Shown here: one piece after another, positions 1 to 64,000 of the stretch
Position numbering within the stretch: the stretch's first letter is position 1
Layout: each line of letters starts with the position of its first letter
Assembly: GCF_021130785.1 (NCBI RefSeq)
Contig: NC_060212.1
Span: 149,155,001-149,219,000, forward strand
DNA: 64,000 bases
Source: Homalodisca vitripennis
Lineage: Eukaryota; Arthropoda; Insecta; Hemiptera; Cicadellidae
Direction of reading: 5' to 3'
The notes under the pieces: model-generated
Database searches by the model: none
What the model was told of the DNA's origin: nothing
Seen by the model: only the letters and a program-made list of their open reading frames with translations
Program-made: the position numbers and the translations under genes

Positions 1-949
1 TATCATATATTTGCATAAAATATATAGTTTTAGACACTTAAAATACCAATTTAAAAATCTAGAGAAATTTTTATTGATATATATTTTGTGACGTAATTGT
101 TTTCTGTTTGAATATATTATTAATATAACTTTAAAGAGCCTTAATGCAATATGTTATATATCTACTCTTTTAGGCAAATTGGATATTCAATAATTAATAA
201 ATGTTCTATGTAAAGTTTGTAGGTTGTGAAAAATATACAGGGTGTACAGCAATAAGCGTTAGGAACAAATCTGTGTTAAAATACTTGGTATTGGCTACTA
301 AATTGTACATATTTAATAGGTCATACTCAAACCGCTAAGAAACGGAGCTTCATTTTCGAACGTTTTACAATAACAGGACAAGTTTCATTAAAAAGACTTT
401 TTTAGTAATTTTTGTAGTAATTTTTTTTCGTTACAGTTAGTACCATTTACAAAACCTATTTGTAAAATTTTTATAATTAACTATGTCTGTCATTCATGTC
501 TAAAGTTTAAATTTGTACTATTAATTAAGAAAAATCTAATAACATTTGCCTTAGACAGGTTCTAAGATAGATATGGTTTTATATAACCATATAGGTCAAT
601 TACTTTTTATAAGATTATACATTTTTCAGTTTGTAATACCTTATATTAAAACTGGTATATCTAAATGATATGAGCAAAATTAAAATTACTAAAACTAAAG
701 TTAACTAAAATGTTGTTAAAAATCTACTTCCATTGTTAAAGATTCCATTTTCAAATTCTTGCAAACTGATAAGGTAATACAGCTTTATCAAAACGAGTTT
801 TGATCAGACATGGGCAATTCACTGTCACTTAAGGTCTTTTCACATTTTTAATGTGCTGAAATAAATGTTGTCTGCAGATTGTGTGATTGAAATGCGTGAG
901 CGGCCCAGAGGTAGCATGGTACCATATATCCTGATTGTACTATTTGCAG
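1..949. other. AT-rich spacer, no gene seen
   Basis: No open frame or repeat with a recognisable product. An 'acagggtgt' word at about 238 resembles the terminal words of many insect Tc1/mariner-type elements and could be the 5' edge of the element whose transposase remnant lies at about 950-1466. No matching opposite terminus was found, so this is only a suggestion. Confidence 0.4.
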
Positions 950-1466
950 TACTCAGATTTCACGATTTCACCAGCGCAGAGAAGTATGATGCTGTTATCG
1001 AGGAAGATTACTAATATTTCAAAGGCCGATGAACTGTGATCCGTATCACTTTACCGGTCTATACGTTCCCAGGTCTTTGAAGGTTTTTATAACCTCTATT
1101 CTTTATTTAGATTTTGAGCACAAAGTAGTAACACCACTCGATGAAACTGAATCAAACGGAAGAACTGAAATAGCATTCCAAGAAGATGGCGCACCTCCAC
1201 ATTTCTTGGAGGTAGTTCGGTTGTGGTTAATCAAGAACCATTCAATTATACGTGAAAGAGTTGTAGCGTGTCCCCTCGATCCCCAGACGTAAACACTTTT
1301 AACTATTGTATGTAGATGAAGAGTTTAGTGTATGACTCTGTTGTAAATAGTTGAGAATAATCAAGGGAAAAGACTATAATTATAGTGGATTTGTGAGAGA
1401 AAAACTGTGCAACAAAGATACTGTAGGCGGTATGCGCAAACCGGAAAGGACCTCATTAAACTTTGA
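950..1466 (+). pseudogene. Decayed Tc1/mariner-like DDE transposase, C-terminal half
   Basis: This is the remnant of an IS630/Tc1/mariner-type transposase, a nuclear cut-and-paste enzyme. Three blocks appear in order. At 967-1011 the frame reads FTSAEKYDAVIEEDY, like the 'xxAExYxxxLEE' block before the second catalytic Asp. At about 1170-1215 comes FQEDGAPPHF, the family hallmark around that Asp (usually FQQDGAPPHF). At about 1273-1302, one frame over, PRSPDVNTFN matches the PRSPDLTPLDF block that supplies the third acidic residue. Further weak similarity runs to a stop at 1464-1466. The blocks lie in different frames, stops interrupt them, and about 150 bp without similarity separates the first two. 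It is therefore dead. An 87-residue open frame at 1029-1292 covers only the middle block and is not a gene. Confidence 0.75.
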
Positions 1467-2470
1467 ATAACAAGTTTCAACCGTGTTCAAATTATTGGCC
1501 TTACAATATTCAGATGATAAATGTTTCTATTTTTAATTCATTTACACTTACCTTGCTCCATAAAACGTAACAAATTTTGAATATTCTTGTGGAAAATTGT
1601 ATGTACATTCCGGAAATGATATTAACATAATATATTATTAACATTATAATATTAACAAGGAATAATTTTATAACTTAGAAATGACCACTTGCTATAACAT
1701 ATCCCATTATATTATTAAATTGTAAATGAACGTTTTCCTTTATAGTTAGAGTATGACCAATTCAATATAAATCATTTGATACCAATTAATAAATATTTTA
1801 AAGCGAATTTTGATTTAAAATATGTCCTCTTCACCTATATGCTGTAATAACGCCTGGTTGGTTAAAATGTTCTCCCATCTAGACTTTAAGTTGTTGTTGG
1901 GTATGAATAATATTTTTAGTGGCCGTCCAATGTCTCATGTTGTAGGTTATAAGTGCATGTTTATATATCAAGTTTTTTACACCAGAGGAAAGCTCAAATT
2001 TCAATCCCCGAATCGTAGTGTTATACATTCTGTATCATATAACGATGACAAAAGTCCAAACTGCTATATTCCTATTTTTTTCACCCCATCACAGGATAGG
2101 CCTACCCTGTATAAACAGAAAAAGACGAAAGGAACTTATAGGAAAAAAATTAGTTCGATTTGTTATGATCTAAACTATAATCAATTTTAATGAATAGCTT
2201 GCATACTGGCTGTTAATCGTTTCCACGAGAAGTCCTTGAAAAATGCTTATCTCACTTCCATGAACTGAATCTAATGTATATTTAGATAGTATATCTATAT
2301 ATTATATCCTAAATATCCATTAATATTATTTTTTTTAAGTAATCCAGTATATTAATAGCCTTATCATTGGTCTGTAACCTTTCAAGCAACTAAGAGAATC
2401 TCGTATATACTTGAAGGAGTAAATTAGCCACTGTAAAAAAGTAATGATTTGAGGTCACCAACTAGACTAT
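1467..2470. other. AT-rich spacer, no gene seen
   Basis: A 122-codon open frame at 1822-2190 has no motif, domain or splice context I recognise. Its composition matches the surrounding AT-rich DNA, so I treat it as chance. Confidence 0.4.
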
Positions 2471-2472
2471 TT

Positions 2473-3206
2473 ATGAGTGAGGCAGAGAAAGTGGGTTGAA
2501 GACGAATGATGCAAAAACTAAATATATGCACTTTAGAAGGAATCAAAATCAAATAGGAGGACCCCTACAAATTGATGGGCATGTTTTTGAACAAGTGGAG
2601 AACTTTAAGTACCTTGGGGTCACAATATCAAATAAAAACACAGATGAACCAGAGATACAAAATAGGATCAACTCAGCAAATAGATGTGTATATGCATGCA
2701 ATAGGATACTTTCAACCAAATCTCTCTCTCACAAAACTAAAACTACAATATACAAAACAATTATATTTCCAGTGCTTTTGTACGGATCCGAAACGTGGAG
2801 GCTAAATAAGAAGGATGAGAAAAAGCTTCTAGTTTTCGAGAATAGAATTCTACGTAAAATTTATGGGCCATCATATGAACAAGAGGTATGGAGAAGAAAA
2901 CATAATAGAGAAATCAGGGAGCTCCACAATAGTACGGATGTAATAGGAGAAATAAAGTGCAGAAGACTCCGTTGGGCAGGCCATGTTTTGAGAAGAGAAG
3001 AGGAATGCAAACTGAAGAGGGTAATGTACGGTAACCCAGAAGGAAGACGGCCCCGGGGGAGACCAAAAGTGAGATGGTGGAACCAGGTGAAGGCTGATAT
3101 GGAGAAGATGGGCGCTTCAGAGGAAGATGCAGAGGACCGTTCAAGATGGAGGAGCTTTGTAGGTGCGGCTAAATATCACCTCCGATATAAATGGCCCTGG
3201 GAGTAA
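2473..3206 (+). pseudogene. 5'-truncated non-LTR retrotransposon, reverse transcriptase C-terminus
   Basis: The 3' end of a LINE reverse-transcriptase ORF, the protein that copies element RNA at a nicked target. The intact frame from 2496 reads LKTNDAKTKYMHF, then VENFKYLGVTIS, then LLYGSETWRL, RRLRWAGHVLRR and a basic GRPKVRWWNQVKADM tail. This is the standard order at the C-terminal end of insect endonuclease-reverse-transcriptase proteins. The upstream frame 2473-2495 (MSEAEKVG) continues the homology but sits one base out of phase, so a frameshift near 2494 is visible. The fingers and palm carrying the catalytic YXDD and the endonuclease domain are missing. A stop at 3204-3206 is followed at once by an (AAGT)n tail, as expected for a copy truncated during target-primed reverse transcription. 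Open frames on the opposite strand here are shadows. Confidence 0.92.
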
Positions 3207-3235
3207 GAGTAAGTAAGTAAGTAAAAAAAGTAAAT
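3205..3235 (+). repeat. (AAGT)n tail of the LINE copy
   Basis: A short tetranucleotide run directly after the stop codon of the LINE fragment. Many insect LINEs end in such a microsatellite rather than poly(A). I could not define a clean target-site duplication. Confidence 0.65.
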
Positions 3236-6174
3236 ATTAGTATTTTATGGATTTAAATGTACTCCTCTCCATGTTCACGATAAAAAATAGAGAACAAAAT
3301 GCTCAAAATACGGTAGAAGACGTAGGTTAAAAATTAAACCGTTAGTATTTTAGTATTTGCCATGGTCGCACTATACTTTAGGAAATGCATATTTACTGTC
3401 TCCTGTTTTTATTTTTAGAAAAGTCATTGGAATTAGGTTTTTATTCAATGTTATATGAGATTTATTACCCATTCACAAACGTTTTTTACCTTTATGAGCT
3501 ACTTTGAATATCTTGAAAACCTTTTGTTCGGTCTAAATCGATTTCTTCTTAAATATTCATTAAAACGGTCGTGATTATTAAGCTAGTGAAAATGCCCTTA
3601 CTTATGAACGTATGAATAACAAACAAAGTATACAAGGAAAATGTATTTACTTGTATATCTCACCCTGATTTGCTAGAAATGCATGCCGTTTGGTTGGTAA
3701 CAAAATAAATATATAATTCTTTTTGTGTGTTTTATTACGATAGCCACGAATAGGCCACGTTTTTTATAACATTTAAACTTAATATATTACTTTTATTCGA
3801 ATAATTATTGGTTTATTGCAACATAATAATTTTACGCAAAATATAAATATATATTAATTTATAATAATTATGTACTTAATCAAAAACTCGTATTCGTATT
3901 TTTCGCATACATGTTGCTTAGAAGGTAAATATTTTGACTATAATAACGCAATTTGTAAAATCTATATCATTTGTATACTCTACAGTAAGTCCCTGTAATT
4001 CAATTTTTAACACCTATTTAAGATTTTAGAACTTTTTATAAAAGAAGACTATCATAGTAATGACCAGAGTAAATTCAGCAATCATAAGAGAGGCAAACAA
4101 ACCCCAACAAACAAGCCTCCCAAGGGAACGCGTCTGGCTGTGCTGATGTAGGGGATACAGGCTATGCACGGTGTAACTGTTTTAGCACTGGTTTGGAACT
4201 CTATTTCAAATATTATATAAATATATTGTATTTTCAACGAAACTTTTTGTATTGAGATTTTCAACACCTGAATAATTGCTATGTCCAAAATGACAAAGTT
4301 ATGGTTTGAAAGCATTAACCTGAACAATAATTCACAAAATTAGTTAAGATATGCCATTTAAGAATATGCAGCGTCCTCAATAACATATCTTTAGAATAAT
4401 AATATGAATAGTGTTTCATATTGTTTTAATAATAATTTTTTCATGGGTAGCTTTCTATAATTTTCCAAAGAGAATAGATTATTACCAATTATACCCGTAA
4501 AGTTACAAATAGATACCCCAGTTATACACACACAATAGTAAAATAGGTGGTGAAATGTAATAATTGTACAGTGAATATGGAGAGGAAGATATAATTCTAA
4601 ATACTTAATTACATATATGTTTAATATACTTGTAAGTTGATCCTAGTTTCTCTATTAATCATTATTATTATTATTATTCGTCAGAATTTATAGTCATTCA
4701 CTAGATCAGACCTCATTTGTCACATTTTCATTAAACCCGATCAAATTCAAATGAATGCATTATCGGCCAATAACATCTCAGTATCTATATATCCTAAATT
4801 ATCGTTTTTTTTGCTACTTTTCATTAGAATTACTCTCCATTAGGATGGAAATTTATTAATCATTTTCTGGAAGGCCAAATCCTACTGATTTGGAGCACAA
4901 GCAACCAACAGAAATCATCAGTGGACGACAAGCGTTCGGCAATGATCCCTAACGCAAGTTCTGGGACTACATTATCACTATACTCCTTATTGTGTAATTT
5001 TTATTGTGTTAAACATCAGTAGCCTCCGATAAGAATGAATATCGTAAAACTCTCCTTAGTATTAAAAAACAGTCGCGATTATATTAGAGGAGGCTGACAC
5101 ACTGGGTCGTTTAGGAGTTATAAAATACACTCCAAAAACAGGGCCTCTAAAATCATCCCTCGAGAATTTTTTTATTTTTAAAACTTTATAAATGTGTTAT
5201 AGCTTAAACATTTACTGGGTGAAATTGAAAATTTTTTAAAAATGTCTGAGAGTGGTGCTTTAGGACACTGAGCCTCTCCCTTACATACGACCATGTTACC
5301 AACGATCATTAGAGAGATCACTAACATCAAGCAAATACTTTTTTCATGATGTCTGATTTTATAATCCACAGAATTACCCTCTAATTATGATTTAAGAAAC
5401 ACCAAGGCAACAGCTTATATCCCTTAATATGATCGTAAATACATCGAAAACCAATGCTGAGAATTTAAAATATAAGAAAATGGAACAGAATTACATACTA
5501 ATGTACATTCAAAATTTGCCCATGAATAAAAGTCCTAGTAAAAATATTAATTTTTCTGTTAAAGTCCTGAAGTCAAAGCTAAGAAATTTAATAAAAATTC
5601 TCCCAATGAAGTGAACCCGGTTTCCTGGATTAAAACTTTTAGGGAGAACACTACCAGAGCTGTAATATTGTGATATATAATTTACTTAACAACAAACAGA
5701 ATTCTTAACTTCACCTTACATTAGTTCATGAATACTGCAGTACAAAAAATATGTAGTTAATTCTTTAGTTTAGTAGCATTTTAATACTCCCCAACCGAGA
5801 CATTGAAGCTTGATTGATTAGCTTGAAGTTTTCTTGGTTGTCAGTTTTATATAGATAGGTTGTAAAGAAAACAAAATTCTACCGATAAATGTTATACAGT
5901 ATTCTGTACTCGGTGATTTGAAGCGTTAACGGATAATATCCAGCTATATATGTGGATCTATTTACCGTAGATCAGAAGTGAGTCAATGTTTTCCTATGAG
6001 AATATCTTCATACTGACAAAGCAAATACTGCATTGACTCTCTTACTTCTTATCGCATGGCTATTAGATATTGCTATAGGGAAACATTCTGAAAGTACTGA
6101 TAAAAGAACTTGATAAAATGATACAGTATCCCTAAGACTACATAACGGTCCATTATACCCTGGACTAACATATC
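3236..6174. other. AT-rich spacer, no gene seen
   Basis: Short open frames on both strands (for example 4082-4327, 5178-5369 and 5429-5614) have no motif or splice support. A short (ATT)n run lies near 4660. I see no gene or recognisable repeat. Confidence 0.4.
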
Positions 6175-6505
6175 CTTTTTCCCAGGACGGTTCACTTCTG
6201 GGTGGTTTATACCATCCAGTTGAACCCACACTGGGTACAGCAGAAACCCAGTGAGGATTCACAGTCTAGGAAACCTTATGGATATCCAGGAGAGGAACAT
6301 CACTAACAGTAAATTTCAAGATGATGGGGAGCTAGGGTATATATAGGTCTAGTCTACTGCGGGAGATAACTTACAGTTGGTGGGACTCCCCAAGTGTTAA
6401 GAGCTGTTACTAGCCTAGACATAAGGGCCAAGGGCGTGCCCCTCACCGCGGACTTTGACTGGAGAGGCTGGTTCAGACCTGGCTTCCCCCTTTTCTCCTA
6501 AGAAG
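6175..6505 (-). repeat. Dispersed repeat X, copy 1
   Basis: A GC-richer block whose reverse complement aligns along its length with 23035-23430. Shared blocks include 'ggtttatacc', 'ccagttgaac', 'gtctagtctactg', 'gttggtggg' and 'ctggttcagac', in the same order in both copies once one is reversed. The two copies have diverged by substitutions and small gaps. The family is unidentified and no terminal inverted repeats or tail were seen. Confidence 0.7.
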
Positions 6506-7448
6506 AACAAAAACGTATCTCATTTTGCATTATGTTTTGAACAGACTAGGTCGCAATTATACGTTTTAGACTGAAAAAAAAACTTGTTTCTGATACATGA
6601 GTTTATAACAGATCATAGTGTATTATTAGAGGTGTAAAACCTCCTTCAGTTTTAACTCCATAAGAAAAAGTTTTAATTCATAAGTTGCTGTTTTAATTTA
6701 GCCGAAGTTTGAGTACATAGTTAAACTATATTCAGTTTTATTTGTATGCTTGTATAATCAGTGATTGAGAATAATATACATGCGTAGCAAATGATATCCA
6801 TAATTTAATTTAAATAGTATCACAAAACCGTTTCCCATTTAAGTGAATGTATCTGTTGTATGTACAACGAAATGCAACACAAACATTTATCCATCATTAA
6901 CGTGACGTAATAATAATACCCACTAACACTTGACCGAAACACTGCAGGGCATTTAGGTTCTCAGTACCTGAGCACTTTATGCAACCTATAAAACAGACGG
7001 TGGTTAACACATTAAATGATAATCAAACCTTATCAGCCGTGTAAACACTCAGTTAACAACGCCACTAAACGGGTTATTAACCGTCGATGCCTCATGTGCG
7101 GCCGCATAACTACTTAATAACGTTCAAAACATCAAGTACCCTGTTTCCTCTTCATCGCCCAATAGTAACTTTGTATTCTATGAAGCAATTCTATTCTACT
7201 TCCATACTGCGTTTATTTTACCGTAAAATCCGTTTCCGTTGTACACTTATCAGGAAATGTTTTTGGATCTATCAGGTGTTGCATAATGATATTCTTCATC
7301 CATCTATTAAGGGGGCACTTTATGAAAAGTTGATAAAATAAGCATTTCTCATTAGTGACTATTGTATGCCATTACCTCTGTTTTAATTTGATAACACATT
7401 TTAACATATATTTGCATTATAAATGTTACAAATTTGTTTTATATTACT
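6506..7448. other. Spacer with a GC-richer patch at about 6890-7100
   Basis: No gene is recognised. The patch at 6890-7100 is less AT-rich than its surroundings and contains a CRE-like 'cgtgacgtaa', a forkhead-like 'gtaaaca' and GATA-type words. It could be a regulatory element but nothing here proves it. Confidence 0.25.
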
Positions 7449-7951
7449 ACTAGCTGTTTCCCGCGGCTTCGCACGCTTTTCGTAAATTTTGCCTGTATAT
7501 GAGCACTTCTGGTTCAAGTGAATTATATTTCCAATGCCGATGTAGAGTTTGTCTTGTTGCCACGACCAAGGAAATTTGTCAAACGTGTATGTTTACAGCC
7601 ATTGTACACGTACATGTACTTTATTTTAAATTGGTCCAAACCTCAAGCTTTAAGTTCAACAAGAAAGTTATTTTAAAGACAAATATTATACATAATAATT
7701 TAGCGCCTTCAAATAGTGCTTGGCTATTTAATATACGTAACTGCCTTGTAATTGCAGTTTATAATGTGCAGGCGCTTTGAAAACTTTTATCTATTGCAGC
7801 GCCTCCTGGTGGCGAGTTACATCAATGGGCATAGCATATAAACCTTCTACATAGAAAAATACACGTACATAAAAATTTTCATAATGATCGGACAAATAGT
7901 TTACGATTCAATAAAGGACAAACACACAAACATTCATCTTTATATATATAT
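7449..7951 (+). repeat. Head-repeat family, unit 1 of a three-unit array
   Basis: Starts with the dispersed head motif 'actagctgtttcccgcggc' followed by 'ttcgcacgc'. It ends with the tail 'aggacaaacacacaaac', 'attcat' and a short (TA)n run. Its interior matches, in reverse, the copy at 13390-13740. Arthropod genomes carry many such elements. I cannot assign this one to a named superfamily. Confidence 0.75.
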
Positions 7952-8874
7952 ACTAGCGGGCCCGGCGCGCTTTGCTGCGCATTTCAATAATTTTTTTGCA
8001 AAAGTTGCCCGCGGCTTCGCACGCAATTTCCCGTTGAAAACAGTACACTATATTCACTTATTCTTTTTCTATCACATTCTAAACATTGCTGAGATAATTG
8101 ATAGTCGTTCCATCGTGAGCCTCTTGGGCGTATTATGAAGGTATGTACCATATTCCTGCCTCTATCTAGCTGTTACCCACGGCTTCGCACGCAAATCTTA
8201 AGAACCGAAGTCCTTATATTACTTAGTAATTTTTTTTTTACTATAATAAATTTTAGATTAAATTAGTTATATCTCCGATGCCACGATTGAGCTTGCTTTG
8301 TTGTCTCGATCGAGAGAATATGTACACACGGAGTTTTGAGAACCATACTTCTGTCAAAAAAAAACAACTAAGGTTGATTTTATAACATTCTTTATATTTG
8401 TAGCCAACGTAAGATAGTAATTATGATATCTGCATTACTCTTCTGATCAAGCATGAGCATGGTTTATATTAAATAAATATTGCAGTTAAAGGTGAATTTT
8501 TACGTCAAATTTGAATTGTATTATCTGGATAGTAAAGTCTATGTTTAACAGTGATTGCAAAAAAACAGTTTAAACAAAATTTGTCGTTTCTCTTAAGCTT
8601 ACTCTATGCTTTAAAACTATAAGTGTAATATATGTTTACAAAGAACAGCTGATTAAAAATTTGAAAAGACGTTAACATATGTTTGCTGCAATGCATTTCT
8701 TATGGGTATTTCTGTAACCAGTGGGGCGGAATCCTGAATCGGGAAAGGGATGGGCATAGCTTATAAACCTTCTCCGTGGAAAAATACATATACGTACAAA
8801 TTTTCATCATGATCGGTCCAATAGTTCACGATTCCATAAAGGACAAACATACAAACATTCATTTTTATATATAT
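7952..8874 (+). repeat. Head-repeat family, 923-bp tandem copy A
   Basis: The first of two near-identical tandem units. It begins 'actagcgggcccggcgcgc', and carries two more head motifs at about 8004-8024 and 8166-8192. It ends with the tail 'aggacaaacatacaaac' plus 'attcatttttatatatat'. Differences from copy B are a few homopolymer length changes and rare substitutions, for example 'acagctgatt' here against 'acaggtgatt' there. Open frames inside (for example 7884-8138 and 8761-8979) are repeat sequence, not genes. Confidence 0.9.
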
Positions 8875-9795
8875 ACTAGCGGGCCCGGCGCGCTTTGCTG
8901 CGCATTTCAATAATTTTTTGCAAAAGTTGCCCGCGGCTTCGCACGCAATTTCCCGTTGAAAACAGTACACTATATTCACTTATTCTTTTTCTATCACATT
9001 CTAAACATTGCTGAGATAATTGATAGTCGTTCCATCGTGAGCCTCTTGGGCGTATTATGAAGGTATGTACCATATTCCTGCCTCTATCTAGCTGTTACCC
9101 ACGGCTTCGCACGCAAATCTTAAGAACCGAAGTCCTTATATTACTTAGTAAATTTTTTTTTTTTACTATAATAAATTTTAGATTAAATTAGTTATATCTC
9201 CGATGCCACGATTGAGCTTGCTTTGTTGTCTCGATCGAGAGAATATGTACACACGGAGTTTTGAGAACCATACTTCTGTCAAAAAAACAACTAAGGTTGA
9301 TTTTATAACATTCTTTATATTTGTAGCCAACGTAAGATAGTAATTATGATATCTGCATTACTCTTCTGATCAAGCATGAGCATGGTTTATATTAAAAAAA
9401 TATTGCAGTTAAAGGTGAATTTTTACGTCAAATTTGAATTGTATTATCTGGATAGTAAAGTCTATGTTTAACAGTGATTGCAAAAACAGTTTAAACAAAA
9501 TTTGTCGTTTCTCTTAAGCTTACTCTATGCTTTAAAACTATAAGTGTAATATATGTTTACAAAGAACAGGTGATTAAAAATTTGAAAAGACGTTAACATA
9601 TGTTTGCTGCAATGCATTTCTTATGGGTATTTCTGTAACCAGTGGGGCGGAATCCTGAATCGGGAAAGGGATGGGCATAGCTTATAAACCTTCTCCGTGG
9701 AAAAATACATATACGTACAAATTTTCATCATGATCGGTCCAATAGTTCACGATTCCATAAAGGACAAACATACAAACATTCATTTTTATATATAT

Positions 9796-9797
<2 letters not shown>
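8875..9797 (+). repeat. Head-repeat family, 923-bp tandem copy B
   Basis: The second unit, starting exactly 923 bases after copy A and ending in the same tail, which then runs into a long (TA)n tract. The junction between the copies is tail-to-head, so this is a direct tandem duplication of a complete unit. Confidence 0.9.

Positions 9798-9857
<60 letters not shown>
9797..9857. repeat. (TA)n microsatellite
   Basis: About 60 bases of almost pure TA, continuous with the TA-ending tail of the preceding repeat unit. It probably expanded from that tail. Confidence 0.95.
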
Positions 9858-9859
<2 letters not shown>

Positions 9860-10827
9860 GTATAAAAGATTAGAACGCAAAAAATGTCCTTCCCTGTCCT
9901 TGGCTCTTTTGTGATTTTATTATAGTTTATAGCTCATACATATGTGTTATTTATGTTGGATAACCTATAACCTGTTTGAAGATAGCTACCATGTTTACTT
10001 GTTGATCGCTCTTGTATTCTAACCCAGAACGAATGTACCGCAAAATAATACAAGTATACAAGTGGGGCACTTGTGATATTTTATTATCAAGTCATTAGTT
10101 ATTTAACTATCATATATTACGTAAGATGACTAAAGGTAACAAACTATTTAAAAATTCGGAGGTAACCAGTTTGTAAATGTTTTTGTAAGGTAAATCTTGA
10201 TAATCTAAGTCTTTCACTAAGTCCTCTTTCTCACCAACCAAGTTCGGAACCTACGATACCCAAACATTTTCACTTGCCTGAAAACATAATGTCCTTTGTG
10301 ATACCAATCCTTGAGAATCTAGATAAGATAGCTAGTATTGATAGAAAGTTGTTTAACTCAGAACACAGAATGCCTGCGAACATTTTAATAATGCTGTCTG
10401 TACATATATCCGACGACATATATTGGACATATATTCGAAAGAAAGCTGTTTATGGTCACATTGCAAAATGTAAATTATTTCAAGTAACTGGATTGAAAAA
10501 GAGAAGAATTTTTTAGAACTAACAAGTTGTTAGACGATAAACCTGTAAACTCCCCAAAAACGCTAATTGATAAATAAAAAAAGCTTCAAGTGACATTTAT
10601 TAAAATTTAAAATAAATTTTGAAAATTGTATGAAAAAGATTACTTAGGCCCATTTAATGGATCAGGACTCAGGTTTGTTTTAAGGTTATGTCAACATTTA
10701 AGATTTAAAATATTTTCATTTCTCTAACAAGATTAAAAACATGTTATTAAATTCTACGGAAATAAAACAACTAATTTGAAGGCTCCATTATTATAAAATC
10801 TTTCTTTCATTAAAAAATTATAGTCAT
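9858..10827. other. AT-rich spacer, no gene seen
   Basis: An 80-codon open frame at 10274-10516 has no recognisable motif or splice junctions and is not called as a gene. Confidence 0.35.
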
Positions 10828-10915
10828 TACCAATTATAGTCATACCAGTCATAGAAATAAATATCTATCTCTAACAGAACAAAGTTTGCTTCAATGTAAC
10901 CGGAAATAAAAACAA
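10828..10915 (+). repeat. Exact 88-bp direct repeat, left copy
   Basis: Runs from 'taccaattatagtc' to 'ggaaataaaaacaa' and is identical base for base to 11253-11340. On the right it abuts a short (ATTCTT)n run at about 10916-10940 that the other copy lacks. Confidence 0.95.
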
Positions 10916-11252
10916 TATTCTTATTCTTATTCTTATTCTTAAAACATTTCACGTTTAAATGAAAGAATGTCTTGAAACTTGAACTAGAAAAAGGGATATT
11001 AGTTAACATACCAAGAAATAGGGAAAAAATTGGTCCGCTTAAAGCAAATTGTGAAGGGGTTTTATAACTGAAAGTTATCTCCCTAATACCAATCTACAAA
11101 ACATTTTGGATACCTTATATGAAATGTATATCTAATTATGAATTTGTTACAAATTTTATAATTTCATTTATATTTATTATATTACACAAATCCGTACATG
11201 ATCATAGCTTTTAACTACAACCATGCGTTTCAAACAAATAAAAGTCCAGTCG

Positions 11253-11340
11253 TACCAATTATAGTCATACCAGTCATAGAAATAAATATCTATCTCTAAC
11301 AGAACAAAGTTTGCTTCAATGTAACCGGAAATAAAAACAA
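11253..11340 (+). repeat. Exact 88-bp direct repeat, right copy
   Basis: Identical to 10828-10915, with starts 425 bases apart and 337 bases of unrelated sequence between. Complete identity in AT-rich, presumably neutral DNA suggests a recent duplication or an assembly join. Confidence 0.95.
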
Positions 11341-11860
11341 ATATTATAAGAACTAATGGTGTTTACCAAGAACAGCAATCATTGATTCTGCTATTGGAGT
11401 AAGCGTACTAACTTGATCGTGCAAATGGGCCTAACTAAACCGCTGGTAGCAGGTTTCACCACTGGTAACGGCAATTTATTCTTTTACGTTTTTAAAAATT
11501 TATTTTTAACATTTTTCACAGAGTAGATGTGTTTTTAATTTGTATCAAACTGTTGATGAACTTAATTTATAAAAACATTAAAATTTATCTTAATTTGACC
11601 TGAAACCTATTTTCTTTTAACGTGTACTAAAATATCTGCCCACAATAAGGACCACGTATTTCAAAAAACAGAAAAGTTTATTTAATTTATTTAATATCAA
11701 ATCCCTAATGAAACATAGTGTACTGAAATATTTTAATATTTCATTTTTCTCGTCAGTTTAATTTTTTTGTTATAATGTCTTTCTAAGCATTTAAGTAATC
11801 GTTCTGTAAGTGATATAAAAACAGTGCTATTGAAGATCTTCAACCCTTGTAATTAGTCTA

Positions 11861-11863
<3 letters not shown>

Positions 11864-11918
<55 letters not shown>
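11864..11918. repeat. (TA)n microsatellite
   Basis: About 55 bases of TA dinucleotides in AT-rich spacer. 11341-11863 holds nothing else I recognise. Confidence 0.95.
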
Positions 11919-11927
<9 letters not shown>

Positions 11928-12059
11928 TACAGTTCTGTATTAAATTTACCCTTCATAGGATTGTCCATTAGAGATATTTTGTTTACAGCAGTTTCTGAAT
12001 CTATAACTTGAAGTAAAAAAAGATTACATGTTGTCAATAATTTCGTGTTACATTAGCTA

Positions 12060-12345
12060 AAGTAAAGTAAAGATGTTTTATTTTACCAGACGACTTAGGA
12101 CTAAGAAGACCTCTGTAACATTAATAAGTCTACGTATGCGTGTTTGTATGTGTGCTCCGTCTGTTGTAATCAGGTTTAGAGCTCGGACGGCGGTCTTGGG
12201 TAAGCAGATTGAGTGGCCAGTACAGCGGGAATACTCATTGATAATAGAACCAGTCCAGACATTGTGGCCGTCCCTCTCTCTCCGCTCTCCAAGCCTGTTC
12301 TATACCCTCGTAATACCACATCTACTCTTTATAATGAGTTATTGA
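12060..12345 (-). repeat. Probable LINE or SINE 3' end
   Basis: Read on the minus strand, a GC-richer stretch ends in 'cgtctggtaaaataaaac', which contains an AATAAA signal, and then a (CTTTA)n run at about 12060-12073. A polyadenylation word followed by a short microsatellite is typical of non-LTR retrotransposon or SINE 3' ends. No reverse-transcriptase residues are visible and the family is not recognised. A 90-codon plus-strand frame at 12073-12345 is considered chance. Confidence 0.4.
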
Positions 12346-13389
12346 CCTACATTACGTGTTATAAAGCATCTCATAATAGTACAGAGTAGTTGGAATAGCG
12401 CATGTATAAAACCATGGTAGTGTTCGTACTTCACATTTGACACTTTAATTTAGCCATGAACTATGATTGAAACCGAGTATTTATAGCAATTAATTATTAG
12501 AGAAATTCAAAATTTGGATTAATTTTGCAGATTACACAAAGATAATGCCCATTGACACCTTATTTTACGTTAATGGGTGATTTAGCTGGTTATAAAACTA
12601 GATACAGTAGTTGACTGGTTCATATACAGTGCTTTAAGGGTCGTCTTCGTCATGGCTTGCTGAGTTTAATTAATATAAAATACAAAAACTGACCATGGCA
12701 TATTTTTACAGCTCCACAAAGGGTTAGAGTGTCCGCAATTCTCCGGTAAAGTATGTAAATACGTTATTTAAGGTAAACACCCAACTTTGTATAATATCGG
12801 GTACTCCTCTGTCTATACATTAAAACTGTATGTAACAAGTTGAATTATTCATGTTTCAAAATTTATCTTACTATCCCAAAATCAAGCTCTCCAAAATATA
12901 TATCTGGCTAGGTGAAAAGCCTTCTGTTAACTAAATTTAGTAGTTAATGCTCTATTTGTACAAATTAATAGCCTAAACAAAAACGAAGGTTTAATTTAAT
13001 TTTAGAAAGCATTATTGGAGTATTTTAATTTCATTTTGATATTTTTTTTAGTGCCTTAAAAGTTTTAAGGTATCGAAAGACTTTCTGTCTTCTATCTTCC
13101 AATTTTAATTATTTGAACTTCTTACGCCTATTAAATATTAATGCATCTCTTAATTTAGCGGCATTTTAACCTAGTTTACGGTTACAATTCTTATGTTTTC
13201 TCACAAAATTCTCAATTTTCATGTTAGTAAACCTGTTTTTTAGAAAAATATACGTAATGTTCATCCTAAGATTTAAAAAAAACCCTTTTTTATTAAGACT
13301 GGACATTTTGGAACCTTCTGTTATCATTTTCCCATTATTAATGGAATCTAAACGGTTGGTATACCATAAGGAAAGATAATATCTTATAT
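12346..13389. other. AT-rich spacer, no gene seen
   Basis: No coding, RNA or repeat signal was recognised in this block. Confidence 0.4.
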
Positions 13390-13740
13390 ATGTCTGAGTG
13401 TCCTTTATAGACCCAGAAACTATCATTATGAAAATTTGTATGTATTTTATCCACGTTGAAGGTTTATATGCTATGCCCTATTTATTTAACTCACCATCAG
13501 GCGGTGCGGCGCTGCAAAATATAAAAGTTATAAAAAGCGCCTGATCATTATAAACTGCAATTATGAGACAGTTAAGTATATTAAACAACCAAACACTATA
13601 TGAAGGCGCTAAGTTTTGATGTATATTGGTCTTGAAAATCAATTTCTCGTTGACCTTAAAGCAGTGTTAGATCACTTTATAATAAAGTACATGTACGTGT
13701 ACAATGGCTATAAACATACACTTTACACCGTTTGTTAATA
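13390..13740 (-). repeat. Head-repeat family, inverted partial copy
   Basis: The reverse complement matches the interior and tail of unit 1 (about 7560-7930). It carries the tail 'ataatgatagtttctggg', the word 'ctatgccc', the GC-rich 'ccaccatcag' region and 'acatgtacgtgtacaatgg'. The 5' head motif is missing, so it is truncated or its head has decayed. Confidence 0.75.
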
Positions 13741-15600
13741 CAATAAAGTTTTTTTGTTTTAAAATTTTCACAGTTACATAACAACATGTAAAAATATAGA
13801 GAAACAAGAAAATGAATTTACTGTTCGAGACACATACTTTAAAATGCACTATTTTTTACTCTCCGTTTTAAGTGCTATTGGAGATTGTTGCCCTATTGCG
13901 ATTTTTTTGCCCACCCTGCAGGAGCTCCGTCTTTGTGGTGAGTGTATTCTGTATTAGTGCTCTGTAATTAAATTTAATTGGCAGGAATAGTATTATTTTG
14001 AGTTGAATTTCAGGTGATTTGAAATACTAACTTGAAAATAGGTAACTTCCTATAAAAGTTAAAGAATTCGACGAAGAGCTAAATTTATATCCACTTGATC
14101 CTATACGAGTCTGATAAATGCCATGCGTCAGGATGGATATTTTCAATATAGGCTCCCACAACCAAAAAGTTTGAACAGTTAAATTTGACGCTTAATCAGT
14201 TAAACAAATACATACATGTTATGTTTATGGCGCAGTAATAAAATTAAAGAACGTTAATTTAGACAGCTGTCAGTGATCACCGTGATCATTAGTCAGCTGA
14301 TAATCATCTAATACCAGATATTATTGCTCAATAATGATACTATTTGACTAAAATGAGTAGATTGCAAATTACTAAACTCTTCTCCATAGCATCAAAAAAA
14401 CCAAATTAAGTTTATTTTGTAATTATTTTTTTATTAATTACTTCCATAGTGAGGTTGGAGTACTATAAGTATGTGACTTATTAAATTTATTTCACATTAT
14501 TTGACTTTTTCTTCATAACGTCAAAAACAAATCAAACATTAATTTAAATTTGTGATGAATTTTAGACTGAATACGTCTGTAGGAACGTTGGAGTACTTGT
14601 TACTGTGTTTTTAAGTTTTTGAGTCACGACTATATTATACCTGATAAATCCGCTGTGCAAACGTTGAAAACAATGAATATTGTAAATACCAAAAAGTCTT
14701 ATTTTTTAATCAACACAAAGCTGCAATTTTCTTCCGGATACTAGTATTGAAGTATATGTTGATACGAATATAATATTATTCTAACAGAATGAAATATATA
14801 TGTTTATCTTAATTATGTACATATTATGTATTTGTTATATGTCGTACATTTCTTTCTCCTCTTTCCTCTCAGCGTAGATTCCGCTTTTTGCTAACAGCTA
14901 AGTTTATAGTATAACCATGACTTTACGTATCTCGTATTACAATTAAGCTTCATGATTGAATGTTTGAATGTTTTTAATAGGACCTTTTTCATGATATTTA
15001 ATTTATAGAAAAATCTTTATTAGTCTTTTGAGATCTTATACAATATAATATGATAGTTGCATTGAGTCGTTCGCTACGCATTAATTTATTTAACTGAGTT
15101 TTATCTGCAGTAACTAAGAACATAGAGGGAAGTTCAACACATCCATAGTGTGTTTTGACAATACACGAATTATAATATTAAAAAGTAAATAGTAAGTTAT
15201 TTTATTATTTTATCAATCTAAATACAATTTTTAATCGAGCAGGACTACACAGCTTAGTAACATTTTCCTATCGACTGTATTTTATTTTTAATTCTTTTTT
15301 ACTCATTTCTGGTTACTCCTTCAAACTCCTCTGCTTGCCTAGTCAAGACCTTTTATGTTTCGAATAAAGCAAATAATGAACACCTTTAATACAATCTGGC
15401 TGTTCCGTTTTTACGGTTTCAATACTCTCTAAGAGAAGCTGATTTAAAAATAAGTTATCCATTCAAATGTATTGTTTCGCGTGCATGGAGATTACATCCC
15501 ATTATAATTCACTCAACCCCAGCTAGAAAGTACTGATGGTTGTATAAAATAGTTTTAATCACTTTCACCAAACATTTACTAATTAATTTCTACGAATCCT
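13741..15600. other. AT-rich spacer with a small imperfect palindrome
   Basis: No gene is seen. At 14264-14299 two CAGCTG E-boxes flank a TGATCAC/GTGATCA core, forming an imperfect palindrome of about 36 bases. Confidence 0.35.
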
Positions 15601-15717
15601 TAGGCTAGGAAATGGGGAAAGGAATAATCCTGGCGCAATCCAGTTGCCAAACACTTGCAAGAACCAACATTAATGTTGAAGTGGTGGGTGAGAGAGAAGG
15701 GGTACAGGATAGGCAAT

Positions 15718-15746
15718 GGGTGGGGGGATGGGGGGATGAGAGGGGG
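15718..15746 (+). other. G-quadruplex-forming tract
   Basis: Four G-runs of 3, 6, 6 and 5 bases are separated by loops of 1, 2 and 6 bases. This fits the canonical G3+N1-7 pattern and stands out in AT-rich DNA. The surrounding 15600-15860 is GC-richer than background but shows no supported gene. Confidence 0.8.
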
Positions 15747-16340
15747 TTGTCAATGAGGACCAATTACCCATCACATTGATTGTTCAGCGGAGACTGCACC
15801 ATAACTTCCTCTCCCACTCTGCGGCACTGCTTATCCTAAACCGATTGCTTAGCGTGAATCGTCTACTCTGCTCTATCTGTTTATGTATTAAAACTGCGCA
15901 TGGTCGAAATAACTTATATATTTTTAAAATAGTATTCATAAATAATACCGTGATTGAATACTGAAAACACAAACTCTGAACGACCGTTTTATAGGCTACA
16001 ATTTCAATAATGATTGTAATATCCATTATTATCAACGTGAATTATAAACATTACAGGATATTAAATGAGTAATTAATGTTAAATATATTAGCCTTTGCAT
16101 ATGATTTGTCTAAGTTATTTAAACGCATTTTTGAAAAATTTATGTTTGAATTGGAAAAAAACTTCTACGCTATGTTTTTTCTTCTCTTTTTTAATAAATA
16201 AAGTCTAATCGATCAAATCGTGTCATTAACCAAACGGAATACTCTTTCTAATATTATACAATAATTTTCCGATCTCACACTAAATAAAAGTAGCTATTAT
16301 TATTTTCTACCACTCTTTCAAAATATAATAATTACTAAAA
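15747..16340. other. Spacer, no gene seen
   Basis: Short frames on both strands (15776-15964 and 15784-16035) overlap each other and have no motif. Nothing is recognised. Confidence 0.35.
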
Positions 16341-16830
16341 GTTACCCGCTGCTTCGCACGCAATTCCATAGGTTTTTCACCTTTATGAGCACTTTTGGTT
16401 ACAGTGAACTATATTTCCGACGGCTATGTTGAGTTTGTCCTCTTACCATTATAAAGAAAATATACGAAAGATATATATTTATGATCATTGCATTTTATTC
16501 CGATATTAGTATTTTGTTCCACAGTTGATTTTGTCTCTTTTTCGATGAAGGAAATATATACATATATACATTTCAGAAAAATCTACTTTTGTCAAATAAC
16601 AACTAAGATATGTTTCCTATTCCTATCAAAATAGGACTGAGATGGGTTTTATATTAGTCTTTAAATTTTTTAGTAAAAGTTATATAGTAACTGTGTCTTG
16701 TATCTAATAATTAATACTTGATAAAAATGTATAGTTAAAAGTACATTAACAATGACACTGCGCGTTCTTTTCTTTATAAACTGAAATATATTTGTAATAT
16801 TTTACAACATTTAGTAGTTAAAAACCGTCC
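16341..16830 (+). repeat. Head-repeat family, diverged copy
   Basis: Begins 'gttacccgctgcttcgcac' and keeps the family order of interior words: 'gagcacttttggtt', 'tatatttccgacg', 'tgttgagtttgtcc', 'cttttgtcaaa' and 'taacaatgacactg'. The last words are shared with 42640-43000. The tail seen in the array copies is absent. Confidence 0.7.
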
Positions 16831-19800
16831 AGCGAACTTCATCATCTAGAAACACCATCTAGAATAATTGTAGCCGACTGCTTCAAAGGGAGTGTTTGGA
16901 GTCAAATTCTGGCCACGTTATGTTTTAGAAGATTTTTTCAATGTACTTAGCCAATTCCTGAAATCTAAAACACCGTAAAAAATAATGGTAACTCTTTAGA
17001 GAATTTACTCACTGTAAATTTATACATATTGAAAATAAAGAACAATGTTTACACAGAAAAGTTGATTACATCTAAACATACTATTAAAATTAATATTTAA
17101 CAACTTTAGAGACTAATAATATGAGATATTTTGTAATTTTAAAGACCAATAGGACGTAGCACGAAGAGATTTTATAATAGGGCAATGATAATAGGCTATA
17201 ACTATATTCTATATTCATACCATAATATAAGAATAGTCATGTAAAACTTCAATACAATCGGTTGAATACTTTATGCGCGAAATCTAACCTAACAAACAAA
17301 GGCACTTTTGCAATAATAATATTAATAGGATGTTTTAAAAATTATTATTCTATAATGATGAAGTTGCTAATTATAAGTTTTGCCAGCCTGGACTGTCCCT
17401 CCAGAAGGTACGGAGCACGTTAGAAGGTACGGTAAAATAGCTCCATTGCGAATTTTTCTTACACCGTGGTCTCGAGATGTACAACTTTCGGTGTATTTGA
17501 ATTTTTATGACATAACTACGTTAGATATCTGGCATGACTGCATAGTTGAAGAGACTGGAGTGTCTATTGCATTTTTGTAGTTGAATAAATGATCTAAATC
17601 AAGTTTCTGGTTGGACATAAATATTTAGACCTCTTTAATGCTACCACACTTTTATTAACTCTGTTATTCACTTGATAAAATATCATGTGTTGATTAGTTT
17701 ATTAACTATAAGGTGGACTAGTTCTCCCTAACCAATGTTTTTCTACAAATTTAGCACTCAGGTGGTAGCCCTTCTTCAAGTTTCGTCGTAACGTGCACAT
17801 CGAAGTGTTACAACTTGTGATTCATGCAGATAAGGGTTACTAAGCTTTTCAAAATTATAAGTCACTGCATCAACTGGACACAAACGATTAGTCTAAATAG
17901 TAGAGTACTGATAAAATTTGTAAATGGATATTAGTTATAGATGACATATTTATGGGTCAATTTATATCCAACGTCGGAATACTGTCCGAGTTTGCTAGGG
18001 CGAATAAACCTTCTTTAATATGAGGTTGTGATGTCCATGGCTTTGGATATTTAAAAATTCTAAACTTTTGGCATGGGTTCGTTGCCAAGTTATCATTACA
18101 GATTGCGATTGATGCTTAAACATTTCTTGATATTAAGCACATTTAGTAACATCAAGAGACAGGCAACATAAGCAGTCTCGTTTTAAAACTAGATGAAGAG
18201 AATATAATTTTATTTATTTACGTTTCATGCATATCATAATTTGTTTTACTGAACAGAAATTCGGGACGAGAATCGTAAATATTTTCGTTAAAACTAACTA
18301 AAATTGTAAATATATATATGATTATTGTGAATCGATATAAAAGGATTTACTGTAATTTGCATTAAAAAGATATCAAAAATAATTTTACGTATGTAGCGTC
18401 CGGTAAGTTCATCTTCTTCATAGAGATTTTAACTGGGTTGTAATTACGTAATAGGGTAATTTAAAATTTGTTTTCACTATAGTAACTTCTTATACACATT
18501 AATCATAAGCAAATAGGTGTATTCATTAAAATTTTGTAGAACAACCTTTGTTCTAGCAGTTTTTCTACAAAGTAGGGTATGCCTGTTGTAGCAGACGACG
18601 TGTTCCTAGAGCAGACAACATCCAAAGTGGAAACGTCATGGAAGTCAACTACTTATGAAGATAATGAAGATTATTTGTCCACAATACTGTGGATCTACAA
18701 GTACAATTAATATATGTCCATGATGCATTGTGCTTGCATCATATTACCATGAATGCTGTTCCTAGGTTTCAGCATTGCAATCGTGTATACTGTTCTACAC
18801 TTTGTCAATTTTAATGAGACGTGGATCTAATCTCAGTATTGACGTATTTTGTCACCAGAACCATCTTCATTTACAATAAATATAAATGAGTTACTATCTT
18901 GCTTTCGATATGTATTGCGGCTGGTATATTAGCTCGTTGTTAGAGGTTCAGGGTTATAACACAGTTCAAGGTTTACCTTTTCATGATAACGAATAATTTT
19001 GTGTTGCATAGCTATCTGAGAGAAAAGAGGTTTTCTTAAAATCCTCTAAAACATGTTACTTAGCTTGTGAACAAAATATCGGTAATACATATCTTGTGTA
19101 TAATTGAATTGGTTATCACACTCCATTCATTATAATCCTAGCCAATGTGTACTAGTAGTTTACCTCCCATTCTCCTTAGGCTCAGTTAACTTCGTTCCGA
19201 TCATGCTTGGAATTATTACATTTTTATATAAAAACGCGTTAGGAAAATCATAGAAACACTAATCATTTAACTTTAGCACATAAACAAATTTATAATTAGA
19301 AACTGCGAAGTAAGAAAGAAGAGAAAACACTTCCCCAGTAACTTAAAACTAAGTTGAGACCATGAAAAAGCACAAAAGTTAATTTTCATGTTCACCACCA
19401 ATTTACGCTGGAAAGTACAAAACTTTCACAGAAAAAAGAAGACTAAATATTAAGAAACATATACGCACAAAATAGATAAACGTGGATATCATGATATCAT
19501 ATATTTCATCATATATTCATCATATATTTATAAAATAACATGATGAAAAGCTGGTAACAATGACTATAATATTTATCTGTGCAGTGTAAACGGTCCTGCA
19601 CCAATAAACCGAATCAAATTAGCACGATAATGCATAAATGCCATCAACCGCATGGCCGCGTTCAATAATTGAGGGCGAATTGAATATTGGCGGCACTGCA
19701 GAACCGAATCAACATTGTACCGACTAATGTACCATTTGGGAACATGTGTTCCTACGGTTTGTTTGTGAGGGAATTATTTTACGCGGATTTATTACAATAT

Positions 19801-22639
19801 CGCATACATTCTAGCTTCCATTGCGGCTATTTTGTCTGTCAATTTGCATTTATGTTCTATAAATTAGAGGCCTTATTCTAGTAAGAGGAGTTATCATTTT
19901 GTCTCTCCGATGAGCTCTATAACTCTTTTATAAACCATGGAAATAATTAAAAGTTTTTTTTAAATGGATTATCCAACTTTACATTATGCAATACAGTAAC
20001 TGGTTATATATTTATAATACTCAATTTTTGTAATTTACCGTAGTGAATAAAATAAAATACATAATAATTTTCATTATAAATATTTTTAATATAATTATTT
20101 AAAAAAACGAGTTCTTGTAAATGACAAAGGAAGACGTGCACCTTCTGAAATCAAAGTATTATATTACAAACTGAACAAGTAAAGTTATAGAAACTAAAAT
20201 ATGCTTACCATACGTTTTACTTACCTTTATACTTATTGATAAAATACGCTGCAATAAGTGGAAGGTGAACTGGAGCTAATTCAACATTTAAATTCATTTT
20301 TTGTTGATGAACAATACATATTTATTGTCGTTGATCTGAAACCTTTTTGAGTATACTACAATCGGCAGGTGATTTATTTTAACGCCAAGCTTGCTAATAT
20401 GGTGCTAATAAGCCATCAGTACGGTTGTAAAGCTTTTAAACATGAATTTAACTGTTATGGGTGTACATTTCGCTTCCGAAACCTAATCCACAGACATTCA
20501 CATTAAGAGGAGCGTACATTTAAATATTTAAAGAGTTACAAATAATGCATAATCATTAATATTAAAACATGTAAAACTAAATTAAACAGAGAAATTCCTA
20601 AACCAGTAAAAATCAGTAAAAACGTAATAGTACAGTAAAGATTATTTAATAAGGCTTGAGGCTTATAATTTTATAAAAAAAAACAATCGTCGACATCTGT
20701 AATAACAGTATTAATAACTATTACATATATTATATTATATAATGTATACAATAATAATATTAATATATTCCTAAATATCCGTTAACTTTATTGTAAGCCA
20801 CAATCAGTTTTTAAAACACGATTTGAGAGCGTTACGAGACAAGGAATGTTATCAATTCCAGCGGGAGAATCGCATTGCACGGTAGGTTAGACGTTTTTAA
20901 TGAGTCATCCGGCGGTAAAACTTATCATCCGCCTCAGCACGACCGCCTACCTTCTGCTGCATCAGCATCGCTGATTCTTTCTCGATAATGACCTCAGCAT
21001 TACGAAGGAAAGTTAATTTGTACAACTGCTTGCTCAGTTTGTTATATCAACGATATCAGAAACAGTAGTATTATCTTTCATTTCATAAATAACAAAATAT
21101 ACGATTCCACGATTATTTAATTTTTGTGAATTTCACTATCAATAATTGTTTTGGTAACACACGGTAATTTATAACAAACGAGTAGGTTGCCTACTATAAA
21201 ATTGGCTCACTGAGGCTTTCTTTATGAGGTATAAAAATTAATTTATTGAACAATATACATTTCGCCTAAGTACAATAAAGGTAGATTACACACGGGACTG
21301 TCAACTTGAAGATGCATAATTAGTTTATGAACTTAACCATGTGGTGAAAAAGTTATGTTGAATATATTGGTAGTTAAGGATGGAACATACTAAATCAAAA
21401 TGGTTCCTTCTAAACTAGCACATACAAACAAATATTTGATCTAGTTCTGACTTAAGCCTGCAGGATATGACGTATTCTCTGGTAAAGGATTATACCCTCG
21501 GTTAAGATAACCATCCGGTAATTTCAACCTTTAATAATCCAATTCACCTGGTCTAAGTATTCTCATAGTTGTTTAAATCCGTCAAGGAAACCCCTATGAA
21601 CCGTACCCAACTTGGGAATATGTTTTATATAAAATAAACCACACTAGACCATCTTGTGGCTGATCACAATTACTGTATTTGGTTAGGTATTCTTCAGTTA
21701 TCCTAAAAACCTATTACTTTAAACCCTCTGTGGTGCTGACTTAATTATACAACGCATACAACGCAAAGTCAATTTTCTGGTATTCTAGAATCTTAAAAAT
21801 TCTAGCTTAGCCTGTTTACCTGCTAAAAACACCTGAAAGCTATAAATTTCTCCTTTCATTTTAACAACTTTGCGGATAAGAGGATTTATGTGAAAATTTA
21901 AATTCGGTCATGGGGTTTGCCCCAGATTGAAAAGTAGACTTTTGTGTTTTTCTTATTTTCTGAATTTTAACAACGTTTTTCTTTTATGGTATTTTTTTAG
22001 TGAGCTTATGGAGGATATTTGAGTCGTAATGGCGTTATTATTATATTAGAGCTATAACCTCTAGTTTTCCCTGTAAACAGCTTAGGAGATAAGATTGTTT
22101 CAGTCGGTCACTATCCTGAAATTTATTATTTGCTCAGACTAGCAAATGAAATGAACTAGGCTATGCACAAATACTGCTTACGTACCAAGTTTGGTTGAAT
22201 ATATTAAGAAATTCTGTAATTATCGTGTTCACAATAAAATTATTTCCGCAATGTTGTAAATCTACTTTTAAAACTTTGAACACCCACTATCTGGAAAACA
22301 TACGTGATATCAAAACTTTGTGGGAACAAACATTATTGTAAATGACCTGAGAATTCTAAACCAATCTTTTACGCTATAATGCATAATACCTTAATATTTT
22401 CCAAACATTGAATGAAATCCATCTTGAAACCATAAGATTAAACTTATGCAAATGAAATATATATATATACGTAAATAGGTATACGTAGGATATATTCATC
22501 ATTGCAAATCTTTATATCAGATATTTTATTGTAATAAGTACTGTCCTGTAGAAAATCCCTGTTGCTCCAATATAGAAAATATCTAAATAGGTCTCAAACA
22601 CCTATTACGGTGTAAAAAACTATACACCACTTCCAGCCC
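16831..22639. other. Long spacer, no gene recognised
   Basis: Two GC-richer patches stand out, at about 19640-19700 and 20820-21010. The second has an AP-1-like 'atgagtcat' and could be a regulatory element. A 43-codon frame at 18579-18710 starts just after a hairpin (arms tttgtagaa/ttctacaaa) but has no other support. Otherwise this is AT-rich DNA. Confidence 0.35.
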
Positions 22640-22965
22640 TTGTAATTTAATTTCAGTGCAAGATATTCCAGTGTCTTTTTAGTGTTTTCGTTATTGTACA
22701 GACCAAGAAATACCCAAGTCTCAGTAATTTACTTTGGTCAAAAAGAGTCTCTCGTTTAAAATTCACTTCAAGGTATTTAGAGTATCACATTTGAGTTTTC
22801 CTTATTGTCCCGATCAACAAATACCCAATTCTCAGAAACTTACTTTGGTCAAAGACGATCCACTTACTGCTTTTCCTTTCGTTCCAACATATTACCAGCG
22901 TTATATTTAATATTGCCTTGTTGTCCCTATGACGAAAATGTATATACATACGTACATTATTAGGC
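22640..22965 (+). repeat. Degenerate tandem copies of the head-repeat interior
   Basis: Two or three imperfect tandem copies of one segment are visible. The words 'aagaaatacccaagtctcag' and 'caacaaatacccaattctca' each precede 'ttactttggtcaaa'. They are followed by 'ttgccttgttgtccctatga', which resembles 'ttgctttgttgtctcgatcg' in the array units. This looks like an old, rearranged member of the same family. Confidence 0.5.
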
Positions 22966-23034
22966 CTAAGGAGGTTTTTTTGTTCTCTTATGACAAGAAG
23001 CTTATAGATTGAACTTAGTCCTTTAAGAACCTTT

Positions 23035-23430
23035 GCGCTGCTTCCGGAGTGACAGGATATTCAGGATAGGTAAGGTTAGGGAGTAGGGGCTGCCTTCTAT
23101 CGAGATCCATGAGGAAGAATTAGGGCACTACATCTCAAAGACATGTCTCCCGGGAAGAAGGTGAGGCCAGCTCTGAACCAGATTAGGGAACAAAAACCCC
23201 ACCAACTCCAACAGTCATCTCCCACAGTAGACTAGACCTATCGAATTGCCCATGAACCCCAGAATCTCAAAATGTGCGGTTAGTGATGTGCCGCTACTGT
23301 ACATTCATAAGTGATGTGCCCAGATTGAAGTGGCACATCGGTTTTTGCTGTGCCCAGTGATAGGTTCAACTGGTAGGTATAAACCAGTCAGAAGTGATCC
23401 CTGCTGGGTAAGCCTAAGAAGGTTACTGCG
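23035..23430 (+). repeat. Dispersed repeat X, copy 2
   Basis: Matches the reverse complement of 6175-6505 block by block. It also has about 60 extra bases at its left end, 'cgctgcttccggagtgacag' onward, that copy 1 lacks. It contains an internal partial duplication around 'gtgatgtgcc' (about 23285 and 23312). Confidence 0.7.
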
Positions 23431-23524
23431 GTCAAAAAACATCTAATCTCGGTATAAGGGTGAAATCCTAACTAAATTCTTGCAAAATTTGAAAATATTG
23501 GTTTATAATAGGTTTTTTAATTAT

Positions 23525-23750
23525 AAAAGTCTTGTTAACTTATTACATTTAAACACAAAAACCCAATATTTAATACATTTATTTTTGTGGGGCCTGAAAA
23601 GTGAGTCTTTTGTGATGTGTCTGACGAAGATAGCCTTGCTATCGAAAGACCTCACAAATATAAATGTATTAAATATTGGTTTTTTTGTGTTTAAATATAA
23701 TAAGTTAACTGTAGCCAATATAAGCTCCATCTTCAACAAAAGTCTTGTTA
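23525..23750 (+). mobile_element. Foldback element with long inverted arms and 13-bp flanking repeats
   Basis: Arms 23534-23597 and 23646-23709 are inverted copies of about 60 bases with few mismatches, from 'gttaacttatta' inward to 'tttttgtgggg'. The loop holds a second hairpin, GATAGC-CTT-GCTATC, flanked by CTGACGA and GAAA. The 13-base word 'aaaagtcttgtta' occurs at 23525-23537 and again at 23738-23750, which could be a target-site duplication. The 139- and 94-codon open frames crossing this segment are by-products of the inverted repeat. The class is uncertain: a non-autonomous retroelement or a foldback transposon. Confidence 0.6.
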
Positions 23751-25120
23751 TTTTACGGGCATTAATCTGGAAAAGAATGGCTCTTCGAGGAATTTTAGTC
23801 TTCATCCCTCTGTTTTTCCAATTCTACTGTAAAAAATATACATCACAATTACAAGAAACAAACCAACTTTTAGTATTTGCATATAACTTTGTCAATTAAA
23901 ATTAGTTTTATAACAGGGCTTATGAAACACAAATACCAACTTTTTTTCAGAATTTCAAAATATTCCCGGTAATTGTTTTAAATATTTCTCTTTATAAAAC
24001 GTTCTGAGTATTTCAATTAGTGTACCAAATCACTCCAGCCATACTCAAGATTAGCAATTCATTTTACGAGTAATATTTATTTGTAATAAGATTGTTCAGG
24101 GGTGTTCAATAAACAAATGTTATATATTCATAAGGATCACCGATGAATGAGCTGTGATATGAATCAAGACATAACCTAATCACAGCTCTCACCCTCTTCA
24201 ACTATTAGCCGATCTCTCTCGCAGGGTTGGATCAGATGAAATTTTAACATTATGAAACCTCTAGATTTATTAGAATACTTTTATGAATAGACAAATTACT
24301 TCATTTAAATATAACTAAAATTTAAATTTCATTCATATACACACGTACAATAAAACGTTATTATACCATATGTGAGGAGGGCCAATTTGCACTGCATAAG
24401 CACACAAAATTTTTTTGTTGAAATCTATATAAGAGTAGTCTTAAGAAACTAAATCGATCCTTAAGTTTGGTAAAAATCTAAATAGATAAAAACATGAAAT
24501 GGCTGTATTGCTCTCAGTCATTTGAGGACCACACTGAAAGCCGACCATCAGACATATAAATAATTGTTACGTCATTGTCATACAACAAATTATACGTAGC
24601 CTCAGGCCCCCATTATGTACGCTTTTAAATCCGGGGATAAGCGGTATTCGGGGAAAGGCTATGTCCGAGGTTAAGATTAGGGATTTGGGAGTTAAAAGTT
24701 GACCCATTTAATGAATTTTCCAGATTAATACAAAGTTTTGACTTCAAAGGCATTTTGTGGCTTAACCGTTAGAGATACGACAAAAAGTGACCGGACCAAA
24801 TTTTTCTTGTCGGAAAATTCGATTGTGCCCTCAGATTTGATCTACGACCTATGGTTTAGTCGGTACAACGTATGGGATAAAAGTCTGCACTGGTCAGCTA
24901 TTCTGTAAACAGATTTAGTGTAGATAAAAGAAAAACTACGTTTATCAAATTATTAGTTAGATAAGGGGGTGTAATTTAATCAGGATTTCATCTACCAGGC
25001 AATTCCCGGGAGGGGGGGGGGGTTAATGTTTTCGGGGGTTAAAGAACGCGTGTTACTTTTCTAGTAAATGTGTGTCTGGGCACGAGGAAATTCTATCAAA
25101 ATAAAACGAGCCGAAGGCGA
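23751..25120. other. Spacer with a poly(G) run
   Basis: No gene is recognised. A run of at least 12 G residues lies at about 25009-25022, with GGGGG again near 25037. Confidence 0.4.
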
Positions 25121-25197
<77 letters not shown>

Positions 25198-25199
25198 TG

Positions 25200-25233
<34 letters not shown>

Positions 25234-25250
25234 TATATACATATATATAT
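25121..25250. repeat. Compound (TA)n-(GTAT)n-(TA)n microsatellite
   Basis: TA at 25121-25170, GTAT at about 25171-25200, and TA again to 25250. Tyr/Ile-rich open frames across it on both strands are translation of the repeat. Confidence 0.95.
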
Positions 25251-25600
25251 CACTCGAGGAGATACATAATTGCATATTTTCTTAGTGTCCATCTGGATGC
25301 TCTATATCTCGTGAATGGAGTGACATAAAGCTTCACTGCTATAATATATAGCCCTAAGGCATGTCATTTCATGGGCTTTTGCAGATGACAATATTTCATT
25401 GGTCCTATGGGTATCTATGATGTCAAAGTGGAAATAAAAATTGTATAAATAACTTTCTAAAGTAACTTGTTATAGTCATAATTATGACATTTTTGCATTC
25501 TAGTATAGTAACACATGTGGGCTAATCATAGAATTTAAATTATGCATGCAACATCAGTGAAGCCTGTTACGTGACAAGCGGAGTGGTGTTCTTTTACCTT
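25251..25600. repeat. Diverged SINE-associated repeat
   Basis: Contains 'gcatgcaacatcagtgaag' followed by 'cctgtta' at 25543-25567. This recurs as 'gcatgcaaccccagtgaag' at 59250-59268, with related words near 45370, 58770 and 61290. I read it as an old copy of a SINE-like family. The boundaries are approximate. Confidence 0.45.
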
Positions 25601-25932
25601 ACATACATACTCGTATAACGCTAACATGAACTACATAATATGTCGTCTTATATAATATTTTCTTAAAACATCTGGTGTTTTCATGTTTATTTTAGACACT
25701 TCGGAAGCTTAATGTATACAGAAACTGTTCAAATAAGAATTTTGCCACTTCGAGTTATTGTTAAAAAATCATTCTTTAGAACACAAAATACACTGGGTTT
25801 TAAGCTACAAAGTCCACAGCATATATTTAAATTACAATAGTGTTGGGCAAAGGGATGTAGACAAAGTGTAAATGAGGTTGAGAGGTTTTGTTCCAAGAGA
25901 GGGTGGACAGGCTAGTTTTATCTGTAGCTTAC

Positions 25933-26322
25933 GGACTCCCACTCTTGAGAATAACGTTAATTAAACATTCCAAGCCGTCCAGCACGCAGCGTATACCGGC
26001 TGATCTATAGTCTTTCATTAACGCTTTATTTATACCACAATGTACTAATGTTTCTAGCGCTTCAGCACTTGTTGTTGCTGTTATTAGCACACTATAACAC
26101 TTACTGTTGCTAACAATGCAATAAACGTTTAATCTTTGTATGTGTTCCTTTGTGGTCCGTTTATCTTCTAAATAGTACTTACCACCAAAATGAGTGTTTG
26201 AGAAACGAGTCTTGTGGAATTTTAAAATCAAGTTGATAATGTCAATAGAACATTTAGTCACTGTGTCAATAATTATTTGTTGACTAAAACACCAAAAGAT
26301 TGGAACAGTAGATACTAATAAT
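25933..26322 (-). pseudogene. Importin-alpha-like armadillo-repeat fragment (decayed copy or exon)
   Basis: Importin-alpha binds nuclear localisation signals through armadillo repeats and carries cargo into the nucleus with importin-beta. The minus-strand frame is open from about 26322 to the stop next to 25933. Toward its end it reads ATTSAEALETLVHCGI and then CVLDGLECLINVILKSG. The order Thr-Ser, LVxxGI, VLDGL, INxI matches the last armadillo repeats of importin-alpha. An upstream SQQIIID...IDIINLI stretch may be the preceding repeat. Expected helix residues after LVHCGI are missing, so it looks decayed. The terminal TAA lies inside GTAAGC, a good splice donor, so it could instead be an internal exon whose coding ends at 25933. 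I recognise the family only by eye, so confidence is moderate. Confidence 0.42.
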
Positions 26323-27151
26323 ACAAATCATTCAACCAAAAAACCAACTCTAGGGTCACCAACAGAATTCTTAGGTTTTTATTATCTCGCTACAAATTCT
26401 TTCAAGTCAAAACTATAACTCAATGTAGTTTCTATAGAAACATAATTCAAACAGTTAATGGCTATTGGTCAATGGAGACTTGGGTAAATTTGAAAATGCT
26501 TCAAACATTGCCTAGAAGGCTAATAATGATGTTATTCAAAGAATAAATTATATAGATCAACCTTGACTTACAAACAATTACTGCCCAATCTCTTTTCGTG
26601 TTTCGAAAAAAATTTAAATAATGTTCCATTAAAACTTCTAAACATTCTAAAAATAACGAAATTGAGAATCCCAAACAATTTTTGTTCACGAACAACAAAA
26701 CTACAATTAATCAGGAATAAGACCTTTCCAAAACCTTTACAGAAATTTTAAGGAAATGATTGTAAAAGCAAAATGGAGGGTATTTTTCAGATTTCAGAGA
26801 TAAGGTGTTAGTAACACTGGGGGTTGTGTACTTACGATGCGGGTAAGTAACTGAAAGTCTTACATGATTTCACACGAAATGCCTCTTGAAATAACCTATT
26901 AATTTTAATAGTGAAGAGAGATGGACGCGTAAGTTTGCCCTTTCATCATTAAAAAGTAGTGAAATATCATTTGGATCTATTATGTTTTGGAATTTACCAA
27001 AATATTTACCATTTATTCAAAAATTACGATGGAGAACATTTTTTTTTTAGATAGTTTCCAGAAAATAATAATAATTCAATTCCCTCTTTCGTGACTAGTA
27101 TTATGCAAAGAATTTAAGATAATTGGAAAATTGGAAAGATCCTAATATTGA
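26323..27151. other. AT-rich spacer, no gene seen
   Basis: Short frames at 26501-26698 (minus) and 26563-26751 (plus) overlap each other and carry no motif. Confidence 0.35.
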
Positions 27152-27154
27152 AAG

Positions 27155-27187
<33 letters not shown>
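27152..27187 (+). repeat. Poly(A) run
   Basis: More than 30 consecutive A residues. It could be the tail of a retroposed sequence, but I could not recognise the body upstream or find flanking direct repeats. Confidence 0.85.
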
Positions 27188-27188
<1 letters not shown>

Positions 27189-30117
27189 AGAGGGACGGTT
27201 ACTATTATGGCACAATTGTCCATACACTCGTGACGTACAGTGAGCAGTTTTTCCATTGTAAAGAGCATGCAAAATAATAGTCAATTATTGTGCAATTATG
27301 TCGAGGCTTGAGGCATCCTTAGTACAACGAAGTTTATTTAAGCTCTATAAGGCTGAAGGAAGGGTGTTAGTCAAGCGTACATCAGTGCATGTTTAAATAC
27401 ACACTTTTAATTAGTGCATCTAAAAATTGTTCAACTTTGCTAGATCTACAAACGTATGATACAGAACACTATAATTTAACTCTGCTGTGTTCATGTTGAA
27501 GCTTGTTTACGTGATAGAGTTAAAAGAACAGTGAAAGTTTTCCAATAACTATTTAGTTATAATACATGTAGTTAAAATCTCCACTACTGGTCTATACTGA
27601 TTGAGACCGGTTACTATGAATTTAATTAGCCACCGAAAGGTGTATGCCACATTAAACGTTTTAAGGCATTGTGCAATATCTTTCTAGCTATAATAAATGC
27701 AGTAGTTCATTCTAACTATTTATTGGCAACGACAAGATAGGTTATTAGAACTATAAGCTTTAAATGTTACTAAAGTCAGCATGGAAACTATTAATTGCAT
27801 TGTATTAGAAGTCTTTTCAAACTTGCTTCCAGCCGTATCATAAATGTGAGATAGAAAGTGAAAATATGTAGCAAAATAGAACTACAAATGCATTAGTATA
27901 TGTGTATAGTATAATTTGTCAGTAGTAATGTAATATACATAGAATATATTATAAGAAACGATCGAAGAATCCAGAAATTACCGAGTTAGTCTAAAAGGTT
28001 CTTTGCAAGAAGAAGCGGCCGGAAATTCACAGAGTCAACCGTAAATCTTTGTTACGTAACAATATATTGTTAAAGATAAGAGTGGTGATAACACTAATGG
28101 GGATCGCCAAATGCTTTTGCTATCTAGTGTTCTTTTTATCTTACCTGCAGAAGTTATCAATGAACAGGTATTGAACACAAAATGAACAATTATATGAAAA
28201 TAATTGTGAATTCTTAATAAAAACAGATTGCAACAAAAGTATTATATAAAAGTATTGCAATAAATGCAATACTCTTCTAAAAATTTAATTTACAAAGTAT
28301 GTATAGTTTTGAAGTGTTACACTACACAATTTTACGTAATATTTTGAAAGTATCTTCAGTAACGTGTTACAATGTATAAAAGTTTCACTCATTCAGTGGT
28401 TTCGGTAACATACGTTGAGTAAAGTCCCTCATTAAATGAATTTAAAACAATAAATAGCATAAAAATTAACATTTTGGAGATAGTACTTCAGGGTGAAAAT
28501 AAATTTGCCTCTAACAAGGTTTCTTGGATGTATTTGTACAGTATCAAGTTATTTTTCTAAGGTATTTTTGCATTGACTTATATTTATATACAGTCGTTTC
28601 ACCCTCTTTTGTTGTTTTTGATTGTCGATGTTTCACGGACTTTACACGTATTCCATAGCTTATCAAGTCATCTTTATTAATTCGACTCTACACTATGAAT
28701 TTTTCATGACGGTAGCTAAAGCAAGAATATATGTAATAATATTATAGTTTTGTTGTGAATTTTAAACACGTTTGTTAACATTTTTAATGCCCTTTACTGT
28801 TATGTATTTTTATTAGTGTTCCGAAATTCCTTTTATATCTAAACTTTTATTATATATATTTACGAGATTGAAACATAATACTCTGATAAATCATGAGGCT
28901 GTTGGAAGGGGAGGCCACATAGTCAAGCCCCCCCCCCTCTACGACAGGGCGCCGAGGTTTTAGGCTGAAACGGATAGCGTGGTAACATAGTACAGTCTAC
29001 TCCGTCACATGTTTTAATATATTAAGTACAGTCTGTGTGAAAACGGTATTATAAACAATACGAGTACATGCAGATTTCTCACGATTTATACCTATATGAA
29101 TGTTATGTTTCATATTATCTATGTTTGTTGGGTGGAGGCTACGATAATCTTGGGCGCCACCAAATCCAGGAACGGATCTGAATGTATAACATACAGAGAT
29201 ATTAATTGTGATGTTCTGTAATATTTATATGTATATTGGAGCAGTGCTAATTAAACTATGCATCTAATGTAAAGTTTTGGATATTGTAAAAAACTGTTTT
29301 TCCGCAAGGTCTAAGACGTAGTACTTTGGTTCTGAGTTAGATACGCCTCAGATTTAGCTTTTATACGATCGTAGTGATTTTTGTCAGTACTGCCGTACGG
29401 ACTACATTGTACTGTATTTAATCTCCTCCTTATTCTGTTTGATAAGATGGGACGCGCAGAAATTCCTCCACCTGTATTAAGAAACCTCAAATTTGTTAAA
29501 GTACATGTTATAACCTAATGATTGTTTTTTTTTTCTAAACTGGTCTATTTATCCTTTAAATAAAATGTATACAAGCGAGAGTTATTTCAAATTGTTGCAA
29601 TTCAAGCTATTCCATTGTATTTATTTGTGCTGAAATAAGTTAATATAATTATTTATATGAAAACCTCAAAAGCAAAAGTTTGTCAATACTCTGACAAATC
29701 GAATGTGTTTTATGGCAAAGCCTCTGTCAAACACGGCAATTATTCACTTGTAACTCTAATTATTCTAAATCATTTTGAAGAAAAAGGTATGATTTTAATG
29801 AAATTTGCCTTACAAACTGTTCACAAAAATACTTCTGACAATACCGCTCTTACTTACTACTAATCTGTTTTAGTCCGATTACGAAGCAGTTAACATATTT
29901 CTCTTCCACAGACATTACTACTTGGTGTACAGTGCATATTGATAGCCATAAGCTAGAACCTAGATAACCATGTCCATTCTAATTCATGTTCTCTGCTCCC
30001 TGTCACATTTGTCTTTGTTTCAGATTGTGATTTATTTACCGTGCTGACCTACTAAACGTACTTGAATCTGATGATAATGTATTCTATCAATTATACTGCA
30101 ATCAAATCAACAGACAG
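27188..30117. other. AT-rich spacer with a poly(C) run
   Basis: A run of about 12 C residues lies near 28927-28938 in a GC-richer patch (28900-28990). A 68-codon frame at 29657-29863 shows no motif. No gene is recognised. Confidence 0.35.
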
Positions 30118-30190
30118 ACTACGGTACGCGAATCCGGTTTTTATATCAATTAGTATAATCATCGATTCATATATCGAATGCTAGACTATC
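30118..30190 (-). repeat. Probable terminal remnant of a Merlin-like element
   Basis: The stretch from 'ggtacgcgaatccggttttt' to 'tagactatcaatcaatat' resembles the left terminus of the Merlin-derived element at 36636 ('ggtacgataagcgtacccgg' then 'ttttttatat'). It lies on the 3' side of the Merlin-like coding fragment at 30481-30692, where a terminus would be expected. The opposite terminus was not found. Confidence 0.4.
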
Positions 30191-30480
30191 AATCAATATC
30201 AACGTATCCACAGTTCTTAATAACAAATATATATTTGAAATTATAATGAAAAAAATAATGATTCAGTGACAATCTCATAAGTAATAAATGAACCATAATG
30301 ATCATACAAATAATTAGAAAAAATATTTTGAGAATATAATAAATAATGAATAAATAATAACAATATAACAACATTTAAAATATAAAATCGGAAATATGTA
30401 GGACCATTCATATGTTTTATCCTGTGTATTAATGATTAATGCTTCCAATAAATTTTTGAAAGCATTCTGTCCATAAAAGT

Positions 30481-30692
30481 TTACCCCTCTTCTATGTAAA
30501 TAAAGAGTTGATCTGCAAGTAGTTCGGCTGGTATGCCACTTTCCAAACTTCGCTTCAGGGCCGTCCACGAGCTTTCGGCTGTCTGAGTGTAAGCAGTAGT
30601 GTCCGGGGCTAAGTTCTTTTCGCTATGGTTGTAAAATGCACAAAAGCATATTCACTTAGTCCAAAATATTCCTTCCACATGTCTGTAACTCT
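30481..30692 (-). pseudogene. Merlin (IS1016/ISXO2-like) transposase, C-terminal fragment
   Basis: Merlin elements are eukaryotic relatives of bacterial IS1016/ISXO2-type insertion sequences, moved by a DDE transposase. Reading from 30692 down, the first frame gives TDMWKEYFGLSEYAFVHFT, like the family's W..Y..L...GF.H.TVNHS block. After a one-base shift it gives NHSEKNLAPDTTAYTQTAES and then SWTALKRSLESG. These match the NHS.NFV.P.TGAHTN.IE..W signature, and the Glu in TAESSW aligns with the third catalytic acid. The frame stops at 30481-30483 after IYIEEG. The N-terminal half, including both catalytic Asp residues, is absent, so this is a dead fragment. The rest of the ORFs nearby are chance. 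Confidence 0.72.
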
Positions 30693-33600
30693 AGTTGTTC
30701 AAGGCTTTACGTGCCTTAATACACAAAAATGAGGGTTGCATCTTTTTTTTTGTTTTTTTTTTCAGAACAAACCTCGATTCTGTACCTACCACCACTTTTT
30801 TACTCTCTGCTATGGTTTTAATTAAACCTAACATCCAGGTCCCATCTAACGACCTTCTTTTTTTATTTTCATTTCCCTATTTTACATTAATCTATTTCCT
30901 CCACTACTCCAGGACCTCAAAGCTTTTGTTTCTATTGAATTTATTACTAATCCAAAAGAAACAAACCTCCTTACAAAACGAAAACCAGTCACACAACGAC
31001 ATACTTCTTGATTGAATGTGTAAATTCGAACTAAACTCAATAATTGAACATTCACAGTTTGTCTGATTTGTAGAAAACGGTACATCAACATAATGATGTC
31101 GTGCTGTCGATTCTTAGATCCTCCAAAAAACATGTTCTTTGATGCATTTTTTACTGAAATTATATACAACATTACCTTTTTCTACAACAGAATACGATCA
31201 TATTTACTCCTCTCACAATTAAGTTTGCATCTTTTCAGAAAGTTTCACATCATGTTTTTCGGTAACAGTCCAACATATTCAATCCAAGAAAAACAAGTTT
31301 TATCATATACTAAAGCATTTTCCTATAGTTTTTTTAAGTGCCATTTTAATTCTAAGAATAACAGATTCTGAAGTAAAACATACAGATGATTTAAGTTTAT
31401 TTTCAAGTGTAATTTATCAGTATTGATTGATTATATTGATAGTTGCAGTTAAATAATATTTCGTTAACATCGATGTACAAACGGGTCAGCTTGACGTACT
31501 ATACCCAAATTAACATTTGTTTCTAGGGCAGTTAAAATAAATTCATTTTAACTCTCTTTAATGTAGAGAGTAAACATATTCATGCGATCAATGGTAAAAT
31601 AATCCATAATCTGTAATATATTCATAGATATAGTTTTCAAAATAAATATTACATTAGGTTTAAAATACGTCTAAGTACAATATTACGTGTACTTATATAT
31701 AATTATAGCCTCCGAATACGTAGTAGCCTGCTTATAAATAACCTTATGTTCTATGATTCCAAATTTAAGATTTACTAGTCTCGCTATTTTTAGTTCGGCG
31801 ATTGATTTCTTATCTTCGGGTTATCACAAAAAGCAATTCCAAGGATCTCATTAAATGTAGCCGGCACTTTTAGTTGGAGAACATTAACATTACAAATTTG
31901 CGCAATAATTGCTTCAAAAGAATAATCTTATAGGCATTAGCTTGAGAAGCGGGGGATAATGTAAGGGGCTGTGATAGATGTCGTTTCCCTCCTGAAACTC
32001 AACCCCTCGGTTACGCCTTCCTCTTCCTGGCCTCTGTTTTTCTGAGTTTCTTTTCTTCACTCAAAATGATATTGTTGAGATTCATACAGAAACATAGCTT
32101 ATTTACTGGCTAGGATAATGAGATATTTCTGTAATAAAAACATTTAGTTGAATAATATTAAACATACATAAGTACATAATTAGATAACCAAATAGTTCAC
32201 TAATTGGCTGGCTTATAGTTTGCTTTCGGTTTTACAGTATTAGTATAATGTGCTTCATTAGGCAATAGTTTTATTTATAGACATATATTTGTATTATTAT
32301 TTAAAATAAGACAGGTAAAGTCGACGAATTACATTTGTAGCATGAAAACAATATTTTACTGAGCTTTAATATAAAAATACATCAATTACACATGAATTAT
32401 ACTATAATAAATAACGTGGATTAGGTATCACGATGGTTCCTTCAAGCAACAACAAATTTTGAATTTTTTTCAAAGTATTCGTTGTATTTTTTATGGGCAA
32501 GTGTTCTGCAAAAATAAATCTTAATAACTAAGCCTATCACGAGAGATTGGAAATATTTCATTTCTATATGTTTTTTTTTCTCTGTGTGCCCGATATAGCC
32601 TATACTTGAAATTTTCAATAAAGGTTCTTTCCTATACATGAGATATCGAGTTAGATGATGGTACATGTTGGTCTTATGTGTAGCTATGACTTCAACGAGA
32701 AATCACAGAACGAATACAATTTTAAAACAACTGAGTACAATGTAATGATATTTTAACATGAGACATTGTAATACATGAAGCCTAACTATTCACAAGATAT
32801 TACCCGTAGACTGCAGAGTTCAGAGAGTCAATCAATTATTTACGGATAGTACCTTCAATACCAATCTCGTTTGTAAAATTGAAACTGGTCAAAATACAGA
32901 CAATTCTTTTTAAAGGTTCACTGCAGTCTCGGATAGTGTAGATCATGTATTTTTATATCTCCAAGCCAGCAAATCAGACGTTTTATTAAGGTGCTAGTAT
33001 TAAAATTTTAAAGTTTTATGAATACATGTTCATTATTCTTGCTTCAATATCAGAAGGTATCTTGGTGAAAAGTGCAGTTTGTGCAATGGTAAGGAGAATA
33101 AGTTCATTCCCATGTCGTGTGTGATTGTCATGAATAGTAATGTAAAATCATCCGAAAAGAATTGCAAAGGAACCTAGGTAAATGGATCTTGGTAGTTCTA
33201 GATAATTTTAAAAAGACACACGGCCTGATTTATTTATTTTTACTGTATCTAGTTATAGCTTTTACAAGAAAAAATTTGTCTCGTATTTATTTTAGTTTTA
33301 AAAAGCAAAGAGAAGTTCGATTAAGGATTTTTTCACTATCCGAAGACAATTTCATCCCAAAATATCTATGTTTATTCCAAACATCCTTTACAAACCTCCT
33401 GTTATTACTGGTGGAATAGAGGAATGCAACATTACAAGTAATTAAACGTTGCAGTGGCCAGGGACAGGGTAATCAACCAATCAATCAATTTAGGACTAAT
33501 TACCTTGACACTCAATGTGCTACTGGCCTCGTTACAGGTAATTGACAATAGAAGGACCACTGCACATGATCGAAGTGTTCTATATATGGAAAGACATAGC

Positions 33601-34174
33601 AGAGGTTAATCTCAAATCTACTAATTAGCATTTTTTTGTATGCACACTTCAAAAAAATAAGTAATGGACGAATAAAGGTCGATACGACATTGTAAATAAC
33701 TACTACTACGTCCCTGAGAAGGCTCTAGAGTCTCTTTGGCATTACAACTTCAAGCATTGATGTCGCAATGATGAACAATATTGTCAAATGCTCCAATCCT
33801 CCTAAACAAATCTTGTAGACCTAAAAGAAAACAAATAGGAAATTGATCAATCATAAAACACAATTAATCAATTAAACAATCAAAGCAATCAATCAATCAA
33901 TCATTGAAAGATCAATGATTGATATATCAATCATTTTTTTTGTTGTTTGTTGTTGTTGTTAAAATGTCATTCTTTCAACAAAAGAATTGAAAACGTTCAA
34001 ATTACCAATATATCGAAGTGAGCAATTAAGTAAGTAAAGTAATTACGTAACTATCATATAAAATAACTTTTTAACACAAAGGATACACTGTGAACAAATA
34101 GGGATTTTTTACAGGCCAATCGTAATTTTTACTATTACGGTATACATACTTAGGGATACACGCTACGGTAATAT
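30693..34174. other. AT-rich spacer, no gene recognised
   Basis: Long T- and A-rich frames on both strands (30695-31015, 30882-31172, 31093-31371) overlap and have no motif. A GC-richer patch near 31960-32050 and (CAAT)n/(GTT)n-like simple stretches near 33470-33490 and 33880-33960 are the only structure. Confidence 0.35.
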
Positions 34175-34325
34175 ACTACAATCTGCTTGATAAGGGTTTG
34201 GCCCGATGGTGTCGGGGTTGGCCGAATTAATTAAATTCTGACTACGATCTTCTACACACGATTTTACTTGCTTCAACTGAACCAGAAAATTGAAGCCTTG
34301 TCACACGCCAACTTTAATGAGAATA
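34175..34325 (+). repeat. Dispersed repeat Y, copy 1
   Basis: Aligns with the reverse complement of 38329-38485. Shared words are 'caatctgct', 'ccgatggtgt', 'attctgactacgatcttc' and 'acacgccaactttaatga'. The homology stops at 'aactttaatga' in both copies, which suggests a real element boundary. The family is unknown. Confidence 0.7.
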
Positions 34326-36340
34326 TGGATTGACAGAATAGACGGACAAGCCAATTACACCAGAGGCATTACAGTTCCAACAACTCGAGGTATTAATAAG
34401 GTACCGAGATTAGGGTTTTTTTCTTTTACGTACCCTTGTAGTATAAACAGAAACTTGTGTAACCAAATCATACATCCCAAAGACGAAATACAGCGTCAAG
34501 CTAATCATAACCTAATGGCGAACTGTATTAAATGAGTATCGATCTTCACTGCTGTATAACGCATTGTGTCTTTATAGTGGTAAAAACATATAGCTCAGGA
34601 TCCAATAAACAAATCTTTTACCTGATTCAAAATGTACCATTAATATGAAATATATCGAAAAAAAATTATGGTTGCCTGTAAAGTCGGTTTTACGGGCGAA
34701 GATTTTACGTAACAACGTCTTTTTCTCGGTAGAATATTTATTGATATGAATATTATTAAATTGCACAATAGGAACAAGGAATTGAATGAAAATAAGAATT
34801 GCACAAATTTTAACTATAGAAATATATTTTGTTTACTAAAACATTGTACATAATTTGAAATTAATTAAAATTTGTTATTGTAAATGGTAAAGTTGAATAA
34901 AACATTTACTAAAATTGGAATTTGAAATTCTTGCTAAACACAGTTAAATTCTAACTCCGCGCGTGTTTGACTAGCAATACGCGCTGTTTCTTCTCAATCG
35001 ACTGAATTAAGATTGATTGCAGAGTGATTTAAACTAATAATTTACTTAACACTATCAACATTTGTCAATAGTATGACATAACCTATAAACTCAGTTTCTC
35101 AACTTTTGTGTCAATCTAACAATTAATCAATCAATCATAGTTTACGATAATGAAATATCAGTGTACAATTATTTACCTTTATTGTTGTAGTTGTTGTAAA
35201 TGACGAATCTAAGCACTCCACATTTTCACGAATAAACATAGTTATCTGCTTTATCCCGTGCGGCGGACTCACAGTTATCTGCTTTATCCCGTGCGGATCC
35301 CGTGCGGCGGACCCACTGGACGGGCATCGTAACGTTACCGGGCGTTACACTTTTTCATGAGTGACTCCGAGCCGCAACCTAATTTAAGACGTTGTCACGT
35401 CAAAACACATACGTAACATTTGAGATGTCACTTTTTTTATTCCGACCTTCACCAAAACAAGACGACTGATGGTTGACTTTTTTCTTAGAGGAGCCTCCTG
35501 TATCGATTTCAGGAAAACCAGGCCATCTGCTTATACAATGCAAATTAGATGCTGTCTTTACCTTAGCCTATTATTTTTAAACAAGTACTGCTTAGCTTTT
35601 TAATACAGGCCCACGTATACTGATATTTCTACCGGTTAATAAATTTGTTTAAAATACTAGATTTGTTTATCTCGTATTTTAGTACAAATTGTGTAATTCT
35701 TATTCTAAAACATGACAAATACATACAGAAATATATTTAAAAAAACATATAGCTATGATCTTGCATTTTAAGATATGTTTGTTTTAAAAGAATTTTATTA
35801 CTTATCTTACTGTTAAAATATTTTTTTTCAGAAAATTATATTTTACCTTGACAGAAAGTTAATGCACCTCATACATGTTTTACATGTCTATTTATGTTTT
35901 TTTTAACTCGTGTTTGTTCATTGCATACTGGTTTTTGGTTAAACGGAAGATAAAATGATCAAACTAATCCATGTCCTACAAAGAACTTCATATGCGCATT
36001 TTAATTGTATATAACTTACACAAAAAGATCAACGCAATGATAATTTTAGGTACAAGAGGATGTAACACTGTTATATCTATAGTCTTTACCTCTTAACCAT
36101 TTAAAATACTTTTAGTCATATTTGTACTGAGTTGTATAAATGTAAAAAAAAACTGTATGACTTACTTCAATGTTCACTTTAAAACACGTTTCACTCTTCA
36201 AAAGCCGATACACCTTTTGAAGTCACGTCATTCGGAATGAGTATTTTCAATGGCCGGAAGAAATATTAAAAGATGATATGAAATTGCAACATAACGTGCA
36301 CAAAGGACGTTATTAGTTGCAAAGAAAGCTTTTTGGTGCA
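34326..36340. other. Spacer upstream of the candidate protein gene
   Basis: Apart from the GC-rich tandem segment at 35240-35330 no feature is recognised. 35340-35520 is moderately GC-rich and may be the remainder of an unidentified repeat. Confidence 0.35.
35240..35330 (+). repeat. Short tandem duplication in a GC-rich patch
   Basis: The unit 'agttatctgctttatcccgt' plus 'gcggcggactcac' (33 bases) starts at 35240 and again at 35273. A further partial 'atcccgtgcggcgga' follows at about 35297. Confidence 0.8.
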
Positions 36341-36385
36341 GAGATATATTTTCCATCAGTGTGAATAGAGACCGACGAGATAGAT
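36341..36385 (+). promoter_or_regulatory. Putative start region of the candidate gene (initiator, or alternatively a 3' splice site)
   Basis: TCAGT at 36356-36360 matches the arthropod initiator and lies about 25 bases before the ATG. The same bases, 'ttttccatcag', could equally be a splice acceptor following a non-coding exon. The in-frame TGA at 36362-36364 sits between it and the ATG, which supports the ATG at 36386 as the true start. Confidence 0.35.
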
Positions 36386-36439
36386 ATGTCTGTATTGCCC
36401 GCAGTCATTGACTGCTTGAATGGATCCATTGATTACTCG
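36386..36439 (+). CDS. Candidate gene, coding exon 1
   Basis: Eighteen codons from the ATG to TCG, followed directly by GTAAGT at 36440. The frame stays open past the donor into the intron and the Merlin-derived insertion, to 36673; that extension is probably not coding. Confidence 0.55.
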
Positions 36440-39400
36440 GTAAGTGATTGCTTGGACTTTCTCTTTTGCTTCGTCTATCGTCTGCTTGAGAATTCTTTCA
36501 GCAAAACAGGCTCATGTAGTTTACCTTTTAGGCCTAATCAAGCACATCAGGCAGTAGGGTTGACAAAAGAAATACTTTTACATGATAAAAAATACATCTC
36601 CATTATAAAACTACAAGAAATAATATGTAATTCTAGGGTAGGGTACGATAAGCGTACCCGGTTTTTTATATAAATTGGCAAACGATATTACTTAATCATA
36701 ACCATCGATATAATCAATCGATACTGATTAATTAAATAGTCTATATCAACAGCTGTACACACTTTAAAATAATACACGTAGGGTAATATTTCAATTTTAC
36801 ATAAGTAATTTTAATTATTAAAAATGGCAGTTAATTTTAGAAAACTACAAGACATTGCTTTGAAAAATGATAAGACATAAAAAAAATATATTGTTTTTGT
36901 GGCTTCAACATGTTGGACTCGTACCGAAAACCCCATTATGTGAAATTTGTGGGAAAGAAACAACTGTAACTGTGAGAGGAGCAAATATGTTCGTCTTCAG
37001 TTTTCATAATTTTTGTTATAATAATTTGATTTATCACTATAAATATTAAATTCATATTTAAATTTAAATCATATGATTGTTATTGAGAACTATAGATACT
37101 TTTATATCGATTGATAGTCTAGGATTTGAGATGCGAATATTAGGTATCGAAGACTAAATTCTTCAATATAAAAAACCGGGTCCACTTATCGTACCCTACC
37201 CTAATTCTACTTCAATTTAAGAAAATGTTTAAGTAACTGTAGTTTAAAGTAAAGTTAAGTATATTTAGTAAGTTTCGATCCCTTCGATCCCTATTCCAGC
37301 CTTATTTTGTCCGTCCTCATGGGACACTGGCATGTGTGTAAATCCCAGTATACATTTATAGAAGAATTGCAAAATATTATATGAATAATAACATTATTTT
37401 ATAGACAGACCCAGCTTTCAATGCGATAATTATTTTTTCCCAACCACCCTTTCCTCATATCCCACAGTACTAAGGCTATAATTTTGTTTTCTTTTGGTTT
37501 TCCACGTCTGGGAAATATTTAATTTCTATAGATGAAATATAATGGGACGTTGTTAATTATACTGAAAGTTGAACTAGTCTTGTATAAACCTTTATATGAG
37601 AAACACAGGAGAAGTTTTAGTATAACGGTCACACAATAATAATTCATAAGATAACTAACACGTTTTAGCTAGTTAACTGCAACATTTTTATTAAAATAGT
37701 TATAAAAGTAATATAGAACCAAATAAAAGAATTAGTAGTAATTTTGTTTTTTATTAAAGCAAAATTTAAAATTGGTCAAAAAATAGATAGATTGGATAAG
37801 ACCCAAGTTGCGTTGTATAACCGTAATGTCTCATAAGAAATGATCAACCCGTCAATCACGCTATTTTTTCTGGAAGTCGAAATGAGATGAATCACATTGA
37901 AAGGTTACTAATAAATGAAACTATACTTTTTTCTCACATCTTAAATATTTTTTTCTAAGTGGAAATTCCTTTATCGATTTTAATAAAAACCTGTCTGTTG
38001 GCATATCCAATGCAAATTGGTGCAGAGCTCCTGAGCTTTTTAAATGTACCTTTTCTATTACCTAAAATAAATAAACATGATATACAGACGTAGCGATACA
38101 CAAATTCAATGACTTGATTTATAAAGTTGAGGAATACGAGTGTTTCATCATTATTGGATATGTAATGTGATTTTCTTAAACTAAAAATTCTGTGTTTATT
38201 CCTTGACATTGCCTCAGAAAATTTTATTTTTATCATTGATATTATTTGGCAATAAATTGATCTCGGTATATGATCAATGTAATACTTCTAGTGTAATTCG
38301 CTTTTCCCTCTGTCCTTTCACAGCATAGTCATTAAAGTTGGCGTGTAGGAGAAAGCTTCCATTTTCTGGGTCAGTTGAGGTACAGAAAATCGTAGGAAGA
38401 AGATCGTAGTCAGAATTGTATTCATTCCCCATCCCTCAACACCATCGGAACCAGACCCATATCAAGCTGGTAGCAGATTGAAAGTTTTATAGAAGTAATA
38501 GCGTAACCTCATCGGTCAGAGATGAGCGATGTCTTACTTGTATGATTAGAGCTTGTACTTAAAAGGTATCGAATAATTATGAAATATTAATTAACATTAT
38601 TTTTAGTGCAAACAAATATGTACGCTCAAAATTGATTTAAGTTTTTGTTCAAACTTTTCAAAATTCCAATCATGTCAATGTATTTTTCATCTAATTTTAG
38701 TTAACTTACATAAGTTTAATAATACAATAATTTATATTGTTACTTTTTATTACAGATGGAATTGAAAGTTATTAGTTTTATCTGATTTTACAGTGCATCA
38801 ATCTGAAACGTTTAGTCCTTTGAAACTCGTAAATTTAATTAATATATAATTTCATGTATGTATTAATAATTAATATTTCAAAAAATATATTTTTTAAGTA
38901 TTAGCTGCATTAACGTTATAACATAATTTACGCGTTTTTTAAGCAGTTGATCATTCATTATTTGTATCATATGTTTCATGACAATTTTCATTAAGGGAAA
39001 AAGCAATTTTCTTCTGTTTACTTCAGTTTTAATTTTACCATTGAGTTTTTTCTGTTTGTATTTTCATGCGAACCAAGGTCAATCTCTTCATGGTTCGGGC
39101 CTTGACAAGAAATATGTCGGTGTTCAAGTCACTTTTCTATGCCTATGAAGCCGCAAATATTGTGCTGAATAATCAGGTCTGATCTTGATATTATTCAATT
39201 CTGGGATGATATGCAAAGACAGAAGTATCATCTTTTTTCATACAGGTCTTTTGGGATGTATAAAAACCTATCAGTTGAGGAGCTAAATAATTGTGGTTGT
39301 GTATGTCTGTCCTTGATTAATTATTGATCGGTAAGGTGTTAGATAAGTTTTGTCTGGTCCATCAGTATCCCATTTTATAGGTTTATTTTTCTATAGACTA

Positions 39401-42400
39401 TATACATTTTCCGATGATACATGCCTCTCAATTGAATTCAGCTGAGCAATTGAAAAAACTTATAACTAATGGTGCTATATTCGAAATGAATTGAGCCATA
39501 AATCTGTCTTCGCTATCTTTAAGGATGCTGTAAAAAAATCCTTTTTTATGCCTTGGACTTTTAAATTTCTTCTCTGCCCAAGCACCTTCCTATCCGCAGG
39601 ATATTTCTAGAAAGAAATCAGCTAATCAATCTCAACTTGAAATTTTTCAACGAAATTTCAAAGAACCTTCTTACGTGACGTATTAATTAATGATTAATTG
39701 AAATTTCAATGGTGTTTATGGCAAGTGCGTTGCAGATACGGTTTTTAAATAGCAAATTATTCGTGAATATACATTCGCGAACCAAAATTTTTGAAGACTG
39801 CAAAATAGCAAATACTCGGAAACGGTAAACATAACTTCGGCAGTATACATTGATTACTGTAGTAGTGTTTGTGAACACTAACTTACAGGACGAGATGAGC
39901 TGGATAGTATTGAACATAAAAGGCATACCAGTACCGTTAACACAACAAGAAGGAATCATGCCTCTAAATTCTCATCGTTTCTGGCACTATAAGTTCAAAA
40001 TTAAGAGAAATAAGAGTAATGTTATAAATGTGGGTTTTATTTTCAATTTCCTAATCACTGTCAATTCTTGGATAAAATCAGAAATTTAGAGAAGGGGAGC
40101 ATTGAATGTGTGTAATTACAAAGTAAATAACAAATACGCAAAAATATGAAAGAAAATCTCCACGCATGAAAGGCAAAGGGCATCGCTCATCACTGCCGGC
40201 CTACAAAGCAGTTGAAATACTTTGTCCTAATTATTAACGATTAATTAACATTTATTTATTTAGTTTTCAAATAAGATACTTCAGGATTTCAGGTCTCTCT
40301 ATATATAACATTCTTCTGTATATTTTATATCAGGATTCAAATGGTATTTACAATTATTAGATTGATCCCTATTATCGTCACATACTTTCAAAATGTACGA
40401 CTACTATATTTTTTGGAACGGTAATTCCAAACAGGAACTCTCTACTTTCCTTAATTCAATCTGATTGGTCAGAAAACAAGTTCAGAATTAGAAATATAGA
40501 GTTTTGTGGTAGTTTATTAGTGTTATTTTATTCATTGGACTTGGTTATATAAAACCAGATAAATATTCTGGAACTAGAATCCTTGTTACCATGAACAAAC
40601 CTTTTACTTTAATAACCCTACTAAGCATAGATTTTAGAGGTTTTAAAACAATACATCAATAATAATTACATTATCTTGATTCCTCCATTAATTTAAGTAT
40701 TTATTAAGACAGTCCTAACCCCTAATATCCCTAATTTTGCTATCGATAAACTGACAAAATTAAATTGTATAACAAATGTTTTCATATATATTTAGAGAAT
40801 TACAGTATTCAAACTAGGTAAAATGTAATAATGGATTACAGTATTCATAAATAATTATCTAGAGTAATAATCATTTAATAATATTAGAAACTCACGTGAA
40901 TATTTTCAATGTATGGCCTATAGAAAGTTTAAGTCAGTTATTAATCAATGGCCTGGAAACTTTTCCTTACTGTTCGTCTTGGGACCAAAAATTCTATTCA
41001 GTCTGAACACTCAAAAATAAATTAACTATAATTTTTGAATTGTTGATCCAACTCCAGCGAAGACTGTTGACTGACATGTGATCTAGAGAACCTTTTGCAC
41101 TCTGCTACTTATTAAGTAGTCCCCCAGGAAATTCGTAAAAGGCACATATTATACGCAAATTTCCAAATTATAACATACGAGGTGATTGATTTTCTAGATA
41201 TGCAATACTTTTCCACATCCTTTTCGTTCAGATAATAACATACAAATATTAGTAAGTCCAAATATGTACACTCAGAAAACGGCCTCGTAATCATGTAAAG
41301 AAAACATGTTATAAACCTGGAAGCTGGAAATCTTTAAAAGCAAGGTATACCACTAATTGTAAGCTGTTATTAAAAGCTTTAATACATAATAAATAATCCA
41401 AAAAGGGTAATAAAAAGAGTACGTTGTTCCTTAGCTATAACAAAATCTCAAAATATTTCAAGTTAGTCTCACGAAACGGTCATTGAACCGGGTTTAAGTT
41501 GCTTTACACTGCAGCCCTTATTTATTTGGCTTGTAGGATCCTGTCCACGTATTCATGTATCTGACGTAATGGATTTTTATTAGGTTCTTCAGCTTTCGAA
41601 AAAATTATATGAAATGAAATGATGTTAAACATTTCAGTGGAATTCGGATGGTACATTGTGTCTTTTCACAGAGGAAAAACGTGAACCACCGAAGGGTGCG
41701 GATCTTAGCACTTCTGCACGAGCACTCCCAGCCCAAATTTTCGGACTACTGTAATTGTCTATCATCGACTGTGTTCGCAATGTGCATCGATCACTTGTAT
41801 TACTTTACATTAAAAGCTAGTTTCAGCTTCGTCCCTTGCTGTTACAAATTAAAATTGGAAAGAAAATGTATGATGGAGTCCAACTGTTCACAAATATCTT
41901 TAAAATATACAATATTCATTAAAATAAGTCGCCGCCTTCGCAGCATTTTTCATCCCAATACACTTGGCCGTGATTTCATGGGTTTAAATATGGAAATTAC
42001 TGGACACTGTTACATTTATGAAATTAAGCAAACTTTTTAAAATGTCCATCCATATTTAAGCCTCGCTATCCAATATTTACGAAACATTTTGAGTTCTCTT
42101 GGATGATTAAAAAAATGTTTTAACCGTTTTAGTCATACATAAAAAACTTATCCCTATTCGTATTTGTAATGATTTACTAGTTCTGACCGTGATAAGAACT
42201 ATCATTAAAATCATTAAGGTTTTTTTTTCAAAGTCATTTCTTAGTGAGCATCTACGTAAGAGATAAGACAGACATGTGATAAGTCAGTCAGTCGTTTTAG
42301 GTTTAAATATATATTTTATACTAGCAGGTTTAGCATCTGTATAATCACTGCTAGTTCGATGGGATTTATATTTCCAAAACCCATGTTGAGTTCTTTTTCT

Positions 42401-45063
42401 TGCCACGATCATGAAAATAAGTACATACTTATGGCCATTGTAATCACTCCGATCTTAGTATTTTTTTGTTTCACTGCTGATTTTGCCTCTTTCTCGATTA
42501 AGAAATTATATACACATGGACAGCTCTGAGAAGCCTACATTTGTCAAAATACAAATAGTTTATGTTTTATAATAGTATTTAAATGCATAGTAAAAATTAA
42601 ACTAAGCATTGTCTCATATCCACACTACTAGCAGTTACCCGCTTCTTTCTCACTGAATTAAGTAGGCGTTACACGTGTATTATCATTGCTGTTTTGAGAG
42701 AATTATATTTCCGACGCCATTGCTGAGATTTTCTGGGAAGTCAAAAAGGCTTGTATTTATGTCCATTTTCATTTAATTTACTTTCTTCTTAGTATTTTTG
42801 TTCCATACCTGATTTTGCCCCAAGAAATTATATACGATCAGAGGAGCCTACTTCTGTCAAAAGTGAACTAATTTGAGTTTTATATTAGTAAAATTCAGAC
42901 AGTAATATTTCGTTTTATATATAATACTTAATACTTACTAAAAATTTAAAGTTAAAAGTACGTTAACAATGACACTGAGCGTTTCTTTCCTTGTAAATTG
43001 AAAAACCTTGTTAATATCTTAGAACATTCATAGATGAAATTAGTACATTATTTCTCAGCCTCAGCGTTGGAGACGTTCGCGGACAACATCCTGGCCTGGA
43101 GAGTGACTACGAGTGGACCATTCTCTACCACCTTCTATTTCGATATAGGGAAAGTGGAGAGGTAATTATTCCCAGGAAATTTTAAACCCCTAAATTTACT
43201 CGTTTGCATTTAGCCGGACGTACACAAAGATTAGTAGGAGAGACTCCGCTTAATTTTCATCCAATTAAATTTTGTAGTGACTAATTTGAAATATAACAAT
43301 ACGTTTAAACGGCTCGACCGTATAGTTTACAATATTAATAAACTAGTTTCACAATTTCCTTATACAATTTTTTCCCTAGTACACTAATTGAGTTCACTAC
43401 CGGCTGCAAAAATATGTAAATAAAAAACTACATTATCTAGTTGCAAACATCTATTGATTTTTATGTGGCAGAAGGTATTCCCTCTTTTCGATCACTACAA
43501 TTAATTGTTTGTCTGATCGTTCGTGAAGACTGAATGCATAGAAAATTGCTTTTCTGTCTTTTATTTATTTTCTGCAGGATACTTAAGAACGAATAAATTT
43601 AGCTATAGAATTGAAATGTTGCATTTAAATTCATTTCTACAGTACATAGCCATCATTGTTTCCTATGATGATACATATCCCAGTACAGTATTTTGCAGAG
43701 CGTAGCGTAGCCTAATTACGTGCAGGATATCTTGAAGACAATTTAATCTGTAAACTATAAATATTGCATATAACTTTACTTGTATAAAGAACAGTGCATC
43801 CTGATGATGATACATATCCCTCTATAGGATGTGACCGAGCATCATTTATGACTATTACTCAGAGGGTTGGAAAATGTATTTTCTTTCTTTCTACAGGATA
43901 CCTCGATTATGAAATTAGCTATAGACTACCACTATCACTTGTAACTTTAGCAAAGATGTTTCACGAAACGAGAACTAGCGTGCCTCTTCCTTGCTTATAT
44001 TAGAAAAACAAGTTTTCTGACAAAAGTCAGAGTTATATCCCATTCTTAAAAATATATCACGTCATGCAAGGAAATATGACCTAATCATCGTTAATTCTAT
44101 AAACTTGTACAAAACCATCATCAAGTTTAGATTTTTTACATAGCTATTTGTAATCTTCATGTCAAATTAGGACGAGAGTGATTTAAGCCACATTATTTTT
44201 AAAGAGAAGACAGTCACCTTTTGAGCCTTATTCTGCCCGCTGTCATGAGCCATTGGCATGTGAGAGGATATTATCAAACAGAAGAAAGAGGAAAGTCAAT
44301 ACAGTATAAGATCGATGGCACTGATAAAAAGTGCAACGGTCACAGGCAGAATTTAATTCCTCCACGATAATACAGTTGGAGAACAAATTCGGTTACATAC
44401 ATGTTTTTATTTAATCTATCGATTATATTATATTACAGTGATTTCAATAAATTGGTCTGATATTAAATATTGTTCAATTGGATCTAAGAATTAACGGTTT
44501 CAAGTACAGGTGAAAGGTTTCGCACCAAAGTTTGGCCATTGAATAGTAAGGCAAAGTCTGAACTGAGGAATTTTTATCGTGCCCCTTAGTAAGGTTTTTT
44601 CCGCAGTTGCCTAAAGAAAGATTCGTTATATAATTGAGGTTTGATACATAAACGTTACTCTACTATACAATAGGGCAAATTTCCGTCATTTGGTTTCTTA
44701 ACTATACTGGAGCGAAGATGGATATTCACACCTACGTATATATTTTCTTGGTCGGACCAAGAACGCAAACTGAAACTACTCCATGGAAAATATAACTCAT
44801 TGGGACAGACTTTTCTAAGCTTGTTGCCGGAAGAATAATGGTGTAGTTCAACTATATTTTCATGTTAAAGTAAAATAGGAATATGTATATATGAAAATTG
44901 GGTTCTGTATAACCAAAATCACCTCCAAGAAAGCTTATCGTAATTATTTCTTGTTTTCAGAATACTAACTCTCTGGTTGGTTTGTAAAATGGAACATTTT
45001 CCATTACCCACCATTTTGCTATCGAAACCATGCACATATTTTCATAAAACTATATCAAAGTAG
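36386..45063 (+). CDS. Candidate four-exon protein gene, product not recognised
   Basis: Assembled from splice signals: 36386-36439, 41672-41750, 43059-43161 and, tentatively, 44961-45063. Exon 1 begins at an ATG with G at -3, encodes MSVLPAVIDCLNGSIDYS and ends at a perfect GTAAGT donor in phase 0. Exon 2 starts in phase 0 after 'cttttcacag' and ends with one spare base. Exon 3 supplies the two bases that complete a Ser codon and leaves two spare bases, which exon 4 completes as Arg. All four joins keep one frame, giving 112 residues. Exons 2 and 3 are clearly GC-richer than their introns. No signal peptide or known domain is seen; exon 2 is basic and exon 3 has a strand-like TTSGPFSTTFYFDIG. 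The last exon is the weakest part, and the gene may continue beyond it. Confidence 0.55.
36636..37201 (+). mobile_element. Merlin-derived non-autonomous element with TIRs and 8-bp target duplication
   Basis: Left and right ends are inverted repeats of about 36 bases (36636-36671 and 37166-37201). They begin GGGTAGGGTACGATAAG and share ACCCGGTTTTTTATAT, with about three mismatches. Immediately outside, TAATTCTA occurs at 36628-36635 and at 37202-37209. An exact 8-bp target duplication is within the 8-9 bp range known for Merlin transposons. The interior carries a transposase N-terminus (36824-36990), so this is an internally deleted derivative and not an unrelated MITE. Its position in intron 1 implies a tolerated insertion. 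Confidence 0.88.
36824..36990 (+). pseudogene. Merlin transposase N-terminal fragment
   Basis: ATG at 36824 starts MAVNFRKLQDIALKNDKT, then a frameshift in an A-run, then ILFLWLQHVGLVPKTPLC and EICGKETTV. The 'WLQ..GLVP...C..CGKE' pattern with its CxxCG knuckle is like the N-terminus of Merlin-type transposases. Similarity ends near 36990, and the catalytic region is deleted. The element cannot encode an enzyme. Confidence 0.6.
37296..37345 (+). repeat. Short dispersed repeat Z, copy 1
   Basis: 'gccttattttgtccgtcctc' followed by 'atgggacactggcatgtg' resembles 44224-44265, which reads 'gccttattctgcccgctgtc' then 'atgagccattggcatgtg'. Both lie on the plus strand. Confidence 0.6.
38329..38485 (-). 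repeat. Dispersed repeat Y, copy 2
   Basis: Inverted relative to 34175-34325, about 4 kb away. The shared edge is 'attaaagttggcgtgt'. The pair brackets exon 1 and the Merlin-derived element. Confidence 0.7.
41672..41750 (+). CDS. Candidate gene, coding exon 2
   Basis: Preceded by the pyrimidine-rich acceptor 'gtgtcttttcacag' and followed by GTAATT at 41751. It encodes RKNVNHRRVRILALLHEHSQ and then PKFSDY, plus one base of the next codon. The open frame extends from 41648 to 42040, but composition drops to background after the donor, so I end the exon at 41750. Confidence 0.55.
41751..43058 (+). other. Intron 2 of the candidate gene
   Basis: About 1.3 kb. The right half is made of head-repeat copies (42317-43010); the left part is plain AT-rich DNA. 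Confidence 0.5.
42317..43010 (+). repeat. Head-repeat family, two diverged tandem copies
   Basis: The first copy starts near 'actagcaggtttagcatctg' (42321). The second starts near 'actagcagttacccgcttct' (42627). Each then runs through the family words around 'tatatttcc', 'gccattgctgag' or 'cccatgttgag', 'gattttgcc' and 'cttctgtcaaaa'. The second copy shares 'acgttaacaatgacactg' with 16740-16760. Confidence 0.65.
43059..43161 (+). CDS. Candidate gene, coding exon 3
   Basis: The strongest single coding signal in the window: 33 stop-free codons in a sharply GC-richer island, between 'ttatttctcag' and GTAATT. It reads LETFADNILAWRVTTSGPF, then STTFYFDIGKVE. Its start phase exactly complements exon 2. 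Confidence 0.6.
43500..43990 (+). repeat. Diverged tandem copies of a SINE-tail-like repeat
   Basis: Two related stretches share 'ttttctgcaggatac' or 'tttctacaggatacc', 'agctatagaattgaaat' or 'agctatagactacca', and 'gatgatacatatccc'. The words resemble those in the SINE-associated copies near 58700 and 61200. Open frames here are not considered coding. Confidence 0.4.
44221..44270 (+). repeat. Short dispersed repeat Z, copy 2
   Basis: Matches 37296-37345. A 46-codon open stretch beginning at this repeat after an AG is therefore unlikely to be a host exon. Confidence 0.55.
44961..45063 (+). CDS. Candidate gene, possible terminal exon 4
   Basis: Follows the best acceptor in the region, 'tatttcttgttttcag'. 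It starts in the phase exon 3 requires, encodes 33 codons including MEHFPLPTILLSKPC, and stops at TAG 45061-45063. AATAAA signals follow within about 140 bases. Composition is less convincing than exons 2 and 3. A rival acceptor at 44711-44712 is also in phase and gives 19 codons to a TGA at 44771. Confidence 0.3.
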
Positions 45064-45180
45064 ATAAGGTAAATTAAGGACACAAAACTACAAGGCATTT
45101 AGTTTTAGGTGCACTGAACACCAATCACGTCACTGACTTGACTAACATTGACATTCCACTTTGTTTTAATTCTTAGGATA

Positions 45181-45202
45181 AATAAAAGTGTAATACAATA
45201 AA
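45181..45202 (+). terminator. Possible polyadenylation signals of the candidate gene
   Basis: AATAAA at 45181-45186 and 45197-45202, about 120-140 bases after the proposed stop. The hexamer is common by chance in DNA this AT-rich. Confidence 0.25.
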
Positions 45203-45284
45203 ATATCTTATCATTGTTCTTAGTTCGTATACACAAATATTAACTCTTTGATTTCTCCTAGCATCACGGTTTCTCATATGACCA

Positions 45285-45496
45285 ATGTAAAAAGGATTCG
45301 CTAATGCTTAGCCCGATCCTATAGATTTACATGCACCAAAATCAAATGTATGGTTGCCTTTATAAAAATAAAGCTTCATGCAAAATTTCGAAGTGGAGAT
45401 ACAACAGGAAAGTCAGAAAACATGAAAAAATTTTATAGCCTCGGGTTTTAGGCTATAAAATCCAATTATATATATATATTTATATATATATGGCAA

Positions 45497-45536
<40 letters not shown>

Positions 45537-45640
45537 TTAAATTTGTATAAATGGCACTAGCCTAATTTAATTTCAATAAACATTGAATCGTAAAAAGTAC
45601 TTGCTCCGCCGGGACAAGTATATAAACTAATTGTTTACAT
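45285..45640 (-). repeat. SINE-related copy with hairpin and (TA)n tract
   Basis: The right part, 'attaaatttgtataaatggc' to 'acttgctccgccggg', matches the SINE body at 58825-58900 but its tRNA-like head is truncated. The left part, 'aagcttcatgcaaaatttcg', resembles 61275-61300. Between them lie a perfect 12-bp-arm hairpin (45430-45441 with 45450-45461) and a TA tract (45466-45533). Confidence 0.55.
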
Positions 45641-48126
45641 ATTTATTACTCAATATAATTTTAAACTTGTACTTATAATCTACATAGAAATTTTTTGACA
45701 GTTAGTTTATAAAAAATTACTATTTAGATTATAATTACAAGTTTAAATTATACTGAGTTCACCAAATTATTGTTTGAATTAATATTTGGATCGCATTAAA
45801 TATCCTACGGCTAGTAATGAAAATACTATGTCAATACCTACTCAATTACGTGTATACAATTTTTAGAAGATTAGGTTAAATTACATGTTTATAATTATGA
45901 GCTAGAACAGTTAAAACAACACATTTACATAATTCGTTGGTTAAATTTCACTTAAATATCTTCAGTTTGATTAAATCACGTTCAAAGTCTAAATGAAATG
46001 ATTCTCTGCAATGACGTCACCAAAATCCTTAAGCTTCTTTCATAATTACGTTTCAAATTCTGCACCAGCTTGATGATACCACTTGTGATGATTAGCTCGC
46101 TTTTATACTTACAAAGTTATTTATTTGTAAAATTACTTGATATAGTGGAATCGAAAAACTAAACTACATGTATGTCGACTTATTAAGCCACATTACTGGT
46201 AGCTTATATGTTGTTGGTTATGCTAATGATATTATCTTTACTTCATATGTTATTCGTCATAAAATACCTATAAAGCCCTTTCTACAAATATTACATGTTT
46301 CAATAAAAACCCATTATTAACAACTTCTAACGTAGCGATCTTTAAATTTAAAATATGCACTATCAAAGATAAAAAGCAAAACAACAAATAAGATGTTTGT
46401 GAAATAGCTGTTTTCACTAACAACTGCACAAGGAAAGTGTAATATATATTAAATAGGTCTTATTAGACCTATATAACGTAAATATTTCTATGCATTGATG
46501 AATGTAAAATTATTATTACGATAAATTAGTTTAATCGATAATCATTTGCATGTAAAGCACAATAATCAAATCGCTTTCCTAAAGAATAATTTCTTTTACA
46601 TCATATAACTTGTTTTGAATGTATGGAAATAGACAGAATAAAAAGTATTGTGCGAGGTAGCACCGTTAAAACTATTCCTTTCATCTTGTTACCTCCTTTT
46701 CCCCTTTTCCTTGTATGATTCTGGTGTTGTAAAAATACACCACTTTTCCGGCTGAGCATAATAGATGTATATACCATTATTCTCTGTTTGTTTTATTGTG
46801 TTAGCTATTGCATACAAACAAGAGGTATTTTTATTCATAAAAGTATAAAATTTGTATTTAAACAGTTTATTAGAAAACTTCAATAATAATATTTTCGGGT
46901 AATATTTAATTCAAACCTTAGTTGTAATAATGTGTGTGAGGCATTAACACTTACCGAGAATTTCCCGTGTGAAATAAATAAGATATAATGATAAATAATA
47001 GAAAAGCTTATATGTTTCTTGCATTTGTATTTTCACTGTATCTTATTAGACATATTTTTACTTCAACAAACAAGTGTTCATATCCAATTTGTACTAATAT
47101 TTTCCATATATTTTTATTTAAAAGGTTCTAGGTAACATTCTGAATTAGATTAAACAATGGATAACAACGTTTTATTTATTAACTAACACCTCAGACTAAT
47201 AAAATAACAAAAACTAAACGTCATCTTTTCACGGTAGCTATTAAATAAATAAATCTATATTTACATGGCAATGCCTACTGAGTATTTTCCACAAATTACA
47301 CAATACTGCATTTGGGTTATAAACCAATCTGTCCATTAAATATTCCGTCTGATGTCAAAAACTCTGTTTGGTTAGTATTTTTTTTTTTTAGTATAAACAT
47401 TTTGAAACAGTGTATGTTTGTTTTATGTGTCTTGTCTAAGAGATAAGCTTGTTATAGGTTGATATATTTATTGTAATACCAATATTATTTCATTCATTAT
47501 AAACAGTTAATTTAATTTATGGGAAACTGCGTAAATAATTATAATTATGAAACGAAAATATTTAGAAAAACTAATTGATTTATAGTGTTCTTGAATAAGT
47601 GAAATGGAATAATAAACAAGGCCTCTTCACAAATTATTTAGATTTGTTTCTGGTTTTCAAAATTTACAAAATCTATTTCAGAGTTATATTTTGAATGTTT
47701 CATCACTGGTTGAAGAACTTTCCACAATATAATATTGAAAACGATGTATATGTAAATTACAATATAAGTTTAGAACCACAAGCTAACAAGATGATTACAA
47801 CAAGTTATTTCAATATTGTATTATACAAATCTCCGTATTATTAAATTTTTATCAACGTAATGCAAGTTAACAATACAAGTATATATGTAAATTTGTAGAC
47901 CAATATTGATAAAAATACAAATCTAATTAAAATTATAGGATCTCCTAAACCTCATCTACACACTACTTCTAAGTACAAGCATATTTTCGTAGTTTTAACT
48001 GTTAGTTTATTTGTCATAATTTCAGTTTGTATAATACTATGATCATGGAATACGGTAAAATAAGTAAAAGTTACTTCATTTATTTCAATGAAAGTGTTAT
48101 ATCACAATATTATAGTAATGTGTTGT

Positions 48127-48184
<58 letters not shown>

Positions 48185-48955
48185 GGATATATGTATTAAA
48201 AGGATACTTTATGGTTTACACAATACTAAAATGGAATATGACTTATAGACTCAAATAAGTAACACATTGATTTTTTATTATATTTCCAAAAAAGTAATTA
48301 TTTTTACCACACTTTGCATATTGTTTACAGCATTAATGATAAAAATATAATTAAATTTTACAACGTTAGTTTCATAATTTATATATTTTTGTACAATAAA
48401 TGGCGTTTAATGTAATCATTCAAAATTTTTTTGGCTTGATACTAATTTTTATGAAAATTATTTCATATGTACTGATGACTTTTGGAAAGTATCAGAAGTA
48501 GAAAGCGGTGAGCCAGAATTTGCCATTGATGTTCCTTATATTAGTTAAAAAGCCACTATTGTATCTATAACTATTTCTATAACGAGCAAAATGTTTTATT
48601 TAGAGAATTTTATCTCTTACGTTCAGTTATATACGTATTGTTAATAACATTTATTCAAATAAGAGTATGTAACACATATTTTAATAGAGAGATTCGTAGT
48701 TTTTTCCAAACTTAAAAATATTGTGTTCGATCATATATCAACCATTGGATACTAGAAAAAACTAAATCCAGGCATACATTTCTAAAAATAAAATTCCATA
48801 CATTATTGAAATACAATTTATAAAAAGCGCTATAGCTATGTGAATGTGTGATTTTTAACAGTTCTTTATTTTCGTCTCAGATTTTTTTCTAGTAAAAATA
48901 ACCAATCTAATTTACATATCAACATATCTACTTTAATAGATCGCTTCTTTAAGAT
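45641..48955. other. AT-rich spacer, no gene seen
   Basis: Nothing recognised apart from a (TA)n tract at 48130-48179. Short frames such as 46689-46883 have no motif. Confidence 0.4.
48130..48179. repeat. (TA)n microsatellite
   Basis: Fifty bases of pure TA. Confidence 0.95.
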
Positions 48956-49069
48956 AAAGTTAGGACAAAAGTCCGCAATCAGAGGCAATCGGTCGATACT
49001 CGTGGCGGGGCGAGGCGGTGCCTTGTCGGTGGGGGAGGGCTGCTCCTGGCGTGTGGAGGTTCAGAAGCA

Positions 49070-49165
49070 TGCCATGCCAACTACAGCTGGTTGAAGGGGA
49101 CCAAATGTTATCAAACCTGGGTACAATTTGGCCCGGATTCAACCAGCTAAAGACTAGCACTGCGG
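49070..49165 (-). ncRNA. mir-133: mir-133 precursor
   Basis: miR-133 is a muscle-associated microRNA conserved across bilaterians; it acts in Argonaute complexes to repress target mRNAs. On the minus strand the 3' arm (49105 down to 49083) carries the mature miR-133 sequence, TUUGGUCCCC-type start through ACCAGCUGU. The 5' arm (49148 to 49125) reads AGCTGGTTGAATCCGGGCC and pairs with it, leaving a terminal loop of about 18 bases (49107-49124). The stem has 11 perfect pairs at its base (AGCTGGTTGAA with TTCAACCAGCT) and a small bulge near GGG/CCC, like known pre-mir-133 hairpins. Flanking TAGTTGGC after the 3' arm also resembles insect orthologues. The open frames on both strands here (48960-49320) are chance in a GC-rich island. 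miR-1, its usual genomic partner, was looked for and not found in the window. Confidence 0.95.
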
Positions 49166-49239
49166 GTGGATTCGATGTCTTTGCGGGTGGACCGTGTATC
49201 GACTCGTTCTCAGTTCTTCGAAACACACGGATACTGTCA

Positions 49240-49460
49240 CACATATCACTTTACACTCGCGCACTCTTGTCGTATAAAACATTCCCTCCGAGAATAGCTC
49301 ATGCTATTTTTAGCACGTAGGATCGTTTAGCGGCCAGCTATTTCCGATTCACTATTGTTTTCACTAGTTGATGACGCTGAATTTCACAGCCACTCACTCT
49401 GTCGTTGGTGTTTCCACGCTGAATCTCTAATTCTTTCTGTATAACAAACAAGTTTGAAAA
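49240..49460 (-). promoter_or_regulatory. GC-richer region upstream of mir-133 with a MEF2-type site
   Basis: On the minus strand CTAAAAATAG (49304-49313) is a perfect match to the MEF2 consensus, about 150 bases upstream of the hairpin. CATTCC at 49280-49285 (plus) is a TEAD/MCAT-type word. MEF2 control of muscle microRNAs is established in flies and vertebrates; its action here is inference. The stretch to 49460 stays GC-richer than background and repeats 'acgctgaat' twice. Confidence 0.45.
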
Positions 49461-50831
49461 TCTTAGAATGCGATACATTTTTTACGATTAAATAAACTTA
49501 ATTTGCTAATATTTCAAGTAAAACCTAATTATTGTTATAGTTTCACAATACATGAGACATTTTTGGGATTTTATTATTTAATTCTTATTTATTTACATAC
49601 AAAACAGTATATTATTTTCTGCTATAGTGAAATAATTATTAATTATATCTTAAATTCAGAGCCAATAGATCTTATTTTCGCAAAATATTAAAATGTTTAA
49701 GAAATGTAAAACATAATATAACCTAAATGGAATTTTTTTTTTTTGTTTTATTTCTATTGGATAAATTACTGAATGTTAGATAATATATCTTTATTAAATG
49801 CATATAAGGTTACTAATGTAGTTCTATGATATTCATAGTAGTATAATTAGTTATATTTATTAGTTTCATATAAGGATATTAATGTTATTTTATTACATTC
49901 ATATAAGGATAACAAACCATTTTCAATGCATTTATATAGGAATAATAATAATGTATTTTCAAACATATTAAAATGTGATCTGTTATAGGCTCTTACTTAT
50001 TGTCTACAATACTTTAATTACTCTACTTTCGAAACCCCACTAATATTTAGTTTTCTATAGTATTAAGTATAATATGAGTGTTTTTCTTATTGATTCAATA
50101 TTCCGACCCTGAAAATGATACTTTTAAATAAATTTCATTACATTTTACAACTGCATTCTGTCTCCGAGGGACGCAGTAAAACACGCTATAAGCTTCGACT
50201 TTAGTGTTCTCTTAACGTTTCACTTAAGTAATTAATCGTCAACTATTGCGGTCTTATGAACTTACTCAATTAAATCATATGAAATACATTATTGGAACTG
50301 ACGTCACTTCATGCAAACCCTCATTGGTTTATTTCAATGGTTAGTTGTACATATATTATAGTTCCTTTAAAACCCACTTACAAGTTGGTTTAATGTGATT
50401 ACCTCATCATGGTGTTTAGAAATCGATTGAATATATGAGTAAAAGACAGTAGCCTATATTTTTAGGAATTCAGTGCTTACAGGACGTTGCTTCTGGTCCT
50501 TTGGATTATTGATTCAAGGTTATTTTAAGCACTTTTACCACGTATCACTTTAAAATATACACTTAAGTACGTACAATTTATATTAAAATATTAGTAAGAA
50601 GTAGAAAATAATTATTTTAATATTATGGTAATACATATGTATTAGTTTAATGAAAAATATTATGCTATTAATGTAAGAATTGCGCAGATTTGTAAAGAAC
50701 AATGTTTGGATGGTTCTATGTTTTTGATACTCAAGTATACAAAATCTAGTGGACAGATTTAGAGAGTTATTGAATTGATATTGCTTGCATAATATGACGT
50801 ATACTTGTATTGCGAAATACTACCCATTATG

Positions 50832-50874
<43 letters not shown>

Positions 50875-50881
50875 TATATGC

Positions 50882-50918
<37 letters not shown>

Positions 50919-51139
50919 GCGTATTTGTATGAACGAAATATCGTGTACTGTTAATAATTACCATAGTTTTATTATGTGGCTGTTACTATAGATGGCATCA
51001 GTGAAAGAGCTTAAACCATTTATTGTATGTTGGATAATCTACTCGATATTACTTTCCAGGACGTTGTGGGACGGCATATACAAAGTAGCTGAGAGAATAA
51101 AAAGGCAGAGATCGGGCCCTATTGACACATGCGCTGTAT
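49461..51139. other. AT-rich spacer with two (TA)n tracts
   Basis: TA tracts at 50835-50870 and 50885-50915. A 66-codon frame at 50992-51192 runs into the LINE tail and has no motif. Nothing else is recognised. Confidence 0.4.
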
Positions 51140-51634
51140 ATTTTATTTATTTATTTATTCTTCCAACGGAATTACACCACTTGTACATGTAATAAGTTAA
51201 AAGGAGTATAAAAAATATTAATAGCACTAATATAATGTATACATATATAATTAAATAACAAACAGTGTTAAAATAAGTAATAAAAAACAGCGAGTTAGTA
51301 ATAAATATAAGTTAACAAATAATCAACGAAAGGGTAAAAAAAAAACAAAAACAATAATAAATAGTTAAATATAAAAACGAAGCAACAGTAATAAATGTGT
51401 AGTGTATGATAAGAATTAAATAACAACTAAGTGATAACAAAATTTGACACATGCAAAAGTAACAATAAATAACTAGCGACATGCAATAAAAGATAAATAA
51501 TCAGTAACAGCGTAAACCTAATAAATAATCAACAACATCTTAACATCTTAAATAATTTAACATTGAAATAAATATAAACTAAATCCACTACATGCATACC
51601 AGTGACGTACGTGTTTGAGTGTGTGCAGGCAGGG

Positions 51635-51655
51635 TGCGCGCGCGCGCGCGGGGGC
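51635..51655. repeat. (CG)n run
   Basis: About eight CG repeats followed by GGGG, just after the stop codon of the LINE fragment. Alternating CG favours Z-DNA and is unusual in this AT-rich window. Confidence 0.85.
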
Positions 51656-51665
51656 AGGCTACTAG

Positions 51666-51875
51666 TTAGTTGTTTACAAGGGAAGCCACTTTTCTCTTGA
51701 AAGATGCGACAGTCTCATTGAAGAAGTCAACAAGTGGAGCAGCATCACTTCCAGTTCTAAGAAGTCTAGAGAGACCGCTGTGGTAAGCGGAAAGGAACCA
51801 CGCATATGTTGAGGAAAGAAACGAACGCAATGAGCCCGTGGCCATTGCAAATGGAATCACAAAGAAATCCACCAA
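51666..51875 (-). pseudogene. Putative LINE-encoded C-terminus
   Basis: About 69 codons ending LVDFFNETVASFKRKVASL before the stop. The '..FN.TV.SFK..' ending is like the last residues of several insect LINE reverse-transcriptase ORFs. GC content is higher than the flanks, and the coding end is followed by a clear retroelement 3' UTR. No catalytic motif is present, so this is a fragment. Confidence 0.45.
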
Positions 51876-51885
51876 TCAAACATAC

Positions 51886-54686
51886 AGTGTAATTTTTATA
51901 GCATAAAATCATCGTGGGGCAGTGGCTGTGTTTAGAACTAAAGGGACATACGATATTAGTTAGGTATATGAAAATGTATATAATTTCAATCCATTTTATA
52001 AATGCTTATTTTCGTTTAAAAATCATCTAAGGGCTCCATCATACCACATTATAAATCCAGCAAAACATTATATATACTTTCGGGAAAAACATATGAACTT
52101 CGACATTATTATCCCGGCACGTTGAGGTGAAATATGTAAAATTTTACTGAAATAATTGATGATATTCCTTTAACTATCTTAAAATATGTCACAAAAAAGC
52201 GATTATTTTCATTTGTGCTTATTTAAACTTGCATGGCCACAAAATACTGCTCCTTAAATTTAGTCACATTTTCAGAAATAGGAGAGGAGATTAGAATATC
52301 TTGCAGGGACCATCACTAGATATTTTTTTTTATTTCCCACTTATTCAGCGGTATATTTCGTGCGTGCCACAGATAAACTACTAATATATCATAATTCAAC
52401 TAAAATTAATTCGTATTAAATGATCTAATTGTAGATGAAAACCCCTGGTACAAGCGCAAACACAATACATTTCATCAACAGACCTCACGGAGATGTAACT
52501 GAATAAGGCAGATAAGTGTTCTTACGAAGGCAGTACTCTCTTTATCATTACAATAGGAAAATTTAACAGAAATGCTATTACAACACTGGTAACCTGGTAC
52601 CCTCCAATTTATTGAGCTTTATCGTATTTGATATAAAATGGAATACGAGGGTGTAACTATTGGCTATACAGAAAAATTTAGAACAGAAAGAGTACGATAA
52701 ACTATGGTGGAGTGAAATTTAGTTTATAGTTTCGTAAAAACAATGTATTATTAGAATAAAAATGTACTTAATATCACACATAATTCAAGCTTTTTTTAAT
52801 TATTAAATTTTCTAATTTTTAAAAGTAAGGTGAAAGTGAAAAAAGAGGGAAAATAAATAATGTATATACGAGTTATGTAAACAAAATTTAGTTATAAGAA
52901 CATTCGTTTAATATGTATATCAGGTTGTCTGTTAAGTTTACCACCATTGGGATCTTGTAAACTTACATTGGGATTTTTTAAAAGGGGGCCTTTTAATTGT
53001 TTATAAGGGTTTTATTAATGTGTTTTTGACATTTTCCTAAACTCCTATTTTTAATATGGGGGACATTTTGATTTTTATTCGTGACTTCGAAAACTTTGTA
53101 TTTTACAATTATAGAAATCGTAATTTAAAATTAGTTTTTGAATAATTATTGACAATCCTAAACTATGTGAAATGCAAACGAACAAAAATTTTCAAATTAT
53201 GTTAAAAGTGGGTCGACAGGAAATTTATTACTACTTTCACCATAAATCAGGAATTAATTGTCTACCACCCAGTCAATAATAGTTGACAGAGTCGAGTGAC
53301 CAATAACCTGCTTACCAAATTTAAACAGAATTTTACAAAACTTTGGCTCTTTGTATCTCATATATGATTGGGAAAACATAAAGCGTTAGTCAAGATTAAA
53401 AATATCTTTAAATGACGTATTCGATGTTATCATAAATAATAAGATGTTTCTTTATAAAAATGTATATTTCTACCATTTTAGAAAATAACGGCTATATTTT
53501 GTATATAGCATGTTTCACAGCATATTTTTATACTTAGGAACTTGGATAAGTTCCACATTTAAGGTTTTCTGTCAAACGTGTAATTTATAAAATACCTAAA
53601 AATACCTATTGTAGCACAGTTATAAAACATCCCATTAGGAACAACTATAGCGTATACGACTTTTGGGATAATAAAAAACTATAGTAGAATATAAATATGT
53701 TTAATGTATGTTTTTATATCAGAAACTGCTATGGATAATAAAGTACATGTAGTGAGCTAGATTTTTTAATTTCCTTATTTATTAATTTTGAATGTGTTAA
53801 TTTATTATCACATATTACTTTTTTATATTTGGCCCATGGTACGTTTATTAAGCCACGATCAAGAAGTGGTCGTAATTTTCTCCCTAATGTCAACTTTCCA
53901 TTATAAAAATCACACAGATTCAAAATCAACAGCTTGGACCAAGATAGTTCTGGATCTTGAGAATATAAATTACATCGTTATAGAAGTTTTTCCTAGAAAG
54001 TTCAATAGCACATATTATTCCTGTGATCATTGATTACGTAGCAAATAAAATACCCACTCAGTTTTTAATCTCAGTTTTGTCAGGTTCATACGTTTATGAC
54101 CTCTAGGCGATTTCAATTTATCAGAATGTTGACCCCTACGCTCCTTTTGGTTAAACTTGATCAAAGTTGAAATTAAATACTACATTCATCCTTAAATTAA
54201 ATCCTTTACAAACGCTACGATCACTATAAGGTCAAAGCTTCCACCTTGGAAAAGGATATGAATTCCTAATCTTGGTATGGTATTCTTATCTGATAATGAT
54301 CATTACAATAAATCTGCACCTCTACGTTTTATACTGTCACATACCTAGCAGGTACTTGGTTATAAGCAGGCATTCCTGCCTGTTCAATCATATTCCATCA
54401 CACAGTTTAGGACAGATAGAATAGAAAATGAAAAAATCTTGCTTCAATTCTGAACCACAAATCTAGGTTCACAAAATGAAGTTTCGGAACTCCACTGAAT
54501 AAAGATGTTTTCAAGTATCCCTGTTATCCATATTAGTAGAGAGGTCCCTAAAACATATAACTTCCTGGTCACACTTTACACTTCTGTGAGTTACTAAGTA
54601 ACAGTTAAAATCGTAAAAAATTCATTCTGAAATTCATAAGAGCGACCATAATACAGTAACAACAATATGATACTTCTATAATACAA

Positions 54687-54688
<2 letters not shown>
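51886..54688. other. AT-rich spacer, no gene seen
   Basis: Short frames near 53729-54033 overlap on opposite strands and have no motif. Nothing is recognised. Confidence 0.4.

Positions 54689-54731
<43 letters not shown>
54689..54731. repeat. (TA)n microsatellite
   Basis: About 43 bases of TA. Confidence 0.95.
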
Positions 54732-54734
<3 letters not shown>

Positions 54735-54939
54735 TATATGAATACTTATTTGTACGCAGATCTGTAGAATCATAAAGGCTGTTCAATAGACGATGCACAT
54801 TGCTCTATAATAAATAATAATTAATTATAAAAAGGAATGCTAGTATTTTAATTATGAGCACAAAACAGCTTTAACTAAAAATTTCAGCGTTATTCCAGAA
54901 CATTAGGTTTCATTATCAGGATTGTCATATCACAAGCCA

Positions 54940-55180
54940 AGGACGTTTAATCACGGGGATAATCTTGCAGTGCAGATTGCATTGCGAGTCTGAAGAAGCC
55001 CTGGAATACCAATACCGCCCTTGTGATTAGCTCTGTGCTGAGACTAGACGGCGTACAAATGCGGAAATTATTCAAAGCTCGCGGGATTTGACTTGCAGAG
55101 AGGGTTTTGACAGTGTGCCCCCTCCCCGAGTCACAACACTGGGTCTCTCTACTTTGATAATTATCATTCCGACGGGGTGC
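54940..55180. other. GC-richer patch of unknown role
   Basis: Markedly less AT-rich than the flanks, with no long open frame. It could be a regulatory element or an unrecognised repeat. Confidence 0.25.
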
Positions 55181-55435
55181 CTTTATTAAAACATAATGCT
55201 AACTAGAATTCGCTCTAAAGCGTTCTAGATTGCACCTTAAATTGTTGATAATACTTGATCCTGTGTACACCAAACGGCGTTATTAGTCGTTTTCACTGCA
55301 TTAGATTTCCACAGATTTAAATATAATAGTTGTTAGTTATAGAACTGCTTTTGTTTTCATAGATTTTAGATCGATTATGTAATAAAAATCACATTGTCCG
55401 CATGATTGCACTCAAGACGAATTTATACACAACAT

Positions 55436-55819
55436 GGGTCTTTTTCGTTTAAGGCCCAGCACAAAAGACCCTTAGCTTGCCTATTCAAAACTCAGATCAC
55501 GCGATTCTTGCCCGCTGCGCAGCGCTTTGCGCTGCTTGCTCTTTTAGAAAAAAATTAACTCGAGCTTGCAAAGTCCAAGCCCATATCAACTCACGACTGC
55601 TTACACACACAAAACTCAGACAGAACTAACGCAGGTTTCATTACAGGCAAAAGATAAGCGGCGAGCGTGTTTATCACTGATAAGATAAGACGAGTTTATA
55701 CTAGAAGTAGTACCTGGACTACTGCCCTACGAACTAATAACACAAAAAAAACGATTAAATGCACTGTCAGTCAGGTATAGTATGTTTGTAAGGTGCTGGC
55801 CCTTAAACGAAAAAGACCC
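55436..55819. mobile_element. 384-bp MITE with 26-bp TIRs and 8-bp target duplication
   Basis: The ends are inverted repeats: left GGGTCTTTTTCGTTTAAGGC then CCAGCA, right its complement with one mismatch (26 bases). CACAACAT occurs immediately outside at 55428-55435 and at 55820-55827. The interior is non-coding, with a GC-rich hairpin-prone 'gcccgctgcgcagcgctttg'. An 8-bp duplication is used by hAT, P and Merlin superfamilies; the terminal bases do not match the Merlin-derived element at 36636 and are not typical of hAT, so the superfamily is open. Confidence 0.88.
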
Positions 55820-55827
55820 CACAACAT

Positions 55828-57727
55828 TATCAAACATGATACATACACTTTTATATAAACTCATACATACCAGATTTAGATGAAGATCTACGGTCAAATT
55901 CAACTAACAGATCAAAAGATATTTGGAGGAAAACATTCATTAATAAAATTTATAATCCAAATATTTAGCATTTCTTTAAACCAAAAATGCCGCATTGTTC
56001 CGCAGAATATCTCTAGAATAAAAGTGTTATAGACTTGAAATTTTGCACGTAACACGCGTATTACCACTAATTACCCGTTATAAATTGCATGATGTTTTTT
56101 ATAAGTATAAACATTTACAATGTAGAGTATATAAACTTCCTTCCCCACAACTGAACATCCAACATTATTAATAACAGAGTATTACGGTATGTATTAATAA
56201 TATATTTGTGGTATAGTATTACATTACATATTATTTAAATAATATTTATTATAACTTTAGCAATAGAGATAGCATGAATTGTCTTGTGGCGTTTAAATAT
56301 ATGTGAATAAGGACAGTTCGGTTGAAACATTGTCAATAAATCAGTACCATTAGATACCGCTTGTAAAAACATTATTACTTAATAAACTGTAGACGTGTAA
56401 ATATATATTAAATAACATGCACGAGAAGTTCACCGTATATTGTGATATCTATACGTTTATATGTGTATAAATATGTTAACATTACAATGATCCATGTGTA
56501 ATGGAATGAATCGTTTAGTGATTGGAATTCATAAAAACATAAGAGTACAATCACATATGACGCAAACTATGACGATAGAGAATTTATTGACAAGCGTCAG
56601 AAATTACATGAGGCCTTTTTACATACGCAATTTATTAAATGTCCTGTTTCAATTTATTCACGTTTGATTTGAAAATTACCTTTTTTCAATATCTTTCAGT
56701 AGCATAGTTAGCATAAATTCATACTTAACTCTTTTGGTTATTTGTGGTTGCATCTAGATCATGCTCATCTCATATTAAAAAAATAAATCCTATCCAACAT
56801 ATACAATAGTTAAGAAGCTTTACCTAGCTGAACGCGGTTTGAAATGGCTTAGATAATGCATTTACTGCTTTTAAAAATCTAAATATCCCTTAAATAAATT
56901 CATTGAGATACAAAATAAGGAATAGTATTCACCTATATAAGCTATGAACAGTACAGCGTTTAATACATCACAAAATAAGTAGATCAGTCAACAGTTAAGT
57001 TGAAGCAGCCGAAAGCACTGTTTGGCAATCTGGCATCGAGTGTAAGGCAACTTGCCATCAAATAACGATGTGAGCCGCTCGTGTACATAATTAACCAATT
57101 CTGTATGTAAATTTTTCTCGGATTTTATAGAATTATTCGGAACTGTACAATTTACCTAAATGGAATGTTTTCCTCCGATAATTAGTTTAACTGTAAGACA
57201 ATTTCATCATAATGTTCTTTAATCCCTGACAAGGAAATCCCTGAACACCAGGATGATATCTTAAACATATATTTAATCTTGGGATTAGAGACTTCTGCAG
57301 ACTTGGTAGCTGCAGAATTATAAGAATTCTATTCAACGGAAGTTTCTACAGAACTGACTATCCAAACAGTGGAATTCTCAATGCACTGGATGCACAAAGT
57401 AGGTGGTGCACTCACGTTTTCTTATTTATTTTATTTTAAGTCCCTCACAATTTTTCCTATCATTGGAATTATAACTTAAAGAACTTAATCTTGAAGTTTC
57501 AGCTTGTATTGTTTATCTCTTTATCGTAAATAAAACTTACTTTACAAAAATAAACAAACCAACAATAATTATACTTTTGATTTGAATTTTGAATTTTTAG
57601 AAGTCTCTGATAAGGAAAATTATAGATAAATTTAGAAAGGCCTCACAAAATTCAAATTATAGTTATCGGTTCGTTTTTCTTTAATAAATTAAGTATATTT
57701 TTCTATTACTATGCATAATTTAAATAC

Positions 57728-57728
<1 letters not shown>
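55828..57728. other. AT-rich spacer, no gene seen
   Basis: A short stretch at 56998-57048 is open and ends at a GTAAGG donor-like word, but its frame does not follow the candidate gene's exon 3. No other feature is recognised. Confidence 0.35.

Positions 57729-57781
<53 letters not shown>
57729..57781. repeat. (TA)n microsatellite
   Basis: About 53 bases of TA, directly abutting the left arm of the large palindrome. Confidence 0.95.
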
Positions 57782-57782
<1 letters not shown>

Positions 57783-57939
57783 CATCTCTCACCGAAGTAA
57801 CGCAGAGAAATGCAAATGCATATTTTGTTGCTTACCTGTATGGTCAAAGTAGTGCTATCTGTGTTTAGTTGAGTAAATATGTTCGTTCCACCCTGTAATA
57901 TTATTAAGGAATTACATTTATATTTATTTACATATACCC

Positions 57940-57971
<32 letters not shown>

Positions 57972-58138
57972 TTATTTATATGGGTATATGTAAATAAATA
58001 TAAATGTAATTCCTTAATAATATTACAGGGTGGAACGAACATATTTACTCAACTAAACACAGATAGCACTACTTTGACCATACAGGTAAGCAACAAAATA
58101 TGCATTTGCATTTCTCTGCGTTACTTCGGTGAGAGATG
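57783..58138. repeat. Perfect palindrome, 162-bp arms, 32-base spacer
   Basis: I checked every ten-base block: 57783-57944 is the exact reverse complement of 57977-58138, with no mismatch. The spacer 57945-57976 is TA repeats followed by TTTA repeats. Each arm contains an octamer-like ATGCAAAT. The 86-codon frame across it (57879-58139) is a by-product. Whether it is a real recent inverted duplication, a foldback element or an assembly artefact cannot be told from the sequence alone. Confidence 0.97.
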
Positions 58139-58659
58139 ATCAGGTCATAATGTGAAAGTTGGTGATTGGTTATTTTTGTAAATTGAATGCGTGTCTTCTG
58201 AGGAGTAAGGGTATCTTTCTTTCTCTCTCTCCCCCCCTCCCCGCCATCACCATTTATCCCTCCCCCAATATCACATTACGTAGCTTAGACTCTACGGAGA
58301 AAAGACGTGTAAATTAATTTAGTAATGTGTTTGGTGTAAGCTGTTGATATAGCGTCGCTGGATAGTAAGACGTTCTGAGATCCTGAGAAGTAATTACATT
58401 CTTAATTAATTCTGCGAAATATACATATTTATTACACACAAAGGTATCAAATAAAATGAATAGCTTTTAAGATATTTACAACATTTAAATAATGACTAAA
58501 AGTGTAAAAATAATATGTTTGAACTAAAAATAATTGTTATGGGTGCAGAGATTTACCTAACTACGTGTATTGGCAGACATAAGATGATATTCATTTCTAC
58601 GTTAAAACAATCCTTACAAATATATGTAGAATATTGCATTATTTCAGCTGTGCTGTTTA
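58139..58659. other. Spacer with a C-rich pyrimidine tract
   Basis: A pyrimidine tract at about 58215-58268 includes CCCCCCCTCCCC and CCCTCCCCC. The C-runs are too far apart for a canonical quadruplex on the other strand. No gene is seen. Confidence 0.4.
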
Positions 58660-58950
58660 TTGGTGAGCCTTAGCGAAACCTTTACTCGAGGAGCTAGGAA
58701 AAATTCATTCATGTATGTCTGTCTATTTCTCCACAAGGTATCCCTAAAACAAAGTGACCTATAAACTAAAAGTTTTGTATGGAGTTTAATTTGTGTATGT
58801 GCGTGTACATGTGTGTTTTGATTAAATTTGTATAAACAGCTATAACCAAATTTAATTTTAATAAATATTAAATCAAAAAACTACTTGCTCCATCGAGAGT
58901 CACACCGGATCTCTCACTTGCCGGGCGAGTATGCTACTATGACACTACAA
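58660..58950 (-). mobile_element. tRNA-derived SINE
   Basis: Read on the minus strand from about 58948, the head has an A-box-like TAGTAGCATACTC, an anticodon-stem-like CTCGC...GTGAG and a B-box-like GTGTGACTCTC. The body follows ('caagtagttttttgatttaa' to 'tttatacaaatttaat'), then a tail toward 58660. The B box departs from GGTTCGANTCC, so pol III activity is doubtful. The body is shared with 45541-45620. It is a SINE and not a tRNA gene because the acceptor stem does not pair. Confidence 0.65.
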
Positions 58951-59099
58951 TAGAAAATCAATGTGAATAGTCTGTTAGAAAATTATATTTCGGCGTAAAT
59001 GTGACAGTATGAAAATGTGATCATGTTGCAAGATATCTAGGGAGAGATTTCGTCTGTAGACTTAATTTCTACATAGGCATTAATAATTTCTTTGATAGT

Positions 59100-59290
59100 G
59101 GTTCTAACCGTTGAATTATACTGAGCATCATTGAAGCGTATAGTTTGTGTAATGCTTGATAGGTGCAAACACACTTTTTTGTATTTTTTTGTCTGTTTAT
59201 TCGTTTTCAGGGCATCTTGAAAATGTAATGAGCTATAGATTTAAGTTTTGCATGCAACCCCAGTGAAGCCTGTTATGATTCGTCTTATGT
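59100..59290. repeat. Diverged SINE-associated repeat
   Basis: Carries 'tttgtctgtttattcgtttt', 'gagctatagatttaagtttt' and 'gcatgcaaccccagtgaag', matching words at 25543 and around 58720-58790. The boundaries are approximate. Confidence 0.45.
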
Positions 59291-59364
59291 CTACTTTGTA
59301 ATTAATCAAGGTATTGTTTTGCAATATCTGTTAATCACTGTTAAATCTCCACATACCGCTCCAC

Positions 59365-59512
59365 AAACGCTGAATACATACATACTCAATAATTACACAT
59401 TAGCAAACGTTGAATAGTTTGTATAACTATGACTTACTCAATAATTATACATTAACAAACGCTGACTAGCTTGTAAAATATGCATATCATACTCGATAAT
59501 TATACTTTTATA
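59365..59512 (+). repeat. Three degenerate tandem units
   Basis: Units begin with 'aaacgctgaatac' at 59365, 'aaacgttgaatag' at 59405 and 'aaacgctgactag' at 59457. Each ends near 'tactcaataattaca', 'ttactcaataattatac' or 'atactcgataattatac'. Unit lengths differ. Confidence 0.75.
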
Positions 59513-61149
59513 ACAATAACTATGACTCGAACATCATTGTTAGAGAAAATTATTATATTTCTATAATTTTTGTTACTCATTTTAAAAGGATTTTCAGTTT
59601 AAAAAAGGATTATACTTGGTTATTCACAAAATATTGTTGGAAAATGATTTTGAGAAGTATCATTTTATATTGCAATCGTGGTTACATGAAAGTTATTTCC
59701 ACGTAACTCCATCAGCAGTATGATATTTCAAGGGTACTTGTACAAGATTATTTTACATTGAACACGTGTGCTCACTCCTAGTGAATGCTATTAAGTGTTG
59801 ATCTATTCCAGGCAAGTAATCTAACTAAGTTTGTATAAATTTCCAACCGTTCAGTTACAAATTTAATTATTTAAATGTAATGGAAATCGTGGAATTAACT
59901 AATTCCTTATTAATAATTATTTTATGAGAAGTATTCAATTTTTAATGCATTTACACATTAATTCATCGAATTAGATGCAGGTAGCAACTGAAAGGTCCTT
60001 GTGAAAACAAGAATGATCACGTTTTAAGGTCAGGTCTCATTAAAATGTGCCGTGATTGAGTCCCGCTTGCCAACAATCTCATTATAATCACAGTAGTAAC
60101 AAGCTGAACTAAATGGGTAATACCAGGAGTTGAGGAGATGTCCACACCATACAGCTCCAACTTCTCGAACCATCGTAAACCTTTTAGGATCCCCTTGAAG
60201 ATTGGTAGTTACCTCTCAAACTCAGAACAGATTAATATTTCTCTTTTAACTGAGTCTTAAACGAAAATTTAAATTTGTCTTTACGTGAAATAAGATGTGT
60301 TTCCTTTGTTCCAAGAAATAATTTTCCAAAGGAATTGCATGAAAGGCTTGGAGGTCACCATTGACAAAAAATATTGTTAGTACGTTTACACGATGTTCTG
60401 GTCATTTCTAAACATTCTGAGAGTAAAAAGGCTAAAATTTTCTCATTATAAATAAAGATATAAGAATTACAATATTATTATTAGTATTCAAATTCTAAAA
60501 CAGTATTCATAATAGGTAATACTATAGAATTATGATTCATTTTCTCAGAGACCATTATCCTTAAATGAAAAATATTTTACTAAACATGAAACTAACAGCC
60601 AACAGTATCTTAAGATTTTTACACAATCCTAAAGAACTCAGCATTTTCAATTACAATTGTCATTACTGTCAGTAACTAACAGTTTCAATTACCACCGGAA
60701 CTGTAAATATTTATCAAGTAGTGTGTCATCAAGTTGGTAGCATAAATAAAGCAGCATTGCTTGATGTCTTAGTCTCAAAAACATGCATTAGACCTGAGCA
60801 TCAAACAACACCATTAAAATCTATAACACAAGTGAACATTGCGTTCTCTGCGATGGATACATGCTCACATTCCTCTATCGCCCGTTTTCGCAGATATCAC
60901 CATATGTTACCACTTAAATTGATTTGGGTGTGAAATATATCTTACATAGTACTTCATTGAGGTAGATTTATCACGCAAATAGAATGATAGTTATAGATAT
61001 TTTGTCCGGTGCAAAATTAATTTTATTTCGGCCACTCAAATAGTATTACAGGTTTATTTACCTTCGCCCACTAACAAGTGCATACTTTCAGAGGATACCT
61101 CAGTTATGTTAACCACCTATCTATGTATCTCGTTATTATTTAATTTCCA
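59513..61149. other. AT-rich spacer, no gene seen
   Basis: A moderately GC-richer part at 60000-60220 and a 70-codon frame at 60721-60933 show no motif. Confidence 0.35.
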
Positions 61150-61440
61150 ATGACTATCTGATCGTTAACGAAGCCTATAAAACGATGGGTAGAAACAAAT
61201 TCATTTCTGGATATCTGTCTGCGTATCTGCACGACATCTCGAAAGCAATGTGACTTATAGGCTACATTCGATATTTTTCATGAAGCTTCGTATCTTTACA
61301 GGCGACATCAAATTTGACGATAACGAATGATTCTCAGTGGGATTTGGGCAAGAGTTATACATAAAATGGCTGAATTGTCTTTATGACTAACCATCATGCC
61401 AATGAGAATATCGCAGTTTAAATAATCTTTTTAACAAAAT
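61150..61440. repeat. Diverged SINE-associated repeat
   Basis: Words 'atctgtctgcgtatctgcac', 'gacttataggctac' and 'catgaagcttcgtatcttta' match the tail of the SINE-related copies near 45370 and 58730. Confidence 0.45.
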
Positions 61441-61589
61441 GGCTGCAATCATATGACATTGAAACAAAGGTAAATAGGAACACATGTAACTATAGACTAT
61501 AGACTGGTACGCAACACGTGGTTTAAAATTGCTTTCTTTACTGGTTCAATTTAATATAATTGCAAGAATAAGTGAGGTGAATCTCCTCC

Positions 61590-61860
61590 CTCATAATGTT
61601 TATTCCTCCCTCCTGCAAGATCCTGAGTGTGAAGGTCGGCCTTGAGCGCTGAGTGTGACAGACAAGATTGCATTGGTAGGTACCTAACTGGGCTCAGCTG
61701 ATCCGCCGCAAGTCAGCGTGCCGTGTTATTCTCGGCCAGTCTATTTGGGTACAGTGCGCGCAGCGCCCCGCACTATACCGTAATAGACCGGTCGACTCGG
61801 CTTTATTTATACCACGTCTCATGTGATGCCCCTTCTCGTGTTCCGCCTTTCACCCTTTCT
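61590..61860. promoter_or_regulatory. GC-rich, CpG-containing promoter-like patch
   Basis: Contains 'acagtgcgcgcagcgccccg', several CpGs and, at about 61802, a TATA-like 'tttatttatacc'. No coding exon could be joined to it. It could be a promoter, an enhancer or a repeat fragment. Confidence 0.25.
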
Positions 61861-61962
61861 CGTTAAACTTTTACCACATTCTTGGAAACCCATTTAACTG
61901 TTGCTTCTGAATAGTTGACGATTAGGTACACCCACTTAAAGTCTTGGTTGATTAACAATGTT

Positions 61963-62490
61963 TAAATCAAATCAAATCAAATCAATTTTTTATTGCCAGG
62001 ACATAATCACATGTATAGCAATAGTCAAGATATTCTAAAATTAATATCTAAAATTTAAAACTTTCACATCGCCTCAAACCACATTCAAACGTACAAATTT
62101 TCAGCCAACTCCACATTCATCCAGCCAATATTCCCATTTCCAGCGCCGGTAGTCAGTTTGCTAATTGTGCGGTCACCCAGTCGAATGCCATAAACTCGTC
62201 AGCACTGTAAAATGCTTGCGACACTAAAAAGCGTCTTAAACGAGTTTTTAACACCTTAGGCGTTGGGGCATTTCTTAACTGATCTGGCAACTTGTTGATG
62301 AACCGAATACCTGCCTGGGAGGGCAAGTGTTCGTAAACCCCCGTCCTGTGTCTTCCAGTTCAGTAGGCATCTCTGCCTCTTGTCTCATACTCGTGTATGT
62401 CACGGCCCCGGGTTAATGCACATTTGGACAAACAAAATGAGCTTGTCTCAAGAATGTAGAGACAAGGCAGAGTCAACAGTGCCTGACTGA
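61963..62490 (-). pseudogene. 5'-truncated LINE (Jockey/I-like), reverse transcriptase C-terminus and 3' UTR
   Basis: Minus-strand reading from about 62485 gives LLTLPCLYILETSSFC, then KCALTRGRDIHEYETRGRDA, a TGA stop at 62360-62362, TGRHRTGVYEHLPSQAGIRF, INKLPDQLRN and finally RLRRFLVSQAFYSADEF before a stop at 62153-62155. This is the characteristic C-terminus of a common insect non-LTR retrotransposon (LTLPCLYI...R..TGRHRT..YE.LPSQAG..F.N.LP). The catalytic domain is missing and one stop interrupts the frame. The 3' UTR ends with AATAAA and a (TTTGA)n tail at 61963-61984, so the copy is complete at its 3' end. Confidence 0.88.
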
Positions 62491-64000
62491 TCTAGTTAAA
62501 TCTAGTTTAACTAGATTTAATGAATTCAGTCGATTTTAAATTGGGTTTTCCATTTTATTTTCATTGGTTTAAAACACATGGTTGAGTTGTTTGGATTAAT
62601 TTTCTGGAATGGTTTTGAATCCTGAAAACGTTTGGAAAATATACCTGATCAAAATTGTCGTTTTTAGACAATTTTTTTAATTCTGGAAAACTAATGCGTT
62701 AAAGTAAAATTTTGAAAAATAAAAATGTTAATTTCCTTCCTTAATTCTTTTAAGAAACTTCACATTTGAGTGAAAATACGAAAGGAGCTAAAATATTAGA
62801 ACATGCAATGAAAACAAAATTATTGAAAATTTAGCGAAATTTACCTTCAAATATAAAGTTTTTATCACGTCTTATTTATTTGGAGCAACTAATATTATAT
62901 GCTATTGTAGAAATACTAAATAACCATATTAGAGCAATTTGTGACAGAATTTCTTCCTTAATTAGCAGAAAGAATATTTTTCAAATGTTGTATATGTCAA
63001 TACCAATAAATAGACTAATCATGTGCTACAATTTTTAAAGACTAAAGGCGCAGTATTTCAAAATGTATAATTACCTAAAGAAACTGTGTGAGATTACACC
63101 AAAAAGATTAAGATACAAATTTACAAAAACAGTAATTAATTCATTTGAATTTATCTACGCATTTAAATATAAAAAAACAGGATTGTAAAACTTTTTTAAA
63201 GTTCTTTGAAAATTAAAGTACTATTCATGACGCCTATTCGGGGTTTTACAATTGTAGCAAGTATTTAAGTTATTTTTCATGATCTACGACTGTCTACCCT
63301 ACTTTTTAAACAGTAATCTTAACTCACTATTATGTAACGTAAGAATATATTGAATGTATACCCAGTGATTGGTAAACAGTAAGAAACCAACGCTTCATGC
63401 TCAATAAAATTCTAGGTAGAATATCTTGTAGTACATTATAATCTTTATATTAATTTATTAATTATTTATTGAATTGAAATTTTGCTTACGTTTTACAACA
63501 ATATTAGTCTCATTTACACTAGAATGTTCATACATTAATTACTTACATGTTGTTTGTACTGCTTTACCAACAAGTCTCCACCCAGTTGCCTATAAAATAT
63601 GCTTTTTACTATATTTGTCCACTGCATAATATGGCTACTAAAAAAACTTACCCTTAAGAATAATATACATTACGAAATATATAATTTATGATTCATGTAT
63701 CCAACTGCGAATGATACTCTTTACATGTCCTTTATTGTTAAGGACAGAGAAATATTACGTCTATACTAGGGATGCTATTATTTGAATTTGATGGAACCAA
63801 GCCTCTTCCAGACAATCATTGATGTAAATGACGACCCCAACAAGCTTGCTTACAATGGGTATTGATAAGTAAAAATCAAACAGCTAAGCTCGTGTTATGT
63901 TTATTGTCTTAGTATGCAGTCATTTCTTAACGGAAAGCAAGCTGATAGCCAAGAATAATATAGACCTGCAGCACCATGTTTAACTTTGTTACCTAGGAAA
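62491..64000. other. AT-rich spacer, no gene seen
   Basis: A 21-base palindrome (62498-62518, arms aaatctagtt/aactagattt) sits next to the truncation point of the LINE. Nothing else is recognised to the end of the window. Confidence 0.4.

Follow-up and report, generated by a model that had tools for sequence, protein, structure and literature searches.

An intact-looking mir-133 gene in a GC-rich island of the Homalodisca vitripennis genome

Introduction

Does the hairpin encoded on the minus strand of a GC-rich island of Homalodisca vitripennis correspond to a working microRNA gene, and has it kept the genomic company of its relatives in other animals? An earlier sequence-only reading of a 64-kb stretch of this genome (contig NC_060212.1, positions 149,155,001 to 149,219,000; hereafter the window) proposed a mir-133 gene at 49070-49165, in otherwise repeat-rich DNA and with its ancestral partner miR-1 outside the window. 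Our analysis indicates that this is almost certainly a functional bilaterian mir-133 gene, which lies on the minus strand and would give rise to a noncoding primary transcript. The identification is based on a full-model Rfam match, an exact 22-nt mature sequence and a stable fold, and what they describe is one ordinary, intact-looking mir-133 gene, in which no sign of decay is seen.

Identity of the precursor and its mature arm

The Rfam covariance model RF00446 (mir-133) is matched on the minus strand over its whole length (model positions 1-74 of 74, from 49155 to 49078), with 60.4 bits and an E-value of 2e-11. This score exceeds the gathering score of the family (55.5 bits), which makes the precursor a member of it, and no other Rfam match in the 64-kb window reaches its gathering score. 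The margin is nevertheless modest, and divergence from the Rfam consensus, probably of an ordinary kind, is seen in the loop and in portions of the upper stem.

The 3p arm is identical at 22 of 22 bases to the miR-133-3p mature sequence and carries the miR-133 seed, which assigns it to the family and upholds the original claim. When up to 3 mismatches are allowed, this 22-mer has a single site in the window, with a chance expectation of 0.00. To judge from titles among the matches listed, the same 22 letters also appear in literature on beetles, thrips, whitefly, mosquitoes, silkworm and dust mite, a search confined to texts that also contain a word starting with “insect”, so that other phyla are not thereby excluded. 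The exact letters of the 5p arm were not found in the literature, and the mature 22-mer gave 0 matches in viral contigs and 0 in prokaryote genome contigs, as expected for such collections.

Hairpin fold, strand and processing signals

The sequence-only reading had described a complete hairpin with a well-paired opposite arm, to be confirmed by folding. Once folded, the 116 nt of 49060-49175 (minus strand) form 36 predicted base pairs with a free energy of -43.1 kcal/mol; shuffled sequences average -28.9 (z -4.33), and 0 of 200 are as stable. Pairing involves 19 of the 22 bases of the 3p arm and 20 of the 23 bases of the 5p arm as drawn, and the interval originally proposed agrees with the extended stem to within two bases (Table 1). 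The plus strand forms a poorer hairpin (z -2.89, likewise with 0 of 200 shuffles as stable), which scores 43.8 bits with RF00446, under gathering, and the minus strand is for this reason taken as the gene strand.

Table 1. Features of the mir-133 locus, in coordinates of the window
Feature	Position	Strand	Basis
Extended pri-miR-133 stem-loop, 36 predicted pairs	49071..49163	-	Fold, counted from dot-bracket
mir-133 precursor	49078..49155	-	RF00446
Mature miR-133-3p, ends per the 22-mer sought	49083..49104	-	22/22 exact
miR-133-5p (star) arm, both ends chosen by us	49126..49148	-	20/23 paired
21 nt between arms, starting UGU (depends on chosen 5p end)	49105..49125	-	Motif count
CNNC motif (CUUC), beginning 16 nt past the 3p end	49064..49067	-	Sole CNNC in 23 nt inspected
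GC-rich segment, perhaps exonic stretch of the primary transcript	48971..49421		Top GC segment of window
Possible 3′ splice acceptor AG, near upstream edge of island	49437..49438	-	By eye, weak
Possible poly(A) signal AATAAA	48865..48870	-	Weak

Several motifs around the stem may have a bearing on its processing. The start of the 5p arm was picked to give the 3p arm a 2-nt 3′ overhang, and therefore this overhang is no independent test and demonstrates no more than that a duplex of this kind can be constructed. The segment between the arms opens with UGU, a processing motif, and the basal side contains a CNNC, a motif with a role in Drosha processing, which is weak evidence, being four letters of which two are free. 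A basal UG motif is expected at about -14 from the 5p arm, and the sole UG on the 5′ side of the 5p start as chosen lies at -11, a misfit to this consensus. Counting against the identification are the position of this UG, the score modestly over gathering and the loop and upper stem that depart from consensus.

The miR-1 partner and mind bomb

In agreement with the sequence-only reading, miR-1 was not found in the window: its mature sequence has 0 matches at up to 3 mismatches, and mir-1 is absent from the 16 Rfam rows obtained across the window at E up to 2. Eleven of these rows (mir-297, mir-3149, mir-1277 and mir-466) were dropped, as they sit on simple repeats, and so were a SNORD116 row at 41542-41631 (28 bits, where gathering stands at 35) and two mir-3938 rows at 45659-45748, all three under gathering. 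The other two rows are mir-133 itself, on the minus strand and, under gathering, on the plus strand.

Exons of mind bomb were sought in the window by tblastn with human MIB1, which returned 4 rows, the best with an E-value of 7.2. Solved MIB1 chains confirm this query in part (residues 7-402, 409-794 and 935-1006). In a control with planted pieces, read at E up to 1, 40 of 40 were recovered in five of the six settings and 34 of 40 in the hardest one (30 residues, about 55% identity). Taken together with this control, the null result makes it unlikely that the window contains a normally conserved mind bomb exon.

How far apart the two microRNAs may lie is illustrated by other animals. In Bombyx, less than 20 kb separates miR-1 from miR-133, and the pair is flanked by mind bomb 1 and a second gene; for other species, the same authors describe the pair as antisense within one MIB1 intron (PMC2500172). 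Gaps of 11705 to 34008 bp are reported for five flatworm species, where a Mind bomb gene lies close to miR-133 (PMC4405270), and in Drosophila melanogaster the two are reported as linked and >10 kb apart (PMC3763532). Judged by these cases, a wide gap between miR-1 and miR-133 is ordinary.

The sequence-only reading had left a choice between a wide spacing of the pair and a broken cluster. No miR-1 was found in the 49 kb on the downstream side of the gene or in the 15 kb on its upstream side; this, and a window without a mind bomb exon in a search that finds 34/40 to 40/40 planted pieces, could be read as a rupture of the miR-1/miR-133 cluster. We consider this rupture unlikely. The absence of miR-1 is weak evidence for it, because linked pairs are known at >10 kb (PMC3763532) and at up to 34 kb (PMC4405270), and lost linkage is not demonstrated, since the window extends only 15 kb upstream of the gene. 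Somewhat less probable again is that mir-133 has departed from both miR-1 and mind bomb and now stands alone, as an independent gene where genes are sparse, in which case the two muscle microRNAs would no longer be co-regulated.

The GC-rich island and its surroundings

The claim that the hairpin sits in a GC-rich island holds up well. Among the GC segments of the window, the island (48971-49421) ranks first with a score of 39.6, followed by 61605-62489 with 33.4; the largest value in 200 independent-base simulations was 12.7. A two-boundary fit delimits the GC-rich stretch at 48962-49421, with 50.9% GC against 24.1% across the remainder of 47500-50500. This segment is perhaps exonic in the primary transcript: close to its upstream edge, at 49437, is the end of an acceptor-like TTTGTTATACAG, and an AATAAA lies on the other side, although this hexamer has 148 occurrences on the minus strand of the AT-rich window and is likely there by chance. 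A single terminal exon is only a suggestion, because AATAAA is common in AT-rich DNA.

The description of the surroundings as repeat-rich is true in part. Comparison of the window with itself yields 43 rows, reciprocal ones included, and 0 of them touch 48840-49440, a region for which no copy was found elsewhere in the window; a phage blastn search with 48840-49440 gave no match either. A decayed duplicate or a processed copy of mir-133 is highly improbable: the mature arm is exact, the opposite arm is well paired, the family match is full length and the flanks are without copies in the window.

The window contains other sequences of compositional or repetitive character. TA dinucleotide arrays flank the island on both sides (48130-48179 and 50835-50915), and an imperfect 33-bp tandem array of 3.7 copies with 69% matches occupies 49790-49912, some 350 bp beyond the upstream edge of the island. 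Further GC-rich segments are found at 61605-62489, 23035-23433 and 6181-6490, and, as 6178-6384 matches 23411-23198 in inverted orientation at 74%, the latter two therefore share a repeat. A tandem direct duplication of about 1.05 kb (7825-8875 and 8750-9796) has an offset of 925 and 97.4% identity over 1054 aligned bases.

Coding potential

A Pfam scan of the six frames of 34001-63999 found 0 families at E up to 1 in all 12 frame pieces, in a reading that took stops as X and ran without a planted control, so that short exons could escape it; from 1 to 34 kb, the Pfam scan covered four open frames only. The open frame of 241 codons at 2481-3206 (plus strand) resembles the final portion of a LINE-type reverse transcriptase (RVT_1, 15.2 bits, under the Pfam cut-off of 29.6; E 0.018) and is probably a retrotransposon fragment. 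Two more open frames, at 990-1289 (plus) and 62156-62359 (minus), resemble by eye a mariner-type transposase piece and a LINE piece, and Pfam returned nothing for either.

That the island encodes a small protein, with the hairpin as part of its message, is the least credible reading of all. Open frames of 96 codons (minus) and 118 codons (plus) do cross it, but dinucleotide shuffles equal them in 36 of 500 cases for the minus strand alone and in 59 of 500 for both strands, and neither frame matches a Pfam family at E up to 1.

These observations leave a functional, noncoding mir-133 gene as the preferred reading, with further support from the CNNC at +16 (weak), the better hairpin on the minus strand than on the plus strand, the Pfam null over 34-64 kb and an island without copies in the window.

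Function

Members of the miR-133 family repress messages via their seed. For the gene in H. vitripennis, a noncoding primary transcript would be made from the minus strand, Drosha and Dicer would process its hairpin into miR-133-3p, and the latter, once loaded into Argonaute, would repress messages with seed matches. Among the literature matches listed, no title refers to an insect pri-miR-133 transcript.

The sequence-only reading had also called the locus muscle-related, which stands by family only: miR-133 is described in PMC2500172 as a muscle and heart microRNA, whereas in the locust, according to PMC3937255, it lowers henna and pale, and hence dopamine, with a role in brain dopamine synthesis. 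Either role may apply here.

miR-133 is a microRNA found in many animals, and nothing unusual was seen at the copy in the window. The locus marks the window as animal DNA and offers a fixed orthologous landmark for synteny; otherwise, a well-studied microRNA simply gains a further ortholog.

Comparison with known systems

With the linked miR-1/miR-133 pair located in or next to mind bomb, as described for Bombyx, vertebrates and flatworms (PMC2500172, PMC4405270), the locus has in common the presence of miR-133, and it differs in that searches of the 64-kb window found no miR-1 and no mind bomb exon. Locusta miR-133 belongs to the same family, and differs in that henna and pale are its tested targets there, in dopamine synthesis (PMC3937255). 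Compared with the RF00446 family, the hairpin is unlike in its loop and in parts of its upper stem, and alike in its full-length match and its exact 22-nt mature sequence.
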